A stretch of DNA of 64,000 bases from a candidate division LCP-89 bacterium B3_LCP (GTDB taxonomy: Bacteria; Electryoneota; B3-LCP). The notes under the pieces were generated by a model. It was not told where the DNA came from. It did not search any database and was given only the letters and a program-made list of their open reading frames with translations. The translations under genes and the position numbers were made by a program. Position 1 is the first letter of the stretch, and each line of letters opens with the position of its first letter. This document shows, in pieces, positions 1 to 64,000 of the stretch. The stretch lies in the NCBI GenBank assembly GCA_005223185.1, contig NJBN01000002.1, positions 372,001 through 436,000 of the forward strand, in the 5' to 3' direction.

Positions 1-512
1 ACCGCACCGATTTTGATTTAAAGCGTCATCAGGAACATTCGGGGAAATCGCTGCTGTACTTCGATGACGTTTCCAAGGAAAAATTCCTTCCTTACATAAT
101 AGAAACTTCCGCCGGTCTGAACCGCACCATGCTCACCGTCATGTTAGATGCCTACTGGGAAGATGAAGAACACAAACGGATCGTCTTGAAGCTTCACCCT
201 AAGTTAGCGCCGATCAAAGCTGTTATATGTCCTTTAGTCAAGAAGGATGGATTGCCGGAAATCGCCCGCCAAATCGAAAATGACCTGCGCCCACACTTTC
301 CCGTTATCTATGACCAGCAGAGTTCTATAGGCAAGCGTTACTACAGGCAGGATGAAGCGGGAACTCCCTACGGAATTACTGTAGATCATCAATCCCTCGA
401 AGATAATACCGTAACTCTGAGGGAACGGGATACGCTGGAACAGGTGAGGTTACCAATTCCAACTTTGCTGGATGAAATCAACTCCCGTTTAAAAGCTGAT
501 TGGAAACCTTAG
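1..512 (+). CDS. glyQS: glycyl-tRNA synthetase, C-terminal part (cut by window start)
   Basis: The frame is open from base 3 and reads RTDFDLKRHQEHSGKSL and then YIIETSAGLNRTMLT, which are signatures of the single-chain, dimeric class II glycyl-tRNA synthetase (motif 3 region), followed by the anticodon-binding domain (APIKAVICPLVKKDG, then a segment with DQQSSIGKRYYRQDEAGTP). The enzyme charges tRNA-Gly with glycine in the cytoplasm. About 170 residues are present; the N-terminal catalytic part lies before the window. The ATG at 129 is internal and not a start. The next gene begins 236 bases downstream and is unrelated in function. The family call rests on these motifs and is firm. Confidence 0.93.
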   Translation, partial: RTDFDLKRHQEHSGKSLLYFDDVSKEKFLPYIIETSAGLNRTMLTVMLDAYWEDEEHKRIVLKLHPKLAPIKAVICPLVKKDGLPEIARQIENDLRPHFPVIYDQQSSIGKRYYRQDEAGTPYGITVDHQSLEDNTVTLRERDTLEQVRLPIPTLLDEINSRLKADWKP

Positions 513-748
513 GTCTGCATTGCCCACAATTACTGCTTTCAGCGACGTGGATCACAAATATATTAACTCAAGCTGCTTATCTTTTGGAATGATTCTGGCA
601 TACGTTTACTCTATTAGTGTATTTCTGAGTTAATGGCGTGCAAAAAAGTGTATTTGTGGGTAAGAACCGCACGTAATTGCATGCAGTTATCTATAAATAA
701 AAAGTCCATAGAGAAAATGTCTATAGTAATCACTTAACGAGGAGGAGA
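513..748. other. intergenic region, leader of the C25 protease gene
   Basis: There is no open frame of note. It is AT-rich and holds the presumed promoter and leader of the gene at 749, but I could not find a convincing -35/-10 pair. The only clear signal is a strong Shine-Dalgarno sequence, GGAGGAG, at 741-747. Confidence 0.4.
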
Positions 749-3466
749 ATGATGACGAGATTTTACAGATGGGTAATTCCAGCATTATGCATTCTGTTTG
801 TTACGGGTATAGCCTGGGCAGACTTGCAATGGGTATCGTTCACAAACAGTGAAGAAGCTGCGCCATCGAGGCAAGTGCTGGAGCACAATAATCTGCAAAC
901 CGTAATCGAAGTAAGTTTGAACGGCTTCTGGGTGGATGAAGTCATGGAAGCTGGTGTAACTTACCAGGTTCCCAGTTTAGGCGGATGGGCTACAACTATG
1001 GACGTTGGTGCTCCTATGCTGCCTATGATCAACGAGAGAGTAGGAATACCCGCTCGTTCGGATTTGAGGGTACACGTTACCAACGTAAAAACCGTGACTT
1101 TTTCTGATTACAACCTGTATCCCTTCCAAACACCTACCACTGACGATACTCAACAGCTTCCCTTCGTGTTGGATCAAGCAGCATATTCGCAGAATGAGTT
1201 TTATCCAGGCGAGTTAGCTACCGTATCGCAACCGCATATCTGGCGGGACGTTCGTCTAACCGAACTACACATGTCACCAATGCGCTACAATCCTGCAACC
1301 AAGGAACTGGTAGTGGCGACTTCATTCGAAGTCGTAATCGAATATCATGGTATCAATAACCACAACGCTCTGGATCGCGCCCCCGTCAAAGTCAATCCTC
1401 GTATTGCTGAAATGTACCGCGCTGGATTGATCAATTACGATTATATGGGGATCGATGAAACGCGTCTTGATGAACCTGGAACCAAATACCTGTTCGTCAT
1501 GAAAGCAGAAGCACAGCCTTATGTGCAACCTCTGATCGACTACAGAAATGCTCAAGGATACCAGACTGAAGTACGGCACATGGAATCACCCAACTTCGAC
1601 GATGAATACGAGATCAAGGATTACATCAACGATCTATTCTTCGCCTCTGGTTTGGAATATGTGCTGTTGGTTGGCGATGCCTTTTATAGCGGTGGTCCCA
1701 GCGCAGTCGATGTACCCATGCATTACTGGACCAACACCTATTCAGATTCCTGGTACATTTCTCTGCAGGGTGATAATGATTACTACGCTGACCTGACCAT
1801 CGGGCGGATAGTTTATGATACTGCAGCTGATCTTGAACATCAGATCACCAAAACCATGGATTACCTGACCGCTCCAGATACCTCAACTGACTGGGCGAAG
1901 AATTCACTGCTGGTTGCTCACCAGGAACAGTATCCGTTGAAATATACTCAGTGCAAGGAAGAGATCCGCACTTTTCCCTATGCGCTTGAAACGCCAACTT
2001 TCGGGCAAGCATACGGTGGCGCTGGTGCGACTAACAATCAGGTTATAAACATGATTAACACCCTAGGCACCGGTCTGTTGAATTATCGCGGCCACGGTTC
2101 ACAAACTGATTGGTGGCAGTGGGGTGCGTCTGGTGGTTTCAACGCATCGCACATCTATCAGCTCACCAACTTCGATCAGTACTTCGTTCATTACGACGTT
2201 TGCTGTGATAATATGGATTTTCCGGGGTATAACGGAGACTGCTTCGCCGAATCCATGATGAAGGCGCCTGCAGCAGCAATTGCGGTACACAGTGCCATAG
2301 TTCCTTCTTATACAATTCCAAATCATGACTATGACAAGGAATTCTACAAGGGTCTGTATAATGAGGGATTATGGAATATCGGCTACGCTCAGAACTTCGC
2401 AAATGTAACCGTAATAAATAACCATGGAGGCCTGGGACAATCTAACTATAGAACCTACTTATGGTTAGGTGACGCCTGTATCGATCTCTGGACAGATACC
2501 CCGCAACCTCTGGCGATTTCTCATGCGAATGTTGTGAACTTAGCAACCGAAGAATTCACCGTTACTGTAACCATGAATAGCTCACCAGTGGAAAACGCAC
2601 TTGTTTGCGCGCAGTCTGACTATGCTTATGCACGTGGTTGGAGCGATGCTTCAGGTGTGGCACATCTGGTCTTTTCAGAGCTGCCTGAAACAACCACAGA
2701 CGTTACCATAACCGCTACTTCACACAATGGCTTAGCTGTGACCGGAACCTGTACAGTCATTCCAACAACGTCACCATACAGCCTCTATGTGCTGAATAAT
2801 CCCATCAGCGGTACGGTAATTCCACCCACTGGTGGTACACTGAATTACCATGCAGAACTTCGCAATGATGAGACCTATTACATGGACATTCAGGTATGGT
2901 CTGATTGGATCTATCCGGATCAGACTATTCATGAACCGTTCATAAACAGGAACGTCAACTTAACTCCTGGCAACCTGGTGCAACGCGATTTGACTCTGTC
3001 CGTCAGCGGCTCAGAACCTGCCGGTACTTATACTTACCGTTTGTGTCTGGGAACTTACCAAGGTGGCGCTATCTACGAAATGGACACTTTCGATTTCGAG
3101 AAGACAGCTCCGGATGGATGGTTAGGTGAACCGGGACAGTGGGTAACTGAATCAGGTTCGACACCGTGGGAAGATGAGGTTGGCCTGGAAGCCACATTAC
3201 TGCCTCAGGAATATTCCTTAAGCGAATACCCCAATCCCTTCAACCCGGAAACAACTATCACCTACGCACTGCCTGTCGATGCTCAGGTTAAACTTACCAT
3301 CTACAATACGATGGGGCAGGAAGTAGCAGTATTGGTGGACGGTTTCCGTAATGCGGGAGTTCAGGACGTTACTTTCGATGCGTCCAACTTCCCCAGTGGT
3401 GTTTACATTAGCGATCTCAACGCGAATGAAACTCACTTGACCAGCAAACTGGTACTACTGAAGTAG
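749..3466 (+). CDS. gingipain-like C25 cysteine protease with T9SS sorting domain
   Basis: A secreted cysteine endopeptidase of family C25 (gingipain family), expected at the cell surface or outside the cell. Order of parts: signal peptide (about 1-25), a propeptide-like region (about 60-210; GAPMLPMINERVGIPA is typical of C25 propeptides), and the catalytic domain with RGHGS (His449) and VCCDN (Cys485/Cys486, Cys486 aligning with the gingipain nucleophile). Then come an Ig-like segment (about 605-690), a module shared with two other proteins here (about 695-795), and an 80-residue sorting domain starting at YPNPFNPETTI. The start is ATG 749, with an in-frame ATG at 752 that has better spacing from GGAGGAG (741-747). 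A hairpin terminator follows at 3489. Substrate specificity cannot be read from the sequence. Confidence 0.9.
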   Translation: MMTRFYRWVIPALCILFVTGIAWADLQWVSFTNSEEAAPSRQVLEHNNLQTVIEVSLNGFWVDEVMEAGVTYQVPSLGGWATTMDVGAPMLPMINERVGIPARSDLRVHVTNVKTVTFSDYNLYPFQTPTTDDTQQLPFVLDQAAYSQNEFYPGELATVSQPHIWRDVRLTELHMSPMRYNPATKELVVATSFEVVIEYHGINNHNALDRAPVKVNPRIAEMYRAGLINYDYMGIDETRLDEPGTKYLFVMKAEAQPYVQPLIDYRNAQGYQTEVRHMESPNFDDEYEIKDYINDLFFASGLEYVLLVGDAFYSGGPSAVDVPMHYWTNTYSDSWYISLQGDNDYYADLTIGRIVYDTAADLEHQITKTMDYLTAPDTSTDWAKNSLLVAHQEQYPLKYTQCKEEIRTFPYALETPTFGQAYGGAGATNNQVINMINTLGTGLLNYRGHGSQTDWWQWGASGGFNASHIYQLTNFDQYFVHYDVCCDNMDFPGYNGDCFAESMMKAPAAAIAVHSAIVPSYTIPNHDYDKEFYKGLYNEGLWNIGYAQNFANVTVINNHGGLGQSNYRTYLWLGDACIDLWTDTPQPLAISHANVVNLATEEFTVTVTMNSSPVENALVCAQSDYAYARGWSDASGVAHLVFSELPETTTDVTITATSHNGLAVTGTCTVIPTTSPYSLYVLNNPISGTVIPPTGGTLNYHAELRNDETYYMDIQVWSDWIYPDQTIHEPFINRNVNLTPGNLVQRDLTLSVSGSEPAGTYTYRLCLGTYQGGAIYEMDTFDFEKTAPDGWLGEPGQWVTESGSTPWEDEVGLEATLLPQEYSLSEYPNPFNPETTITYALPVDAQVKLTIYNTMGQEVAVLVDGFRNAGVQDVTFDASNFPSGVYISDLNANETHLTSKLVLLK

Positions 3467-3488
3467 TTAGACGTTTAAACATAAACAC

Positions 3489-3517
3489 AAAGGGCGAGGA
3501 ATTAACCTCGCCCTTTT
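3489..3517. terminator. bidirectional hairpin terminator
   Basis: A perfect 11-bp stem (AAAGGGCGAGG at 3489-3499 with CCTCGCCCTTT at 3506-3516), six-base loop AATTAA, then a T. It lies between the convergent ends of the C25 protease gene (3466) and the beta-helix gene (3539) and can serve both. Confidence 0.85.
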
Positions 3518-3538
3518 AATTACTACTTGTTGGTTAGC

Positions 3539-6181
3539 TTACTTCATCAGAATCATCTTCCCTGAAGCAGTAAAGTCTCCTGCATCCAGATGATAGATAT
3601 AGAGCCCCGATGCTAAGTCAGATGCCTCAAACATCACCTCATGCACTCCGATATCCCGCCAGCCGTTTACCAATTCCGAAACTAAACGTCCGGAAATATC
3701 GAACACTGTCAACTGGACTTCACCAGCCATAGGCAAACCATAACTGATGGTAGTCTTTGGATTAAACGGATTGGGATAGTTTTGCTGCAGAGAGAATTCC
3801 TTGGGTTGCTCAATGCCGTTGTCCTTCTGTACACCAGCAACCCACCCCGCCCAGTAGCGGCCAATATCAGGAAGACCTGCGTCGCCGGGTTCACTTGGAT
3901 AACCTGGATCACCTGCATCTATGCATGGAGAACCTGAACCTAACAGGTAACTCCCGGCTACGGGATCGGCAAACAGGGGATCCGCGTAGACATTATTGTA
4001 TGTATCGAGGGAATCTCCAGCTCCAGTCACCCCCACCATTACACCAAGGCCTGTCGGCGGGCCATTACCGCCAACAAGGTAATTCCAGTTGTCGTTGAAG
4101 ATATTGCAGTAGGATATATCAGCATTGGGGCAACCATCGAGATGTACGGTATAGGATGCCTGGTTATACGCTTCGAAGCTGGTATTCACGATGAATGGGT
4201 CAGAATCTTGATTGGCATAAAGCTGACAACCTGTCGTGGCTTCATTTCGAGCAACTGTGCAGTAGTAAATTTCTGCTGACGCTATATCCCAGTCACCAAT
4301 CCCAATTCCACCACCGGCGTCGGCGCTGTTGTTACAGATCACGCAGCGTTCAATGGTTGGGTTAGAATTCGTTAATACGCTTATGCCGCCCCCAAACCAA
4401 GTGCTACATATGTTATGCTGGATATCGCAATAGCTGATGTAGGGGTCTGACAAATCAGAGCAGCTTATCCCTCCGCCATATTCGCCGCTTGTATTGTACT
4501 GTATGGTACATTGGTATATATCAGGGCTGCACGTATCTTTCAGGCAAATACCTCCACCCATCGAGGATGCGGAGTTATCCATAATCGTGCAGTACTCGAT
4601 TACGCCCTCGCAGCCATCTGTCATGTATATCCCAGCGCCCCAGGATGCGCCGCTGTTGGCATTGATTTCACAATGAGATATGTTTGCAATGCAGTCAACC
4701 TCAAAGTACAGCCCGGAATGGTCATTTTCACTGATCGTGCAGTAACTGATCTCCGTCTCCGACCCAACGAAATGCATCCCCGTCCAGTTGTTTTGAGTGA
4801 TATGACAATTAGCGAAGCTCGCCATGGATATGTAACAATACACAGCAGCGCCATAGTATTCAACAGATTCGGTAACGGTGAGATTTTCACAGGTAATATC
4901 GTGATCACCATGGAAGTACATCACCATGGTTTCATTTTCGCCGTTTAAGATTGCATCCTGTTCAGATCCGTCTGGACCAGCCATGGATGCGTAACTCACC
5001 ATGTTCAAGGGGAAGATAGTGCCTGATTGTGAGTAAGTGTATTCTCCGTCGGCGAGATAGATCGTGTGTGGATTGGATTGTCCCGCTATTATTTTCGATA
5101 GAGCATAGGATATGTTGCGGAGGGGATTTAGGGCATTCAATCCACTATTGCCATCATCACCTGAGGGACTGACGTACAGATCAGCATCTTCCTGTAAAAC
5201 TGTTGAGTATACAGGATTTATGCTGAAGAAAAGCAAAGGGTAAGCGTGAAATTCAGTGGGGTTCGCAACGGTGAAAGTATCCAGAGGGACGTCAAAGTAA
5301 GTGACTCCCCCCGTGTAGAAATCGCTACCGCATCCGGCATAATTCTCCCAGATGTCGCATAGATCTATGGGATCGAATGTTGGATCGGCGCCAAACGTAA
5401 TATATATACCTCCACCTATGTTATCCGCGCGGTTTCCGTTGATTTTCACCGAAGAGAGAGTCGGATTAGAATCATCAAAATAGAGCCCTCCACCATCGCC
5501 ATCGGCTGTATTGTCTGTGAATTCTCCCCCGCCAATATTGGGATGAGAATTATTCGCGTAAATGCCTCCGCCGTTTCCTTGCGCCGCGTTACCGGTAACC
5601 AGACACTCATACATGTCCGGATTCGAGTTTTCCAGGTAGATACCGGCTCCATTATCATCGCAGGAATTGTTCGAAATTTCACAGTTGGTTATTATTGGAC
5701 TGCAATCTAAAACGTAAATCCCACCACCGTCACCATCAGATGAATTTTCGGTGATGGTACAGCTTTCGATTGTTACCCCACAGCTATCGATGTAGATCCC
5801 ATTTTCATCACTCCCCGTAATTAGGCAGCCTGCCAAAATGCTGAGCTGGTTAGCGGTTGGTGTGAAACGGATGCCTCGCCAGTAGTTACCAGGGGTATAT
5901 GGCTTGAACTCAATCCCATTCAGACCGCCGAATGTAGTTAATGTGCCGTGGATGTCGAAGCCATAGTTTCCATCGAAAACGATATCAGTTTCGTTCGCGA
6001 TAGTCAGCGTCTGACCCTCGGCTACCCAGATATCGCTAATGGCGTGGTAAACACCCGGCCCTAATTGACTAGCTTGTGCACCGAATATGTCAAGAGTGTC
6101 CGGCTGTGCAAAGCCGTTGCTCGCCGCGAATGTTAGAATCACAAGCGATGCGATTAGAACTTTAAAGGAACATGTTTTCAT
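3539..6181 (-). CDS. secreted parallel beta-helix repeat protein with T9SS sorting domain
   Basis: Signal peptide (1-25, ending SNGFAQP), then repeated short motifs of the kind GGGIYANNSHPNI and GGGLYFDDSNPTL (about 130-290). These are right-handed beta-helix coils resembling polymorphic outer-membrane-protein repeats. Next is a DUF1565-like start (YVSPSGDDGNSG, about 330), a second beta-helix block (about 390-720), and a C-terminal sorting domain from YPNPFNPKTTISYGLP. Such proteins are surface adhesins or polysaccharide-binding or -degrading proteins; no catalytic residues could be assigned. Transcribed from the strong promoter at 6226-6254. The last 160 coding bases are identical to the end of the next gene (6388-6548), a sign of recent exchange. 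Confidence 0.88.
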   Translation of the reverse strand: MKTCSFKVLIASLVILTFAASNGFAQPDTLDIFGAQASQLGPGVYHAISDIWVAEGQTLTIANETDIVFDGNYGFDIHGTLTTFGGLNGIEFKPYTPGNYWRGIRFTPTANQLSILAGCLITGSDENGIYIDSCGVTIESCTITENSSDGDGGGIYVLDCSPIITNCEISNNSCDDNGAGIYLENSNPDMYECLVTGNAAQGNGGGIYANNSHPNIGGGEFTDNTADGDGGGLYFDDSNPTLSSVKINGNRADNIGGGIYITFGADPTFDPIDLCDIWENYAGCGSDFYTGGVTYFDVPLDTFTVANPTEFHAYPLLFFSINPVYSTVLQEDADLYVSPSGDDGNSGLNALNPLRNISYALSKIIAGQSNPHTIYLADGEYTYSQSGTIFPLNMVSYASMAGPDGSEQDAILNGENETMVMYFHGDHDITCENLTVTESVEYYGAAVYCYISMASFANCHITQNNWTGMHFVGSETEISYCTISENDHSGLYFEVDCIANISHCEINANSGASWGAGIYMTDGCEGVIEYCTIMDNSASSMGGGICLKDTCSPDIYQCTIQYNTSGEYGGGISCSDLSDPYISYCDIQHNICSTWFGGGISVLTNSNPTIERCVICNNSADAGGGIGIGDWDIASAEIYYCTVARNEATTGCQLYANQDSDPFIVNTSFEAYNQASYTVHLDGCPNADISYCNIFNDNWNYLVGGNGPPTGLGVMVGVTGAGDSLDTYNNVYADPLFADPVAGSYLLGSGSPCIDAGDPGYPSEPGDAGLPDIGRYWAGWVAGVQKDNGIEQPKEFSLQQNYPNPFNPKTTISYGLPMAGEVQLTVFDISGRLVSELVNGWRDIGVHEVMFEASDLASGLYIYHLDAGDFTASGKMILMK
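3540..3700 (-). repeat. 161-bp perfect direct repeat, copy 1 (sorting-domain tail)
   Basis: Base-for-base identical to 6388-6548 over 161 bp. It encodes the last ~53 residues of the T9SS sorting domain (from SGRLVSELVNGW to GKMILMK). Similarity drops sharply at both ends: the stop codons differ (TAA versus TAG), and upstream the proteins diverge. Confidence 0.97.
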
Positions 6182-6225
6182 GATAAGTCTCCACTGTTGT
6201 TATGGAAATGACGATTACTCCGGCA

Positions 6226-6254
6226 AATATAGGCAAATATATTGGGAATGTCAA
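6226..6254 (-). promoter_or_regulatory. sigma-70 type promoter of the beta-helix gene
   Basis: On the minus strand: TTGACA (6254-6249), a 17-base spacer, then TATATT (6231-6226). The predicted start of transcription is about 38 bases before the ATG at 6181. The same TTGAC(A/T)-17-TA(T/A)ATT pattern precedes several other secreted-protein genes in the window. Confidence 0.8.
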
Positions 6255-6337
6255 GAGCATTTTAAAAAAAGTGAAAGTTTTCTTAAAATCGCTGTTATTT
6301 GTTCAACAGGTTTTTTTCAAGCCTAATAATATAAATA

Positions 6338-6362
6338 AGGGCAGGGGAATCACCCCTGCCCT
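6338..6362 (-). terminator. hairpin terminator of the VWA gene
   Basis: A perfect 10-bp GC-rich stem (AGGGCAGGGG at 6338-6347 with CCCCTGCCCT at 6353-6362) and a five-base loop. On the minus strand it is followed by the U-rich TTATTTATATTATT. It lies 25 bases after the stop codon of the 6387-8678 gene. Confidence 0.85.
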
Positions 6363-6386
6363 ACAACTTGCAACCTGTGCTTGCAA

Positions 6387-8678
6387 CTACTTCATCAGAA
6401 TCATCTTCCCTGAAGCAGTAAAGTCTCCTGCATCCAGATGATAGATATAGAGCCCCGATGCTAAGTCAGATGCCTCAAACATCACCTCATGCACTCCGAT
6501 ATCCCGCCAGCCGTTTACCAATTCCGAAACTAAACGTCCGGAAATATCATATACAGCTAATTTCACAAGACTTGCAACTGGCAGCTTGTAGCCGAGAATT
6601 GTACTTGGATTGAACGGATTGGGATACGCGTTGGAAAGCTCATATTGGAGTGGGGTGGATACTGTAGTATTTCCAGCCAGCCACTGATCGAAATCTTCAC
6701 CGTAGCAGAACCATTGAGAGATACTCGCACCATCTCCATCAGTGAGTTTTTCAAAGGTAAAACTGTCGCTTGCCCAGATCCCATTCGGGTAAATTCCCCC
6801 CAAGCCTTCATAGATATATTCACCAGGGGGAGCGTTTTCAGGCACAGCTTGAGTTCTGGTCCGTTCAACGGAGGTGCTTGCTGGTATCAACAGATTTACC
6901 GGTCCCAAGACAGGTCCGAATGGTGATCCATTGGGTAGAGTTACCATAATCCAGGCATCAAAATTCATCGGAGAAGTGTCCTGGTTATCCAGTTCGATAT
7001 TGAAATCGAAGCTGCCACCTGTGGCCGGAATCTGAATCGGTGGATTGACTGGCGTCATGGTTATCACTAAAGGAACCGTTCCCACATTTACGTGATGTGG
7101 CCCATCAACCCTATAAGTCTCTTGATCGTCATAAGCTATGAGGTAATATTCAAGATCAAGCAATGCGATCAGGTCACCGGCAGGGATCACGGTTTCATAA
7201 GTATCACCGCCGATATTGACCATGTCAGTCTCAGTGTAGTAGATTTCGCTGTCGTTCTTGTGGCAGAGGACAACCTGATCCACGTTGGCTGTAGTATCAA
7301 CCACGTCGCAGCTCACCGGCAACGGCGTCTGTTCCTGCCAGGTTGCCACAGCAATGTGAGTGATCTCAGGACGATCATTGGGCAGCACCACAATCTGGTG
7401 TGGTATAACCGAAGGATCGGTTTCGGGTGAACTGGTGACGTGGTAGTAGCTATCCGATGCCAGAATGTAGAAATCAATTCCCGGAGTCTGCACGTAAGCA
7501 CCGTCAAATGTGAATTCATAGGTGCTATCGGAGACGTTAAGCATATAAGCATGGTTGTAGTAATTACTGCCGATGTAGCGGAAGCGCAGCATCACAGAAG
7601 TAACCACGTCGTTATCAGTAACGTAAGCTCCGATGGTTACCGGATTACCCGCTGGTTGTGCGTAAGTCAGTATGGGATCAACTGTGGAGGGCGTCAGGGT
7701 AATTGCCGGCGCAAAATTTTCCACAAACGGTGCGGCGAACCGGGTGCTGTCTTCACCTGTATCACCGTTGTAATCTACAATAACCCGTGCGGTATGTTGA
7801 GAGCCGTTGTAGGACGGATCAGGAGTTATGTAGGCTACCTTATACTGATTCTGATAGGCATGCTGGATCTGGCGGTAGTAATACCAGAGCGAATCGGGTT
7901 GAGTCTGAATGTATGATCCTCCTGTGGCATTAGCGATCTCAATCAGCGGACCTGGTGTAACACCACCCAAACCGATAGTATAAACCGGCGCACCAAGAAG
8001 CAGCGCCAAATCCGTAGTTGTCTGTTGGGTATAGGAACCGCTGGAGTTATCCATACCATCGGTAAAACCTAACAACATTCTGGGTTGTAATTCAAACTTA
8101 AATTCTTCCAAAGCCAGCGTATAGCCGTACCATTGTGCAGTGGCGCCATTGGCATAATATCCCAGCGCAGCGTTAGTCAGCAAATCATGGTTGTTGGTCA
8201 TCGGTTGTTCAACATGAGTGTCTCCAAAGGATTCGAAATAGATAACCGCCGCTTGTTCTGGCATTGTCATCCCTGCAACGAATGTGGTGCAGGCGAAGAT
8301 CACATCATTTTCATAACCATACATGCTCCCTGAGCAGTCCAGAGCCATTCCATAGGACGTCCCGTCAAAATCGGCTGGTTCTACGTCACAGAAGGTGAGA
8401 ATGTCGTTCTCGTATAGTTCAAAAGCTTCTTCAGGCAGACCGGCCACTGGCGCTCCGTTCGAATCGGATACCTGGACGTAAAGCGTGATAAGGGGCCAAT
8501 AGTTCATGTTGAAGCTGACGACATTAACATTTAATGCGTCGTCGGTGGGTTCGCCGGGCCAAACTCCTTCAGGATGATAGTCATTAAGCGGTTCGGCTGT
8601 AACAGGAATTTGCAGAAGCGCAATGCACAAAGCCACTATCAGCACAGTTGAGATAGGGATATTTTTCAGTGTTTGCAT
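6387..8678 (-). CDS. secreted von Willebrand factor A domain protein with T9SS sorting domain
   Basis: Signal peptide (about 1-28), then a VWA domain (about 60-290) with an intact metal-ion-dependent adhesion site: DCSGS (Asp114, Ser116, Ser118) and a later TDGMD. Ig-like segments follow (about 330-545), then the shared module starting PIQIPATGGSFDFNIEL (about 560-665), and the sorting domain from YPNPFNPSTILGYKLP to the end. A surface or extracellular adhesion or binding protein is likely; the ligand is unknown. The gene has its own promoter (8725-8753) and terminator (6338-6362). Its last 160 coding bases are identical to those of the beta-helix gene downstream. Confidence 0.88.
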   Translation of the reverse strand: MQTLKNIPISTVLIVALCIALLQIPVTAEPLNDYHPEGVWPGEPTDDALNVNVVSFNMNYWPLITLYVQVSDSNGAPVAGLPEEAFELYENDILTFCDVEPADFDGTSYGMALDCSGSMYGYENDVIFACTTFVAGMTMPEQAAVIYFESFGDTHVEQPMTNNHDLLTNAALGYYANGATAQWYGYTLALEEFKFELQPRMLLGFTDGMDNSSGSYTQQTTTDLALLLGAPVYTIGLGGVTPGPLIEIANATGGSYIQTQPDSLWYYYRQIQHAYQNQYKVAYITPDPSYNGSQHTARVIVDYNGDTGEDSTRFAAPFVENFAPAITLTPSTVDPILTYAQPAGNPVTIGAYVTDNDVVTSVMLRFRYIGSNYYNHAYMLNVSDSTYEFTFDGAYVQTPGIDFYILASDSYYHVTSSPETDPSVIPHQIVVLPNDRPEITHIAVATWQEQTPLPVSCDVVDTTANVDQVVLCHKNDSEIYYTETDMVNIGGDTYETVIPAGDLIALLDLEYYLIAYDDQETYRVDGPHHVNVGTVPLVITMTPVNPPIQIPATGGSFDFNIELDNQDTSPMNFDAWIMVTLPNGSPFGPVLGPVNLLIPASTSVERTRTQAVPENAPPGEYIYEGLGGIYPNGIWASDSFTFEKLTDGDGASISQWFCYGEDFDQWLAGNTTVSTPLQYELSNAYPNPFNPSTILGYKLPVASLVKLAVYDISGRLVSELVNGWRDIGVHEVMFEASDLASGLYIYHLDAGDFTASGKMILMK
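6388..6548 (-). repeat. 161-bp perfect direct repeat, copy 2 (sorting-domain tail)
   Basis: Identical to 3540-3700 in the same orientation. The copies are 2.8 kb apart, within the 3' ends of two neighbouring but otherwise different genes. Confidence 0.97.
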
Positions 8679-8724
8679 TTTCTTCTCCTTATATTGAAAT
8701 GAATCTGCAAGAATATAGTAATGT

Positions 8725-8753
8725 AAGATAATGAAATTAATTCAATAAGTCAA
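8725..8753 (-). promoter_or_regulatory. sigma-70 type promoter of the VWA gene
   Basis: On the minus strand: TTGACT (8753-8748), a 17-base spacer, then TATCTT (8730-8725), about 47 bases before the ATG at 8678. Confidence 0.72.
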
Positions 8754-8817
8754 GTACTTTTATGGAGGCAGTAAAGATATTTTATCATTGATGATAGATT
8801 ATAAGCCCATAAAACAA

Positions 8818-8840
8818 TAAAGCGGGTTAAGCCCGCTTTA
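8818..8840 (-). terminator. hairpin terminator of the Fe-S protein gene
   Basis: A perfect 9-bp stem (TAAAGCGGG at 8818-8826 with CCCGCTTTA at 8832-8840) and five-base loop, 25 bases after the stop codon of the gene at 8865. On the minus strand TTGTTTTAT follows. Confidence 0.75.
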
Positions 8841-8864
8841 AAACACGAATATTCATGTAATATT

Positions 8865-9659
8865 TCATTCTTCACTGCGTATATTTATAATTGTCTCAGT
8901 CAGATGCAGCTCCTTACCTGATCGTTCCATTGCTTGACCGACTATATTCACCAGCCCCGAACAGCAGGGTACTTCCATGTACACAACTTCTAAACTCACA
9001 GGTTGCCCGAACTTGATAATCTGACTAATCTTCTCAACGTACGCTTGGGCGTCATCCAACTTGGGACACCCCACCACGATAGCTTTATCTTTAAGGAAAT
9101 CCTGATGAAAATTGGCATATGTGAATGGCACACAGTCCGCAACTACTGCCAGCTTAGCATCCTTGAAGAAGGGTGCAAATGGAGGAACCAGATGAAGTTG
9201 AATGGGCCATTGGCGTAATTCCGATTGGAAACGCACTTTTCTGTTGGAATCATCAGGCGATTTGGCGGTATCAGACCACTGCATTGTGCGACTCGACGGG
9301 CAACCGGCGAATTCCGGCACATCGGATTTCTGTTCAATGCCAATTTCTCCGGCATGCTTCTGTATATGCTGAAGGTGCTCTTGCAGCATTTCCGGTGCAT
9401 TCTTCTTTATGTGTTCTACGGTCGCCTGATCATCGTAGGGATCAGCTTCACGTTCGTTTATCGTCAAAGCTCCGGTGGGACAGTCACCCAAGCAGGCGCC
9501 CAGTCCATCACAGAAAAGCTCCTTAACGATCTGAGCTTTAAGCCCATCAGACGTTTCCACCAGCTCAATTGCCTGTTCCGGACAGGCTGGTATGCACAGA
9601 CCGCATCCATCGCAGAGTGATTCCTCAATTTCAATGATTTTTCTGGTAACTTTCTGCAT
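8865..9659 (-). CDS. ferredoxin-type 4Fe-4S protein with C-terminal cysteine-rich region
   Basis: A soluble 264-residue electron-transfer protein. The N-terminal dicluster ferredoxin domain shows CDGCGLCIPACPEQAI (about 18-33) and CDGLGACLGDCPTGAL (about 50-65). The second motif has Leu where the second Cys is normally found, so it offers three cysteines. The C-terminal half has further cysteines in FAGCPSSR, VVGCPKLDD and VPCCSGL, which may bind another centre or an active disulfide. I know this architecture as a conserved protein of anaerobes whose partner is not established. The gene stands alone, with its own terminator. The exact role is open. Confidence 0.75.
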   Translation of the reverse strand: MQKVTRKIIEIEESLCDGCGLCIPACPEQAIELVETSDGLKAQIVKELFCDGLGACLGDCPTGALTINEREADPYDDQATVEHIKKNAPEMLQEHLQHIQKHAGEIGIEQKSDVPEFAGCPSSRTMQWSDTAKSPDDSNRKVRFQSELRQWPIQLHLVPPFAPFFKDAKLAVVADCVPFTYANFHQDFLKDKAIVVGCPKLDDAQAYVEKISQIIKFGQPVSLEVVYMEVPCCSGLVNIVGQAMERSGKELHLTETIINIRSEE

Positions 9660-9914
9660 GATTATCCTTGATATCCTTTAGTGTTTCATCCGATAGCATA
9701 TTGTTTCTACGAGATGATTCAGAATTCAGTTGGTAATACCTGTGTGAACTTGTACTGGCATTATCCCGGATGAAAAGATAAGAAATATTCCCGACAATTG
9801 CAACAAAAATAAAAAGTGTGATGCAGATCGCATCTTTTTGCAGTAGTTTTGTTTAAATTTGTGATCGAGATGCTGTTTGCAGATCTCATATCCAAATAAA
9901 ACGATGGGGGGAAC

Positions 9915-10223
9915 ATGACCGTTTTGATGGATTTTCGAGACCGTTCCATACGCCTGACCAAGGAAAGGCAGAAACATATAGCTAATGAAGACGATCCGGC
10001 TGAGTGGAAAAGAGAGATCGGTGAAGCGCTGAAGAACCCCGATGAAGTCCACGAAACGCTGCATCATCCAGAATTAAGGCTATTTTACCGTATCTATGCT
10101 AAGTTTGTTGACCAGGATCGCCAGTTTTACGTAATGGTTAAGGTGCGCGGTTTTGACATGCTGGTTATCAGTGCATTTTACGGTAACGGTTTTACATGGA
10201 AGGATAGTGATGGAAAAGCTTAA
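9915..10223 (+). CDS. PBECR2-like / small nuclease-fold protein, putative toxin
   Basis: A 102-residue basic-acidic protein with the layout IRLTKERQKHI, then HPELRLFYRIYAKF and FYVMVKVRGFDMLVISAFY. This matches what I know of the PBECR2 (phage Barnase-EndoU-colicin-RelE-like nuclease) and DUF4258-like families, which include candidate RNase toxins. A histidine in HI and another in HPELRLFYR are the likely functional residues. It overlaps the next gene, a DUF2283 protein, by 14 bases, the usual toxin-antitoxin layout. Toxicity is inferred only from family and context. Confidence 0.65.
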   Translation: MTVLMDFRDRSIRLTKERQKHIANEDDPAEWKREIGEALKNPDEVHETLHHPELRLFYRIYAKFVDQDRQFYVMVKVRGFDMLVISAFYGNGFTWKDSDGKA

Positions 10224-10458
10224 AATCTGGTATGATCCGGAGGGTGATTTTCTGGAAGTCTCGTTTTCAACGAAGTCGGGTGAATTCAAGCCATTATCAT
10301 CGAAGCAGGTTATGATCAAAGTTGATGCCCAGGACAATGTAATTGGATTTGCAGTATTAAACGTTTCCAAAGTTGAAAACGTACCGCTGGAAATAGAGTT
10401 ACCCATTGAGAAACTAAGAGGGCTATTATCTCTTTCCAAGCTGGCTATTTCAGCATGA
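10210..10458 (+). CDS. DUF2283 protein, putative antitoxin
   Basis: An 82-residue protein with the DUF2283 signature: KIWYDPEGDFLEVSF, then KVDAQDNVIGFAVLNVSKV. The open frame reaches back to an ATG at 10153, but ATG 10210 is chosen because it follows an AGGA Shine-Dalgarno sequence (10200-10203) and begins exactly where DUF2283 proteins begin. It overlaps the preceding putative toxin by 14 bases, so the two are translationally coupled. A hairpin terminator at 10516 ends the unit. The antitoxin role is inferred from pairing. Confidence 0.75.
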   Translation: MEKLKIWYDPEGDFLEVSFSTKSGEFKPLSSKQVMIKVDAQDNVIGFAVLNVSKVENVPLEIELPIEKLRGLLSLSKLAISA

Positions 10459-10515
10459 ATTATACCTGAAATTGAGGAGGGCTATCCGGCGCGACCGGGG
10501 CTCTGTTGCAAAGGT

Positions 10516-10542
10516 AAAAAGCGGGATAAATCCCGCTTTTTT
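10516..10542 (+). terminator. intrinsic terminator of the PBECR2/DUF2283 pair
   Basis: An 11-bp stem (AAAAAGCGGGA with TCCCGCTTTTT), tetraloop TAAA, ending in a run of six T. A classical rho-independent terminator, 57 bases after the stop codon at 10458. Confidence 0.88.
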
Positions 10543-10673
10543 GTTTGTATTGAAGAACCGAGCAGCTATTATCGGTAGCTTTATAGCTGGTACCCACTTG
10601 CGGGGCAAGCCCCTATCCTAAGGAGGTCGGGTCACCTTGCCGCACGATCAATTACTTTGAATACCCTGATGAA

Positions 10674-12179
10674 TCAAGTTCGAATCTGCACAATGTCCGG
10701 AGTTACTTCCTTAAATTGCGGCATGCACATACCTAAGTTGGCATGGATGTAGGTTGGATCACAGATAATATATTTCGTGCCGTTGAATGTGACATATTCG
10801 CCGTTCAATGCATCGCTGAACTTGACCGCAGTGGCAACATGTCCGGGATAATCCAGACCTATCACTTCCAACCCGGTCAGATTTCTCACTAAGTAGGCGA
10901 AGAAGACCGAACGATCTTCGCAATCGGAATGAGAATAGTGAAATATCTCTTCAGGGAAGAAGTATTTCTCTCGTCCGAACTGTTCTCCATCGGTTTTATA
11001 ATCGAAGGCCGTCTGCACGAAACGTAGCAGTATATTGACAGCTTCCGCTTCAGACTTGCCTGATACTATCGGTTCCAGCGCGGCAATTAACGATGCGCCG
11101 GCAATCTTGGAAACCGGCGCATCAAAATACACGTTTAAGTCCGTCTGTGGATATGCAGCGAAGAAATCGACAGTTGCTTTATCATAATCAATGGCAACGT
11201 CGTACGTTTTCCCGCGATAGCTGAAGGAGGTGTTCCTCTGCTTGATCTGCGAGCTGATTTCGGGCGGTTGCTCTACGGCTACTTCCACGTTCTTCGATGC
11301 GCCCGGGTACGCTTCTTTGTAGATGAATAGTGATTTGACCTGTTTAGTATCATTCCCGAATACTGCCACGTAATAAGTTTTACTACCGATGGTAAAATAG
11401 GGTGTGCCGTACCATACATTACCAGAAGGAAGCAGTAAATGGACGTTCTCTTTGTAATAACCGACTCTGGCATCATATCCCGATTTAACCAGCATGAACC
11501 AGGTAAATAGCACCGCGCCGTTGGAGGAATTCGGATAGATCTCTTCTCCGATTTTCAACAGGAGAAAGGCGAATCCCCAGTCGTTCAGAATCATCCTGTT
11601 TCTGTAGTAAGCTGCCTGCGCCAGAAAATCCTCATAGTTCGTTCGGCTTATAGATTCCCAGAATCTACCGATAAGCTGATTGTTCACTGCTCTGCCCAGT
11701 GGAACCCACAAGCTGGCTTCATAACTGATTTCACAGGAAGCTTCGAAGAAGTCCAGATGTACTGTGCGCAGATTACGCGGCATGGTGGGCTCGGGTGCTT
11801 TGTCCGGTATGGGTTTGGGTTCCGGTAGGGGAGATGGCGGAACCAATTCTGGCTTTAATGATCGGCTGTTGTCTATAGCCTCTTCCAAGCGCTCCTGGTC
11901 ATCATCAGTGATTTCAGCTTCGGGAATGTCAACCGGTTTAGGCACTATATCTGCCGATATTCCGGGTAGAATATCGGCTTTCATCCATTCTTTTTGCAGG
12001 AACTTAGCGAATTCCAGGTCGGTTTTATATTTCAGATCCTGGTAAGCAGGGGCAGGTCCTGATTTGTACTTGTCCTGAGCGACAGTTACTCTATTAGGAG
12101 ATATGATAAAAACCCACACCAGTGCGGCCGTAAAAATCATCACTACACCGGCGACAGTTCTCCGGGATGTCTGTTTCAT
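10674..12179 (-). CDS. transglutaminase-like protein anchored by an N-terminal membrane segment
   Basis: 501 residues. A hydrophobic segment (about 9-29) is an uncleaved anchor or signal peptide, followed by a Pro-rich linker (110-135). The C-terminal transglutaminase-like domain has a full cysteine-protease-type triad: Cys420 in SDCEDRS, His447 in PGHVATAV and Asp474 in CDPTY. The middle (about 185-290) has the segments LNDWGFAFLLLKIG and FTWFMLVKSGYDARVGYY, which look like a second, degenerate transglutaminase fold without the triad. Similar proteins in FCB bacteria are of unknown function; a peptidase, amidase or cross-linking activity in the periplasm is possible. No operon partner is close. 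Confidence 0.75.
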   Translation of the reverse strand: MKQTSRRTVAGVVMIFTAALVWVFIISPNRVTVAQDKYKSGPAPAYQDLKYKTDLEFAKFLQKEWMKADILPGISADIVPKPVDIPEAEITDDDQERLEEAIDNSRSLKPELVPPSPLPEPKPIPDKAPEPTMPRNLRTVHLDFFEASCEISYEASLWVPLGRAVNNQLIGRFWESISRTNYEDFLAQAAYYRNRMILNDWGFAFLLLKIGEEIYPNSSNGAVLFTWFMLVKSGYDARVGYYKENVHLLLPSGNVWYGTPYFTIGSKTYYVAVFGNDTKQVKSLFIYKEAYPGASKNVEVAVEQPPEISSQIKQRNTSFSYRGKTYDVAIDYDKATVDFFAAYPQTDLNVYFDAPVSKIAGASLIAALEPIVSGKSEAEAVNILLRFVQTAFDYKTDGEQFGREKYFFPEEIFHYSHSDCEDRSVFFAYLVRNLTGLEVIGLDYPGHVATAVKFSDALNGEYVTFNGTKYIICDPTYIHANLGMCMPQFKEVTPDIVQIRT

Positions 12180-12558
12180 TTTAGTTTCCAGAAGGAACCT
12201 TGATTATCTATTACATGAATGATACAGATTCTCACGGTGAATAGTTCCAGGCCTTGATTAAGGCGATTAAACAAAAGCGTCAGGTCACACCCGCCGAAGC
12301 GGGACTTAGTCTAACCTACATTTTCTATACGCAGAGTGCAGGGACTCTGCGGCACTGGTAATATGAGACTCTTCGCTTCGCTCAGAGTGACACTTTGGGA
12401 AATTGCTTCACAATGACTCCCTATGATAATCCTATTTCATTCGCACACCACCTGACGAAATGGCAGAGTGCGGCAGAGATCTTGAACTGAATAGCTCTTT
12501 TACCTTGACTTTGGGGGATTTTCCCATTAAATTAGATGAAGGATTTTAGAGACTATCC
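12180..12558. other. intergenic region with several hairpins and the uvrB promoter
   Basis: No coding frame. Three inverted repeats are visible: CCCGC/GCGGG (12290-12303), GCAGAGT/ACTCTGC (12331-12350) and ACTCT/AGAGT (12368-12387). They look like degenerate genomic repeats, not a regulatory RNA. A promoter for uvrB lies at 12505-12533. Confidence 0.5.
12505..12533 (+). promoter_or_regulatory. sigma-70 type promoter of uvrB
   Basis: TTGACT (12505-12510), a 17-base spacer and TAAATT (12528-12533), 26 bases before the uvrB ATG. No LexA-like palindrome was recognised beside it. Confidence 0.6.
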
Positions 12559-14565
12559 ATGGCAGAATTTCAACTGAAAAGCGAATTCCAACCTCGCGGT
12601 GATCAACAGCAGGCGATCGATAAATTGGCCTCCGCATTCCGCAACGGTTCCGAACATCAGACTCTGTTGGGCGTAACCGGATCCGGTAAAACCTTCACTA
12701 TGGCGAATCTGATAGTCGAACTGGGTAAGCCCACCCTGGTGATGTCGCATAATAAAACTCTGGCTGCGCAGTTGTACGGTGAATTGAAATCCTTTTTCCC
12801 GCAAAATGCCGTGGAATTTTTCATCAGCTATTATGATTACTATCAACCTGAAGCTTATCTCCCTTCCAGCGATACTTATATTGAAAAAGAGACCTCCATC
12901 AACGATGAAATAGATCGCCTGCGGTTGCGAGCTACGTCATCCCTGCTGGAAAGAGATGACGTGATTATCATTGCCTCGGTATCTTGCATCTACAGTTTAG
13001 GATCTCCCAAAGATTATCGTGAGCTTTTGTTATTCTTGGAAAAAGGGGGGGAATACCCGCGCGATGAACTGTTAGGGAAGTTAGTGGATATGTATTACGC
13101 ACGCAACGATGCAGGATTCCCAAGGGGTACTTTTCGCGTGCGCGGTGATCTGATTGAAATTCATCCGGCTTACGAAGAGGAGGCTTTGCGCCTGGAATTC
13201 TGGGGTGATAAACTGGAGCGTATTTCCAGGGTATCCCTGGTGACAGGTGAATTAATTGAAGAGAAGGACAAAACGGCTGTTTACCCCGCCAAGCATTTTG
13301 TAACGACAATGCCCGGTTTGCGTGAAGCGGCTAAAGTAATATCTAAGGAGCTGGATGAAAGGCTGATCGAACTGCGCCGGGAGAACAAACTACTGGAAGC
13401 ACAACGTCTGGAACAGCGCACCAAATACGATCTGGAGATGATGCGCGAAGTCGGGTACTGTTCCGGTATCGAAAATTACAGCAGGCATTTATCTGCAAGA
13501 GAAGCCGGGGAACGTCCTGCGACGCTGATTGATTACTTTCCGGATGATTACTTAATGATAGTAGATGAATCGCACGTCAGCGTGCCGCAGATCCGGGGGA
13601 TGTACAACGGAGACCGTTCCCGCAAGCAAGTCCTGGTCGAACATGGATTCAGACTTCCTTCTGCTTTGGATAATCGTCCGTTGGTCTTCGATGAATGGGA
13701 GGGTATAATTAACCAAGTGCTCTTCGTCAGCGCCACGCCCGGGGATTATGAACTGGAAAAATGCAGCGGCGAAATAGTCCAGCAGATAATCCGCCCGACA
13801 GGGCTTAAGGATCCGGAAATAATAGTGCGGCCAATCGAAGGACAGATTGACGATTTGATCGATGAAATAAGAACGGTGGTGGATAGAAAAGAACGCGTTT
13901 TAGTTACCACTCTGACCAAGCGCATGTCTGAAGACCTGACCGAATATTTAGATGGCGTCGGTATCAAAGTCCGTTACCTGCATTCGGAAATAAATTCGCT
14001 GGAACGTATCGAAATATTGCGTGACTTGCGTCTGGGGGAATTCGACGTTCTGGTGGGTATCAACCTGCTGCGGGAAGGTTTGGATCTGCCGGAAGTATCT
14101 TTAGTAGCCATCTTAGATGCTGACAAGGAGGGTTTCCTGCGCAGCGAACGATCCTTGATGCAAACCTCAGGCAGGGCTGCTCGAAACGCTGCCGGAAAAG
14201 TTATCTTCTATGCCGATAATATGACAGAATCCATGCGAAAGGTGATAGAAGAATCGCAGCGGCGCAGGAATGTTCAAGCAGAATACAATCGCAAACACGG
14301 TATAACCCCTCAGACGATTCGCAAATCGGTCGAGGAAATCCTGAAAGCCACCACAGCGGCAGATGCCAGATCAACTCAAGCCAGCGAATCGAAGCGGTTG
14401 ATAAGTCAGGCCAGGCAGGATCTATTGACCCAACTGGAATTTGAAGAGATCATCGAACGGTTGGATAAGGAGATGATCCGGGCTGCTGAAGCGCTGGAGT
14501 TCGAACGTGCTGCGCAACTACGTGATGAAATAAGCAAACTTAAAGAGGAGAGGATACCTAAGTGA
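12559..14565 (+). CDS. uvrB: excinuclease ABC subunit B
   Basis: The damage-verifying helicase-like subunit of nucleotide excision repair, which receives DNA from UvrA and recruits UvrC. Seen: Walker A GVTGSGKT (38-45), the beta-hairpin motif [10 protein letters not shown] (91-100) that inserts behind the lesion, helicase motifs such as DESHVS and TSGRAARN, and a C-terminal UVR motif (about 627-662) for UvrC contact. The 668 residues are the usual length. The stop overlaps the GTG start of purD by 4 bases (GTGA), so the two are co-transcribed although their pathways are unrelated. Confidence 0.98.
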
Positions 14566-15821
14566 AGGTTTTAGTAATAGGATCCGGAGGGCGGGAACAT
14601 GCTCTCTGCTGGAAGTTGTCACAAAGCAGCAAACTGTCCCATCTCTTCTGCGCGCCGGGAAATGCGGGGATAAGTTCAATTGCCGAGCTTGTACCTGTAT
14701 CCGCGGAAGATATAAAGGAACTGTTCACTTTTGCCATTTCCCATAATGTTGACCTGACAGTGGTGGGACCTGAAGTGCCCCTGGCGGAAGGTATATGTGA
14801 CGTCTTCAGAGCGGGCGGTTTGAGAATTTTTGGGCCATCCAGAGCGGCGGCACAGTTAGAGGGTTCAAAGGCATACGCTAAGCGGTTTATGGCTAAGTAC
14901 GGTATTCCCACAGGCAGGTTTGACGTTTGTGATAACTTCGTATATGCTTTCGAATCACTGCAGAAATATTCCTTTCCGGTTGTGATAAAAGCTTCGGGAC
15001 TGGCTGCAGGCAAAGGAGTGATCATCTGTGAAGACATTGGTTCAGCCCGCAATACGCTTAATGCGATACTTAATGAGCGCACCTTTGGTGAGGCTGGATC
15101 TCAAGTCGTTATCGAAGAGTATTTAAGGGGGGAAGAGGCTTCCATATTGGCTCTAACCGATGGTGAGAAGTACGCTTGTCTATCACCATCGCAAGATCAC
15201 AAGCGGCTCTTGGATGGCGATAGAGGTCCCAATACCGGCGGTATGGGTGCTTATGCGCCAGCACCAGTGATTACCCCTCAGTTGCAGGAGCGTATTGAAG
15301 TGGAGATATTGCGTCCCACTCTTGCAGGTATGATTGAAGATCGCGCGCGCTTCACCGGCTGTCTCTACTTGGGCTTGATGATCTGCGATGACGGTCCCAA
15401 AGTTTTGGAATACAACGTTCGCTTCGGTGATCCAGAGACACAGGCTGTGCTGCCCATGCTTAAATCTGACCTGCTGGAGCTTATGAATGCCACCCTTGAT
15501 GGTGATCTTGATCCTCAGGCAGTAGAACTACACGATGGCGCTGCAGTAAGCATTGTGATGGCTTCTGGCGGTTATCCGGGCAGGTATGAAAAGGGTAAAG
15601 CCATTTCCGGATTAAGTGATGTACCAGACGGTGTTACCGTCTTCCACGCTGGGACCAGCTTGAAGGATGGTCAGATCGTCACCTCTGGCGGGCGCGTGTT
15701 AGGCGTAACCGCTCGAGGTACTGACATCAAATCTGCTCTGGATCTTGCTTATGAAGGTGTTGATGTCATTGACTTCGACGAGAAGTATTTTAGGAGGGAT
15801 ATTGGGTATAGGGCGGTATAA
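14562..15821 (+). CDS. purD: phosphoribosylamine-glycine ligase
   Basis: The second step of de novo purine synthesis: ATP-dependent joining of glycine to phosphoribosylamine. The N-terminal domain begins [19 protein letters not shown], and the ATP-grasp core shows [12 protein letters not shown] (about 144-155), [12 protein letters not shown] (about 223-234) and [12 protein letters not shown] (about 281-292). 419 residues is the normal length. The start is GTG 14562, preceded by AGAGGAGAGG; it lies inside the uvrB stop. It is the last housekeeping gene before the AT-rich insertion at 15.8-17.3 kb. Confidence 0.98.
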
Positions 15822-15859
15822 ACGTAGGGCGGGGGTGATTAAGACAAAAAAAGAAGTCA

Positions 15860-15938
15860 GAACCGCGGATGGACGCAGATAACACTGATGACGCGGATAA
15901 TCCGTGCAATTCGCGACATCCGTGTTCATCCGTGGTTC
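15860..15938. repeat. 79-bp imperfect palindrome (REP-like)
   Basis: GAACCGCGGATGGACGC at 15860 is matched by the reverse complement of CATCCGTGTTCATCCGTGGTTC at 15917-15938, and the two arms can fold with a few mismatches. Several CGGAT/ATCCG units lie inside. It sits between purD and the AT-rich two-gene module. Repeats with this CGGATGAACACGGAT-like core are widespread in bacterial genomes, as far as I recall. Confidence 0.7.
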
Positions 15939-16037
15939 CGACAATAAAGTATGAGGAGCAATAAAGTTTTAACCAGCCATCCTTATGTATCAAGAGGAAG
16001 CTTGACGATGATGTCATTATAATCAGAGGAATAAAGC

Positions 16038-16595
16038 ATGAAAATATATAAAGAGCAAGAGGGAATAGATAAAGTACGAATTGAGGATATCATTGTTAAG
16101 CGATTCATTTCTGCTCCATCAGAAATGAGAAAACAGTTTCCAACAGTGGTGAATAGCGAGAAACCGATCTGGCGTGCGATTAGAACTGAATTATATGTTC
16201 TGTTAGTGTTTATAAGCGATGAAGAAAAAGAAAGAATTGACAATCTGATCTTTAAAAAATACTTTCCTTTCCCTGGCCTAATAAGTAGTGATACTTCCGT
16301 TAAAGCTGCATTTAAATTGGAAGGAGCGAAAAAAATATACATTAGAGACTGTACCGTTAATGAAATGTATTCACTTACACTTGAAGCTAATTCAACTGTA
16401 ATAATCCAGAATCTAGAACAGACCGTTAAAACTATTGACCTTGACATACAAAGATATACTCTAGAGCTTGCTTATCTTATATCATTTGGAGAAGAAATAA
16501 ATTCTTCAAATATGTATGACTATATTGATGGTTTAATTGCATATTCTATTGAGATGTGGAAGTCTAGTAACTCAGCGGAGAATCTCAATGGATAG
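16038..16595 (+). CDS. hypothetical protein, first gene of the AT-rich two-gene module
   Basis: 185 residues, soluble, no signal peptide and no motif that I recognise. The middle is Lys/Glu/Ile-rich, and the second half (about 95-130) alternates beta-like stretches such as KIYIRDCTVNEMYSLTLE. Base composition is clearly more AT-rich than purD or the epimerase on either side. AGAGGA lies 9 bases before the ATG. It overlaps the next gene by 8 bases, so the two are coupled. Because the partner has a nuclease-like motif, a role in a defence or mobile module is possible, but this is only context. Confidence 0.7.
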   Translation: MKIYKEQEGIDKVRIEDIIVKRFISAPSEMRKQFPTVVNSEKPIWRAIRTELYVLLVFISDEEKERIDNLIFKKYFPFPGLISSDTSVKAAFKLEGAKKIYIRDCTVNEMYSLTLEANSTVIIQNLEQTVKTIDLDIQRYTLELAYLISFGEEINSSNMYDYIDGLIAYSIEMWKSSNSAENLNG

Positions 16596-17262
16596 TATAT
16601 ATGAGAATCTAAAAAAATATATTTCAGATGAGCAACATCGAGAGTTAGAATGTAGAGAATATCTGCAGTACGCAAAACATATCCTGTTTAAAGAAACTGT
16701 TATCGACTATGTAAATGATGATTGTGAGTTTAGGACTCGTGTAGGTGATACAGATTATATAATTTCGGCGCAAGTAAAACGAGGAGATAGTATTAAACGT
16801 GTGAAAGCTTACGTATGGGAATTGAAAGCACCTCAGTGCTATATTTATCAAAAAGATAACAATGACAGGCTAATACCAACTTCAGATTTATTTAAAGCAG
16901 AAAATCAACTCATTCATTATTATGATCAACTTAAAGGAACAACCCGGTTCAATGACGAATTCGGTATAACTCACCCTGATGATGTATGTATTGGTGGAAT
17001 TATAATTGGTAGGCTTGATAGGTGGGTAAGAGGAATTGATAATGAGAATAAGAAGGACAACTTATTAAGACAGACACAAAGGATAAGAGATAAATATCAA
17101 TATGATACTCATAAAATAGGAATAATAACATGGGATTTTATACTTGATAACCTGAATATTCCAGGCAAAACAGTCACAACACAAAAAAGTGAAAGTAAGC
17201 CAATACGAATGTCAATGCCTACAGATAGTACTAATCCCTTTACATATAGCGGTTCTAAATAA
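16588..17262 (+). CDS. Shedu-like (DUF4263-like) PD-(D/E)XK nuclease domain protein
   Basis: 224 residues. The start is ATG 16588, with CGGAG 8 bases before it; the longer frame from 16537 overlaps the upstream gene too far. Visible nuclease-fold signature: Glu residues in an N-terminal helix (ELECREYLQ, 19-27), Asp54/Asp56 in GDTDYI, WELKAP (Glu78-x-Lys80) and a downstream Gln/Tyr helix AENQLIHYYDQL (104-115). The order D...ExK...Q is that of PD-(D/E)XK enzymes, and the spacing of ELK-P to the 'ENQ..HYY' helix resembles the C-terminal domain of Shedu (SduA, DUF4263) anti-phage proteins. Family membership is an inference by eye. AT-rich, unlike its neighbours. Confidence 0.6.
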   Translation: MDSIYENLKKYISDEQHRELECREYLQYAKHILFKETVIDYVNDDCEFRTRVGDTDYIISAQVKRGDSIKRVKAYVWELKAPQCYIYQKDNNDRLIPTSDLFKAENQLIHYYDQLKGTTRFNDEFGITHPDDVCIGGIIIGRLDRWVRGIDNENKKDNLLRQTQRIRDKYQYDTHKIGIITWDFILDNLNIPGKTVTTQKSESKPIRMSMPTDSTNPFTYSGSK

Positions 17263-17280
17263 GACAATGAAGGACACCCC

Positions 17281-18210
17281 ATGAAAATACTGGTTACCGG
17301 CGGAGCTGGATTTATCGGATCGCACGTAGTGGATCTGTTTGTACAAAATGGTCACGAAGTAGTCATACTTGATAACCTGTCAACAGGGAAGGCGGACAAT
17401 GTCCCTGATGGTGTGAGACTGATCGAGATGGACATTACCAATCCTGATCTGGATGCCATTTTTGCCAGGGAAAATTTCGACGCAGTCAATCATCACGCCG
17501 CTCAGATAGACGTGCGAATTTCTGTCAATGATCCCGTTTTCGACGCTCAGGTCAACATCTTGGGCAGTCTGAACATACTGGAATGCTGTCTGCGCCACGG
17601 CGTTAAAAAGGTACAGTTCGCCTCTACCGGAGGCGCACTTTACGGCGAACAGGACTACTTCCCCGCGGACGAGGAGCATCCCATACGCCCACTTTCACCT
17701 TACGGGATTGCCAAGAATACCATCGAACGTTATCTCTATTACTACCACCAGGTGCATGGCTTGGAGTACGCAGCCATGCGTTATGCCAACGTCTATGGTC
17801 CCCGCCAGAACCCGCATGGCGAAGCCGGAGTGGTGGCTATTTTCTGCGACCGTCTGATCGCTGGCAAGGAAGCGGTAATCAACGGAGACGGCAAACAAAC
17901 CCGCGATTACGTGTATGTCGGGGACGTAGCCCGCGCCAGCCTGTTGACCCTGGAACCTTCCCTGAACACCAGTATGAATATCGGCACGGCGGTTGAATCG
18001 GACGTGAATGATATTTTTAGAAACTTGAATGCCGCTGGCGGTTTTAACGTTCCCGAAAAGCATGGACCCGCCAAAAAAGGCGAACAGATGCGCAGTGTGA
18101 TCAGTTGGGAAAAAGCCAAAGAAGTATTGAGATGGGAACCTACAGTTTACCTTGAAGAAGGGTTGAAACTCACCATGGAATTCTTTTTAGGTAAGTATGA
18201 CAGGTCTTGA
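17281..18210 (+). CDS. NAD-dependent epimerase/dehydratase (UDP-glucose 4-epimerase type)
   Basis: An extended short-chain dehydrogenase acting on nucleotide sugars, for surface polysaccharide. NAD-binding GGAGFIG (7-13), the TGGALYGE loop (116-123) and the catalytic pair Tyr141/Lys145 in SPYGIAKN are intact. The length of 309 residues fits the GalE-like group. It heads the plus-strand polysaccharide region. The substrate (UDP-glucose, UDP-GlcNAc or another) cannot be decided from sequence alone. Note that the AT-rich module ends only 18 bases before its start. Confidence 0.88.
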   Translation: MKILVTGGAGFIGSHVVDLFVQNGHEVVILDNLSTGKADNVPDGVRLIEMDITNPDLDAIFARENFDAVNHHAAQIDVRISVNDPVFDAQVNILGSLNILECCLRHGVKKVQFASTGGALYGEQDYFPADEEHPIRPLSPYGIAKNTIERYLYYYHQVHGLEYAAMRYANVYGPRQNPHGEAGVVAIFCDRLIAGKEAVINGDGKQTRDYVYVGDVARASLLTLEPSLNTSMNIGTAVESDVNDIFRNLNAAGGFNVPEKHGPAKKGEQMRSVISWEKAKEVLRWEPTVYLEEGLKLTMEFFLGKYDRS

Positions 18211-18335
18211 TTTGACAATTCTGGGTTCAGCTTCGGGAATGCCGAAAACGGAGCATGTACATGCAGCACGTGGGGAAAGTTCGGTTTTCGAATCGTGAGA
18301 GCTAATGACGGCTTAAAAGTAACTTTGTGACAATT

Positions 18336-19448
18336 ATGGCAGTTACTAAAAACAATTTCTTCGGTTTAGTGGGGGAAACTCCACAAATTCAGCAACTAAA
18401 ATCGGTGGTACAGCAGGTTGCGCCCACGGACATCACTGTCCTGGTCACTGGTGAGTCCGGTACTGGTAAAGAGCTTATTGCCAATGCGATTCACTCGCTT
18501 TCCAGCCGAAGGGACAAATCTCTGATTACGGTAAACTGCGGCGCCATACCGGAAGGTATATTCGAAAGTGAAGTATTTGGACACGTGCGGGGCGCTTTTA
18601 CTTCCGCCGACCGTACCCGCAAGGGATACTTCGAAACGGCACACGGAAGTTCCATATTTTTAGATGAAATCGGAGAGATGCCGCTGGAAGCTCAGGCTAA
18701 AGTCCTGCGTGTTCTTGAAATGGGTGAGTTCATGAAAGTGGGATCATCCCACAATGAAAAAGTTGACGTCAGGGTCATCGCCGCTACCAACAAGGACTTA
18801 AGTGAAGCGGTATCCACCGGCAGGTTTCGCCAGGATCTGTTCTTCAGACTGAAAGCCGTGAATATCTATCTGCCGCCGCTGCGTAACAGGAAGGACGACA
18901 TTCCTCTGCTTGTGGAACATTTTTTAGCAGATACCTGTCAGCGTAACGACATTCCCTGCCCGCATATCACTCCTGAAGCTATGAATCTACTGAAAAATGC
19001 ATATTGGGAAGGCAACGTTCGCGAATTGAAACACTTCCTGGATAGTTTAGTTATCCTGGAAAGGGGCCGCACGCTGGATGAACACATTGTCGGAGGTTAT
19101 TTAAGGCAGAATGAGCGACGGACGCCTCACCTCCCAGTGCATGTGCCCAAAGGTTCCCCTGAACTTGATAGAGAGCTGTTAGTATCACTATTACTCGATT
19201 TAAAGCGCGACATTGGTGATATAAAAAATCACCTGCAGATTGCGGGGAGCGCCAACCTGCCAGCTACCTGGATGCCGGGAAGGGAGATCATTCAGACTGA
19301 ACCGCAGGTAACGTTGGAAGAGATGGAGAAGGAGCAGATTCACAAATCCCTACAAGAGGTGAGAGGAAACAGGCGTAAAGCGGCGGAAATACTGGGCATC
19401 AGCGAACGGACACTGTACCGTAAGTTGAAGGAATATAATATCAGTTAA
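18336..19448 (+). CDS. sigma-54-dependent enhancer-binding regulator without sensor domain
   Basis: An activator for sigma-54 RNA polymerase: an AAA+ domain from near the N-terminus, with Walker A GESGTGKE, Walker B-like IFLDEIGEM, an arginine-finger region GRFRQDLFFRL, and a C-terminal Fis-type helix-turn-helix (RRKAAEILGISERTLYRKL). No receiver or other sensing domain precedes the AAA+ part. The sigma-54 contact loop reads GAFTSA, not GAFTGA. A GTG at 18327 is an alternative start; neither start has a clear Shine-Dalgarno. It lies 8 bases before lptE, an arrangement I recall from other FCB genomes, so a role in envelope gene control is possible. Confidence 0.88.
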   Translation: MAVTKNNFFGLVGETPQIQQLKSVVQQVAPTDITVLVTGESGTGKELIANAIHSLSSRRDKSLITVNCGAIPEGIFESEVFGHVRGAFTSADRTRKGYFETAHGSSIFLDEIGEMPLEAQAKVLRVLEMGEFMKVGSSHNEKVDVRVIAATNKDLSEAVSTGRFRQDLFFRLKAVNIYLPPLRNRKDDIPLLVEHFLADTCQRNDIPCPHITPEAMNLLKNAYWEGNVRELKHFLDSLVILERGRTLDEHIVGGYLRQNERRTPHLPVHVPKGSPELDRELLVSLLLDLKRDIGDIKNHLQIAGSANLPATWMPGREIIQTEPQVTLEEMEKEQIHKSLQEVRGNRRKAAEILGISERTLYRKLKEYNIS

Positions 19449-19456
19449 GGCATGAA

Positions 19457-19999
19457 ATGAAGACTGAACACCATGTAAGATATAGAACCGTATCACTGAT
19501 AGTTATGATAGCGCTGCTAGCAATTTTCACCTTTGGCGGTTGTTTTCGTTATTCCTTCTCAGGCGCTATGACAGGAGACATCAAAACTCTGGCTATACCG
19601 TTGTTCGATAATCGCACGGCTGAATACGGCGTGGTCGAATCCATCACCGATGAGCTTATCCTGAAATTCCAGCAGGATAACACCTTGATGATCGTGGATG
19701 AAGGTGAGGCCGATGCGGTGCTGTTTGGTACTCTTATCCGAGTGATAGATGAACCATATACCTACAGCGGAGAAGAGGAAGCCAGCAGTTACAGCGTGGG
19801 TGAATACAAGCTGACGTTGGTGGTACACATAGATTATTTCAACCGCAGGAAAGACGAAAATATATGGTCGCAGGAAGTGAAAGCCTGGGGGACTTACGAT
19901 CATTCCACCGGTGCGCCTGAGGAGAGGGATGCAGGGTTTTCATCTGCTATAGTAAAACTGTCCGAGGACGTGCTCAACCTGACCGTTTCGGGGTGGTAA
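19457..19999 (+). CDS. lptE: LPS-assembly lipoprotein LptE-like
   Basis: 180 residues with a hydrophobic N-terminal segment and a lipobox-like FTFGGC (Cys29), so probably an outer-membrane lipoprotein. The mature part begins FRYSFSGAMTGDIKTLAIPL and continues FDNRTAEYGV, which matches the LptE family of Gram-negative FCB bacteria. LptE plugs the LptD translocon that places LPS in the outer leaflet. It stands 8 bases after the sigma-54 regulator and 1 base before the TsaC-type gene, so it is part of an operon. It supports an LPS-bearing outer membrane. Confidence 0.85.
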   Translation: MKTEHHVRYRTVSLIVMIALLAIFTFGGCFRYSFSGAMTGDIKTLAIPLFDNRTAEYGVVESITDELILKFQQDNTLMIVDEGEADAVLFGTLIRVIDEPYTYSGEEEASSYSVGEYKLTLVVHIDYFNRRKDENIWSQEVKAWGTYDHSTGAPEERDAGFSSAIVKLSEDVLNLTVSGW

Positions 20000-20000
20000 T

Positions 20001-20603
20001 TTGACCGATACCCGTGTAAGAAAGGCATTGCAGGTTCTAAACGATGGCGGTGTTATTATCTATCCGACGGAGACGGTTTACGGTATCGGTTGTCTCGATT
20101 ACAATAATCAGGGGATAGAACGGATAGCGAAGATAAAAGAATCAGGACCTGAGCAGTCGTTTATCATACTGGTTAAAGATATTGGATCGATCGAATTTTA
20201 TTGTATCGAAGTGCCGCAATTCGCATATAAATTAACCCAACGTTTCTGGCCCGGTCCGTTGACCATTGTTCTGCTGGCAAAAGAATCACTTCATCCGCGG
20301 TTGATTGGTTCATCAGGGGGTGTGGCGCTGCGGCAGAGTCCTCATCCACTTACGGCGCAACTTCTTCGGAATCTGGATGCGGGGTTGATAAGTACCAGCG
20401 CTAATCTCAGTGGTCATAAAGCGCCAAAATCAATCGAGGAAATAGACTTAAAAATATCCCAAAGTGTGGATTACATCTTAAATGGTGACGATCTAAAAGG
20501 CGGAGTATCGACTGTTATAGACCTCTGCAGCAAGGAGCCAAAAATCATCAGGCATGGTGCGGTATCCACTGATGATATCAACGAATGTTTATCCTTGAAA
20601 TAG
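20001..20603 (+). CDS. tsaC: L-threonylcarbamoyladenylate synthase (Sua5/YrdC family)
   Basis: Makes threonylcarbamoyl-AMP from threonine, bicarbonate and ATP for the t6A37 modification of tRNAs. The YrdC fold is clear: GGVIIYPTETVYGIGCL near the N-terminus, then RFWPGPLTIVLLA and STSANLSGHKAP. 200 residues corresponds to the short form without the Sua5 C-terminal domain. The start is TTG 20001, one base after the lptE stop, so translation is probably coupled. Confidence 0.93.
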   Translation: MTDTRVRKALQVLNDGGVIIYPTETVYGIGCLDYNNQGIERIAKIKESGPEQSFIILVKDIGSIEFYCIEVPQFAYKLTQRFWPGPLTIVLLAKESLHPRLIGSSGGVALRQSPHPLTAQLLRNLDAGLISTSANLSGHKAPKSIEEIDLKISQSVDYILNGDDLKGGVSTVIDLCSKEPKIIRHGAVSTDDINECLSLK

Positions 20604-20649
20604 TCAATTAGAATAAATCTGATAAATTTCAAATCCACAGGAGAGAAGG

Positions 20650-21156
20650 GTGGCTTTAGGATTGAAAGGTAAAGTGCAGATATTATTCGTCTGCACCGGT
20701 AATATCTGTCGCAGCCCCATGGCGGAAGCGCTGCTGAAGAAAAGACTTCCTGCCAAATACAAATCGCGAGTCAACATCATATCCGCAGGAACTCATGCCA
20801 TAGATGGGTATCCGTCTTCGTTCACCGGGCTGTCGGTCGCTGAAGAGTTAGGGATCGATCTATCCCAACACAAATCTCAGCCGGTAACGCCCTGGCTGTT
20901 GGCACACAGCGACCTTATCCTGGTTATGGAACCTGCTCACCTGGACGCCATTCGCCGCTTTGACCCCACTGCTTCACCCAGAACTTTCATCCTTCCTGAA
21001 TTTGGGTTTTCCGAAGATATGCGGGATGGTAACAGCGAAGTTTTCGATCCTATTTCCGGTGATTTGAGTGTTTATCAGCGGGTGTATCACGAACTGGATC
21101 GTGAAATCACACGAATTATACCTTTCATCGAACAGGTTATCGAAAGTGCCGGTTGA
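20650..21156 (+). CDS. low-molecular-weight protein-tyrosine-phosphatase
   Basis: The active-site loop VCTGNICRS holds the nucleophile Cys15 and Arg21, and the general acid Asp is in the segment EVFDPISG (about residue 139). 168 residues is normal. GTG start 20650 with GAGAGAAGG before it. In polysaccharide clusters such enzymes often dephosphorylate a tyrosine autokinase, but no such kinase is seen here; an arginine phosphatase or a stress role is also possible. The stop overlaps the start of the first GT9 gene. Confidence 0.92.
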   Translation: MALGLKGKVQILFVCTGNICRSPMAEALLKKRLPAKYKSRVNIISAGTHAIDGYPSSFTGLSVAEELGIDLSQHKSQPVTPWLLAHSDLILVMEPAHLDAIRRFDPTASPRTFILPEFGFSEDMRDGNSEVFDPISGDLSVYQRVYHELDREITRIIPFIEQVIESAG

Positions 21157-22174
21157 TAGTCCCGCTTCAGTCTTGGTGGTGCAGACCGCCTTCATCGGCG
21201 ACGTCGTGTTGGCGCTTTGCCTGGTACAATCAGTGAAGGAGGCATGGCCCCAAAGCGAAATTGACGTCATGGTACGTCCCCCGAGTGATGATCTTCTTAA
21301 GAACCATACCGCCATCCGTGATGTGATCGTTTACGATAAACAGGGAAAGCAACGCGGTTTTCAGCACTTCTTTCAACTCGCTAATCAATTAAAAGAGAAC
21401 CATTACGACATAGCCTTCATCCCGCATCGTTCCTTCCGCAGTGGTATTTTATGCTTCATGGCGGCGATACCTGCCCGTGTGGGTTTTGGGCGCGGTGGCG
21501 GCAGGTTATTCCATACAAAACTGGTTGAATTTCCTGAATATCTGCATGAAATAGAGAGAAATCTGCGTTTATTGACCGCTGTTACGCCGGTCGGTTCTCC
21601 AGTATTGCCGCGGATTTTCTCTGACCAACAGGATATAAAATTAGTAGATAATCTAATAGGTGAAGTTACTGATAAAGAATTAATCGCCCTGGCGCCCGGA
21701 TCGGTCTGGTTCAGCAAACGTTGGCTGGAGGAATATTTCACAGAACTTGGGAAGATGTGCACTGCTGATGGCTACCAAATTATCCTTATTGGTGGCAGGG
21801 AAGATGAATCTTTATGTGAAAGAATCGGAACTGGCATTGGAGACGATTGCTTAAATCTTGCAGGCGCAGCCTCTTTACGGCAGACGGTTGAGTTGCTGAG
21901 CCGTTGTTCTGTTTTGGTAACCAACGATAGTGCCCCCACGCATTTAGGTTCAGCAGCAGGTACCAAGGTCTTAACCATTTTCGGATCCACCGATGAACGC
22001 TTCGGTTTCGCGCCCTATGGGCCAAATGGCAGACATATCGGAATTGACCTGTATTGCCGTCCCTGCACCGATCATGGTAAACAGCGCTGCCCTGAGAAAC
22101 ATTTCCGCTGTATGAAGGAGATCACCCCAAAAATGGTCTTCGATGAGCTGACCGAACTACTTCGATTGAATTAG
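21146..22174 (+). CDS. glycosyltransferase family 9 (heptosyltransferase-like)
   Basis: 342 residues from GTG 21146, which overlaps the phosphatase stop by 11 bases; the frame is open further upstream, but the family start (SVLVVQTAFIGDVVLAL) lies here. GT9 markers: the N-terminal FIGDVVLA loop, ALAPGSVWFSKRW at the start of the second Rossmann fold, and VLVTNDSAPTHLGSAAG for the nucleotide-sugar site. Probably adds ADP-heptose to the LPS inner core on the cytoplasmic face. It is one of three GT9 paralogues in the cluster. Confidence 0.9.
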   Translation: MPVDSPASVLVVQTAFIGDVVLALCLVQSVKEAWPQSEIDVMVRPPSDDLLKNHTAIRDVIVYDKQGKQRGFQHFFQLANQLKENHYDIAFIPHRSFRSGILCFMAAIPARVGFGRGGGRLFHTKLVEFPEYLHEIERNLRLLTAVTPVGSPVLPRIFSDQQDIKLVDNLIGEVTDKELIALAPGSVWFSKRWLEEYFTELGKMCTADGYQIILIGGREDESLCERIGTGIGDDCLNLAGAASLRQTVELLSRCSVLVTNDSAPTHLGSAAGTKVLTIFGSTDERFGFAPYGPNGRHIGIDLYCRPCTDHGKQRCPEKHFRCMKEITPKMVFDELTELLRLN

Positions 22175-22178
22175 ACCG

Positions 22179-23186
22179 ATGCCTGAACATAAGAAAATTC
22201 TGATGATTCTTTTGCGCAACATCGGTGACGTAGTGCTGACCACACCTGCCACACGGGTTTTAAAAGCGCATTATCCTGACGTAGCGATAGATTTTGTTGC
22301 CAATCCTGCGCCCGCGCAGATCTTAGAGAATAATCCCAACTTGAATGAAATCATTCCCTATCCCTATAAGCCGGATGACATTTTGGGAGCATTTCGATTT
22401 TCTTACGATCTTTTCAAGCGAAATTACGACATTTCCATCGATTTCTTAGGTACGCCCGCAACTGCATTGATGAGTCTCGCCAGCAGAGCCGAAATCAGGG
22501 TGGGTTTCAATTTACGCATACGCAGGTTAGCTTACACTCACTTTGACCAGAATTATAAGAGCGGCCTTTATAATGCTCTCACCAAGTTTACTTTATTGAA
22601 ACCGTTGGGGATAGAGAAGGAAGAATCCCGAACGGAAATATTTGTCACAGAAGAAGCCTCTACCTGGGTTGATAGAATTTTTCAAGATAACGGATGGAAT
22701 GACCGTACTGTGGCACTGTCAACTTGCGCCATGCGCGACGTCCGTTGCTGGCTGCCGGAGAGATATGCAGAAGTCGCTAACTGGCTCAATTCTCAAGGAT
22801 GTCGGGTGCTGCTGACCTGGGGACCGGGCGAGAGAGAATACGTCGAAAAGGTACACGCTCTGATGAAGGATTCTGCAGAAATCTCACCACCCACAACCCT
22901 GATGCAGTTGGCGGCACTGTTACAGAAGTGTCGCATGCTGGTCTGCAACTGTAGTGGAACCAAGCACATCGCTGTGGCTGTGGGTACACCCACTATGACC
23001 ATTCACGGGCCGTCCGAACCGTCAGTGTGGACGCCGTCCGGGGATCCCAAGCACGCATACGTACGTGCTGAAAATATAGATTGCTTGGGCTGTGGTGAGA
23101 GCGATTGTGATCATCTGACCTGCATGAAGGACGTTTCTTCTGAGATGGTGATCGATGCCATCCAGCAGATGAATGTTTTATCATAA
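22179..23186 (+). CDS. glycosyltransferase family 9 (heptosyltransferase-like)
   Basis: 335 residues, with the GT9 opening ILMILLRNIGDVVLTTPATR (about 6-25), a second-domain start TVALSTCAMRDVRCW, and the donor-site region CNCSGTKHIAVAVGTPTM. The conserved 'TNSTG/NDSA' position reads CNCSGT. C-terminal cysteines (CLGCGESDCDHLTCM) are typical of a subgroup. It follows the first GT9 gene by 4 bases and presumably adds the next core sugar. Confidence 0.88.
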   Translation: MPEHKKILMILLRNIGDVVLTTPATRVLKAHYPDVAIDFVANPAPAQILENNPNLNEIIPYPYKPDDILGAFRFSYDLFKRNYDISIDFLGTPATALMSLASRAEIRVGFNLRIRRLAYTHFDQNYKSGLYNALTKFTLLKPLGIEKEESRTEIFVTEEASTWVDRIFQDNGWNDRTVALSTCAMRDVRCWLPERYAEVANWLNSQGCRVLLTWGPGEREYVEKVHALMKDSAEISPPTTLMQLAALLQKCRMLVCNCSGTKHIAVAVGTPTMTIHGPSEPSVWTPSGDPKHAYVRAENIDCLGCGESDCDHLTCMKDVSSEMVIDAIQQMNVLS

Positions 23187-23188
23187 TT

Positions 23189-24301
23189 ATGAATATCCTG
23201 GAAGTCTGTTTTTCACCAGCTTTGGGAGGGTTGGAACTCTACTGCCTGCGCACGGCAAAACAGCTTCAGAGTCGCGGCCATGAGGTTCATATATGGCTGG
23301 CAGAAGGCTCTCGCATGGTCGATCACCCTATCAGCAGGGAGCTGAACGTTTCTCTGTTTAAAGCACCGGCACGATTCGACCCTCGTTTTTTGGTGCGAGC
23401 TGGAAATCTGATCCGCAAACAGCGTATTGAAGTAATGCACCTGCACCGAAGCAGGGACTTGGCTTCATTCTCCCTACTGAGAAGAAATCCCCGGTTACTC
23501 ACATTGCAGATAGAATCGCGTCTGCACAAGAAAGATCCCTTGCACCGTTTCTACTATGCACGCCTGGACAGGCTTCTGACGATCACCGAGAGAATGAGGG
23601 GTTTCGCTTCGGAAGCTTTGCCGGTAGATCCAGGCGACATTTTTACGCTTCATTACGGTCTGGATGTTGATAGTTTCATGAAAGATGCGGGCGATAAAGA
23701 TAGCTTCCTTCGGCAATATGATATACCAAATGATGCAATCTTGGTCGGCTTGATCGGTCGTTTGGAAGAATCCAAAGGGCAGCACATTTTACTAAGAGCA
23801 TTTGCTGACATTTACCGGCAAAAACCTGAAGTTTACATCTTTATTGTGGGCGAAACGCCACCGGAAGGTTCGGATTATGATGCCTCGTTGAAGAATTTAG
23901 CAAATACACTGGGAGTGAGCGACCGCGTGCGCTTTGTGAAGTTTCAAACTGATCTTTCCCCGGTCTATTCAGCGCTGGATATTTTCGTGTTGGCATCACG
24001 TGAAGAAGCATTTGGGTTGGTGTTATTAGAAGCTATGGCATTCGGACTGCCCATCATTGCTACCAATGCCGGTGGAGTGCCGGAGATTATTCAGAATAAC
24101 CTCAATGGATTGCTGGTGGAACCACATAACCCGGAAGCGCTTTCTGATGCTTTGAATAGCTTGATTGATGATCCTAAATTGAGGCGAGGAATTGGCACTA
24201 AGGGATATGAGATAGTGCGAGAACGGTTCAGCATCAAAAAACATTTAGAAGCCCTGGAAAGCCACTTTGCAGATATTATTGCAGCGGATAATTGTAACTG
24301 A
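23189..24301 (+). CDS. glycosyltransferase family 4
   Basis: A retaining GT-B glycosyltransferase of 370 residues. The acceptor domain begins ILEVCFSPALGGLELYCLR; the donor domain has LIGRLEESKGQHILLRAF and the E-x7-E motif in SREEAFGLVLLEAMAFG. No membrane segment. It lies two bases after the preceding GT9 gene, in the LPS or capsule assembly operon. Sugar specificity unknown. Confidence 0.9.
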   Translation: MNILEVCFSPALGGLELYCLRTAKQLQSRGHEVHIWLAEGSRMVDHPISRELNVSLFKAPARFDPRFLVRAGNLIRKQRIEVMHLHRSRDLASFSLLRRNPRLLTLQIESRLHKKDPLHRFYYARLDRLLTITERMRGFASEALPVDPGDIFTLHYGLDVDSFMKDAGDKDSFLRQYDIPNDAILVGLIGRLEESKGQHILLRAFADIYRQKPEVYIFIVGETPPEGSDYDASLKNLANTLGVSDRVRFVKFQTDLSPVYSALDIFVLASREEAFGLVLLEAMAFGLPIIATNAGGVPEIIQNNLNGLLVEPHNPEALSDALNSLIDDPKLRRGIGTKGYEIVRERFSIKKHLEALESHFADIIAADNCN

Positions 24302-24303
24302 AA

Positions 24304-25089
24304 ATGAACACCACCGAACGCAAGACACTGGCTGTATGCATGATCGCTCACAATGAAGCCGATAAAATAAAAACGGCGCTTGACAGCGTGCAATTTGCGG
24401 ATCAGTTGGTGGTCGTCGATTGCCAGAGCGATGATAATACTGCAGATGTCGCCAGCCAATCGGGAGCGCAAGTCTTCAAAAGACCGAATCTAAGAGACCT
24501 GAATGTGAACAAGAATTTTTCCTTCGATCAGGCGCAGACCGATTTCATTCTCTGTCTCGATGCTGATGAAGTCATACCGCAGGAGACAAGGGAAGAGATT
24601 ATCAGCATTCTGTCAGCAAAAAGATCCGAAGTGGCTTATTTCATCCCCCGGTGCAATCACTGGAAAGGACAGTGGTTGAAACATGGTGGGAACTACCCTG
24701 ACCGTCAACTACGCTTATTCAAACATGGCAGCGCCCGCTTCCCTGAAAAGCATTTGCATGAACGTCTGCAGGTTCAGGGGAAGATCGGTTATTTAAGGCA
24801 TCCCATGCATCACTTTCCTTATCAGAATTCAGCAGAATGCCAGCGGAAGTTAGATTTTTATACTTCCTTTGAGGCTGATCATCTGCACAAGCAGGGTGTT
24901 TCGCCTTCCTGGTGGGTTTACTTGAGATTAATGATCTGGATGCCTTTGCAGCGATTGCTCAGGAGATATATCTTCAAAATGGGTTTTTTAGACGGAAAAG
25001 CAGGCTGGGAAGCCGTATTGATGGATATGCAGAATTTTCGCCTGCGCTATCAGAAACTCAGTAATTTGTCTTCAGGAAGGACTGAGTGA
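24304..25089 (+). CDS. glycosyltransferase family 2 (WaaE/KdtX-like)
   Basis: 261 residues, GT-A fold: CMIAHNEADKIKTALDSV at the N-terminus, VVVDCQSDDNTADVA and CLDADEVIPQ (DxD-like metal site). The later PDRQLRLFKHGSARFPEKH segment and overall length resemble the WaaE/KdtX beta-glucosyltransferases that modify the LPS inner core. Its stop overlaps the start of the next GT9 gene (TGATG). Confidence 0.88.
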   Translation: MNTTERKTLAVCMIAHNEADKIKTALDSVQFADQLVVVDCQSDDNTADVASQSGAQVFKRPNLRDLNVNKNFSFDQAQTDFILCLDADEVIPQETREEIISILSAKRSEVAYFIPRCNHWKGQWLKHGGNYPDRQLRLFKHGSARFPEKHLHERLQVQGKIGYLRHPMHHFPYQNSAECQRKLDFYTSFEADHLHKQGVSPSWWVYLRLMIWMPLQRLLRRYIFKMGFLDGKAGWEAVLMDMQNFRLRYQKLSNLSSGRTE

Positions 25090-26111
25090 TGGAAATGCGC
25101 ACTGATCCTCCGCAGAAGATTCTGATATGCAGAACAGACCGCCTTGGTGACGTGATACTGGCATTGCCGTGTGCTACTCTGATCAAGCGGTTATTCCCGA
25201 ATTGCCGGGTAAGTTTTCTGGTGCAATCATATACGCTGCCCATCGTGCGCATATTTCCGCAAGTTGACCAGATTTTAGGCTTTGACAGGCGCGTTTCAAC
25301 CCGCCAGTTCGCAGAAGTGGTCAGGAAGGAAGAGTTCGATGCTGCGATAGTGCTATTCCCCGAATATAAACTTGTTAAAGGGCTTAAGATAGCAGGGATC
25401 AGGCATCGTGCGGGAATTGCCTACCGCTGGTATTCGCATCTCTTCACTCACCGGCACCGGGAACACCGCAAACATAATTTAAAACATGAAGTGGAATATA
25501 ACCTGTCTCTCACCTATTCATCATTTCAAAAGCATGACAGATGGGAAGACGTACTGGATCCGGAGACGGTTTTCCCGATTCAATTTATCATTCATCAACA
25601 AGAGAGCAGGGAAATTACCACCACTCTAAAAGCCGCACGAGAAGTGCAGCGCAAAGTGATCGCTCTGCATCCGGGTGGCAGTGGTTCAGCTCACCGCTGG
25701 CCCGGAGCATCTTATCGTGAATTAGCTGCAAGTTTGGCACACAAAACGGATTCCTTAATTGTACTCACCGGTAATGAAGAAGAGATAGAATTATGCCATT
25801 GGATTGCTCTTTCAGCCGAAGGTAACGTCTTAAATTTATCCGGTCAACTGACCCTGGAAGGATTGGCTGCAGTATATAATAATTGTGATCTACTGGTTAC
25901 CAACAGCACCGGACCGTTGCATTTAGCCAGAGCTATAGGCACACCGGTTATCGGTCTGTTTCCATCTGATAAGGCGATGACTCCGGTTCGCTGGGGTCCC
26001 TACCGCCAGCAGGGAAGCGTCATAAAAGCGCCGGAGTGTGTTTCCATGAATGACATAACCGTTGATATGGTATTTGATAAAGTGATCGAACGAGCCGGGG
26101 AAGCGCAGTGA
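25089..26111 (+). CDS. glycosyltransferase family 9 (heptosyltransferase-like)
   Basis: 340 residues from ATG 25089, which overlaps the previous stop (TGATG); a GTG three bases upstream is the alternative. ILICRTDRLGDVILALPCAT opens the fold, IALHPGGSGSAHRWP starts the second domain, and LLVTNSTGPLHLARAIGTPV is the donor site. This is the closest of the three paralogues to classical WaaC/WaaF. It overlaps the next gene by 4 bases. Confidence 0.9.
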   Translation: MEMRTDPPQKILICRTDRLGDVILALPCATLIKRLFPNCRVSFLVQSYTLPIVRIFPQVDQILGFDRRVSTRQFAEVVRKEEFDAAIVLFPEYKLVKGLKIAGIRHRAGIAYRWYSHLFTHRHREHRKHNLKHEVEYNLSLTYSSFQKHDRWEDVLDPETVFPIQFIIHQQESREITTTLKAAREVQRKVIALHPGGSGSAHRWPGASYRELAASLAHKTDSLIVLTGNEEEIELCHWIALSAEGNVLNLSGQLTLEGLAAVYNNCDLLVTNSTGPLHLARAIGTPVIGLFPSDKAMTPVRWGPYRQQGSVIKAPECVSMNDITVDMVFDKVIERAGEAQ

Positions 26112-27211
26112 AAGTCTGTATGGACATACGGAAAGCGTTCGATTCGGGAATTGGCGTGTATATTCGCGAGCTATTGCGTGGGTGTAACGTCGTCGATGAA
26201 GAGATTAATTGGGAATTTATAGCTAAGACTACGGATGAATTCCCTCTTGATATATTGCCTCAAAACCACAACTTTCAATACAGCAGCGCTTCGAATTATT
26301 CATTTAAGGAACTCATTAGTATTTCCAGATTAACAAACCGGGGGAAAGCTGACCTATTTCATACGCCGCACTACGTCTTTCCCTTTGGATTGGATATGCC
26401 CCTGGTGGTTACCGTTCATGATCTGATCCACCTGAAGTTTCCCCAATATTTCCCTCTGCACAAACGGCTTTATGCTAGTTGGATGCTGCACAGAGTGAAG
26501 AAAAAGGCGGCTGCAGTAATTACAGTCTCAGAAAATACTAAGAAGGATTTGATTGAGGATTTGCACTTCGATCCACAGAAGGTATTCGTATGTTATAATG
26601 GAGTCAGCGACGTTAATATTAATCCCAAATCACCTGAAGAGAAGTCAGCATTCTTAGCAAAATATCAGCTTCCCGAAGGTTATCTCCTCTATGCCGGGAA
26701 CCTGAAACCGCATAAAAACGTATCCGGCTTGATTGCAGCCTGGAGCAAATTAGAAAACACTCTAAGACCAGCTCTTGTGATAGTGGGTGAACATCTTGAT
26801 CAATACGAACTGTTGCTACGCAAAGTCAACGATCTCGGTATGCAAAATCAGGTGTTCTTCCCTGGATGGCTTAACAATTCCGATCTATCCATCGCCTATC
26901 AGTGCGCTCTGGCATACGTGCAGCCTTCCTGGTATGAAGGTTTCGGGCTTCCCGTGGTGGAAGCGATGTTGGCAGGTATTCCGGTGGTTATATCCAACCG
27001 AGGTTCCCTGCCGGAAATTGCGGGCGATGCAGCCGTGATATTCGATCCCGATGACGAGGAGGAATTCCGCCATTCTCTGGAACGGATCGTAACGGATGAA
27101 AACTTGCGTAAGGGAATGATCGAAAAGGGATTAGATCGAGCTAAAGAATTTGATTGGAAGACTACCGCGCGGAAGACTATAGAGGTTTATAAGCAGGTAA
27201 AAAACTTTTAA
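26108..27211 (+). CDS. glycosyltransferase family 4
   Basis: 367 residues from GTG 26108. Motifs: DIRKAFDSGIGVYIRELLRG at the N-terminus, YAGNLKPHKNVSGLIAAW at the domain linker, and PSWYEGFGLPVVEAMLAG (the GT4 E-x7-E signature). The 'GIGVYIREL' opening is typical of mannosyltransferase-like enzymes for O-antigen or exopolysaccharide. It is the last of the tightly coupled glycosyltransferases; a 113-base gap follows. Confidence 0.9.
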   Translation: MKVCMDIRKAFDSGIGVYIRELLRGCNVVDEEINWEFIAKTTDEFPLDILPQNHNFQYSSASNYSFKELISISRLTNRGKADLFHTPHYVFPFGLDMPLVVTVHDLIHLKFPQYFPLHKRLYASWMLHRVKKKAAAVITVSENTKKDLIEDLHFDPQKVFVCYNGVSDVNINPKSPEEKSAFLAKYQLPEGYLLYAGNLKPHKNVSGLIAAWSKLENTLRPALVIVGEHLDQYELLLRKVNDLGMQNQVFFPGWLNNSDLSIAYQCALAYVQPSWYEGFGLPVVEAMLAGIPVVISNRGSLPEIAGDAAVIFDPDDEEEFRHSLERIVTDENLRKGMIEKGLDRAKEFDWKTTARKTIEVYKQVKNF

Positions 27212-27324
27212 TACGTTTATTAACATACTGTTGCTGTTTTAAGTAGATAGGGTGAGATAACTTTACCCGGGAATTGGTTTCCAGGCGGTGTGAGATTATC
27301 TAATTTGAATCCATCAGGGGTCGT

Positions 27325-28512
27325 ATGCATAGTATGAGTATTGGCGATTTCCAAATAGCCCTCGTTCACGATTGGTTGACCGGCATGCGGGGTGGTGAAA
27401 AGTGCCTGGAAGTGCTCTGCGAGTTCTTTCCTGAAGCTACACTTTTCACCATATATCACGATCATGGCGCTATGTCGCCTATTATCGAAGGGATGAAGAT
27501 CAGAACGTCGTGGATCGAGAGATTACCATTTGCCAGACCTTATTTTAGAGCTTATTTGCCTTTTTTCCCGGCTGCAATCGAGAATTTTGATCTTTCGGCT
27601 TATCAACTTATTATTTCTACCAGTCATTGCGTTGCTAAGGGAGTGAAGACTCCTCACGGCTCATTGCACTTGAGTTATATTCACACGCCCATGCGCTATA
27701 TCTGGGAGATGTACCGGCATTATTTGGGATCGGCAAGGAATCCACTTAAGAGGTTGTTCGGGCCTGTGTTAGCATCCAGGCTGCGAACCTGGGATGTCGC
27801 CTCCAGCGATCGCGTGGACGAGTTCATCGCCAATTCTGAAAATGTCAGAAAGCGGATTGGAAAGCACTATTCCCGTGATGCGACGGTCATTCATCCACCG
27901 GTCGATACGGACTTCTATCATCCCACCGAGAATCAGGGTGACTACTATCTCATCGTTACCGCTTTGGTGCCTTACAAGGCGGTTGACATTGCCGTTCATG
28001 CGTTCAATAGTTTGGGGAGAAAACTTATCATCGTCGGTGATGGTCCTGAATGTAATCACCTGAAACAGATTGCCAATGCCAACATCGAGTTCCTCCCCTG
28101 GCAGAATGAAGAATCGCTGCGCAATCTGTACAGCGGCTGTCAAGCGTTGATATTTCCCGGTGAAGAGGATTTCGGCATTGTGCCTCTGGAAGCTCAAAGC
28201 TGTGGGAGACCGGTGGTTGCTTACGGTAGAGGCGGAGTGCTGGAAACTGTAATACCGCTTAACCAGCAGTCTCGCACTGCCGATAAAGAACCTACAGGGG
28301 TATTCTTCCATCACCCCAACTCTGAATCGCTGGCAGAAGCGGTCAGGGAACTTGATGGCTTCGATTTCAAAACGGAAGCTATCCGCAGACATGCGCTGCA
28401 GTTCAGACGATCCGTTTTCGTCCGAAAAATGGCGGATTTCATCAATGCTTCATTGCGCAAGAAGTTTGGTAATAGTGAAGATATTCCATTCATAAAGCTG
28501 ACCGATGAATAG
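27325..28512 (+). CDS. glycosyltransferase family 4
   Basis: 395 residues. The opening IALVHDWLTGMRGGEKCLE and the segment LSYIHTPMRYIWEMY are typical of a GT4 subgroup next to polyprenyl glycosylphosphotransferases, as here. The donor domain has FPGEEDFGIVPLEAQSCGRP (E-x7-E). ATG 27325 was chosen; ATG 27334 is also possible, and no strong Shine-Dalgarno separates them. It overlaps the next gene by 8 bases. Confidence 0.9.
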   Translation: MHSMSIGDFQIALVHDWLTGMRGGEKCLEVLCEFFPEATLFTIYHDHGAMSPIIEGMKIRTSWIERLPFARPYFRAYLPFFPAAIENFDLSAYQLIISTSHCVAKGVKTPHGSLHLSYIHTPMRYIWEMYRHYLGSARNPLKRLFGPVLASRLRTWDVASSDRVDEFIANSENVRKRIGKHYSRDATVIHPPVDTDFYHPTENQGDYYLIVTALVPYKAVDIAVHAFNSLGRKLIIVGDGPECNHLKQIANANIEFLPWQNEESLRNLYSGCQALIFPGEEDFGIVPLEAQSCGRPVVAYGRGGVLETVIPLNQQSRTADKEPTGVFFHHPNSESLAEAVRELDGFDFKTEAIRRHALQFRRSVFVRKMADFINASLRKKFGNSEDIPFIKLTDE

Positions 28513-29917
28513 ACAACTTACTGGCGCTAAAGCCGAAGTTATTTTTCCTTTTTTAGCTGTCCTACTTGATGCCGCAGCCATCATTTCCAGCTTCGGTATC
28601 TCCTATTGGATGCGCTTTTATTCGCCTTTGACTATGATTTTCCCCGTGACCAGAGGCATTCCCGAATTGGGTCAATACTGGACGTTTTCATTTGTCGCAA
28701 TGGTGATCTTCTGCTCGGTTTTTGCCCTGCGCGGTCTATATCGTCTGCATGACAGGATATCCACCATCGAAGAGTTCGTGAGAGTATTGCAGGGAACGCT
28801 ACTGACGATGCCCTGGCTCTTCGCAGTTGCTTTCCTTTATCGTGATTTTTCCTACTCCCGCCTTGTTTTTCTTCTGATAATTATCACGTCAATAATAATA
28901 CTTACGGCAGAACGTGCCCTGATCAAGAGCTTCCAGCGTAAACTCTATCGCCGAGGCGTTGGTGTGTTAAAAGCTGCTGTATGTGGTGGGGGAGAGTTAG
29001 CAAAGGAAATCAACGAACGACTGGTTGGAAATCCTCATTTAGGTTACCGGAGCATCGGTTTTATCAAGGTAAGTGGTTCAGGGGAAGGGCTTAACCCTGT
29101 AGTTGGCAGCATATCAGAGATTGATGAAATTGTGCGGCGAGAAAATCTGGACATGATCTTCATAGCATTGGATCATGAAGATCACCATAGGTTAAAAGAC
29201 GTCATCAGGCAGTGCGAAGGGATCAACTTAGATTTCCTGCTGGCGCCCGATCAGATCATATTGGAAGGCAACGTGCAGCCTTGCCATGTCGCTGGCGTTC
29301 CTCTTTTGAAGATCAAAGAATCGCCGTTATTCGGATGGAAAGGAATCGTAAAGCGCGCTTTCGATCTGTTCGTTTCCTCGTTGGCGCTAATATCTTTCAG
29401 TCCTCTTATGTTGATAATAGCCCTGCTCGTGAAGTTGGGTTCGAAAGGTCCGGTGTTCTACAAACAGGAGCGGGTCGGTTTGGATGGCAGGGAATTCAAT
29501 ATTAGCAAGTTTCGCACCATGAAACCCCAAGCGGAGTCCAAAACGGGTCCTGTTTGGGCTAAGAAAGAGGATGTTCGCACAACTGGTGTGGGAAAGTTCC
29601 TGCGGAAATATTCCCTTGATGAATTACCCCAACTGTTTAACGTTTTCAAAGGGAATATGAGTATCGTTGGACCACGTCCGGAACGCCCGCATTTTGTGAA
29701 GGAATTCCGGCAGTCGGTGCCCCATTACCTGGAACGGCACCGGGTGAGGTCGGGAATGACAGGTTGGGCGCAGGTGAATGGGCTACGCGGTGATACTTCC
29801 ATCGAACAGCGAACGCGATACGATATATACTATGTGGAAAACTGGTCCTTGGCGTTTGACCTTAGAATTATAATTATGACGGTCAAGGAAGTTATCAGCG
29901 GTGAAAATGCGTATTAA
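28505..29917 (+). CDS. polyprenyl glycosylphosphotransferase (exopolysaccharide/O-antigen initiating)
   Basis: Transfers a sugar-1-phosphate to undecaprenyl phosphate, the first step of a surface polysaccharide. 470 residues: four or five N-terminal membrane helices (about 12-150), a Rossmann-like middle (about 155-265), another helix (about 285-305) and the catalytic Bac_transf domain with ERVGLDGREFNISKFRTM, GPRPERPHF and GMTGWAQVNGLRG. This is the architecture of WbaP/WcaJ-type enzymes. Which sugar is transferred cannot be told. Confidence 0.92.
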   Translation: MNRQLTGAKAEVIFPFLAVLLDAAAIISSFGISYWMRFYSPLTMIFPVTRGIPELGQYWTFSFVAMVIFCSVFALRGLYRLHDRISTIEEFVRVLQGTLLTMPWLFAVAFLYRDFSYSRLVFLLIIITSIIILTAERALIKSFQRKLYRRGVGVLKAAVCGGGELAKEINERLVGNPHLGYRSIGFIKVSGSGEGLNPVVGSISEIDEIVRRENLDMIFIALDHEDHHRLKDVIRQCEGINLDFLLAPDQIILEGNVQPCHVAGVPLLKIKESPLFGWKGIVKRAFDLFVSSLALISFSPLMLIIALLVKLGSKGPVFYKQERVGLDGREFNISKFRTMKPQAESKTGPVWAKKEDVRTTGVGKFLRKYSLDELPQLFNVFKGNMSIVGPRPERPHFVKEFRQSVPHYLERHRVRSGMTGWAQVNGLRGDTSIEQRTRYDIYYVENWSLAFDLRIIIMTVKEVISGENAY

Positions 29918-30761
29918 CCAAATGGCGGGAATTATGGTAACAACTTCACGGTGGATATTTCTGATATTTATTATCTCTGTTTTGTGGGGGCAATCTGCGG
30001 ATGCACAGAACAAGAAGCGCACATTTTTTATGGATTCCACCGGTTTTCAGATTCGGGTTCTGCCAAATGAGGTTTTCGGAATAGGGGAGAGGTTTGAATA
30101 CCACATCTATTACGGTGTGATTCCCGCAGGAAAGGCGGGCATTGAGATTATGCCGGAGCTTGTGCAGCACCGTCAAGCGCCGTGCTACGATATTCACACC
30201 TGGGCATACACCGCTAAGGCTATCGACCTCTTTTTCAAAGTGCGCGATGAGATACATTCCTATATGGATACCCGCGGCATTTTCACATGGTACTTTGAAA
30301 AACAGTTGAACGAAGGTAAGTACCATGACGTGAAGGTAGTTGACTACGACCAGCGTAGCGGCACAGCCTACACCACCGATGACGGCGTCCCCAGTGATAC
30401 CAGCAGGATACCGCTGTTCGTTCAGGATGCGATTTCTGCGCTGTTTTACTTCCGCCTGCAGCCTATCGAAGTGGGAAAATCAAAGCATATATTTATCCAC
30501 GATATCAAGAAGACCTACCCAATGAGGATTGACATTCTGGCGCGAGAAGAGGTGGATGTTCCTGCGGGTAAATTCACCTGTTTCAAGGTCGAACCGGTAC
30601 TGGAATCGGCGGGAATATTCAAATCCAAGGGGAGGATCTTCATCTGGTTCACCGATGACGAGAGACGCCTCCCTGTGATGCTCAAATCCAAGGTTCTGAT
30701 CGGTTCCTTTGCAGCTTATCTGGATAGCTATGCGCCGGGGATGGTTTCGGAAGGGGAATGA
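29907..30761 (+). CDS. DUF3108 domain secreted protein
   Basis: 284 residues from ATG 29907 (GTG 29901 is an alternative), overlapping the previous gene's end. A signal peptide ends near SADAQ. The family opening FGIGERFEYHIYYGVIPAG and later VPAGKFTCFKVEP identify DUF3108, a periplasmic beta-rich family whose function is not established. Its position after the glycosylphosphotransferase suggests a link with envelope polysaccharide, by context only. Confidence 0.82.
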   Translation: MRINQMAGIMVTTSRWIFLIFIISVLWGQSADAQNKKRTFFMDSTGFQIRVLPNEVFGIGERFEYHIYYGVIPAGKAGIEIMPELVQHRQAPCYDIHTWAYTAKAIDLFFKVRDEIHSYMDTRGIFTWYFEKQLNEGKYHDVKVVDYDQRSGTAYTTDDGVPSDTSRIPLFVQDAISALFYFRLQPIEVGKSKHIFIHDIKKTYPMRIDILAREEVDVPAGKFTCFKVEPVLESAGIFKSKGRIFIWFTDDERRLPVMLKSKVLIGSFAAYLDSYAPGMVSEGE

Positions 30762-30771
30762 CATTAGACAA

Positions 30772-30801
30772 ATAGGGCGGACACACAGGTCCGCTCCCTA
30801 T
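30772..30801 (+). terminator. candidate terminator hairpin after the polysaccharide region
   Basis: ATAGGGCGGAC pairs with GTCCG-CT-CCCTAT around a six-base loop (2-base bulge). It lies 10 bases after the stop at 30761. There is no U-run after it, so it may act as a processing or rho-assisted stop and not as a full intrinsic terminator. Confidence 0.5.
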
Positions 30802-30823
30802 GACCACAGATTGTTTTATACTG

Positions 30824-30874
30824 TCACTTCATCAACACCATCTTACCAGTTTCCGAAAACTTGCCAGCCGTCAG
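30824..30874 (-). pseudogene. remnant of a T9SS sorting domain (last 16 codons and stop)
   Basis: On the minus strand the frame reads LTAGKFSETGKMVLMK and then TGA. This is the end of a T9SS sorting domain, very like DAGDFTASGKMILMK of the beta-helix protein. Upstream the frame turns into unrelated sequence (no YPNPFNP motif), so only the tail remains. A full promoter on the same strand lies 140 bases upstream (31012-31040). Together they look like the two ends of a deleted gene. Confidence 0.6.
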
Positions 30875-31011
30875 TCGTCTTCTCTTATTCCTGCTATTCA
30901 AGATGAAACCCGACCCTACCGCTAAGGGTTTCTTCGGGAAAGGGATCGAGCCACACCTCGCTGACTACGGGGAGTCAGCGGCACCAAGAATTCAAGTGTA
31001 GTTAATCTTAC

Positions 31012-31040
31012 AATTTAAAAAATAAAACGTGAACTGTCAA
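31012..31040 (-). promoter_or_regulatory. orphan sigma-70 type promoter
   Basis: Minus strand: TTGACA (31040-31035), 17-base spacer, TAAATT (31017-31012). It matches the promoter at 32822-32850 in both boxes and in the GCCCAAAT stretch before the -35 box. It points to no intact gene, only to the sorting-domain remnant at 30824-30874. Confidence 0.6.
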
Positions 31041-31051
31041 GCCCAAATAGT

Positions 31052-31077
31052 AATACCCTCGAATTTTCGAGGGTATT
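31052..31077 (-). terminator. hairpin terminator after the alpha/alpha-toroid T9SS gene
   Basis: A perfect 12-bp stem (AATACCCTCGAA at 31052-31063 with TTCGAGGGTATT at 31066-31077) and a two-base loop, 23 bases after the stop of the gene at 31101. Nearly the same hairpin occurs at 32862-32888. Confidence 0.8.
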
Positions 31078-31100
31078 ATTTCGAATATCGCTTCTTTTTA

Positions 31101-32780
31101 CTATTTTATCAGTAATATTTTCTGCGTCTGTTTAAGGTCATCTGTCTGCATCCTGGCAAAGTACACTCCGCTGGGGAGATCAGCGATATTAAACAGGGCA
31201 ATATGGTTACCAATTGAAGACCAACCATCACTGAGTTTTACCACTTCTCTACCTCGCACGTTGTAGAGTACCAGGGATACATTTCCCGCATACGGTAATT
31301 CATAGGTAATCTTCAGGGAACCATTGTTCACGCTTGCATTGAGTGCGAGTTGTGAATCCTCCGCATTTTCATCTAAAGGACCAGCAGAGGATTGTACCAT
31401 GAACAGGTTCACATCACTATCATTGAAGGAAACAGTATCGCCATCAGCATAAACGGTCACCCTCAGTGAATCGATGCCTGGGGCAATTGGAATCCATTGC
31501 CCGAAATTCAGATTCAAGTTCGCTTGAGGATTCAGATCCACAATCATGGTATCGACATAAGCCCCGGATGTGACAACCATAACATCTTCCAACAAGTTTG
31601 TACCCCAATTGCCGACTGTAGCAATCACATCGACCGGTATAGCTAAGCTGATGCGGGTACGGTTCGCGGGCGAACGGATAATCAGCACACCGGCGTCATC
31701 CCCACTTTTGAGGTAGTAATTACAACCCATCATGGCTAAATAAGCGCTGGTCCAGGAAGCATCAGCGTTGGATGATCCCAAAGCAGAAGCTGGAATGCCG
31801 CCGTCATTATCTAAATCCTTATGCAGCAGGTAATTGGTCAACCAGAGATGATTATCGGAATAAGTTTGTTCGCCGGTGACGTCATACATCCCGCCCTGGG
31901 CGTTACAGTAGGCAACATTCCAGGCATTAGACCAGCTCTGCTGGTTTGGTTCGAAAACCTGTACCATGGGTCCATAGGTAGCCAGCCAGGTTTGACCATA
32001 GACAGAATCAGCGCGGAAGGTGGACTTGCATAATCCCCATACAAACGTTCCCGATGACATCGCCCACGATTCCATAGCCAGTCTGGTTTGAGGGCTGAAT
32101 TCGATCCATGCGATGACTTCCTCGCCTCGTGAGGCAGCAGTCGTCATATAAAGATCGTTACCGGTTGCTTCGCCATACAGGTAGAGATTCCCGCAGCACC
32201 AACCGGTGACCATCACGTTGAGTCCGTTGGACAGAACTAGAGGATAATTGTTGATATAATTAGCGCTTTGTACGGCATAATCCCAGTGCGAAGAGTCGTT
32301 GAAGACAGTGCGGTATTTATTCTCAGCGGCAAGCGCCCAGGCGCAATTGTGTGCTGAATAATATCCGAAGCCTTCCAGCCAGGCTGGAAAATTATAAGCA
32401 TAAGTCCAGGCGTCGGCAATTTCGTCGTTGAACTGCGGGTCTCCGGTGAGTTCATAATAGCGTGACCAGACCCAGATCGCTTCCAGAGTGTTGTCCGTCT
32501 CGATTATGTACCAACCCCCACCGGGCTCCTCTTCCCGCTGTCCTCCGAAGTTGACACCGGGATCTTCGCACTGCAGGGGCTGTTCCCAGGCGGAAATCTG
32601 CGTAAACTCGAAGAAATGATTGTAGGTGGCATCTACTATTGGTACTTCGTAGCAGGGCACGCCGTAGTGAGTCTTTATCTGATCGGGTGGAACGTACGGT
32701 GTTGCTGATAGATAACCTGAAAAGGCTGCAAGTAGAGTTAATGACAAAACGACCAGTAGAAGGGAGCGGGAAAGATTCAT
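31101..32780 (-). CDS. secreted alpha/alpha-toroid (six-hairpin-like) protein with T9SS sorting domain
   Basis: 559 residues: signal peptide (1-26), then a helix-rich region (about 70-365) with repeated WALAAENKYR, ETDNTLEAIWVWSRYY and GWCCGNLYLYGEATG-like stretches that suggest an alpha/alpha toroid like glycosidases or lyases. A beta-sandwich (about 370-460) follows, and then a degenerate sorting domain that lacks the YPNPFNP start but has YNVRGREVVKLSDGWSSIG and ends LKQTQKILLIK. I do not recognise a named enzyme family. It has its own promoter (32822-32850) and terminator (31052). Confidence 0.75.
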   Translation of the reverse strand: MNLSRSLLLVVLSLTLLAAFSGYLSATPYVPPDQIKTHYGVPCYEVPIVDATYNHFFEFTQISAWEQPLQCEDPGVNFGGQREEEPGGGWYIIETDNTLEAIWVWSRYYELTGDPQFNDEIADAWTYAYNFPAWLEGFGYYSAHNCAWALAAENKYRTVFNDSSHWDYAVQSANYINNYPLVLSNGLNVMVTGWCCGNLYLYGEATGNDLYMTTAASRGEEVIAWIEFSPQTRLAMESWAMSSGTFVWGLCKSTFRADSVYGQTWLATYGPMVQVFEPNQQSWSNAWNVAYCNAQGGMYDVTGEQTYSDNHLWLTNYLLHKDLDNDGGIPASALGSSNADASWTSAYLAMMGCNYYLKSGDDAGVLIIRSPANRTRISLAIPVDVIATVGNWGTNLLEDVMVVTSGAYVDTMIVDLNPQANLNLNFGQWIPIAPGIDSLRVTVYADGDTVSFNDSDVNLFMVQSSAGPLDENAEDSQLALNASVNNGSLKITYELPYAGNVSLVLYNVRGREVVKLSDGWSSIGNHIALFNIADLPSGVYFARMQTDDLKQTQKILLIK

Positions 32781-32821
32781 GATGGTTTCCTCGATATAAT
32801 TTATATGTAATTCAATCTAAC

Positions 32822-32850
32822 AATTTACGAAATTATTCCAGCGTTGTCAA
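32822..32850 (-). promoter_or_regulatory. sigma-70 type promoter of the alpha/alpha-toroid gene
   Basis: Minus strand: TTGACA (32850-32845), 17-base spacer, TAAATT (32827-32822), about 40 bases before the ATG at 32780. It starts 12 bases after the preceding gene's terminator. Confidence 0.78.
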
Positions 32851-32861
32851 GCCCAAATAAA

Positions 32862-32888
32862 AATACCCTCGAATTATTCGAGGGTATT
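32862..32888 (-). terminator. hairpin terminator after the M14 carboxypeptidase gene
   Basis: A 12-bp stem (AATACCCTCGAA with TTCGAGGGTATT), three-base loop, followed on the minus strand by TTTATTTGGG. It lies 20 bases after the stop at 32908 and shares its stem sequence with the terminator at 31052. Confidence 0.85.
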
Positions 32889-32907
32889 GTAGGAAAGATC
32901 GCGTTAT

Positions 32908-35688
32908 TTATTTCAGCAGTAATAACTTTTGTGTCTGCTTAAGATTCTCCGCTTGCAATTTCGCGAAGTACATTCCACTGGGTAGATTAAATCCATCGAA
33001 CGTCACTTCATGCACTCCCACATCCCGCCAGCCGTCGATCAGTTCCATAACAAGTCGGCCGGAAATGTCGTAAACAGATAGGTTCACTAAACTTGCACTT
33101 TGCAGCTGAAAACTGAGAACTGTGCTGGGATTAAAAGGATTGGGGTGAGCACCCAATAATCCGAAATCTTCCGGCATATCTGGTACTGAAGCCTCAGAGG
33201 TGAGGTCAAAGCTTTCCCCGCTGTTCATCCATTCCTCAATGTACGAACCGTCTCCGGAACTAAGCTTCTCAAAGTCAAAACTGTCTTCAACCCAGGTAAT
33301 TGTGGGATAGAGTCCCAGGTAAGCTGTATAACTGTAAATTCCCGAAGGAGCGCCGCCCGGGACATCCTGCGTCCGGTCACGGTCCAGGGTACTGCTACCC
33401 GCTAGTGTCAGGTTTACCGGACCTAAAACTGGTCCATAGGGTGAACCATTAGGCAGGGTAACCATTATCCAGGCATCCAAGTTTTGAGAAGTCGGTTCGT
33501 TGTTGGTAAGCGCTATGTTAAAGTCGAAACTGCCACCGGAACTGGGGATCTGTATGGGAGCTCCGTATGGTGTCAGAGTTATCGCAACGTCAGGTGGTGT
33601 TCCCGCATCGATGAAGCCCAGCAACTGTATGTCATCAGCGAAGAATCCATCGCCGGTCACGCCGCCATCTGACTTGAATTCGAAGCGGAATTTCAGGTAT
33701 GGCTGACCAGCGAAAGCGTCTAAATCTACAAATTCGTTAACCCAATTAGCCTGCACACCTTCCCAGCCAGGTTCACCGTAAGGCTGCACACCCTGACCAT
33801 TGCCGGGCACTGTATGAAGCCCGGAAACCGGGAACCAGTTGGAACCGTTGGTGGATACTTCCAACTGGCAGAAATCCCAGTTGGATTCTATATCCCAGCG
33901 TCCCCAGAAATCCAACCATACCTGGGTAGCGTTGGTCAGGTTTATCGGCTGCGCCAAGGTGAATACCGCTGTGGTATTGTTGTAGTAGTCTCTTCCTGGA
34001 GAATCCGAAAAGCTGTAATTCCCACCATGAGGATTATCGCCATCCAACCCCCAGCCTCCGGAATAAGTCCAGTTGCCCAGACCGCTTTCGGCATCATCAG
34101 CGAAGAATACTACCGGTGTCCCCACAATCAAGCTTATCGTTTCGGCTCGGATGAATCCATTCTGATCTATCGTTACGGTGAACTCAGCTTCATGTCCGAT
34201 GGGACAGTTAGGGCTTATGTCTGCCTGGAAAGGAGTGGCAGAATTACTGGCGGTCGTTCTTCTAACTAAAGGTTCAGCGCTTGATGTAGCGGTCTGAAGA
34301 GTTACATACGGATCTGACGTCGTCAGTTCGAAGTCCAATGCTTCGGATGTTCCCCAACCGCGGTTGAAAACGGTAACCACTAACTCTTCACTTTCACCCG
34401 GGATCAGGTGACCATCCACAACTTCCAGCGAGCTGAAGACTACCTGTCCGCCTGCACACCAGAATTGGTTTAGATGGCAATTCAGATTCTCCCGCGCTTC
34501 AGGCATGATGTAATTCACCGGTGGCCAGAAGCCGTTGCCACCGACTTCCGGTTCCACGTTGATGATATCATGTTCGTGCAACTGCCAGTCCTGCGTGCGC
34601 CCATTCGATGCGTACATGATCTGGTAGCAGTAACCATAGGAATAACCGTTCTGCGCTGAGGCATATGCCATGTAATCCATGTGTACGTCATAATGTTCAG
34701 GAGGTACGTTGGCATATCCGTAGGCGCAAAGGTATTTACCAGCAGAAGTGTGGATGGTCATGCCTGTGGCGAAATTGTGCTCACCAATGAAATTCATCAT
34801 CGCCTGAGTTTCAGGTTCAGATCCCGCAGAAGGTCCTCTATAGGTAGAAGAACTTGGAGTGGGGCTGGAACCCTGGTTATCATAACCCCACTGGTAAGTG
34901 TAATTACGATTCAAATCAACACCGTAACTGCTGCCATTATTGCGGCGGTTTTTGCGCCACATTCCGCCGCCATTGGGGTTGGTCATCTGGTTGTAGAGAA
35001 GCCCATCCGGATTGACAACCGGAACGAAATATAGTTCGCGGTTATCAACTAAGTAGGTAGCTTCAGGGTCGGTGCCGTAATTCTCCAGCAGATACCACAT
35101 GGCGTACAGCAATGCCGTGTAAGCCCCCGGCTCACGAGCATGATGCAGGGCATCGAAGATGCCTTCAGGCTCACCTTCGTAACTAGCAGCGTTGTCGGAA
35201 ATCTTGACCATGTATATGGGATTGTTATCCCAGCCGTAGCCGATTATCTCTTTGGCAGTGCAGATATCCGGATAGAGCAGGTGCATGGAATCCAGATCAG
35301 CTACTATCTCTTGGAAGGTATAGAAACCGCCCATCGATCCATATTTCATGTGAACGGGATCCTCATCAGTAGGCGGGACTCCAATTTTCAGGTTTTTGAT
35401 GCAGATATCCTCGTAGTACTTTTCCAGGTCTTCCTGCAAGATGCGATAGCTGATTCCTCTGTTTTCCAGCAGTATGATTTCAGCATCGTTTAGAGGAATC
35501 GAAATGCCCACGTCCTTCAGGAATTCAGCATCATCCAGCGGTAATCCCAATTCCCCTAACGTCATAATAGTCTGCGGGGAACCGTCCGGAATGAGCACCT
35601 GGTGGTATTTCCCGAACGCTGAACTCGCCGATAGAAACGTGAGTAAAGCGATCGATATGATAATTATAACTGCCCTCAACTGAGTCAT
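32908..35688 (-). CDS. secreted M14 zinc metallocarboxypeptidase with T9SS sorting domain
   Basis: 926 residues. Signal peptide (1-26), propeptide-like region (about 28-115), then the M14 catalytic domain (about 118-410): zinc ligands His183 and Glu186 in HHAREP and His313 in TIHTSAG, substrate-binding GVDLNRNY (257-263), and a catalytic Glu in INVEPEVGG (about 379). A jelly-roll/MAM-like segment follows (about 545-715), then the shared module from PIQIPSSGGSFDFNIAL (about 730-835) and the sorting domain from AHPNPFNPSTVLSFQL. Probably removes C-terminal residues from extracellular peptides, complementing the C25 protease. Promoter at 35746-35774. Confidence 0.92.
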   Translation of the reverse strand: MTQLRAVIIIISIALLTFLSASSAFGKYHQVLIPDGSPQTIMTLGELGLPLDDAEFLKDVGISIPLNDAEIILLENRGISYRILQEDLEKYYEDICIKNLKIGVPPTDEDPVHMKYGSMGGFYTFQEIVADLDSMHLLYPDICTAKEIIGYGWDNNPIYMVKISDNAASYEGEPEGIFDALHHAREPGAYTALLYAMWYLLENYGTDPEATYLVDNRELYFVPVVNPDGLLYNQMTNPNGGGMWRKNRRNNGSSYGVDLNRNYTYQWGYDNQGSSPTPSSSTYRGPSAGSEPETQAMMNFIGEHNFATGMTIHTSAGKYLCAYGYANVPPEHYDVHMDYMAYASAQNGYSYGYCYQIMYASNGRTQDWQLHEHDIINVEPEVGGNGFWPPVNYIMPEARENLNCHLNQFWCAGGQVVFSSLEVVDGHLIPGESEELVVTVFNRGWGTSEALDFELTTSDPYVTLQTATSSAEPLVRRTTASNSATPFQADISPNCPIGHEAEFTVTIDQNGFIRAETISLIVGTPVVFFADDAESGLGNWTYSGGWGLDGDNPHGGNYSFSDSPGRDYYNNTTAVFTLAQPINLTNATQVWLDFWGRWDIESNWDFCQLEVSTNGSNWFPVSGLHTVPGNGQGVQPYGEPGWEGVQANWVNEFVDLDAFAGQPYLKFRFEFKSDGGVTGDGFFADDIQLLGFIDAGTPPDVAITLTPYGAPIQIPSSGGSFDFNIALTNNEPTSQNLDAWIMVTLPNGSPYGPVLGPVNLTLAGSSTLDRDRTQDVPGGAPSGIYSYTAYLGLYPTITWVEDSFDFEKLSSGDGSYIEEWMNSGESFDLTSEASVPDMPEDFGLLGAHPNPFNPSTVLSFQLQSASLVNLSVYDISGRLVMELIDGWRDVGVHEVTFDGFNLPSGMYFAKLQAENLKQTQKLLLLK

Positions 35689-35745
35689 TATATCTCCTTG
35701 GAAGCGTTGATTTAACTCCAGAAATTGTTAGCTAACTATCTTATT

Positions 35746-35774
35746 AATATACGTAAAAAGTTTGGAAAAGTCAA
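35746..35774 (-). promoter_or_regulatory. sigma-70 type promoter of the M14 gene
   Basis: Minus strand: TTGACT (35774-35769), 17-base spacer, TATATT (35751-35746), about 58 bases before the ATG at 35688. Confidence 0.78.
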
Positions 35775-35958
35775 GTGGTTTGGAAGAATCAGTTAAATTT
35801 CCAGAAGCATATATTACCAAATCCAGGCAATCTTTGCGTTGATTCAAGTCACTATTTACGAACAAATTTGCGACTTATTCAGCGATGAGACTGGTCGGAC
35901 TATTTGCACCCACAGGTTCCTAAAACTCAAGCCAGGTTCTTAATTCCATTAAATACAC

Positions 35959-35987
35959 TTGACAAGAGATGCGAAATTGTTTACCAT
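35959..35987 (+). promoter_or_regulatory. sigma-70 type promoter of the FecR/cyclase operon
   Basis: TTGACA (35959-35964), 17-base spacer, TACCAT (35982-35987), 33 bases before the ATG at 36021. The 332-base gap 35689-36020 holds this promoter and the divergent one of the M14 gene, and no other feature that I can see. Confidence 0.68.
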
Positions 35988-36020
35988 AAAAGCTGAATTG
36001 TCGTTATACCGGTGTAAACC

Positions 36021-36779
36021 ATGCGCACAATCTACCTAATCATCTATATACTCCTCGCATATCTTGTGCCAGTACACGTTACTGCGGCCGGGGGAATCAG
36101 TATGAACTTTGAATGGGCGGCGAAACAGCAGCCTCATGCCATTTCCCTCGATGAACTCAAGGTTGTTCACGGTTTTCCTACTGCCAGCTTGTTCAACCTG
36201 CAGATTGTCTCAAGTAAATCTGATAGTATAGACGTCCTGCTATCGTTCACATTTTCGACTCCAGATGAAGATATCATCCATGCTGAAACTCTGCCGTTTA
36301 GACTCAAACCCGGTTTGCTGTACCTTAGAAATCAGGACTTTATAGATTTCACTTCAACTTTCCGGTTTGCCAATATTGACATGAACACTGGAGCAACTGA
36401 TCTTCTCCGCCATCTGAATAATAACGGATTCATTCCATCCGGCACATATTCGATTAATGTCACTCTCAAGACGAGAGATGGTAGCGATACGTTGGCTGAG
36501 AAGCGAGTGGAATTGTGTATTTTCAATCCCTTTGAGGTCGATAGTTTCGGGAGAGCACTTACGGTCTCCAACCAGGAGGATTCGGAAGCACAGAAAATTC
36601 ACAAAGCTATTGAAAGAATATTGACAGAAAATAGAGATATGCTGAAAGGTTTGAGTAGTTATTCTCCAAATTCCGTCATAAAACTTTCCGGACAAACTAT
36701 AACCACCGATCAACTTATTACCCTCTCCGAACGATTTCAAGAAGGAGAGTGCCAGGTTCTAACTGTTTCAGTGAAATGA
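36021..36779 (+). CDS. secreted protein of unknown function, first gene of the cyclase operon
   Basis: 252 residues with a signal peptide (about 1-22, ending VTAAGG). The rest is periplasmic, with a beta-rich region (about 45-165; FNLQIVSSKSDSIDVLLSF, YSINVTLKTRDGS) that looks like an Ig-like fold, and a helical C-terminus (about 190-225). I recognise no family. It overlaps the FecR gene by 4 bases (ATGA), so its product very likely works with the FecR and CHASE2 proteins, perhaps as a periplasmic partner. Function unknown. Confidence 0.75.
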   Translation: MRTIYLIIYILLAYLVPVHVTAAGGISMNFEWAAKQQPHAISLDELKVVHGFPTASLFNLQIVSSKSDSIDVLLSFTFSTPDEDIIHAETLPFRLKPGLLYLRNQDFIDFTSTFRFANIDMNTGATDLLRHLNNNGFIPSGTYSINVTLKTRDGSDTLAEKRVELCIFNPFEVDSFGRALTVSNQEDSEAQKIHKAIERILTENRDMLKGLSSYSPNSVIKLSGQTITTDQLITLSERFQEGECQVLTVSVK

Positions 36780-37486
36780 TATATCGCCTCCAAATACTCA
36801 TAAGATTCGCAATAATTATTCTGGTGATGGTCACTCTGGCAGTTTCGGGTGATTGTCAATCTCAAAATGAGGATAACGCCGAATTTCACCTGGCGACTGT
36901 GCTGAAGGTAATTCCACCTGTACAGGTGAGGCATTTTGATACTGAAGAATTCGCAGAATTAAAGCAGGACGATCTCATTTTTCCCGGTGACCGGATAGTA
37001 TGTTCTGATGGTGGTTATGCTGCTCTGCTTTTTAGCGATTCCGCTGTCGAATTGAAGCTTTTCCCCAATAGTGAATTAACCTTGCAGGGGCAGAGTGGGG
37101 AAGATGGTTTCCTCAAGCGCTTGTTCCTACCCGTAGGCATATTGTGGACGAAGCTTTTTCGCGGCAATCTTGAGGTCATAACCCCGACCTCTGTTGCTTC
37201 AGTGAAGGGCACTGAATGGTGGACCATAGTGGAGTCCACTTCACAGACCAGGGTTGTCGTGATCGTAGGGGAAGTGGAGGTAAAACACAGGATTACCGGC
37301 ATAAGCGAAAGAGCTGCTGAAAATACCACTGCCATCACAACTCCATCCGGTGAGATTGACTTGACTCCGACAGAAGAGTTCATTCCTCCGAAAATTCCCT
37401 CTGTAGAGAAGAATCAAACGCTCGAGATTGAACTGGAGGATAGTACAGGTCAAAAGAAGACCATTATTATCAAATACAGTGAATGA
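36776..37486 (+). CDS. FecR domain secreted protein
   Basis: 236 residues from ATG 36776; the frame extends to 36749, but 36776 forms an ATGA overlap with the previous stop and begins the signal peptide (MIYRLQILIRFAIIILVMV). The FecR domain (about 30-170) shows the typical order: FPGDRIVCSDGGYAALLF, then VITPTSVASVKGTEWWTIV and VVVIVGEVEVKH. Stand-alone FecR domain proteins of this type often sit beside CHASE2 cyclases and are thought to be periplasmic or cell-surface sensors or scaffolds. The C-terminal tail is acidic and charged. The next gene starts 10 bases later. Confidence 0.88.
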   Translation: MIYRLQILIRFAIIILVMVTLAVSGDCQSQNEDNAEFHLATVLKVIPPVQVRHFDTEEFAELKQDDLIFPGDRIVCSDGGYAALLFSDSAVELKLFPNSELTLQGQSGEDGFLKRLFLPVGILWTKLFRGNLEVITPTSVASVKGTEWWTIVESTSQTRVVVIVGEVEVKHRITGISERAAENTTAITTPSGEIDLTPTEEFIPPKIPSVEKNQTLEIELEDSTGQKKTIIIKYSE

Positions 37487-37496
37487 CCCATAACTG

Positions 37497-39587
37497 ATGA
37501 ATGTACACCGTCAAAGACTTTTATTCTGGATTTTGCCTCTGTTTATTGCTATTGTATCATTGGGCTTATCCAGGTTAGCGCCTCTGGAAACCCTGGAACT
37601 TCGTCTCCTGGACGCTCGTTTCTGCCTGCGCGGACCTCTAGAAATTTCGAATTCACCCATTCAGATAGTGGCCATAGACGATCAGAGTTTTTCTGTATTG
37701 AATCAGAAATGGCCCCTGGGTGGATCGATCTACGCGCGGGCGATTCGAAACCTGAACCGTGCAGGAGCTGATCTCATAGTCTTCGATATCGAATTCACGG
37801 AAGCGAACTCTCTGTATCCCGGTGAAGATTCCACCTTCGCTGAAGCAATTGCCGAAGCGGGAAACGTAATTCTGGCGGGCAAGTTGGCATATACTTACGG
37901 GCTTCATCAGCAAATCCCCACAGTCAGACCTGTTCCACCTAATCAAGTCCTGCTGAATACTGGCGCGTCCTGGGGTATCGCAAATGAAATTCCTGACAGC
38001 GATGGTTTCACTCGCCGTTATATAACACAACTGCAATCAGGGGAAAGTACCTACAATAGTTTGGTACTGGAAGCGTTACGTAACGTTGGTGAAAGTTCGG
38101 AGAACCATCAAGAAGACTTCGATATACTACTGCATGATGACTCTTCTTTTTTGATCAATTATTACGGTCCGCCCGGGACTTTCCCCGCTATTTCTTTAGC
38201 CAGCGTGCTGGACGATTCTGATTTCGATCTGGGTGAAGAGTATGATACCAACTACATGGATTACGTCACCAGTGATTTAAAATCGGGCGTCAATCCCTTT
38301 TTAGACAAGATTGTGTTGATAGGCGCAGCAGCCGAAGAACTGCAGGATACCAAGAATACACCCTTTCTGAATTACGGGACTACACCTCAAAAAATGCCGG
38401 GTGTGGAAATGCACGCCAACGCTCTGCAGACAGTTATTGACGGCTCCTTCTTAAGACGAATTACCGCATTTTCTGCAGTCATTATGTGCTTGATGCTGGC
38501 GTATCTGATGTTCTACGTATCGAAAAGAATCAAACCGCTGGGCAGCATTTTAGCTCTGTTGGTTACTACAGTCGTAGTGTTTTCTATCGTTCACTTGGCG
38601 TTTATTTACTTCAATCTATGGGTTGATTTAATAGCACCCGTAAATACCATATTTCTGACGAGCATATTCGCTGCGGTTTTCGGTTATTGGTTGGAACGAT
38701 CGGAAAAGTTCCGCATCAGTGAGATGTTTTCCAAATATCTTCCCAAAAGGGTAGTGAAGGAACTTATCGCCAAGCCGGAACTTCTGAAATTAGGCGGAGA
38801 ACGTCGCAATCTCACCATTCTTTTCGCCGATCTTGAAGGATTTACCGCTTTAACCCAGAAACTTGATCCCGAAGTTTTGGTAGAAATGATAAATGAATAT
38901 ATGACCGTCATGACCGAAGCGATCTCAGCTCACGGTGGCATCATCGATAAGTATGAAGGTGATTTAGTGATGGCGGAGTTCGGAGTTCCGGTATCCTCTG
39001 AGGATCATCACGAACATGCCTGCCGTGCCGCTCTTGAAATGAGATCGCAACTAGAGAACCTGCACATCCGCTGGCACGCTTTAGATTTACCGAATCCGCC
39101 TATGCGCATCGGGATCAATTCGGGTGAAGTGATAGTTGGAAATATGGGCTCGCAGGATCTCTTCGATTACACCGTTATCGGTGATGCTGTGAATATCTGT
39201 GCTAAACTTGAAAAAGCGAATAAACTGTATGGCACGATAATCTTAATAAGCAACGAAACGCACAACGGTCTTCCTGACGGCTTCGTAACGCGCAGGTTAA
39301 AGGATCTGATATTGAAGGGGCGCCAGCAGGTAGTAGAAGTATATGAATTGATCGCTGCAGACGCCGATGCATTAAATAAAGATCAGAAGTTCCTTCTGGA
39401 TCATTATCAAAGTGGTTGGAGTTACTTCACGGACGGAGAATATATGCAGGCTGCTATCTGTTTTGAAACTGCTCTTCAAGTAAAACCCGATGACATACCT
39501 TCAGAGATGATGTTGAACGCCTGCCACCAGTCGGACGATTCTGTCATAAATCCTCATATAAAATCTATCTTGCCGGAAAATAGTTGA
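37497..39587 (+). CDS. CHASE2-domain class III adenylate/guanylate cyclase
   Basis: 696 residues: membrane helix (about 8-24), extracytoplasmic CHASE2 sensor (about 35-315), three membrane helices (about 323-343, 350-373, 378-398), then a cytoplasmic class III cyclase domain (about 437-615) and a TPR-like tail (about 630-665). Metal-binding Asp445 (FADLEGF) and Asp489 (YEGDLVM) are present, as is Lys485 for purine recognition. In GDAVNICAK, the transition-state Asn566 is kept, but the usual Arg four residues later is Lys570. Probably makes cAMP in response to a periplasmic signal, together with the FecR protein encoded just upstream. The stop overlaps the next start. Confidence 0.92.
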   Translation: MNVHRQRLLFWILPLFIAIVSLGLSRLAPLETLELRLLDARFCLRGPLEISNSPIQIVAIDDQSFSVLNQKWPLGGSIYARAIRNLNRAGADLIVFDIEFTEANSLYPGEDSTFAEAIAEAGNVILAGKLAYTYGLHQQIPTVRPVPPNQVLLNTGASWGIANEIPDSDGFTRRYITQLQSGESTYNSLVLEALRNVGESSENHQEDFDILLHDDSSFLINYYGPPGTFPAISLASVLDDSDFDLGEEYDTNYMDYVTSDLKSGVNPFLDKIVLIGAAAEELQDTKNTPFLNYGTTPQKMPGVEMHANALQTVIDGSFLRRITAFSAVIMCLMLAYLMFYVSKRIKPLGSILALLVTTVVVFSIVHLAFIYFNLWVDLIAPVNTIFLTSIFAAVFGYWLERSEKFRISEMFSKYLPKRVVKELIAKPELLKLGGERRNLTILFADLEGFTALTQKLDPEVLVEMINEYMTVMTEAISAHGGIIDKYEGDLVMAEFGVPVSSEDHHEHACRAALEMRSQLENLHIRWHALDLPNPPMRIGINSGEVIVGNMGSQDLFDYTVIGDAVNICAKLEKANKLYGTIILISNETHNGLPDGFVTRRLKDLILKGRQQVVEVYELIAADADALNKDQKFLLDHYQSGWSYFTDGEYMQAAICFETALQVKPDDIPSEMMLNACHQSDDSVINPHIKSILPENS

Positions 39588-40468
39588 CATCCATCAGGCA
39601 TAACCTTGAATCCATCCTGCTGCGATCAATCGCAGCTTTTATGCGGTTTCTCTCCAGAAATGCAAGCATCCGCTTGGGCGAACTTCTAGGGGATGTCGTC
39701 TATCGAATTGGGATTCGGACAGACGTCACGCGAGACAATCTAAGACGAGCTTTCCCGGAAAAATCACCTGAGGAGATTGAGGATATCGTTCGCAATTGCT
39801 ATCGGCATTTCGGCGCTGTCCTGTCTGAATTTGCGCGGCTGCCGCTGTTACGCAAACAGAACGTGCCGAATCTGGTTGAAACCGATGACCGGCATGTGTT
39901 GGATGAGGCACTGAAAGCAGGCAAGGGAGGTATAGTTGTTTCCGGTCATTTAGGCAACTGGGAACTGATGGGAGCTTCCTCATCTGTGCTTGGGCTTCCA
40001 GTGAATTATGTAGTTACCGACCAACAGAATCCCAACGTAACCGTGTTCATGGACCAGCTTCGCCAGAGTTCTGGTGTGAAGATCATCAAGAGACGGGATG
40101 CCATAAAGGGTGTGCTTAAGGCAATGAAGAACAACGAGCTGGTAGCCATCCTGTCGGATCAGGATGCGCATGAAGCGGGTGCTTTCGTTCCCTTTTTCGG
40201 TAGGTTGGCTTCGACGCCACGTGGTGCAGCAATGTTCTCGTTGCGGACCGGGGCTCCGCTAATCTTCGTGGAATCCTACCGGCAGGGAATGGGCAGACTG
40301 AAAGTGATCCACGAATTTATCTCCGATAAAGATCTACCGCTAGACCGTGATGATGCCATCGGAGAATTAACCCACCGCTTTACCGCACGATTGGAAGAAG
40401 CCGTGCGCTGCCACCCGGAACAGTGGTTCTGGATGCACCGGCGCTGGAAGAGTTCTCCAGCAAAATAG
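39584..40468 (+). CDS. LpxL/HtrB-type lipid A acyltransferase
   Basis: 294 residues; adds a secondary acyl chain to lipid A (or acts as a related lysophospholipid acyltransferase) at the inner membrane. The catalytic motif GHLGNWE (His122, Glu127), the early DNLRRAFPEKSPEEIE segment, the SDQDAHEAGAFVPFFG region and the C-terminal HPEQWFWMHRRWK are all typical. The start is TTG 39584, inside the cyclase stop; no better start is near. It ends the four-gene operon, with a terminator at 40469. Confidence 0.9.
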   Translation: MTSIRHNLESILLRSIAAFMRFLSRNASIRLGELLGDVVYRIGIRTDVTRDNLRRAFPEKSPEEIEDIVRNCYRHFGAVLSEFARLPLLRKQNVPNLVETDDRHVLDEALKAGKGGIVVSGHLGNWELMGASSSVLGLPVNYVVTDQQNPNVTVFMDQLRQSSGVKIIKRRDAIKGVLKAMKNNELVAILSDQDAHEAGAFVPFFGRLASTPRGAAMFSLRTGAPLIFVESYRQGMGRLKVIHEFISDKDLPLDRDDAIGELTHRFTARLEEAVRCHPEQWFWMHRRWKSSPAK

Positions 40469-40501
40469 AAAGCGGCTGAACTTTACAGAACAGCCGCTTT
40501 T
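40469..40501. terminator. bidirectional hairpin terminator
   Basis: A perfect 10-bp stem (AAAGCGGCTG at 40469-40478 with CAGCCGCTTT at 40491-40500), 12-base loop, T-rich on the plus strand. It lies between the convergent ends of the LpxL gene and the Ig-like lipoprotein gene. Confidence 0.82.
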
Positions 40502-40519
40502 CTTGTATAGGTAAGTATT

Positions 40520-43432
40520 CTAATCTCCTCCTGCTGGTGGTGGTGGCGGTGAATTTATGAAAGTCACCGTAACCGGCGGAGAAGTGATATCGAAATAATT
40601 GTTCACCTGTGTGTACACCTGAGCCGTCGCTTCGACGGCGGAAGGATCGGGGAACGCTTCATTGAAGTGCGTTCGCATCCACATATTTGCCTGTCCGGTT
40701 GAGTCATTGTCCGGCTCTCCTGGGAAAGCTTGCGGTCCCGTTATTTTTTCATTACTTGGGTAATAACCGAATTCATCCCAGTAGAAGGAACCCCGCGTTG
40801 TCTGAAATATGATCACCGCTCCATTAATGGGGTGATTATAGCCGTCAACTAAGTAAGCGCGGCATTCTTGTGTCGCCCATTCACCAGGTGGATTAAACCC
40901 GTAGTTCCAGGATTCAGGTATCACTGCCATATTCAGAACGCCATCTGCCAACGGTAGCTGGTATTCAACTCCGTCTATGATGGAATCACCATCAACCATA
41001 GTGTACGCGTAAATCCATATTTCTGTGAAGGTGGCTTCACTCTGATAAAGCAGAGCCGTAAAAGCAACCCCCTCGATAGGACCGCCAGTTAAGGGATCTT
41101 CAAGTTGATTGTAAGTAATGGCGTCACCCCAGATTTCTACGTTGGATGTATCCACTGACAGGTAGAAATGTACCGCAGTACCATTAGCAACTTCGTTTCC
41201 ATGAGTGTCCATTACCAGGGCGGATACTTCACATCCCCAGGCGTCACCACCCATTTGAACAGGTTCAGATGAGTTGACAGCAACCGATAATGATGCTGGC
41301 GGGCCCGATACGATCGTTACCAGTGATGATACAGCTTCAATAAGATTCTCTTCGTTATCGTAAGTCCAGGCTCTGATGGTCACCGGTCCAGAATTGAATC
41401 CTGCGTTGAGGCTGACTGTAGCTATACCGCCACTCGTCATGGATGAATCCTCTAAGCCATGGTTGTTCAGGTTAACGCCACCAAAGGGAAAACCTTCATC
41501 CTCAATTAAGAAGTGAACCTGAATGTTATTGAGTACCAGGTTACCGGCAGCGTCATAAACATGAGCAAAGATCTCCGTTTGGTAAGTTCCACCAGTCTGA
41601 GCCACCTGAATTGTAGTATATTGCGCGCTTAAGCCCACCGTGTTCGGTGTGGAAGGCAGGATTGTTATCAAAGTCGTAGCGGAATCAGCAACGCCTACCT
41701 TAGCAACGATCGTTGCTGCACCTGCATTGGTGGCTGCTGCGAAGAAACTGGTAGCTACACCGGAGATAGTGGGCGCTTCCGGTGGGCTTATACTGCCCAG
41801 GTCCGTGCTGAAGAGTACCGCCACACCGTTTCCTACCAGGTTACCGGTAGTGTCACGCACAGTGGCACTCACCTCTATCATCTCAGGGCTGCTGACCATA
41901 ATGAATGAAGTGTCAACAGCTATGGATACAGAAGATGGTGGACCGGAAATAAGGCTCATTACCAGAGGTGGATCTGCAAACATTCCATCTACCATTGCAT
42001 TTAGTGTATCCACACCGGTAGAGACGCCGACCTCGTAATATACAGTCGCCGTTCCCGCATCCCCTACATAGGCGATCGGTGCTGAAAATCCGCCGATGTT
42101 ATCGCCACCAAGGGTGAAGTACACTTCCGTCCCGGGGGGAGCCAGTGAGTTTCCTTCCAGATACACGGTAGCATCCACGCGGGTGGAATCAAATCCATTG
42201 GCGATCATCGATTGTGTCGCGGAATTGAGAACGATGTGATCTATGTTGCGCGCCTCTTCGATGATAACGTAAATGCTGTCAGCGATGTTTAGAGCGGGAT
42301 ACTTCGCCGTAATCTTGGCTGAATCGGGCACACTTGCATAGCCGATATCCTGGAAGATTGCGTGAGCCTGTCCTGTTGAATCCGTCAAAACAGGAGAATT
42401 GATCGTACCGTAATCAGACGTAAATGTAATTTCGACGTCTCTTATAACCTGATTTTCTGCGTCCTTGAGAAGCGCGGTTATATTAGCTTTGGTTATTCCA
42501 TTATCAGCGAATATTACGTTTGTATCGCTGTACATCAGAAGCAGTCCGTTCGATTCTGCAGGAGTTACGTAGAAGGTATCGGAAGCGCTCAATGTGTATG
42601 TTTCATAGATCTGCCTGTTTTCAGGATCACTCCCCTTGGGAAATCCCAGACCGGATACTAATATCTCACCGGTGTTCAAACCTGGCCAGGTGATGGGACC
42701 TTCAGGGAGACTGGCAGTTGCCGAACCTGTGTCCGGCTCTAATGTAGTATTTACCGAAGCCGTTACGATTCCCGCACCGAATTCACCGTTGGGATTAACA
42801 TACGACACGACCGTTCCGTTCGGACCTGTGGTATCTGCCAATGAAATTACACCTAAAGAAGTAGAGAGTGAAACGTACAATCCTGGGATACCCACGTTCA
42901 AGGAATCCATCACTCGTACGGTTACTTTCACGGAATCTTCGAAACTTGGCGCTATGTACAGATTGGGTGGATAAAGGGAGAGCGTTATATCATGGGGAAG
43001 ACCCGCTAATGTCTGCACGTCAATCTGGGTAGAACCGGAAATCGTGTTGCCACCAGAACTGACTGAAGCTGTTATCGTCGCCTGACCGATATTACCTGTG
43101 GAACTGAAAGTGACTTCCACTTGACCAAATTCATCAGTACTATCTTGTGGAGATGAAACTGAACCAAAATCCGGAGTCGTGAATGTAATTACCACTCCGG
43201 GTACTGCGCTGCCAGCGGTATCCGTAACTGTTGCATAGATTTTTGTACTCACAGTTTCACCGGATATGGATACCAATTGCGGATCATTAGCAACTACAGT
43301 TACGCTGCCTATGATGGCAGTTGTTGAGCCCGCCGCACCCGGACCGGTAGAAGTCTTCTCGCTGCAACTCGTCATTGTCATTGCAAGTGCAATCAAGGTG
43401 AGAATAGCGAATAAACTGCGCAAACGTTTCAT
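40520..43432 (-). CDS. large lipoprotein with tandem bacterial Ig-like (Big_1/invasin-type) domains
   Basis: 970 residues. A lipoprotein signal with MTSC (Cys23), then roughly eight Ig-like domains of about 100 residues each. Many show the Big_1 pattern of a turn such as GSAVPGVVITFTTPDFG followed by TDEFGQVEVTFSST, repeated with variants (GIPGLYVSLSTSLG, GNGVAVLFSTDLGS). It has no T9SS sorting domain and ends in a short Pro-rich tail (PPPPPAGGD). A surface-exposed outer-membrane adhesin or fibre is likely. A promoter at 43593 lies about 160 bases upstream. Confidence 0.87.
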   Translation of the reverse strand: MKRLRSLFAILTLIALAMTMTSCSEKTSTGPGAAGSTTAIIGSVTVVANDPQLVSISGETVSTKIYATVTDTAGSAVPGVVITFTTPDFGSVSSPQDSTDEFGQVEVTFSSTGNIGQATITASVSSGGNTISGSTQIDVQTLAGLPHDITLSLYPPNLYIAPSFEDSVKVTVRVMDSLNVGIPGLYVSLSTSLGVISLADTTGPNGTVVSYVNPNGEFGAGIVTASVNTTLEPDTGSATASLPEGPITWPGLNTGEILVSGLGFPKGSDPENRQIYETYTLSASDTFYVTPAESNGLLLMYSDTNVIFADNGITKANITALLKDAENQVIRDVEITFTSDYGTINSPVLTDSTGQAHAIFQDIGYASVPDSAKITAKYPALNIADSIYVIIEEARNIDHIVLNSATQSMIANGFDSTRVDATVYLEGNSLAPPGTEVYFTLGGDNIGGFSAPIAYVGDAGTATVYYEVGVSTGVDTLNAMVDGMFADPPLVMSLISGPPSSVSIAVDTSFIMVSSPEMIEVSATVRDTTGNLVGNGVAVLFSTDLGSISPPEAPTISGVATSFFAAATNAGAATIVAKVGVADSATTLITILPSTPNTVGLSAQYTTIQVAQTGGTYQTEIFAHVYDAAGNLVLNNIQVHFLIEDEGFPFGGVNLNNHGLEDSSMTSGGIATVSLNAGFNSGPVTIRAWTYDNEENLIEAVSSLVTIVSGPPASLSVAVNSSEPVQMGGDAWGCEVSALVMDTHGNEVANGTAVHFYLSVDTSNVEIWGDAITYNQLEDPLTGGPIEGVAFTALLYQSEATFTEIWIYAYTMVDGDSIIDGVEYQLPLADGVLNMAVIPESWNYGFNPPGEWATQECRAYLVDGYNHPINGAVIIFQTTRGSFYWDEFGYYPSNEKITGPQAFPGEPDNDSTGQANMWMRTHFNEAFPDPSAVEATAQVYTQVNNYFDITSPPVTVTFINSPPPPPAGGD

Positions 43433-43592
43433 GATGCCTCCGAAACTAACCTCATTTGGGTATTCGTTTCAACCGTATGTAGATCTGGTGTGGTCGATAG
43501 TATAATTTATTGTATATTCAGGATGTTACTACGCGATATGAGTCCTGTTCAGACTCACAATGACCATATTTTAGATTAATCCTTAACGTATC

Positions 43593-43621
43593 AATATACC
43601 GAATCCTAATTGAAAATGCAA
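43593..43621 (-). promoter_or_regulatory. candidate promoter of the Ig-like lipoprotein gene
   Basis: Minus strand: TTGCAT (43621-43616), 17-base spacer, TATATT (43598-43593). The leader to the ATG at 43432 would be about 155 bases, which is long. The rest of 43433-43664 shows nothing else. Confidence 0.5.
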
Positions 43622-43664
43622 GAATTATTCCAAACAATTGAGCTTTTGTGCGATGAAATTCCCT

Positions 43665-45197
43665 TTAGGGTTCTTCGGGATATTCTACCTTGATCACTTC
43701 GCGCTGTTCGCCTTCTTGGAAAATTCTGATTGCTGATTCCCCCATGACCGGGCATTTGGTTTCGCATATACCGCAGCCTATGCAGATGGTGCGATCCACA
43801 TAGGGTAGTTTGGTAGGTTCCCCTTCGCGGCTTTCAAATTGGATGGCTTTTATTGGAGTGGGGCAGTGTTCCTCACATACAATGCAGTCTTCACCGCCTT
43901 CCCAGGGAATACAGCGGAATTGATCGATATACGCCAGCCCGATGATCCGCTTCTTTTTAACCTCTTCGGAAAGTGATTTGATAGCTCCGGAAGGACAGAC
44001 CTGCCCGCATAGAGTGCAGGAATATTCGCAGTAACCTTCGCGCATCAGCGCCTTGGGCGTCCAGAATCCCGCTATGCCGTACTCAAATCCTGATGGCTGC
44101 AGGCAACCTCCCGTCGAAGAACAAATTTTGATGCATTCTTCACAGCGCAAACAGAGATCTAAGAAGTGTTGCTCTTCCACCGCTCCGGGCGGGCGAATGA
44201 GGTAGTTGTCTATATTACGGTCATGAAGTTGTGTCCTCCAGATCGCGCCGAACAGAAGTGAAGAACCCACAGCACTGAATACACGTCTGCGTCCCAAATC
44301 TAACTTTTCCTGCCCGCCCGCTTGATAGTTCCAGTTGAAGTTCTGTCCCTTTTCCGGACAGACCAAAGCGCATTCCATGCAGAGTATGCATTCAGACCGC
44401 TTGGTCTTATAGAAGTCCTCTTCATCGATGGCACCCATGCGGCAATTGTCACCACACAGTTCACAGGAAGTGCAGGTTTCTGGATCTACCTTACGCCCGA
44501 AGGGCGCAATGTGCGCAATCAGACCGAACAGCGCACCCAGAGGGCATATAACCCGGCACCAGGTTCTCCGCCCGAATTTCTCCATGAGCAAGATAGCGAT
44601 AAATAGAAGTAGCGTAGTTAGCAGAAGCCCGGTCTGAATGGCATTTAAGGGTAGTAACCAGCCCTGCAGGGCATTCCACAAGTTGAACGCCATGTCTTCA
44701 GTAACTGGTAGATTTACGCCAGCGTCTAAAACCGCGAACAATCCCCAAACGCACAGAGGATACAGTGAAAGCGCCATCGTACGGGTAAAGATCACCAACG
44801 GATCCAAAACCCATGAGGTTTGGATTGAGAGAACGGCTAAGAGCAGCATCCCTATCAAAATGGCGTACTTCCAGCGTGAGTTGCCGCGCCGTTGCCCCGG
44901 TTTGGAGATTCTGTTCCAGATGTCCAAAATAGTGCCTAAAGGACACACCCAACCGCAAAAGGATCGCGCCAATAAAAATCCAGCGATTAGAATGATAACA
45001 GCCGGCCAGAACTCAGCGATCCAGGATCTACTGGCGATCATTACCACCAATCCCGCAAATGGATCGATGCGCATAATCAGATCGGGTGGGATAGTTGTGG
45101 GGAAGGGGTCTTTTGCAGAGAGGAATAACGCTACGAATATAAACAGAAATGCGATTTGACTGAAACGCCGGAGATGAATTGCGCGAAAGTTTTTCAT
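43665..45197 (-). CDS. membrane polyferredoxin (NapH/NosR-like 4Fe-4S protein)
   Basis: 510 residues. The N-terminal half has four to five membrane helices with the NapH-type motifs FCGWVCPLGTILDIW (about 85-99) and CRVICPLGALFG (about 213-224). The C-terminal half has about six cysteine clusters, among them CTSCELCGDNCRMGA, CILCMECALVCPEKG, CIVCEEHCPTPIKA and CIGCGICETKCPVMG. It would carry electrons across or along the membrane on the inner-membrane complex. No terminal reductase gene is adjacent, so the acceptor is unknown. It follows the DUF362 gene by 36 bases and is surely co-transcribed. Confidence 0.88.
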   Translation of the reverse strand: MKNFRAIHLRRFSQIAFLFIFVALFLSAKDPFPTTIPPDLIMRIDPFAGLVVMIASRSWIAEFWPAVIILIAGFLLARSFCGWVCPLGTILDIWNRISKPGQRRGNSRWKYAILIGMLLLAVLSIQTSWVLDPLVIFTRTMALSLYPLCVWGLFAVLDAGVNLPVTEDMAFNLWNALQGWLLPLNAIQTGLLLTTLLLFIAILLMEKFGRRTWCRVICPLGALFGLIAHIAPFGRKVDPETCTSCELCGDNCRMGAIDEEDFYKTKRSECILCMECALVCPEKGQNFNWNYQAGGQEKLDLGRRRVFSAVGSSLLFGAIWRTQLHDRNIDNYLIRPPGAVEEQHFLDLCLRCEECIKICSSTGGCLQPSGFEYGIAGFWTPKALMREGYCEYSCTLCGQVCPSGAIKSLSEEVKKKRIIGLAYIDQFRCIPWEGGEDCIVCEEHCPTPIKAIQFESREGEPTKLPYVDRTICIGCGICETKCPVMGESAIRIFQEGEQREVIKVEYPEEP

Positions 45198-45233
45198 TAT
45201 CGTGCGGGAATTGTCGTGGGGGGCTTTTCCTTG

Positions 45234-46139
45234 TTAACCGATTGTTATTTCTCTGAAATCCGCTGGTCTCTGGATTTTACCTAAGCCGCGGTTTTCAGCT
45301 TCTACCAGGTATCCTAAGCTTAAGGGATCACTTCCGAATAGGCGCGCACCTTCAGCATCTACCGCGACCGGATCGAAGCCCACAATCACTGTATTCATGA
45401 TCTCGACGTCATCCGGATTACCCCCCTGTGGTCCGTTGCGTCGCAGCACCCGCCGGGCATCCAGAATGGTCAATTCGGGCAATATGGGGCTGACAATGTC
45501 AATTAATTTCTGATCGAACTGCTTGTGAATAGTAGATCGCGGTTCCCCCATGACTCCCATCAGGTTCTTCAATCCCATCGAGACTCCAGCCAGAGAATGG
45601 TGCTTCAGAACCGGCATGTTGATGCGAAGATCAGCGTTCAGGTAATCTCTGTAAATGGGCCATTTTTTCAATACCATTCCACCCGGTAGTTCAACGCTGT
45701 TAAACCGTTTCTCATGCACGAATGAGACCTTGGCACCCGCCTCTTCGGCCGCCTGGCCGATACCGCTGCGCCTGTAGCAGCGGCGAGCTGCATTGCAGGT
45801 GAAATCGAAGATGTGTACTTTTGCATCAGCATCCACAAAGGTCCTAACAGCAGCAGCAACTAACTCAGGATCTGTGTTCGCTCCCTGCGCAGGAGTACGG
45901 TCCCAGCCGATATTAGGCTTCACCACAACTTTCTTACCCTTAGGTGAAAACCGGGAGATTCCTCCAAGTTCTGCCAATGCCGCTTCCAACGCCTCAGCAG
46001 AAGTCCCCCCCCTGACCAATACCAGAGAAGATGCTGTCGTTTCATCTGCCCGTAAATACCAAGGTACGCTTAAAGCAGCAGTTCCCAGTACGGCGCTTTT
46101 CAGGAACTTGCGGCGGTTGTAGTTTTTTATCTCGTTCAT
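45234..46139 (-). CDS. DUF362 protein with Tat-type signal
   Basis: 301 residues. The N-terminus NRRKFLKSAVLGTAALSVP is a twin-arginine signal, so the folded protein is exported and probably carries a cofactor. The body matches DUF362 (VVVKPNIGWDRTP, MPVLKHHSLAGVSMGLKNLM, FDPVAVDAEGARLFG), a family of unknown function often tied to Fe-S proteins. It lies directly upstream of the membrane polyferredoxin gene. A shared redox role is the simple reading. The upstream side carries a copy of the hairpin element, which may contain or displace its promoter. Confidence 0.85.
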   Translation of the reverse strand: MNEIKNYNRRKFLKSAVLGTAALSVPWYLRADETTASSLVLVRGGTSAEALEAALAELGGISRFSPKGKKVVVKPNIGWDRTPAQGANTDPELVAAAVRTFVDADAKVHIFDFTCNAARRCYRRSGIGQAAEEAGAKVSFVHEKRFNSVELPGGMVLKKWPIYRDYLNADLRINMPVLKHHSLAGVSMGLKNLMGVMGEPRSTIHKQFDQKLIDIVSPILPELTILDARRVLRRNGPQGGNPDDVEIMNTVIVGFDPVAVDAEGARLFGSDPLSLGYLVEAENRGLGKIQRPADFREITIG

Positions 46140-46160
46140 GATGTTGGTGTTTTTCTATTT

Positions 46161-46285
46161 GCACCGGACTAAAGTTCCGGTGCTCACCCAAAGCATCCAA
46201 TTTACTAAAGTCAATAAGCTTACTTAACCTCAGTCTCTTCAGAGACTTGGATCTACCATGTGAGCACCCGAATTTCAATCGGGTG
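46161..46285. repeat. multi-hairpin element, copy A (125 bp)
   Basis: Hairpin 1 GCACCGGA/TCCGGTGC (46161-46183); an outer stem TGCTCAC (46181-46187) pairing with GTGAGCA (46260-46266); inside it hairpin 2 (ATTTACT/AGTCAAT, one mismatch) and hairpin 3 AGTCTC/GAGACT; then hairpin 4 CACCCGA/TCGGGTG ending at 46285. It lies just upstream of the DUF362 gene and 10 bases from the transposase remnant. Confidence 0.93.
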
Positions 46286-46295
46286 AGAGCGAACA

Positions 46296-46673
46296 TCAAT
46301 CTTGATGATGTTGTGCCTGATTAAGCACATATTGTTTAGCAATCTCGAGTGATTTCAATCCAACGGTATTTGCGCCATATCCTTTCTGCCATTTCAGAGT
46401 TTCACCAAACTTGAGATTAACTAATCTAGAGGATCTACCCTTAATATATTTAACAAGTTCACCTATTTTGTGTGAAGATTTGAATTCGACAAAAAGATGG
46501 ACATGTTCCTCTAAAATATTCAGCGCAATAATTTTATATCCGTTTGACTTACAGAGATTCTTGATTACATCTTCTACGAAAGTTTTAATCCCAGGCGAAA
46601 TCATTTCACCTCGTTGCGCAGTGCACCAGGTTAAATGAACGAAAAGATGATGAGCTTTACTGTCTGATCACAT
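46296..46673 (-). pseudogene. IS200-like (Y1/REP-type) transposase, start codon region broken
   Basis: From 46604 down to 46296 the frame encodes 102 residues with the HUH motif EEHVHLFVEF and the catalytic-tyrosine region AKQYVLNQAQHH of Y1 transposases. The same frame continues upstream as KAHHLFVHLTWCTAQRGE, clearly the family's first beta-strand, but no ATG, GTG or TTG is found there: it reads ATG (46673-46671) and then TGA at codon 2. So the full protein (about 125 residues) cannot be made from a normal start. The ATG at 46604 would give a product without the first strand. It lies between hairpin-element copies A and B. Confidence 0.8.
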
Positions 46674-46706
46674 ATTTAATAATTATTTATACATTCTCAA
46701 TCACTT

Positions 46707-46831
46707 GCACCGGACTGAAGTTCCGGTGCTCACTCAAGACACCCAATTGACTGAAGTCAATGAGCCTTTATTCGATCAGTCTCTTTAGAGACTTGGAATT
46801 TTCAGGTGAGCACCCGAAATTTATTCGGGTG
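46707..46831. repeat. multi-hairpin element, copy B (125 bp)
   Basis: Same layout and length as copy A: GCACCGGA/TCCGGTGC, outer GTGCTCAC/GTGAGCAC, inner ATTGACT/AGTCAAT (perfect here) and AGTCTC/GAGACT, then CACCCGA/TCGGGTG. Its right end encodes the last codons (TPE-stop) of the neighbouring nuclease-like gene on the minus strand. Confidence 0.93.
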
Positions 46832-47694
46832 TGGAAATGGTTAAATCAAATACCGATGGTGGTTCCTTAGTCCATACTCCTTTTATTCTTTCTTCTTTTA
46901 TGCTAAAAACCAATTGACTAATTGAGTTAAAGATAGAAGGATCAACTTGTGGATTAGCAATCGGATTGAGAAGAAAGGCAATTTCAAATTTTAAATTTCT
47001 ACCACCATATTTATTCTTTATATAGAAGACTCCTCCTATGCTTGTGTTTTGATATATTCCTTCAACGAAAAGTCGAAATAATCCACGATTTTCTCTATCT
47101 GTTTCTAATTCAGAATCCTCAATTAACGGATCCCAAGTTATTTGTGGATTACCATATAATGAATTTTCAAGCTGTTCTAAGCTTAATTCTCCACTTGGAT
47201 AAGTTTCATCAAAAACAATTGGAATTAGTGAACGATTGCCGCCCAGCAGTTTTTTGTATTTCCTTCTCTTTTCATTTATCCTGTTTACAACATAGGGAGC
47301 ATCAGATGCTCGCCACTTAACTTCGTTTTGGATCACTTCTGACGATGGAAACTTCGTAATCACATCCAATATTAGGATCAGGCCACCATTAATTTCAAGA
47401 AAGAAATCAGGTTTGACCGAATCAATTTGAGGTTGAAAAACCAATTCGAATCCTAGTTTCTCAAACAAAGCCCAAGATATTAGTTCATTGGCAGATGAAA
47501 AAAATGTGTGATAGTTATTGGATCGTAAGCTCTTTAGATATTTCCCTTGTTCATTCTGAGGTATTTTCTAATAATATACGCAAGTTTATATAATCTGGTG
47601 CTTTGGCGATGTATGCATTCCAAGGATTTTCCTTGCCTTGTTTGTAAGCAGGTAGTTCTCTTACGTACTCTTGAGTGAAAATCCCCTCAAACAT
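46821..47694 (-). pseudogene. nuclease-like hypothetical gene split by a frameshift
   Basis: Two minus-strand frames abut. The first (47694-47551) starts with ATG and gives 47 residues (MFEGIFTQEYVREL...) ending ENTSE-stop. The second is open from 47567 to 46821 and continues with NEQGKYLKSLRSNNYHTFF and then ELISWALFEKLGFEL. The joined product (about 285 residues) resembles a hypothetical family with a 'F.ELilw.LFe.LGfEv...P......PDF' pattern, here VKPDFFLEINGG followed by LILILDV, suggestive of a PD-(D/E)XK fold with a weak catalytic signature. Frames differ by one inserted base between about 47551 and 47567. The last codons come from hairpin element B. AT-rich. Confidence 0.65.
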
Positions 47695-47718
47695 ATTTTA
47701 TCTCTTTCTCAGCCAACT

Positions 47719-47863
47719 GCACCGGACTAAAGTTCCGGTGCTCATATTTTAGATCCAATTGACTAAAGTCAATAAGCTTACTTAACCTCAGTCTCTTCAG
47801 AGACTTGGATTATTTAGGTGAGCACCCGAATTTCTCCATAGGAGTCCTTCGGACAATAGGGTG
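47719..47863. repeat. multi-hairpin element, copy C (145 bp)
   Basis: As copies A and B, but hairpin 4 carries an extra double hairpin in its loop: CTCC-ATA-GGAG then TCC-TTC-GGA (47834-47853), and its closing stem has become ACCC/GGGT. It lies 40 bases downstream of the miaA stop and next to the start of the frameshifted nuclease gene. Confidence 0.9.
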
Positions 47864-47903
47864 CGAATAGCCTATCATAGTTAAGTTACCACCCAATCCC
47901 TCT

Positions 47904-48860
47904 CTAATCAACAAACAAACCGTTTTTTCTAAGCACATCTAAGGCTAATTCGGCAGCTTCTTCCGCAGGTCTGTTTGCGTCAATCTCGACCCAGCTTACT
48001 CTTTGATTCCTCCCAAACCAGGATATTTGTCGCTTGGCAAACCTTCTCGTATTTCGCTGGAAAAGTCGCACCATTTCGTCGTAATCGTATTCCCTCTTCA
48101 GGTATCCGATTATCTCCACGTAACCCACGCTGTTCAGTGCGTTGTATTCAATTAGAAGGTCAGTACCACTGATGCTCTTGCCTGCGATCAACTTTTCGAC
48201 TTCATCTACAAGACCTTCTTCCAACATTTTCAGGCAGCGAGAATTAATCCGTTCGTATAACTGTTCCCGATGCCAATCAAGTCCCACCATGACCGGAGAA
48301 TAGGGCGGAGGATTAGCTTTTTTTCGCTGCAATTCGCTGATGGGAATGCCAGTTACATAAAAAATCTCTAAAGCCCGTTCGATACGCCGGTAATCAGTAG
48401 GCATTATTTTTCGGGCGGATTCCGGGTCAACTTCCTTTAGATCCGAATATAGCTTTGCTACGCCTTCTTTATCAGCCAGTATCTTTAACCTGTCTCGAAT
48501 TTTGTGATCTGCTGAAGGTCCTGAGAAAAAATCATCCACCAGTGCCGATATATAAAGACCTGAGCCGCCCACTACAAACGGCGTTATCCCCTTTCGGGTA
48601 AGTTCAATGATTTTACCCCTTGCCTGCCGACCGTATTCACCCGCGCTAAAAGTTTCCTTCGGATTCAGACAAGCGATGAAATGGTGAGGTACTCTGGTTA
48701 GTTCATCAGCAGTCGGCTGTGCAGTTCCGATGGGCATCCCCCTGTATATTTGCCGGGAATCAGCCGATATTATTTCTGCCTTGAATCTTTCAGCTATGTG
48801 AAGCGCAACCGCCGTTTTACCCGAAGCTGTCGGTCCTACTAAGAAGGGTACCTTGTCCAT
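47904..48860 (-). CDS. miaA: tRNA dimethylallyltransferase
   Basis: Adds a dimethylallyl group to A37 of tRNAs that read UNN codons. Seen: P-loop GPTASGKT (9-16), SADSRQIYRGMPIGTAQPT, the VGGSGLYISALVDD segment and the tRNA-binding NSRCLKMLEEGLVDEVE region; 318 residues is normal. Its ATG overlaps the mutL stop by one base, a linkage seen in many bacteria. Confidence 0.97.
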   Translation of the reverse strand: MDKVPFLVGPTASGKTAVALHIAERFKAEIISADSRQIYRGMPIGTAQPTADELTRVPHHFIACLNPKETFSAGEYGRQARGKIIELTRKGITPFVVGGSGLYISALVDDFFSGPSADHKIRDRLKILADKEGVAKLYSDLKEVDPESARKIMPTDYRRIERALEIFYVTGIPISELQRKKANPPPYSPVMVGLDWHREQLYERINSRCLKMLEEGLVDEVEKLIAGKSISGTDLLIEYNALNSVGYVEIIGYLKREYDYDEMVRLFQRNTRRFAKRQISWFGRNQRVSWVEIDANRPAEEAAELALDVLRKNGLFVD

Positions 48861-50695
48861 CAGACCCTACCGAACCGCCGGTTCAGTTCCCCCAAGGTCA
48901 ATTGCAGTAGTGTCGGTCGCCCGTGAGGACAACTGAACGGGAACTTCGAGGCGAACAGTTGATCTATCAGCGAGTTCATCTCCTCTAAACTTAAACTTTG
49001 ACCAAACTTTATCGCCGCACGGCAGGCGAATGCTGCAGCCACCTGTTCATGTCCGGGACTATGTTTTATCCCTCTTTCGTTCAATTCATCCAGCAACTCC
49101 ATGATGAAGGAATCATCACTGCCTTTTCTGATACCAGCAGGCAGAGCTTCCAGAGCGAAGCTTCGCTCACCAAATTCCCTCACCTCAACGCCCAATTTCT
49201 GTAGATCATCCTGCATATTTTGGAGGATTAAAGCGTTTTCAGCGTCAAGTTTTATTATTATAGGGAATAATAACCGTTGGCTGGGTAACTGATCACCTGA
49301 AAGGGCTTTCAATGCTTTTTCGTAAAGCACCCTTTCATGTGCGGCGTGCTGATCTATGATTGCGATGCCGCCCTTGATTTCAGTTACAATAAATCGCTGG
49401 TGGAACTGATATACCTGAGTTCTCTGTGCATCACTATTGCTGATTGCGGAGACTTCTTCAGCCTGGCTTATTGTAGTCGCACCATCCTTACTTCCAAACA
49501 CCAATTGGTACGCTTCTCCGGAAGCCTTTTCTCCCTGATCTGCGAATCTCTGCGATGGATGTTGAGGATAGCCACTACTGCCCCGTGGTAGATATGCCCC
49601 AGACTGTTTCGGTGAAATTTCACCGGTTGTTTCGTTTACCTTTTCATCACCTGAAAGAGGCATGGATGGGAAGGCATCGACGCCGGCATTGCGTAGCGCT
49701 GCAGTTACCGCATCGTGAGTAAGTTGATACAGTTCCGATTCCCGCCGGAATTTCACTTCCGATTTGGCGGGGTGCACGTTTACGTCAACTTCTTCATGCG
49801 GAATATCTAAAAAGAGAGCGTAAAAGGGGAATTTCTTCTGCTCCAGAAGATGGCTGTAAGATGATATGATAGCATGGCTTATGGGTCTATTCTGAACCCA
49901 TCGCTGGTTGACGTACAGATATTGATCTCCACGCGTCCGTCTGGATAAATCCGGTGATCCCACGTATCCGGATAGTCCAATCTTGCCAAATTGAAGCTCC
50001 ACAGGTAGTAAATGCTTTGCCATCTCATCGCTGAAAACCGCCACGATACGGTCTTTAAGCGGCTCAGGCGGCAGACGATACACTTTCTTCCCTTCTAATG
50101 TCAGAGATAAGCGGATTCCCGGGTAAGACAAGGCGAAGCGTTTGAACACATTGAGTAGATGTCCTGATTCCACATTTCTGCTTTTCAGAAATTTCTTCCT
50201 TGCGGGTGTATTGAAGAACAGTTCCTTCACTGTAATAGACGTGCCCACCGAGGTTCCCATTTCTTCTACATCCACTATCTTGCCGCCGTGAAGGCGCAGG
50301 CGATGCCCCGAAAGTGAGCTCTGTAAGCGACTCGATGCTTCGATCCGCGATACCGATGCAATTGCCGACAGAGCTTCCCCACGAAAACCCAACGTCTGTA
50401 TGACCTTCAGGTCCTCAACCGCCTGAACTTTGCTGGTAGCATGTCTCTCGAACGCTAACAGCAGATCGGGTTTTCCCATACCTTCGCCGTCATCGCTAAC
50501 GCAGATTTCCTTTTGTCCGGCGCCCGCAATGCTGATTTCGATAGAAGAAGCTCCGGCATCAAGTGAATTCTCGATCAATTCCTTCAATACCGATGCCGGA
50601 CGCTCGACAACTTCTCCGGCAGCAATACGGTTATAAACTTCCTGTGGCAGGAGGTTTATCTTAAGGGTATTCGTCCTTTCAGTGACGTCCATCAA
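48860..50695 (-). CDS. mutL: DNA mismatch repair protein MutL
   Basis: 611 residues. GHKL ATPase domain (ELIENSLDAGASSIEI, VSDDGEGMG, TLGFRGEALSAIASVS) and C-terminal dimerisation domain. The C-terminus holds DQHAAHERVLYE, matching the DQHA(X)2E(X)4E endonuclease motif, and CPHGRPT near the end, so this MutL is probably a nicking type that does not need MutH. ATG 50695 and ATG 50692 are both possible. It lies 14 bases after fchA. Confidence 0.97.
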   Translation of the reverse strand: MMDVTERTNTLKINLLPQEVYNRIAAGEVVERPASVLKELIENSLDAGASSIEISIAGAGQKEICVSDDGEGMGKPDLLLAFERHATSKVQAVEDLKVIQTLGFRGEALSAIASVSRIEASSRLQSSLSGHRLRLHGGKIVDVEEMGTSVGTSITVKELFFNTPARKKFLKSRNVESGHLLNVFKRFALSYPGIRLSLTLEGKKVYRLPPEPLKDRIVAVFSDEMAKHLLPVELQFGKIGLSGYVGSPDLSRRTRGDQYLYVNQRWVQNRPISHAIISSYSHLLEQKKFPFYALFLDIPHEEVDVNVHPAKSEVKFRRESELYQLTHDAVTAALRNAGVDAFPSMPLSGDEKVNETTGEISPKQSGAYLPRGSSGYPQHPSQRFADQGEKASGEAYQLVFGSKDGATTISQAEEVSAISNSDAQRTQVYQFHQRFIVTEIKGGIAIIDQHAAHERVLYEKALKALSGDQLPSQRLLFPIIIKLDAENALILQNMQDDLQKLGVEVREFGERSFALEALPAGIRKGSDDSFIMELLDELNERGIKHSPGHEQVAAAFACRAAIKFGQSLSLEEMNSLIDQLFASKFPFSCPHGRPTLLQLTLGELNRRFGRV

Positions 50696-50709
50696 GTCGA
50701 TCAGTTTTT

Positions 50710-51336
50710 CTACAGGTTCAGTGCTACGGTATTGAGGATCTTCGCTACTAAGTCCTTCTTCACATTAGCAAGGTTTTTCAGGCTCTGAGCCGCTTCTCCT
50801 CTGAAAGGATGGTCCTCAGGGATACCGGGCAGGTTTATCATCACATTTAAGGATGCTCCATCAAGCGCGGTGCCCAACAACAGCGCCGCCACGCCAGCAT
50901 CCGATATGGAATTCTTGTTGCCCTTTTCAGCTACAATTTGGGTTAGTTCCATCGCTTTTATGGTAGCTTCCATAACCTGTAGTGGCACTACGGTTGCCTG
51001 TATGGTGGCTTCCTGAATAGCAGCGTTGCGAGTTGTCTTTTCCTCGTCCGTTTCCTTGGGCATGCCAAAAGCGTCCATTACACCGTTGAAGGCTTCAGTA
51101 TCCCTGTCCACGGCGGATTCCAGTTCGCTTCGCAGCGATGACAATTTTGGCAGTAATTCTGATAGCTCTGCGGATACGTCTGCGTACTTCTTCTTACCCA
51201 CAGTCAGATTTACGACCATCTCTGTCAATGCGGTGCCCACTGCGCCTGCCAGAGCGCTGGCTGATCCACCGCCGGGAGCCGGGGCTTTTGATGCTGTTTC
51301 TGCTATAAACTCGTTGACTTTCTTTTCTAAGAGCAT
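50710..51336 (-). CDS. fchA: formimidoyl-THF cyclodeaminase / methenyl-THF cyclohydrolase (FchA family)
   Basis: 208 residues, all-helical family. The opening FIAETASKAPAPGGGSASAL has the glycine-rich folate-binding loop, followed by MVVNLTVGKKKYADV and DAFGMPKETDEEKTTR. It releases ammonia from 5-formimino-THF or interconverts methenyl- and formyl-THF. It lies 22 bases after ftcD, so the two form a one-carbon unit that in mammals is a single bifunctional protein. Confidence 0.92.
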   Translation of the reverse strand: MLLEKKVNEFIAETASKAPAPGGGSASALAGAVGTALTEMVVNLTVGKKKYADVSAELSELLPKLSSLRSELESAVDRDTEAFNGVMDAFGMPKETDEEKTTRNAAIQEATIQATVVPLQVMEATIKAMELTQIVAEKGNKNSISDAGVAALLLGTALDGASLNVMINLPGIPEDHPFRGEAAQSLKNLANVKKDLVAKILNTVALNL

Positions 51337-51358
51337 GATAATCCCTTATTTATTTAAG

Positions 51359-52393
51359 TTAGATTAGATATTCAATTACCTTCTTCTTCGCTTCAAACGG
51401 ATACAGATCGGAAAGACCCATGCCTTCCACAGCCGCTTGCACCAACTCTTCGTCGCTTACGTCTGTGGACTGATTTAACCTCTCGCGATAGAATTTGCCA
51501 GCCTGAAGGAGTGGTTCCAACGGCGTCAATCCCACGATCTCACTGCCCGTTATCGTCGCACCCAGTATTTTCGCCTCTTCCAGTACCGCTTCATAGGCAA
51601 CGTGGGGGGGAGTGACGTCATAGTTCACTAAATTCATCGACACCTGCGAAATCTGGTATTCCTCCAGGGGCACCCCTAAACCCTTAACTGACTTTAATTT
51701 CCCCGAAATCTTTACCGCTTTGCCGTTTTCATCCCGGATGATTTCGCCCTTATCGTCGCGTTTGGCATAGCCCGATTCGCGTAGTGTCAGAGCGATTTTA
51801 TTGGCTTTTTTGGAATCGGGATCTTTGACGTTGGCGTTATACGCTATCAGGAAAAAACGCGCACCTGTTACCGTGCCTCCCAATTTCGGATTAAAAACAG
51901 CTTCACCGAAGTCCGGTTTCCATTGGGGATCTTTGAGCTTATCTTCCAACGCCTCGTATTCTCCCTTGCGGACTTTGGCTAAATTACTCCGCTGAGGCGT
52001 CCGAGCGGACTCTTCGTAGAGGTAAACCGGCAGGTTATGCTTCTTCGCTATTGCTTCCCCGAACTTCTCGGAGATCGCCACACAGTCCTCCATATTGACG
52101 CCACGCACTGGTATAAAAGGTACCACATCCGCAGCCCCCATGCGTGGATGTTCGCCTTTATGGGTACTCATGTCTATTAAGTCAGCAGCGACGTCGTAAG
52201 CGTTCAGCGCCGCCTGTAGCACTCCATCAGGCGTCCCCACGAAGGTAAAAACCGTTCTGTGGTAATCACCATTGGGATCAAAGTCCAGCAGAACTGCATT
52301 ATCCGTATCTCTGACGGCTTGAGCTATTTTTTCCAGAACTGTTTTATCGCGCCCCTCAGAAAAGTTCGGCACACATTCTACAATTTTATCCAT
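51359..52393 (-). CDS. ftcD: glutamate formimidoyltransferase
   Basis: 344 residues. Opens IVECVPNFSEGRDKTVLEKI, with STHKGEHPRMGAADVVPFIP holding the catalytic His region, and VSMNLVNYDVTPPHVAYE later. Transfers the formimino group of formiminoglutamate (from histidine breakdown) to THF; the product goes to the FchA protein encoded next. No other histidine-degradation gene is in the window. The C-terminal ~45 residues form a short helical extension. Confidence 0.93.
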   Translation of the reverse strand: MDKIVECVPNFSEGRDKTVLEKIAQAVRDTDNAVLLDFDPNGDYHRTVFTFVGTPDGVLQAALNAYDVAADLIDMSTHKGEHPRMGAADVVPFIPVRGVNMEDCVAISEKFGEAIAKKHNLPVYLYEESARTPQRSNLAKVRKGEYEALEDKLKDPQWKPDFGEAVFNPKLGGTVTGARFFLIAYNANVKDPDSKKANKIALTLRESGYAKRDDKGEIIRDENGKAVKISGKLKSVKGLGVPLEEYQISQVSMNLVNYDVTPPHVAYEAVLEEAKILGATITGSEIVGLTPLEPLLQAGKFYRERLNQSTDVSDEELVQAAVEGMGLSDLYPFEAKKKVIEYLI

Positions 52394-52452
52394 GAATCCT
52401 CCGGTATTTACATTATTGATTTGTATTCTTAAAGAATGTTAGGTTGATGTCA

Positions 52453-52552
52453 TTCCGGAAGGGCTTTAGCTCTATCCGGAATCCAGTGGGAAAGGTCAAA
52501 CAGCAGATAATCCTTGCGTTGACGTACTGTTGCTTATCTACTGGATTCCCGT
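52453..52552. repeat. ~100-bp palindromic element (REP/MITE-like)
   Basis: GGAATCCAGT (52478-52487) pairs perfectly with ACTGGATTCC (52540-52549). Inside are AGATAA/TTATCT arms, and on the left arm a hairpin TTCCGGA/TCCGGAA (52453-52481). No coding content. It occupies the left part of the 376-base gap upstream of ftcD. Confidence 0.75.
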
Positions 52553-52599
52553 CATAAAAGGGGGCTTAAACCAACCAAGATTATTTATTGATTTAGACC

Positions 52600-52740
52600 G
52601 CCCGGAAATTAATTTCCGGGCTAATTTTATGCTGTCCCGCAAAGCGGGACGCTTTTGTTTTTTCGTCCGTCAGCCGACGGGCCGAAATATATTAGCTCGG
52701 GAATTCTCCGAAGGAGTCCTATGGACATTCCCGTGCGAGC
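52600..52740. repeat. multi-hairpin element, divergent copy D
   Basis: Hairpin 1 GCCCGGAAATT/AATTTCCGGGC (52600-52621); outer stem GGGCTAAT (52618-52625) with ATTAGCTC (52691-52698, one G-T-type mismatch); inner hairpins GTCCCGC/GCGGGAC (52634-52650) and CCGTC/GACGG (52667-52680); terminal hairpin GCTCG.GGGAAT/ATTCCC.CGAGC (52695-52740) with the double-hairpin insert CTCC-GAA-GGAG, TCC-TAT-GGA (52706-52725). Same architecture as copies A-C, with almost no shared stem sequence. Confidence 0.85.
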
Positions 52741-52769
52741 TGAACCAATTTCTATCATTCTCATTTTAC

Positions 52770-53027
52770 TCAATTCAATTCAATAACATTCTCTCTACTT
52801 ATAACAGTATCTTCAAGCTTTACGCCGCTTATTCGGGGAATAATATACCATATAAGCAGTACTACTATTACGACAAGCAGTAACAAAGTAAAATGACTCA
52901 ACCCCCTTCCGTGAGGATCGCTGTAGGTCTTTCGCACAAACGAAATTCTGCGTTGCGGATCCTGTTCAGGCTTGTAGTAACGCGGCGAATAGCTGAACGA
53001 CCGCGGTTTGGGGCGGAAAAACAACAT
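52770..53027 (-). CDS. small single-pass membrane protein
   Basis: 85 residues: a basic, aromatic N-terminal part (FFRPKPRSFSYSPRYYKPEQ, then RRISFVRKTYSDPHGRG) followed by one membrane helix (about 46-65, LLLLVVIVVLLIWYIIP) and a short tail. The 'PRYYKPE...RRI.F.RKT..DPH' pattern resembles small conserved proteins of FCB bacteria that I recall, of unknown function. It is the last gene of the minus-strand run, 44 bases after dacB, so it is probably co-transcribed. It would sit in the inner membrane with the basic part inside. Confidence 0.7.
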   Translation of the reverse strand: MLFFRPKPRSFSYSPRYYKPEQDPQRRISFVRKTYSDPHGRGLSHFTLLLLVVIVVLLIWYIIPRISGVKLEDTVISRENVIELN

Positions 53028-53071
53028 TTCAATTAGCCAGTTCGCAATTCTTAGGTTATGAATGTTAGAGG

Positions 53072-54604
53072 TTACAAACCCTCTTTAGCGTACAATGCTA
53101 AAAGCTGAACGATATTTTCGATAGTCGCATCAGCTTCAGCCGATTCACACAGATAATTATTGCATATAATTGAAAATGCCACTTTGGGACCTGCTTCGGT
53201 GCTTATATATCCGCTTAGTGATCTGATGCGCGCCATAGATCCCGTCTTGGCGCTTAAGTAAATGCCCTGTGGTAATCCCAAAAAGCGGTCCTTTAGAGTG
53301 CCATTTCCAGGATTGGCTAAGCTGCGGAAGAATTCGCTTCGATAGGGCGACCGGTTCATCTGAGTCAGAATCTTCATTATACCGCTGGCGCTGGTCAGGT
53401 TTCGGCGCGACAATCCCGAACCATCAGCCATCACCACGCCCGTGGATGAACCCGGCAAGCTTTTTTCCCAATCCAGCACTCTCCGCCTTCCCAGTTTGAA
53501 TGCACTCTGCGAGGCATCAAAGTTGACAATCCCCGCTTCCAATCCTTCAACGCCTAAGACGCGTATTAGTAACTCCGCATATAAATTCTGACTATCTCTG
53601 TTGATAATTCGTATCCAATGCTGCAGTGGAGGAGAGTAGTGCGTGAAGAGAACGGATAACTGATCTTTATCAACGCTATTCTCTGAGTTAACCTCTAAAG
53701 TTCCCTCGCACTCAATTCCTCTATTTATCAACGCGCTTGACAGCGCACTCAGGAAGTACTCATCACAATTATAGACAGAAGCCCAGAGCTCTTGTGGTTC
53801 TCCATTAACTGGAATTGATCCCCATACGGAAAAGATGTTATTCGCCATCGTTCGATCCAGGTGGAGATCCACATCCTCGCCTGAATCAGCCGTTGTAACG
53901 TTGTGATACAGGTGGATGTAATCAGAATCAGGTGCAATCTCTATCTGTGCAGGATCGCCAGTGTTTTTGCCGGGAGTGATATTAAAAACCGTGCAGTTAT
54001 CCGCATAGGACAGTGGATTGACTTCAGCCGCAAACCAGTACTTCAGATCGCTCCATTCCCAGCCTGATCCTAAAGTTTTTCCGCCGAATAGACCGCTGTA
54101 GCCTTCGATGTTGCCATTTATCCTGCATATACCGCGAGCTGACACTGAATCTACCCAGGCATACATAATTTCATCAATCCCGTCTGTGGAAATCGCCGGA
54201 TTGCCGGTTTTGAAATGAGTTGCTATGGAAGGATCCCCAGCACCAACTACGATCAGATCACCCTGCAGCGTACCTGCTGAATCAATGGAGCCTTTATATC
54301 CTACCAGAGTTTCCACTCTGTAATCCGGTCCTAACGTTTCCAGAGCGCACGCTGAGGTCAGAAGTTTCATGCCGGACGCTGGAATTAGCGAACGGTCAGA
54401 CTCATGGTTTAAGAGTATGCGTCCACTTTCCAGATCAACCGCCATTATCGACCAGGATGAGCCTTTGAGATAATAGCTGCTTAAGTAACGGTCTGTTGCA
54501 TATTGCAGGTACTCCAAGTTTTCCTTGCGTCCTGCAAATTGGGGCGCGCATCCGGACAGCAAAAGAGAGATTATTGCCAGTCCGGATAGGGTTTGTCGTA
54601 TCAT
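53072..54604 (-). CDS. dacB: D-alanyl-D-alanine carboxypeptidase/endopeptidase (S13, PBP4 type)
   Basis: 510 residues. The lipobox-like LLLSGC (Cys19) suggests a lipoprotein. The S13 active site is complete: SGMK (Ser77, Lys80), the SxN-type box in DGSGLSRRNL and KTGSM near the C-terminus. It trims or opens peptidoglycan cross-links in the periplasm. The large insertion between the first two motifs, typical of PBP4, is present. It overlaps the M50 gene by 4 bases. Confidence 0.94.
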   Translation of the reverse strand: MIRQTLSGLAIISLLLSGCAPQFAGRKENLEYLQYATDRYLSSYYLKGSSWSIMAVDLESGRILLNHESDRSLIPASGMKLLTSACALETLGPDYRVETLVGYKGSIDSAGTLQGDLIVVGAGDPSIATHFKTGNPAISTDGIDEIMYAWVDSVSARGICRINGNIEGYSGLFGGKTLGSGWEWSDLKYWFAAEVNPLSYADNCTVFNITPGKNTGDPAQIEIAPDSDYIHLYHNVTTADSGEDVDLHLDRTMANNIFSVWGSIPVNGEPQELWASVYNCDEYFLSALSSALINRGIECEGTLEVNSENSVDKDQLSVLFTHYSPPLQHWIRIINRDSQNLYAELLIRVLGVEGLEAGIVNFDASQSAFKLGRRRVLDWEKSLPGSSTGVVMADGSGLSRRNLTSASGIMKILTQMNRSPYRSEFFRSLANPGNGTLKDRFLGLPQGIYLSAKTGSMARIRSLSGYISTEAGPKVAFSIICNNYLCESAEADATIENIVQLLALYAKEGL

Positions 54605-55251
54605 AGGTTACTCAAATCTATTCCAGCAAACATAATTGAGAAAAACTTTAAGAATGGTTTGATTATCCACCATAGTATCGGAATGTTCAAGAGGTAACCT
54701 CCCATTACCAGAGCAAGCACCAACATGGGCCCAGCACGGTCCAATTTTCTGTATTTGCTCTCAAGTTCAGGAGGCAGAAGCCCGCCCAGAATGCGGGAGC
54801 CGTCCAAGGGCGGTATGGGAATCAGGTTGAAGATGGCTAAGGCGATGTTGATAACTATACCATAAATTAAGGCGATTACCACCGGTTTAGGCAGTATGAT
54901 ACTCTCGAACAGACCACCACTGTTAAATGAACGTATGATGAGTCCAAATATTAAAGCTAACAATAAATTAGCTCCGGGACCGGCTAAAGAAACCCAGACG
55001 ATATCTCTGCGGGGATTATGCAGATTATAGGGATTCACCGGCACCGGTTTCGCCCAGCCAATGTGAACCAAGAAGATCATTATCGTCCCCATCAGGTCTA
55101 AATGTGACAGGGGATTCATAGTCAACCTTCCCGCCAACCGCGCCGTAGGATCACCTAAGCGGTTCGCCACCCAACCATGAGCGTATTCATGGAACGATAG
55201 CGCCAGAAGAATGGGCGGCGCGATGATTATATAATGGCTGATGTCTGGCAT
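54601..55251 (-). CDS. M50-family (site-2-protease-like) membrane metallopeptidase
   Basis: 216 residues with five to six membrane helices. Zinc motif HEYAHG (His21, Glu22, His25) in the first helix and the third ligand in NLIPIPPLDGSRIL. This is the short 'rhomboid-sized' M50 group without PDZ domain. Its substrates are unknown. It directly abuts the recombinase gene (ends at 55251, next starts at 55252 side) and overlaps dacB. Confidence 0.92.
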   Translation of the reverse strand: MPDISHYIIIAPPILLALSFHEYAHGWVANRLGDPTARLAGRLTMNPLSHLDLMGTIMIFLVHIGWAKPVPVNPYNLHNPRRDIVWVSLAGPGANLLLALIFGLIIRSFNSGGLFESIILPKPVVIALIYGIVINIALAIFNLIPIPPLDGSRILGGLLPPELESKYRKLDRAGPMLVLALVMGGYLLNIPILWWIIKPFLKFFSIMFAGIDLSNL

Positions 55252-56172
55252 TTAGCCTCTCGGGTGAAATGTGCGGTGCACTTCTTTTAAATAACTGCGG
55301 TCAACATCGGTGTAAATCTGTGTTGTCGATATGTCAGCATGCCCTAAAAATTCCTGTACGGTGCGCAGATCAGCTCCCCCTTCAAGCAGATGTGTGGCGC
55401 AGGAATGCCTTAGACCATGCGGGGATATATCCAATGGCGGTGATAGGCGTACCGCGTACTGCTTCAATAAATGCCACACACCCTGGCGGGTGAATTCTCT
55501 GCCACGAGCGTTTAAGAACAGACGTCTTGACTTAGAGGCGTCTTTACCAAGCAAAGGACGGACTTCACGCAAGTATCTGTCCGTCCACTGGCGACTCTGG
55601 CGGCTCATGGGCACCCAGCGTTCTTTCTGCCCCTTGCCTCGCACTAATAACCACCCTTCGTTGCTGTCCATATCACCGAATTCGACGGCAACCGCCTCTG
55701 ATACCCGCAATCCTGAACCGTACATGGTTTCCCAGAGTGCTCGGTCCCGAATGCCCAATGGCGTGGTAACGTCCGTTGATTCGATTAACCGCTTAACGTC
55801 ATCTGCCGAAAGGGTGTGGGGAAGAGGTCTGTAACGCCGAGGTGTGCGCAGCAGAATCATGGGGTTTGCCGTAAGGATAGATTCCAGAGTCAGGAAATTG
55901 TAGAAACTACGCAGGGAGCTTATGTGCCGGGCAATACTGGCATCTTTCAATCCCTGTTCCCTGATCTTGGCAATGTAGCCTTGAGCATCGGATAAGGCGG
56001 CACTAAGGACGTCGATTCCCCGCTGATCTAAAAATTCGATAAATCGGGTCAAGTCTCTGCTGTAACTAAGTAGAGTATTGTCAGATAAACCCCGTTCCAT
56101 CTGAATATGATGCAGGAACGCCTCCAATTCAGCACAAACTGGAGCATCAACCTGTTCTGTATCAACTGCCAT
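55252..56172 (-). CDS. xerD: tyrosine recombinase XerC/XerD
   Basis: 306 residues, the chromosome-dimer resolution type. N-terminal SAM-like domain (about 12-100) and C-terminal catalytic domain with the full set: Arg156 (GLRVSEA), Lys180, His252 and Arg255 (HGLRHS), His278 and the nucleophile Tyr287 (QIYTDVD). Cuts and rejoins dif sites. Embedded in a housekeeping operon with no sign of an integron or phage. Whether it is XerC or XerD cannot be settled without its partner. Confidence 0.92.
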   Translation of the reverse strand: MAVDTEQVDAPVCAELEAFLHHIQMERGLSDNTLLSYSRDLTRFIEFLDQRGIDVLSAALSDAQGYIAKIREQGLKDASIARHISSLRSFYNFLTLESILTANPMILLRTPRRYRPLPHTLSADDVKRLIESTDVTTPLGIRDRALWETMYGSGLRVSEAVAVEFGDMDSNEGWLLVRGKGQKERWVPMSRQSRQWTDRYLREVRPLLGKDASKSRRLFLNARGREFTRQGVWHLLKQYAVRLSPPLDISPHGLRHSCATHLLEGGADLRTVQEFLGHADISTTQIYTDVDRSYLKEVHRTFHPRG

Positions 56173-56174
56173 TG

Positions 56175-56831
56175 TTAGAATAGCGCGTCATTAATAAAGG
56201 GATTGGTTCTCCTCTCCTGTCCTAAGGTGGTTTCAGGTCCATGTCCGGGAAAGGCGATGAAATGATCCCCTAAAGGTAATAATTTCTCCCTGATACCGTT
56301 GGTAAGCTGTTCGTACGATCCGTCAGGGAAATCCGTTCTGCCGATGGAACCGCAGAAGAGCACATCGCCCACTATGGCTACTGGATCATGAATAAGACAT
56401 ATAGAGCCCGGGCTGTGTCCGGGGATATGCAATATGTCAAAGGCTACTTCGCCTACATTAAAAGTAACACCAGCTTGAAACATGAGATCCGCTGGCGGAG
56501 AAGTCTTCGGCTCACCTATAAACGCGGAGATGTTCGATCTTGGGCTGGTGAGCATTCCGGCGTCTTTCTCATGGATTACAATTTGAGCATTGGTTCTATT
56601 CTTTATGTGTTCATTGTCCTGGATGTGATCCACATGTCCGTGGGTATTTAGAATGTACTTAACAGTTAAGTCCAGTTCTTCGCAGCGTTTAAGTATCCTG
56701 TCACTCTCATCGCCGGGATCGACTATGGCGGCTTCCTGGGTCTTCAGGCATCCCACGATGTAGGTGTTCACCATGTAGATTCCCACTTCGAATCGCTCGA
56801 TTATCAGATCGTCGTCTTTATATACTTGCAT
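56175..56831 (-). CDS. metallo-beta-lactamase fold hydrolase (glyoxalase II-like)
   Basis: 218 residues. Metal site THGHVDH (His64, His66, Asp68, His69), later HIPGHSPGSIC and FPGHGPETTLG. The short form, without the glyoxalase II C-terminal substrate domain, is usually annotated as an MBL-fold hydrolase; a thioesterase or persulfide dioxygenase role is possible. Follows rpe by 30 bases and precedes xer by 2. Confidence 0.92.
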   Translation of the reverse strand: MQVYKDDDLIIERFEVGIYMVNTYIVGCLKTQEAAIVDPGDESDRILKRCEELDLTVKYILNTHGHVDHIQDNEHIKNRTNAQIVIHEKDAGMLTSPRSNISAFIGEPKTSPPADLMFQAGVTFNVGEVAFDILHIPGHSPGSICLIHDPVAIVGDVLFCGSIGRTDFPDGSYEQLTNGIREKLLPLGDHFIAFPGHGPETTLGQERRTNPFINDALF

Positions 56832-56861
56832 GGAATATCAACCTTGAACTGTATGATTTGA

Positions 56862-57560
56862 TTAGAGCGCAGCTTCAGCCGCGTCCCGAATTGCTTTGAT
56901 CGCTGCTGCCGGGTCTAACTGCTTATGTTTGAATATAGAACTTCCGGCAACCAAACACCGCGCACCAGCTTCCACTACCGATCCGGCATTTTCAGCATCG
57001 ATGCCCCCATCAATCTGTATCGATATATCCCTATCCAATTGCGATATTCTGGCGGCAATTTTTCTGACATTATCCAACGAATCTTCTATGAATCTCTGTC
57101 CTCCGAATCCCGGATGAACGGACATCACCAAAACCAAGTCAACCCATTGGTAGGCTTCTTCTAAAACCTCCACCGGCGTTTTCGGATTGATGGATATACC
57201 GACGTCCAATCCCATATCCTTTATCGCTTTTAGAAGATCGGGAACTACACCTTCAACTTCTGCATGAAGTGTGATGCTGTTAACCCCGGCTATGTTAAAC
57301 TTATCAATATACTCTTCCGGGTTGTCAATCATCAGGTGAGCATCCAGATAGAGATCACTGTTATCCCTCACAAATTCCACCACCATCGGGCCGAAGCTTA
57401 TATTAGGAACGAAGTGACCATCCATTACGTCTAAATGCAGCCAGTCAGCGCCGCCATTTTCCACCCGTTTGATATCCCAGGCTAAGCGTCCAAAATCTGC
57501 GGAGAGAATGGATGGCGCAATTATAACGCCAGATGTAGATTTATACCTCTCCCTATTCAT
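56862..57560 (-). CDS. rpe: ribulose-phosphate 3-epimerase
   Basis: 232 residues, TIM barrel. IIAPSILSADFGRL, LDVMDGHFVPNISFGP, the VMSVHPGFGGQRFI loop and IQIDGGIDAENA carry the metal-binding His and Asp residues. Interconverts ribulose-5-phosphate and xylulose-5-phosphate. Overlaps the PASTA gene by 4 bases. The rsmB-PASTA-rpe order is common in FCB genomes. Confidence 0.97.
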   Translation of the reverse strand: MNRERYKSTSGVIIAPSILSADFGRLAWDIKRVENGGADWLHLDVMDGHFVPNISFGPMVVEFVRDNSDLYLDAHLMIDNPEEYIDKFNIAGVNSITLHAEVEGVVPDLLKAIKDMGLDVGISINPKTPVEVLEEAYQWVDLVLVMSVHPGFGGQRFIEDSLDNVRKIAARISQLDRDISIQIDGGIDAENAGSVVEAGARCLVAGSSIFKHKQLDPAAAIKAIRDAAEAAL

Positions 57561-58312
57561 CGATAAGATTCCTCTTCTTCCACTAATTCCAGCGTGGAAA
57601 TCTCTAAATCCACTAACTGCCCCCGAACTGTCTTCTCTTCCGGGTCGGGGAATTGCGATATTACCGTATTGGGTAGTAAATCCTCACGCAGTGAGAATAC
57701 TATTTCACCAATTTCCAAACCGGACGTCAGTATTATTCGCTTCGCCCGGTCCAACGACTGCCCGATTAAATTGGGGACGCTAAATTCATTCGGTAAGGTG
57801 CCCAAAGAAACGGTTGCATGCAGCGGTGTATCCCGTTTCACTTTGGTCCCTGGAGGTATGGATTGAGCCATTACCACGTTCTCCGGGTAATAGTTGGAAT
57901 ATTCATATCCGAAACTCTCATCACCTAACAGCAGACCTGTATTTTGAGCTGAGAACATAGCATCGCGGGAAGATTTACCCACCAGGTTGGGCATAACACA
58001 GAGTTTCTCGCCGATGGACAGAGTTACGTAAATCCGTCGCCCTGCTTTGGTTAGCGCATATGCTTCAGGATTCTGGCTGATGACCGTGCCTTCGGGGTAA
58101 TTCCAATCGTATTGTTCACGCTCTTTCACTGACCGGAAACCGTGTTCTCGCAGCAATGAATCCGCCTGGGCGTAGTGCATTTCCACTATGTCAGGCACTT
58201 CCAGTTCAGCGCCATGACGTGTGTAAAATGGCAATATCACCTGATCAACAAGAATCACACCTGCTATATACAAACATAATACGATAAATACTGCAATTAT
58301 CCACTGTTTCAT
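57557..58312 (-). CDS. membrane-anchored protein with three PASTA domains
   Basis: 251 residues: one N-terminal membrane helix (about 4-24) and three extracytoplasmic PASTA domains (about 36-98, 103-172, 175-243), each with a PN/PD-(L/I) start such as VPDIVEMHYAQADSLL or VPNLIGQSLDRAK. It has no kinase or transpeptidase domain. PASTA domains can bind peptidoglycan stems. Its position between rsmB and rpe, as a kinase-free PASTA protein, is typical of FCB bacteria; the role is not established. Confidence 0.88.
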   Translation of the reverse strand: MKQWIIAVFIVLCLYIAGVILVDQVILPFYTRHGAELEVPDIVEMHYAQADSLLREHGFRSVKEREQYDWNYPEGTVISQNPEAYALTKAGRRIYVTLSIGEKLCVMPNLVGKSSRDAMFSAQNTGLLLGDESFGYEYSNYYPENVVMAQSIPPGTKVKRDTPLHATVSLGTLPNEFSVPNLIGQSLDRAKRIILTSGLEIGEIVFSLREDLLPNTVISQFPDPEEKTVRGQLVDLEISTLELVEEEESYR

Positions 58313-58333
58313 ACTGTTTTTACCAGTCTCATT

Positions 58334-59662
58334 TTACCCTCGTGTCAACTTAACTGCATAGATTCCATCAATCTTATGATCCGGACTGAAAGTACACATC
58401 TGTCCCGGAGAGGGAAAATAATTCTTTGGTATGTCAGTTTTGTTATCGGTAATATGGAAATCCTTGAAATCCTTTAAGAAATCGTCCACTATATCTTCGT
58501 TTTCTTCTGGTTCTATGCTGCAGGTGCTGTAAACAAGGAAACCTCCCGGTCGTAATACTTCAGCGCCTGCCCTTATAAGCATTCTCTGCAGATTTGTGAG
58601 ATCCCCAAGGTCCGCTTGTTTCCGGCGCCAGCGCAGATCTGCTCTCCTGCTTAAAACTCCTAAACCACTGCAAGGCACATCTATCAAGACTGCGTCAAAG
58701 GTAGACTCGCCAATGAAGTTTGACAACTTGGTGCAGTCCGCTTCCAGAGTTCGCACGCCTTTTATATTCAATCGCTTGAGCGATTTTTTCAGCATCTTCA
58801 GGCGATCCCCGGAAGAATCTACCGCAAGTATCTCGCTCTCAGCATTGGTAACTTCAGCGATATGCGTCGTCTTACCCCCCGGAGCAGCGCACATATCCAG
58901 AATCTTCCAGTCTTTTTTAGGGTTAAGCAACCGCACCGATAATGAAGCTGAAGGATCCTGTACCGTGAAATATCCAGCCTTGACCAGCGCAGCAGCATCC
59001 GGGTAGAAACCACTCTTGAGCTTGAAGTAACCCGTATGATCGGGAAAAGTATCGAAATCGATACCGGCAGTTTGTAAAGTCAACTTAGCTGCTTCAAGTT
59101 CAAGTTTTAAGCGGTTGTACCTGAGCCAGATGTATGGACGTTCATTATCCCAGGCTAACTGCCGGATTGTTCTTTCATTTCCCCAACGCTTCAGCCATCT
59201 ATCCACAATCCAGTCAGGGTGCGAATATGACGCAGCTAAGAAATCCACCGGATTGTTATCTGCATCAGGCCAGGGAGGCGGATCATCACTGATTCTGCGT
59301 AGTACTGCGTTAGCTGTACTCACTAATTTCGCCCCTTGATCTCTCTTTATCGCCTCAATGGCTGAAGATACGATAATCGGTTTCGGGACTCTGTCATCAA
59401 AGAGCATCCTGCAGACGGCCAATTCTAACTGTCTGCGCAACTTGGGCGGTATCGAATTTATTCCCTTCCTGAGTGCAGCATTTAAGAGGTATCGCGCCGA
59501 TCCTCTGCATCTGACCCAATTATAGATACCATCGGTGATCCGTGCCTTATCTGCGGCAGAAAGCGTCGATTTATCAAGTTCTCGCGAAAGGAGAAAGTCA
59601 ACTGTATTAGTGCTATCCTCCCAGTGCTTCATTATACGGGAGATAATTTGTTCAGTGTACAT
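58334..59662 (-). CDS. rsmB: 16S rRNA (cytosine-967 C5)-methyltransferase
   Basis: 442 residues. N-terminal NusB-like domain (about 1-130) and C-terminal methyltransferase. SAM motif CAAPGGKTTHIAE, catalytic cysteines in VPCSGLG and YSTCSIEPEEN. Modifies the 30S ribosomal subunit. Length and both cysteines are normal, so the enzyme should be active. Confidence 0.95.
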   Translation of the reverse strand: MYTEQIISRIMKHWEDSTNTVDFLLSRELDKSTLSAADKARITDGIYNWVRCRGSARYLLNAALRKGINSIPPKLRRQLELAVCRMLFDDRVPKPIIVSSAIEAIKRDQGAKLVSTANAVLRRISDDPPPWPDADNNPVDFLAASYSHPDWIVDRWLKRWGNERTIRQLAWDNERPYIWLRYNRLKLELEAAKLTLQTAGIDFDTFPDHTGYFKLKSGFYPDAAALVKAGYFTVQDPSASLSVRLLNPKKDWKILDMCAAPGGKTTHIAEVTNAESEILAVDSSGDRLKMLKKSLKRLNIKGVRTLEADCTKLSNFIGESTFDAVLIDVPCSGLGVLSRRADLRWRRKQADLGDLTNLQRMLIRAGAEVLRPGGFLVYSTCSIEPEENEDIVDDFLKDFKDFHITDNKTDIPKNYFPSPGQMCTFSPDHKIDGIYAVKLTRG

Positions 59663-59693
59663 ATTAGCACTATCCTTAGATCCGGTATTAAGT

Positions 59694-60380
59694 TTAATCG
59701 CGCATTCCTCTTAAGATAAGCAGTCTGACTAAATGCGTTATCGCCATGGTGGCGGCTGCCACATAGGTCCAGGCTGCGGCGTTAAGTACCGCTTTAGCGT
59801 GTGGAAGCTCGGTATCCGTCAGGTAGCCACCTTCTCTCAGCAGTGTCAGCGCCCGCGAACTGGCGTTGAATTCCACCGGAAGTGTGATCAGACTGAAGGC
59901 AACGGCCCCGCTGAAGAAGATGATACCCACGTCCATCAACCAAGGGACTGAGTTAGAGAAGAGGAAACCGATGAAAAACAGCGGGAAAGCCAGAAATGAT
60001 CCGAAGTTAGCCACGGGTACAATGCTCGATCTGAGCATCAGTGGACCATAATTATCGGCGTGCTGCAAAGCATGTCCGGTTTCGTGAGCGGCAATTCCCA
60101 AGGCAGCGACAGAATCTGATCCGTAAACCGGCTCTGATAGACGGAGTATTTTCTTGCGGGGATCGTAATGATCACTCAAGCGCCCCTTCGTCAGTTCAAC
60201 CGGGATGTCTCCCAAACCGCGCATGTCCAGCAGGGCTCTTGCTACGTCCTTGCCGGTATTGCTTCTGGAAGCTCGAACTTTACTGAATTTGGCGAAAGTG
60301 CTTTTTACCTTGGATTGCGCGTAGAAAGCCAGAATCAGTGCTGGTATAAGCAAAATGAAGGTAGGATCGAAGAAGAACAT
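59694..60380 (-). CDS. zinc metallopeptidase, YugP type
   Basis: 228 residues with four membrane helices (about 7-22, 118-136, 143-166, 205-223). The zinc motif AAHETGH (His99, Glu100, His103) follows a cytoplasmic or periplasmic stretch with DHYDPRKKILRLSEPVY, the family signature. Its substrates are unknown; such genes often sit in the fmt-rsmB region. It starts 4 bases after the fmt-side neighbour's end. Confidence 0.9.
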   Translation of the reverse strand: MFFFDPTFILLIPALILAFYAQSKVKSTFAKFSKVRASRSNTGKDVARALLDMRGLGDIPVELTKGRLSDHYDPRKKILRLSEPVYGSDSVAALGIAAHETGHALQHADNYGPLMLRSSIVPVANFGSFLAFPLFFIGFLFSNSVPWLMDVGIIFFSGAVAFSLITLPVEFNASSRALTLLREGGYLTDTELPHAKAVLNAAAWTYVAAATMAITHLVRLLILRGMRD

Positions 60381-60384
60381 ATCC

Positions 60385-61320
60385 TTATCCTCCGGTTACA
60401 TCTATTTTGAAAGTTCCTCTAAGTCGGTAGCCACGCAGAAATGCGGATGTTTCCATCCGCTTCTTACCTTGTAGTTGTATGTCGGTAAGTTTCAGTTTGT
60501 TGTCTCCTGTATTTGCCACAATGCCATCGTCACTTATTGTCAGGGAACCCGGTGCTGATTTGTCCTTATTTTCGATTATCTCAGAGCGAAATATCTTCAA
60601 CGTTTGGCCATCTATACGGGTAAAAGCGCCCGGTTTGGGTGATAAAGCTCTTATCTGGTTGCGGATTTCTGATGCGGAACGGTTCCAATCAATCTTGGTG
60701 TGTTCGTCAGTTATCTTCGGCGCTGGCGTGGCTTTAGAGGTATCCTGTCGTTGGGGCTTAATCATACCTGATTCCAGTCCATCGATCGTTTCCAGCAGCA
60801 AAGAGGCGCCTTGTAACGATAACTTTTCACTGAGAGAACCGGCATCGTCCGATTCTCCGATTTGTACCTGACGCTGCAACAAGATGTTCCCGGTATCGAC
60901 CTTCTTCTCAATTTGGAAAGTGGTCAGTCCAGTCGTAGTTTCACCGTTCCATAGAGCCCACTGAATGGGAGCCGCCCCGCGGTAAGCTGGCAAGAGCGAC
61001 GCGTGCAGGTTGATGGAACCGCCTGACGCCATGCCGAATACTTCTTCCGGTAGTATGCGAAAGGCTACAACGACAAATATGTCAGCATTCCATTTGCGCA
61101 ATTCATCCAGGAAAGTCCTATCCTTCAAGCTGATGGGTTTGAGGATCGGCAGCGATAGTATTTCTGCTTCGATAGCTATGGCTGTGGGCGCGGGGAGACG
61201 TCCCCTACCACGCGGTTTATTCGGTGCCGTAACCACTCCGACAACCTCGTATTCGGACTCTGCCAGAGTCTTCAAAGAAGGCTTGGCAAAGTCAGGAGTA
61301 CCGAAGAATGCCACTTTCAT
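60385..61320 (-). CDS. fmt: methionyl-tRNA formyltransferase
   Basis: 311 residues. VAFFGTPDFAKPSLKTLAES, then the formyl-THF site INLHASLLPAYRGAAPIQWA and TGLTTFQIEKKVDTGNIL, with a C-terminal tRNA-binding domain (about 210-305). It formylates the initiator Met-tRNA. Def, which removes the formyl group later, is encoded 33 bases upstream, the usual pair. Confidence 0.97.
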   Translation of the reverse strand: MKVAFFGTPDFAKPSLKTLAESEYEVVGVVTAPNKPRGRGRLPAPTAIAIEAEILSLPILKPISLKDRTFLDELRKWNADIFVVVAFRILPEEVFGMASGGSINLHASLLPAYRGAAPIQWALWNGETTTGLTTFQIEKKVDTGNILLQRQVQIGESDDAGSLSEKLSLQGASLLLETIDGLESGMIKPQRQDTSKATPAPKITDEHTKIDWNRSASEIRNQIRALSPKPGAFTRIDGQTLKIFRSEIIENKDKSAPGSLTISDDGIVANTGDNKLKLTDIQLQGKKRMETSAFLRGYRLRGTFKIDVTGG

Positions 61321-61353
61321 TTCTCTGCGCCTGTCATCTGCCTCTGATCATAC

Positions 61354-61899
61354 TTAGAGGGCACTCTTGGTCTTTGATCCGGTCTCAATCGGTTCCCTCC
61401 GGGCGATTTTCTTTAACGTATTTTTCAGCAGGGACTTCCGTGCTGGAGACAACCTATCGATGAATAAGATGCCGTTTATATGATCTATTTCGTGCTGTAG
61501 CACCCTCGCCAGCAGACCATCATCTTCCAGAGTATGAATTTTACCGTCAATATCCTGGCATTCCAGTTTGATCCACTGCGGCCGCACTACATCTTCGGTA
61601 ATGCCCGGAACCGAAAGACAGCCCTCTTCGAAATGCGATTCGCCATCTGTTTCCAGGATTTTAGGATTAGCGAAAAAGAGCCTGTCTATATCATCGTCAT
61701 CTTCATGGGGAAGTCCCACGATCAGAAAGGCTTGCGATATACCCACCTGTGGCGCCGCCAAACCGATGCCCTCCGCCTGCTGCATGGTGTCGAACATATC
61801 TTCAACCGTAGCTTTAAGCGACTCATTAAAGTCCACAACGGGTGCGGCTTTTAACCTTAGTATCTCATCCCCATATATGCGGATATTATCAGCCGACAT
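61354..61899 (-). CDS. def: peptide deformylase
   Basis: 181 residues. All three motifs are intact: GIGLAAPQVG (45-54), EEGCLSVPG (91-99, metal ligand Cys94) and QHEIDH (135-140, His136, Glu137, His140). Removes the N-formyl group from new proteins. An acidic loop (EDDDDID, 66-72) is slightly longer than in E. coli. Confidence 0.97.
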   Translation of the reverse strand: MSADNIRIYGDEILRLKAAPVVDFNESLKATVEDMFDTMQQAEGIGLAAPQVGISQAFLIVGLPHEDDDDIDRLFFANPKILETDGESHFEEGCLSVPGITEDVVRPQWIKLECQDIDGKIHTLEDDGLLARVLQHEIDHINGILFIDRLSPARKSLLKNTLKKIARREPIETGSKTKSAL

Positions 61900-61932
61900 A
61901 TTTGCTACTCCAGTTCGCTATTCTACCGGTGC

Positions 61933-62520
61933 TCACTGACCATCTTTACTCTGTTCTGTCGGTCGTTTGGGACCCCTTGACCCTCTGTAAGGGCGGCTTC
62001 TCCTTGAACGAGGTTTGCGAGCCTCGCCACTACCGGTTGAAGAAGTAACCACACCTTGCTCAGATTCAGGTGCTTTACCGGCTGGCTTGGCTTTAGGTTG
62101 CTGTTTTTGTGGAGATCCCTGTCTCTTTTGGGGTTCTCTTCTGACATTCCTAACTGGCTTAGCCTCTTCGGACTTTTCAGGGCTCGAAGCGATCTGTTTA
62201 GGTTCTTGGGACTTTCCTTCCCTAACGCGGGAAACCGATGACCTTTCGACAGTAACGATTATCCCTTTAGCGATGAGAAGTTGCAGGCTCGCATCTTTAT
62301 CGTTGATGCGAATTATCTTGCCGTGAATTCCACCGGAAGTGACTACGTCATCGTTCTTGCCCAAGCTCTTAAGCATTTTTGTATGGTCTTTCTGTTTTTT
62401 CATCTGAGGCCTTATCATCATAAAGTAAACGATGACCATAATGAGGATAAAGGGGAGAAATCCTAAAAATCCTCCACTGCCTCCTTGTGCACCCGCCTGC
62501 GCGATAAACGCAAAATTCAT
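61933..62520 (-). CDS. yajC: YajC preprotein translocase accessory subunit with long basic tail
   Basis: 195 residues. One membrane helix (about 17-38, FLGFLPFILIMVIVYFMMIR) and the YajC core MKKQKDHTKMLKSLGKNDDV then GIHGKIIRI (to about 95). YajC associates with SecDF and SecYEG in the inner membrane. The usual length is about 85-110; here a ~100-residue low-complexity tail rich in Lys, Arg, Pro, Gln and Ser follows. The tgt-yajC order is classical. The tail ends in RSRRSRPYRGSRGPKRP, which might touch RNA or ribosomes (speculative). Confidence 0.93.
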   Translation of the reverse strand: MNFAFIAQAGAQGGSGGFLGFLPFILIMVIVYFMMIRPQMKKQKDHTKMLKSLGKNDDVVTSGGIHGKIIRINDKDASLQLLIAKGIIVTVERSSVSRVREGKSQEPKQIASSPEKSEEAKPVRNVRREPQKRQGSPQKQQPKAKPAGKAPESEQGVVTSSTGSGEARKPRSRRSRPYRGSRGPKRPTEQSKDGQ

Positions 62521-62578
62521 TTAATTCTCCTTATAATTTGTACGTGTAATTTACGGGAAATGAAACTCCTTACTTCGT

Positions 62579-63733
62579 CTATACAGTACGGCATTGCTCT
62601 GTATTCGGCAAGTATCTCTCTAATTTAACCCGCATATTGTTCATTTGATTCAGGTAAAACGTCAGATTATGCAGAGCGCCCAGTCGTGCTCCTAAGGGAT
62701 CTCCGCTCATAATCAGATGCCGTATGGTGCCCCTGCTAAATGCCGGACGGTTATCAATGCCCTGCTTACAGGAGTAACAATTACAACCATCCTCGATTGG
62801 ATTTACATCACTCCGGAAAGAAGCGTTACGCAAGTTGAGCTTGTCATTCTTTGTAAAAACGCTTCCCTTGCGCCCATTACGAGTGGGGATGACGCAATCA
62901 AACAGATCGATACCTAAGGAAACCGCTTTGTGGAGATCCTCCGGCGTGCCGGTTCCCATCATGTAACGAATAGTGTTATCTGGGAGTTTGCCTGTGCATA
63001 ATTCAACTGTATTCCAGGTGTCCTCCTTCGATTCGCCGACTGCCAGACCACCGATTGCATAAGCGAAGAACCCTATGTCCAACAGAGAATTAATAGCTTC
63101 CTGCCGCAAGTCTTCATGGACTCCGCCCTGAACTATGCCGAACAAAGCTTGCGGTTTCCCGTGAACTGGTTTGGTCTCCTGGTATGCTTTCTTCGATTCA
63201 ACAGCCCATTTCAGGGTGGTATCTAAGGCACAGCGCACAGTTTGTCTATCAGCCTGCCCAGGTGCGCATATATCCAGCGGCATTATGAAGTCAGTGCCCA
63301 ATTTTCGCTGGATTTCGATAACCTTTGCCGGATTCAGTGCGTGCTTCGATCCATCAACAGGTGATTGCACGGTTACGCCATCATCATCCTGCTGTATTAA
63401 CCGCTTCAGACTAAAAGTCTGAAAACCTCCGCTATCGGTCAATATGGGACCATCCCAGTTCATCAAGCGGTGGATTCCGCCTAAATCTGATACCACACTT
63501 GATCCCGGACGAAATTCCAGGTGCAGTGCATTTGCCAATACGATGTCAGCGCCAGCATCCCGGAGCTCATCTGGAGTTATACCTTTGACCGCTCCATAAG
63601 TGCCCACCGGCATGAATGCTGGTGTGTAGATCACTCCATGTGGTGTAGTGAGTTTTCCTAACCGTGCCCGCGAATTCGGATCGGCAGCCAATACTTCAAA
63701 CTGGAAACCTTCACTCCATTCAGAGATGTTCAT
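62579..63733 (-). CDS. tgt: tRNA-guanine transglycosylase (queuine tRNA-ribosyltransferase)
   Basis: 384 residues. Exchanges G34 for preQ1 in tRNAs with GUN anticodons. Active-site ILTDSGGFQTFSL (Asp), GGLAVGESKE and the second Asp in DLFDCVIPTRNGRKG; zinc site CNCYSCKQ plus a His about 28 residues later. Its ATG overlaps the stop of the upstream RNase gene (4 bases). Confidence 0.97.
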   Translation of the reverse strand: MNISEWSEGFQFEVLAADPNSRARLGKLTTPHGVIYTPAFMPVGTYGAVKGITPDELRDAGADIVLANALHLEFRPGSSVVSDLGGIHRLMNWDGPILTDSGGFQTFSLKRLIQQDDDGVTVQSPVDGSKHALNPAKVIEIQRKLGTDFIMPLDICAPGQADRQTVRCALDTTLKWAVESKKAYQETKPVHGKPQALFGIVQGGVHEDLRQEAINSLLDIGFFAYAIGGLAVGESKEDTWNTVELCTGKLPDNTIRYMMGTGTPEDLHKAVSLGIDLFDCVIPTRNGRKGSVFTKNDKLNLRNASFRSDVNPIEDGCNCYSCKQGIDNRPAFSRGTIRHLIMSGDPLGARLGALHNLTFYLNQMNNMRVKLERYLPNTEQCRTV

Positions 63734-64000
63734 ACGGTTTCCAACTCCAAAGTGCGCATTAAGAGATCAACTTTCGAGGGGGTTACCTCCAGTTTATCAC
63801 CGATTGACAATGTCTGACCGGTATTATGGGCATTGGCATATTTCCGCCTACGTTTTCTTCTGGATTTGAAGACTGTATCTGAATCAACCTGTAAAGTGCC
63901 TTCTATGAAGAGATCCTGCAAGCTGATGTAGAAGTTGTCCTTTGAGGTATCCACCATGTAAGCGGAGAAAACGTCATCACGGCGCTCGTTTATATACTGT
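63730..64000 (-). CDS. ribonuclease R-type exoribonuclease, C-terminal end (cut by window end)
   Basis: The open frame from the window edge reads QYINERRDDVFSAYMVDTSK and then FYISLQDLFIEGTLQV, RRRKYANAHNTGQTLSIGD and KVDLLMRTLELE, ending at a TGA that overlaps tgt. 'ERR' after the RNB domain followed by an S1 domain with '(L/V)..LFIEG...V' is the end of RNase R/RNase II family 3'-5' exoribonucleases. Only about 90 residues are visible, so the call is by pattern. Confidence 0.7.
   Translation of the reverse strand, partial: QYINERRDDVFSAYMVDTSKDNFYISLQDLFIEGTLQVDSDTVFKSRRKRRRKYANAHNTGQTLSIGDKLEVTPSKVDLLMRTLELETV

Follow-up and report, generated by a model that had tools for sequence, protein, structure and literature searches.

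The window, that is, the whole 64,000-nt stretch of DNA analysed here, comes from the genome of candidate division LCP-89 bacterium B3_LCP (contig NJBN01000002.1, positions 372,001 to 436,000; the host genome, G000). In the interval between a DUF362 gene and miaA, three copies (A, B and C) of a repeat family that we call F1 are interleaved with a Y1 transposase gene and a second gene, in the order A-tnpA-B-second gene-C as the preliminary description had given it. An element of another family, F2, lies further along. The features are as follows, with coordinates in the window.

46141-47903, no strand assigned: the whole block A-tnpA-B-second gene-C, between the DUF362 gene (45234-46139) and miaA (47904-48860)
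46161-46286, plus strand: F1 copy A, full length, 126 nt, 133 bits with covariance model R1; hairpins H1 at 46162-46182, H2 at about 46200-46215, H3 at 46232-46247 and H4 at 46265-46285; foot tags CTCA 3' of H1 and TGAG 5' of H4
46293-46673, minus strand: Y1 (HUH/Tyr) transposase gene, class 1 TnpA with the subclass 1.2 signature (Pfam, NCBIfam, motif)
46707-46832, plus strand: F1 copy B, full length, 131 bits with model R1
46821-47696, minus strand: second gene, with a 215-aa open part at 46821-47468, no family match
47719-47864, plus strand: F1 copy C, full length, 126 bits with model R1
52600-52740, plus strand: F2 element with a twin micro-hairpin in its H4 loop; cognate Y1 gene at G000:C15:70789

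Copies A, B and C proved to be a single gap-free repeat of about 126-127 nt with pairwise identities of 80-81%, copy C being longer than the other two because its H4 loop holds a twin micro-hairpin of 20 nt. The hairpins follow the order H1, then H2 and H3, then H4 in all of them, so that the three copies and the four-hairpin order recognised earlier are confirmed and belong to one family. H1 reads CACCGG-ACT-aa-AGT-T-CCGGTG, with the T unpaired in the stem, H2 reads TTGACT-ga-AGTCAA, H3 reads AGTCTCT-tc-AGAGACT and H4 reads CACCCG-A-ATT-tc-AAT-CGGGTG. On the opposite strand, H4 is the H1 module, including the bulged T, and H3 is the H2 module, while the feet are kept in both inverted hairpin pairs (TGAG at the large hairpin, TCCAA at the small one). 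A full F1 element is thus built from two inverted copies of a two-hairpin end (an inverted dimer). Structural covariation, on which the preliminary proposal depended, is indeed seen: in an alignment of 15 copies there are compensatory changes at 11 of 41 pairs, found in all four hairpins, with 27 compensatory cells against a shuffled mean of 8.5, and paired cells amount to 95% compared to at most 42% when slid. The long-range stem that had been described as enclosing H2 and H3 is present in the sequence, yet none of its four pairs varies on both sides in the same alignment. We therefore reject it as a selected structure, and a special role for it is not supported; the stem is the pairing of the inverted hairpin feet, a consequence of the element's inverted symmetry.

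The genome-wide distribution of F1 was obtained from blastn searches and from a covariance model built from the 15 copies, with matches counted at E <= 0.001. Copies were found well beyond the window, as the preliminary description had suggested checking with such a model: copy A gave 27 blastn matches in the host genome, far more than chance would give, and the covariance model gave 64 matches there, counted as 39 distinct places, many of which are matched on both strands as a result of the symmetry of the element. Matches are present in all six genomes of the host's bacterial family, each representing one genus (12 to 64 per genome), whereas 33 further genomes from the phylum gave no match. 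Full copies aligned from the host genome share 71-86% identity. Their hairpins and feet are conserved whereas the spacers are about 25-64% identical between copies, and total length is near-constant among copies that carry no loop insert. No pair among these aligned copies is sufficiently identical to indicate recent movement (best about 86%). Half-elements, consisting of H1-H2 alone or H3-H4 alone, exist as well. Spread by viruses or plasmids was considered and rejected, as viral contigs contained no exact match to the H1 module and plasmids no similar DNA. Several local arrangements were also recorded. Two F1 elements bracket a gene that by eye resembles lysyl-tRNA synthetase (L020:5493-7456), and in another genus three H3-H4 half-elements stand in tandem at a spacing of about 240 nt, together with further hairpins (L042, G001:C7:41-578). 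With respect to transcription, 14 of 19 co-directional contexts had F1 in one sense by our own count, and we claim no orientation bias.

The gene between A and B had been described as a decayed, IS200-like transposase. The affiliation stands, since the protein scores 84 bits against the NCBIfam IS200 model NF033573 (cut-off 55) and matches, by sequence, PDB structures of IS200-type transposases, among them that of ISHp608 TnpA; its score of 30.5 bits against the RAYT model REP_Tyr_transpos does not reach the cut-off of 80. It is not a remnant, however, because the Y1 domain is open throughout (Pfam Y1_Tnp, E 6e-26) and the one lesion to be seen is a TGA that immediately follows the likely ATG, at codon 2. 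The motif YVLNQAQHH, together with KWQ, represents the Y---Q--HH and WQ signature by which TnpA_Y1 subclass 1.2 is defined (Quentin et al. 2018, PMC6006769). The conserved C-terminal tail of about 30 residues of this subclass is missing from the window protein, which ends in QD two residues after HH; tail-like C-terminal ends are present in other Y1 clades of the bacterial family. Judged from its sequence, the gene is probably inactive in the host genome, where no other Y1 gene of the same clade (clade I) was found. As the only close transposase in the host has a stop at codon 2, the F1 family is probably no longer moving. Orthologues occur in two other genera, at 46% identity in G004 and 44% in G001, and have the same kind of hairpins on both sides, in agreement with the earlier idea that IS200-like genes elsewhere might be flanked by these elements.

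For the second gene, the label 'nuclease-like' found no support, as neither Pfam, NCBIfam nor PADLOC gave a match. Its upstream (5') part contains stops, and its last codons and stop codon lie within hairpin 4 of copy B (46807-46831), so that the element set the C-terminus of the encoded protein. Copy A, tnpA and copy B form a direct, not an inverted, arrangement in the window. The surrounding genes keep the order mutL-miaA-DUF362-FeS-Ig across the family (mutL of G002 being outside the compared stretch or unmatched), and the site was compared between host and relatives in line with the check for empty sites proposed earlier. Of the five related genera, four (G001, G003, G004 and G005) have 26-76 nt between miaA and DUF362, and G002 has two unrelated genes there; in the host the interval holds the 1.76-kb block. 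As the relatives are other genera whose intergenic DNA does not align, the junctions of the block are not readable from them. With the gap short in four genera and filled in the host, the block appears most likely to have been gained in the host lineage, in one or several steps.

Most Y1 genes of this bacterial family have inverted hairpin flanks. We aligned the upstream flank of each gene with the reverse complement of its downstream flank, taking a score of at least 28 as inverted flanks, for 19 Y1 genes in the six family genomes and for 69 other genes from the same stretches as controls. Inverted hairpin flanks were found for 17 of the 19 Y1 genes compared to one of the 69 controls (Fisher p 5e-15). 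At the G001 tnpA orthologue the score was 16 and inverted symmetry was not seen. The Y1 genes of the family fall into four transposase clades, each with its own hairpin type, and similarity between proteins correlates with similarity between flanks across genomes (Mantel r 0.69, a value reached by none of 5000 permutations), although shared descent of the loci could add to this correlation. The same pattern of inverted flanks is present at Y---Q--HH genes of a second family within the phylum (L218, L220 and L228), and a Saprospiraceae relative has inverted flanks too.

The F2 element in the window, matched by the covariance model at 52600-52736, is probably the 'copy D' of the preliminary description; it has the four-hairpin layout of F1 but belongs to another family with a different sequence. 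Likewise, the element beside the Y1 gene at G000:C15:70789 has the inverted four-hairpin layout of F1 and a different sequence. F2 has 48 blastn matches in the host genome, with both strands counted, and covaries at 9 of 33 pairs. Since F2 combines the layout of F1 with a Y1 gene of its own, the architecture is common to at least two transposase clades and is not the peculiarity of one repeat. Elsewhere in the host genome, two near-identical F2 copies lie 1.1 kb apart, one of them adjoined by an F1 copy (L191 and L192; G000:C15:91621 and C15:90478), and this pair looks like a local duplication. A RAYT-like gene with the class 2 motif YIHDNP (L019:8151-8708; G000:C14:126195) adjoins an F1 element at L019:8792; it probably belongs to a different system.

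We interpret A, B and C as non-autonomous, REPIN-like mobile elements of a class-1 Y1 transposase with the subclass 1.2 signature, a reading to which we assign a probability of about 0.75. It agrees with the earlier proposal of a non-autonomous family, REP-like but larger, tied to a Y1 transposase. Weighing against it are the lack of near-identical copies, the missing canonical REP tag in F1, the direct arrangement of A, tnpA and B, and the flanks of the G001 orthologue, whose alignment showed no inverted symmetry. The family, its structure and symmetry, the link between hairpin type and transposase clade and the contrast of an occupied host site with short sites in relatives are observations, from which we infer binding, cutting, strand choice and movement by the transposase. 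One end combines a large H1-type hairpin, whose stem in F1 contains an unpaired T, with a small, perfect H2-type hairpin; between the two lie the foot tag (TGAG in one orientation) and a short spacer. Such ends flank the transposase gene, inverted, in relatives, and the four-hairpin element is two ends joined without the gene, in parallel to the relation of a REPIN to its RAYT gene. Where a strand is exposed, for example as the lagging-strand template, the ends could fold; a TnpA dimer would then bind the large hairpins and their feet, cut the one exposed strand and paste the element into intergenic DNA. On the model of IS608 and RAYTs, the gene-less dimer may be moved in trans.

All 25 F1 copies examined with their surroundings are intergenic, many of them less than 100 nt from a gene end, and this placement would also suit hairpins that act as RNA, as terminators or as stabilisers of mRNA 3' ends, selected for that role and owing to the transposase only their former source. 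Selection on RNA would likewise give the stem covariation seen in F1 and F2, and a role in mRNA has been suggested for some REPs (PMC3733652). However, the covariance model matches both strands at the same places, F1 has no match in Rfam, and an RNA role does not predict that the type of hairpin is tied to the transposase clade. We thus regard it as an unlikely explanation. We give even less credit to the idea that the hairpins serve the maintenance of TnpA itself, for example through self-regulation or precise re-integration of the gene, with the dispersed copies as by-products of recombination. Such a process could account for a host with a single clade-I transposase and no recent identical copies, and for the mosaic pattern of A and C, in which an internal stretch of about 49 nt is identical and the differences lie elsewhere; 39 dispersed places and a constant length would nevertheless be difficult to explain unless the element had been actively spread. 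Finally, although A, B and C share one orientation, bound one gene per interval and have the length of attC-like folded sites, we reject integron-like cassette sites as highly improbable because the GTTRRRY/RYYYAAC core is absent from the F1 consensus (by eye), most F1 copies are solitary, and close copies elsewhere bracket ordinary-looking host genes, such as lysyl-tRNA synthetase-like and symporter-like genes (by eye).

A second unusual feature is the twin micro-hairpins in loops of F1 and F2 elements. This module consists of two tandem hairpins with 3-nt loops, about 20-22 nt in total, as in TCCCATAGGGA TCCCTTCGGGA, and occurs in the loops of H1, H2 and H4 and in F2 hairpins. Further occurrences are in a hairpin family with ATAGGATT/AATCCTAT and inside a CGTCATTG...CGAGG repeat. 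Thirteen micro-hairpin pairs enclosed by an outer stem of 6 bp or more were found in 625 kb, compared to none in three shuffles, which preserved local base composition only. In a wider scan, 13 enclosed cases, some listed twice in different registers, fit one unpaired base per side, which points to insertion of the micro-hairpin between two apical bases. The micro-stems vary between copies but remain paired. The CGTCATTG...CGAGG...GCAATCTC repeat, with a micro-hairpin inside it at L168-L173 (G000:C14:92683, C1:47323, C16:185399, C6:118593, C7:93687 and C7:103565), resembles the CGTC-type REPs, which are reported to have no dedicated transposase (PMC3733652). Other hairpin families with apical micro-hairpins were seen at about position 403 of L124/L161 and at L143:6657, among them a GTAGGGGCGGGTTT...AAACCCGCCCCTAC palindrome. 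Together, these occurrences suggest that the micro-hairpin is a general loop module in these genomes.

A broader and distinctly more tentative proposal joins the two phenomena: transposases with the subclass 1.2 signature might keep clade-specific, twin-hairpin REPIN-like families, while micro-hairpins might enter the apices of folded-DNA hairpins as a nested element. If so, a module of about 20-22 nt would target folded single-stranded DNA, between two bases of the apical loop, and micro-hairpins at loop apices would make a simple model for studying how folded DNA is entered. REP and REPIN biology is known mainly from class-2 RAYTs, and here a class-1 branch reported to be without REPs has element families, built on a different plan of two hairpins per end with another foot tag and documented by covariation, controls and clade-specific coupling. 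The matched series of transposases and hairpins within one bacterial family should be useful for understanding how single-stranded DNA transposases read folded DNA.

How does this system compare with those already known? Mitochondrial double-hairpin elements are tandem pairs of small hairpins present at many places. The micro-hairpins differ from them in being bacterial, about 20-22 nt long and located where larger repeated hairpins have their apex, with no sign of a common origin. With IS200/IS605 elements (IS608, ISDra2), the present system shares a class 1 TnpA. The ends of IS608 carry a bulged T, as do the large F1 hairpins. Unlike IS200/IS605 elements, however, most relatives' flanks are symmetric, two-hairpin inverted arrays, gene-less copies dominate, and the gene is present as one divergent copy per genome instead of as near-identical, gene-carrying multiple copies (one clade-I gene in G000, with orthologues at 44-46%).

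TIRtrons and their TIRYTs (PMC3733652) likewise have a Y1 gene between terminal inverted repeats that are found elsewhere as dimers. TIRYTs belong to class 2, in the main to subclass 2.1 with HTH tails (PMC6006769), whereas the window transposase is class 1, and the sequences are unrelated. With TnpA_Y1 subclass 1.2 (Quentin et al. 2018, PMC6006769), the Y---Q--HH and WQ signature and a low copy number are shared. No REP is listed for this subclass, which is described as generally without terminal secondary structures (PMC6006769); the inverted hairpin flanks of 17 of 19 genes therefore depart from the published picture, and the window protein differs further in its missing tail. In organisation, REPINs and BIMEs with their RAYT (PMC3116915, PMC2817692, PMC6006769) have in common with F1 short intergenic palindromes, inverted doublets in many copies, the existence of singlets, an adjoining Y1 gene and clade-specific hairpins; as in the REPIN/RAYT system, the transposase gene is flanked by its own type of repeat. 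F1 differs in having two hairpins per end, and hence four per element, and in its foot tag TGAG/CTCA, the canonical GT[AG]G being absent; in F2 and other clades the feet are [A/G/T]TAG, only partly GTAG. Moreover, RAYTs (TnpA_REP) are class 2 with Y---NP, whereas the window transposase is class 1 with Y---Q. The system works like a REPIN system, but stands apart from REPINs in two of their defining traits, the foot tag and the class-2 transposase.
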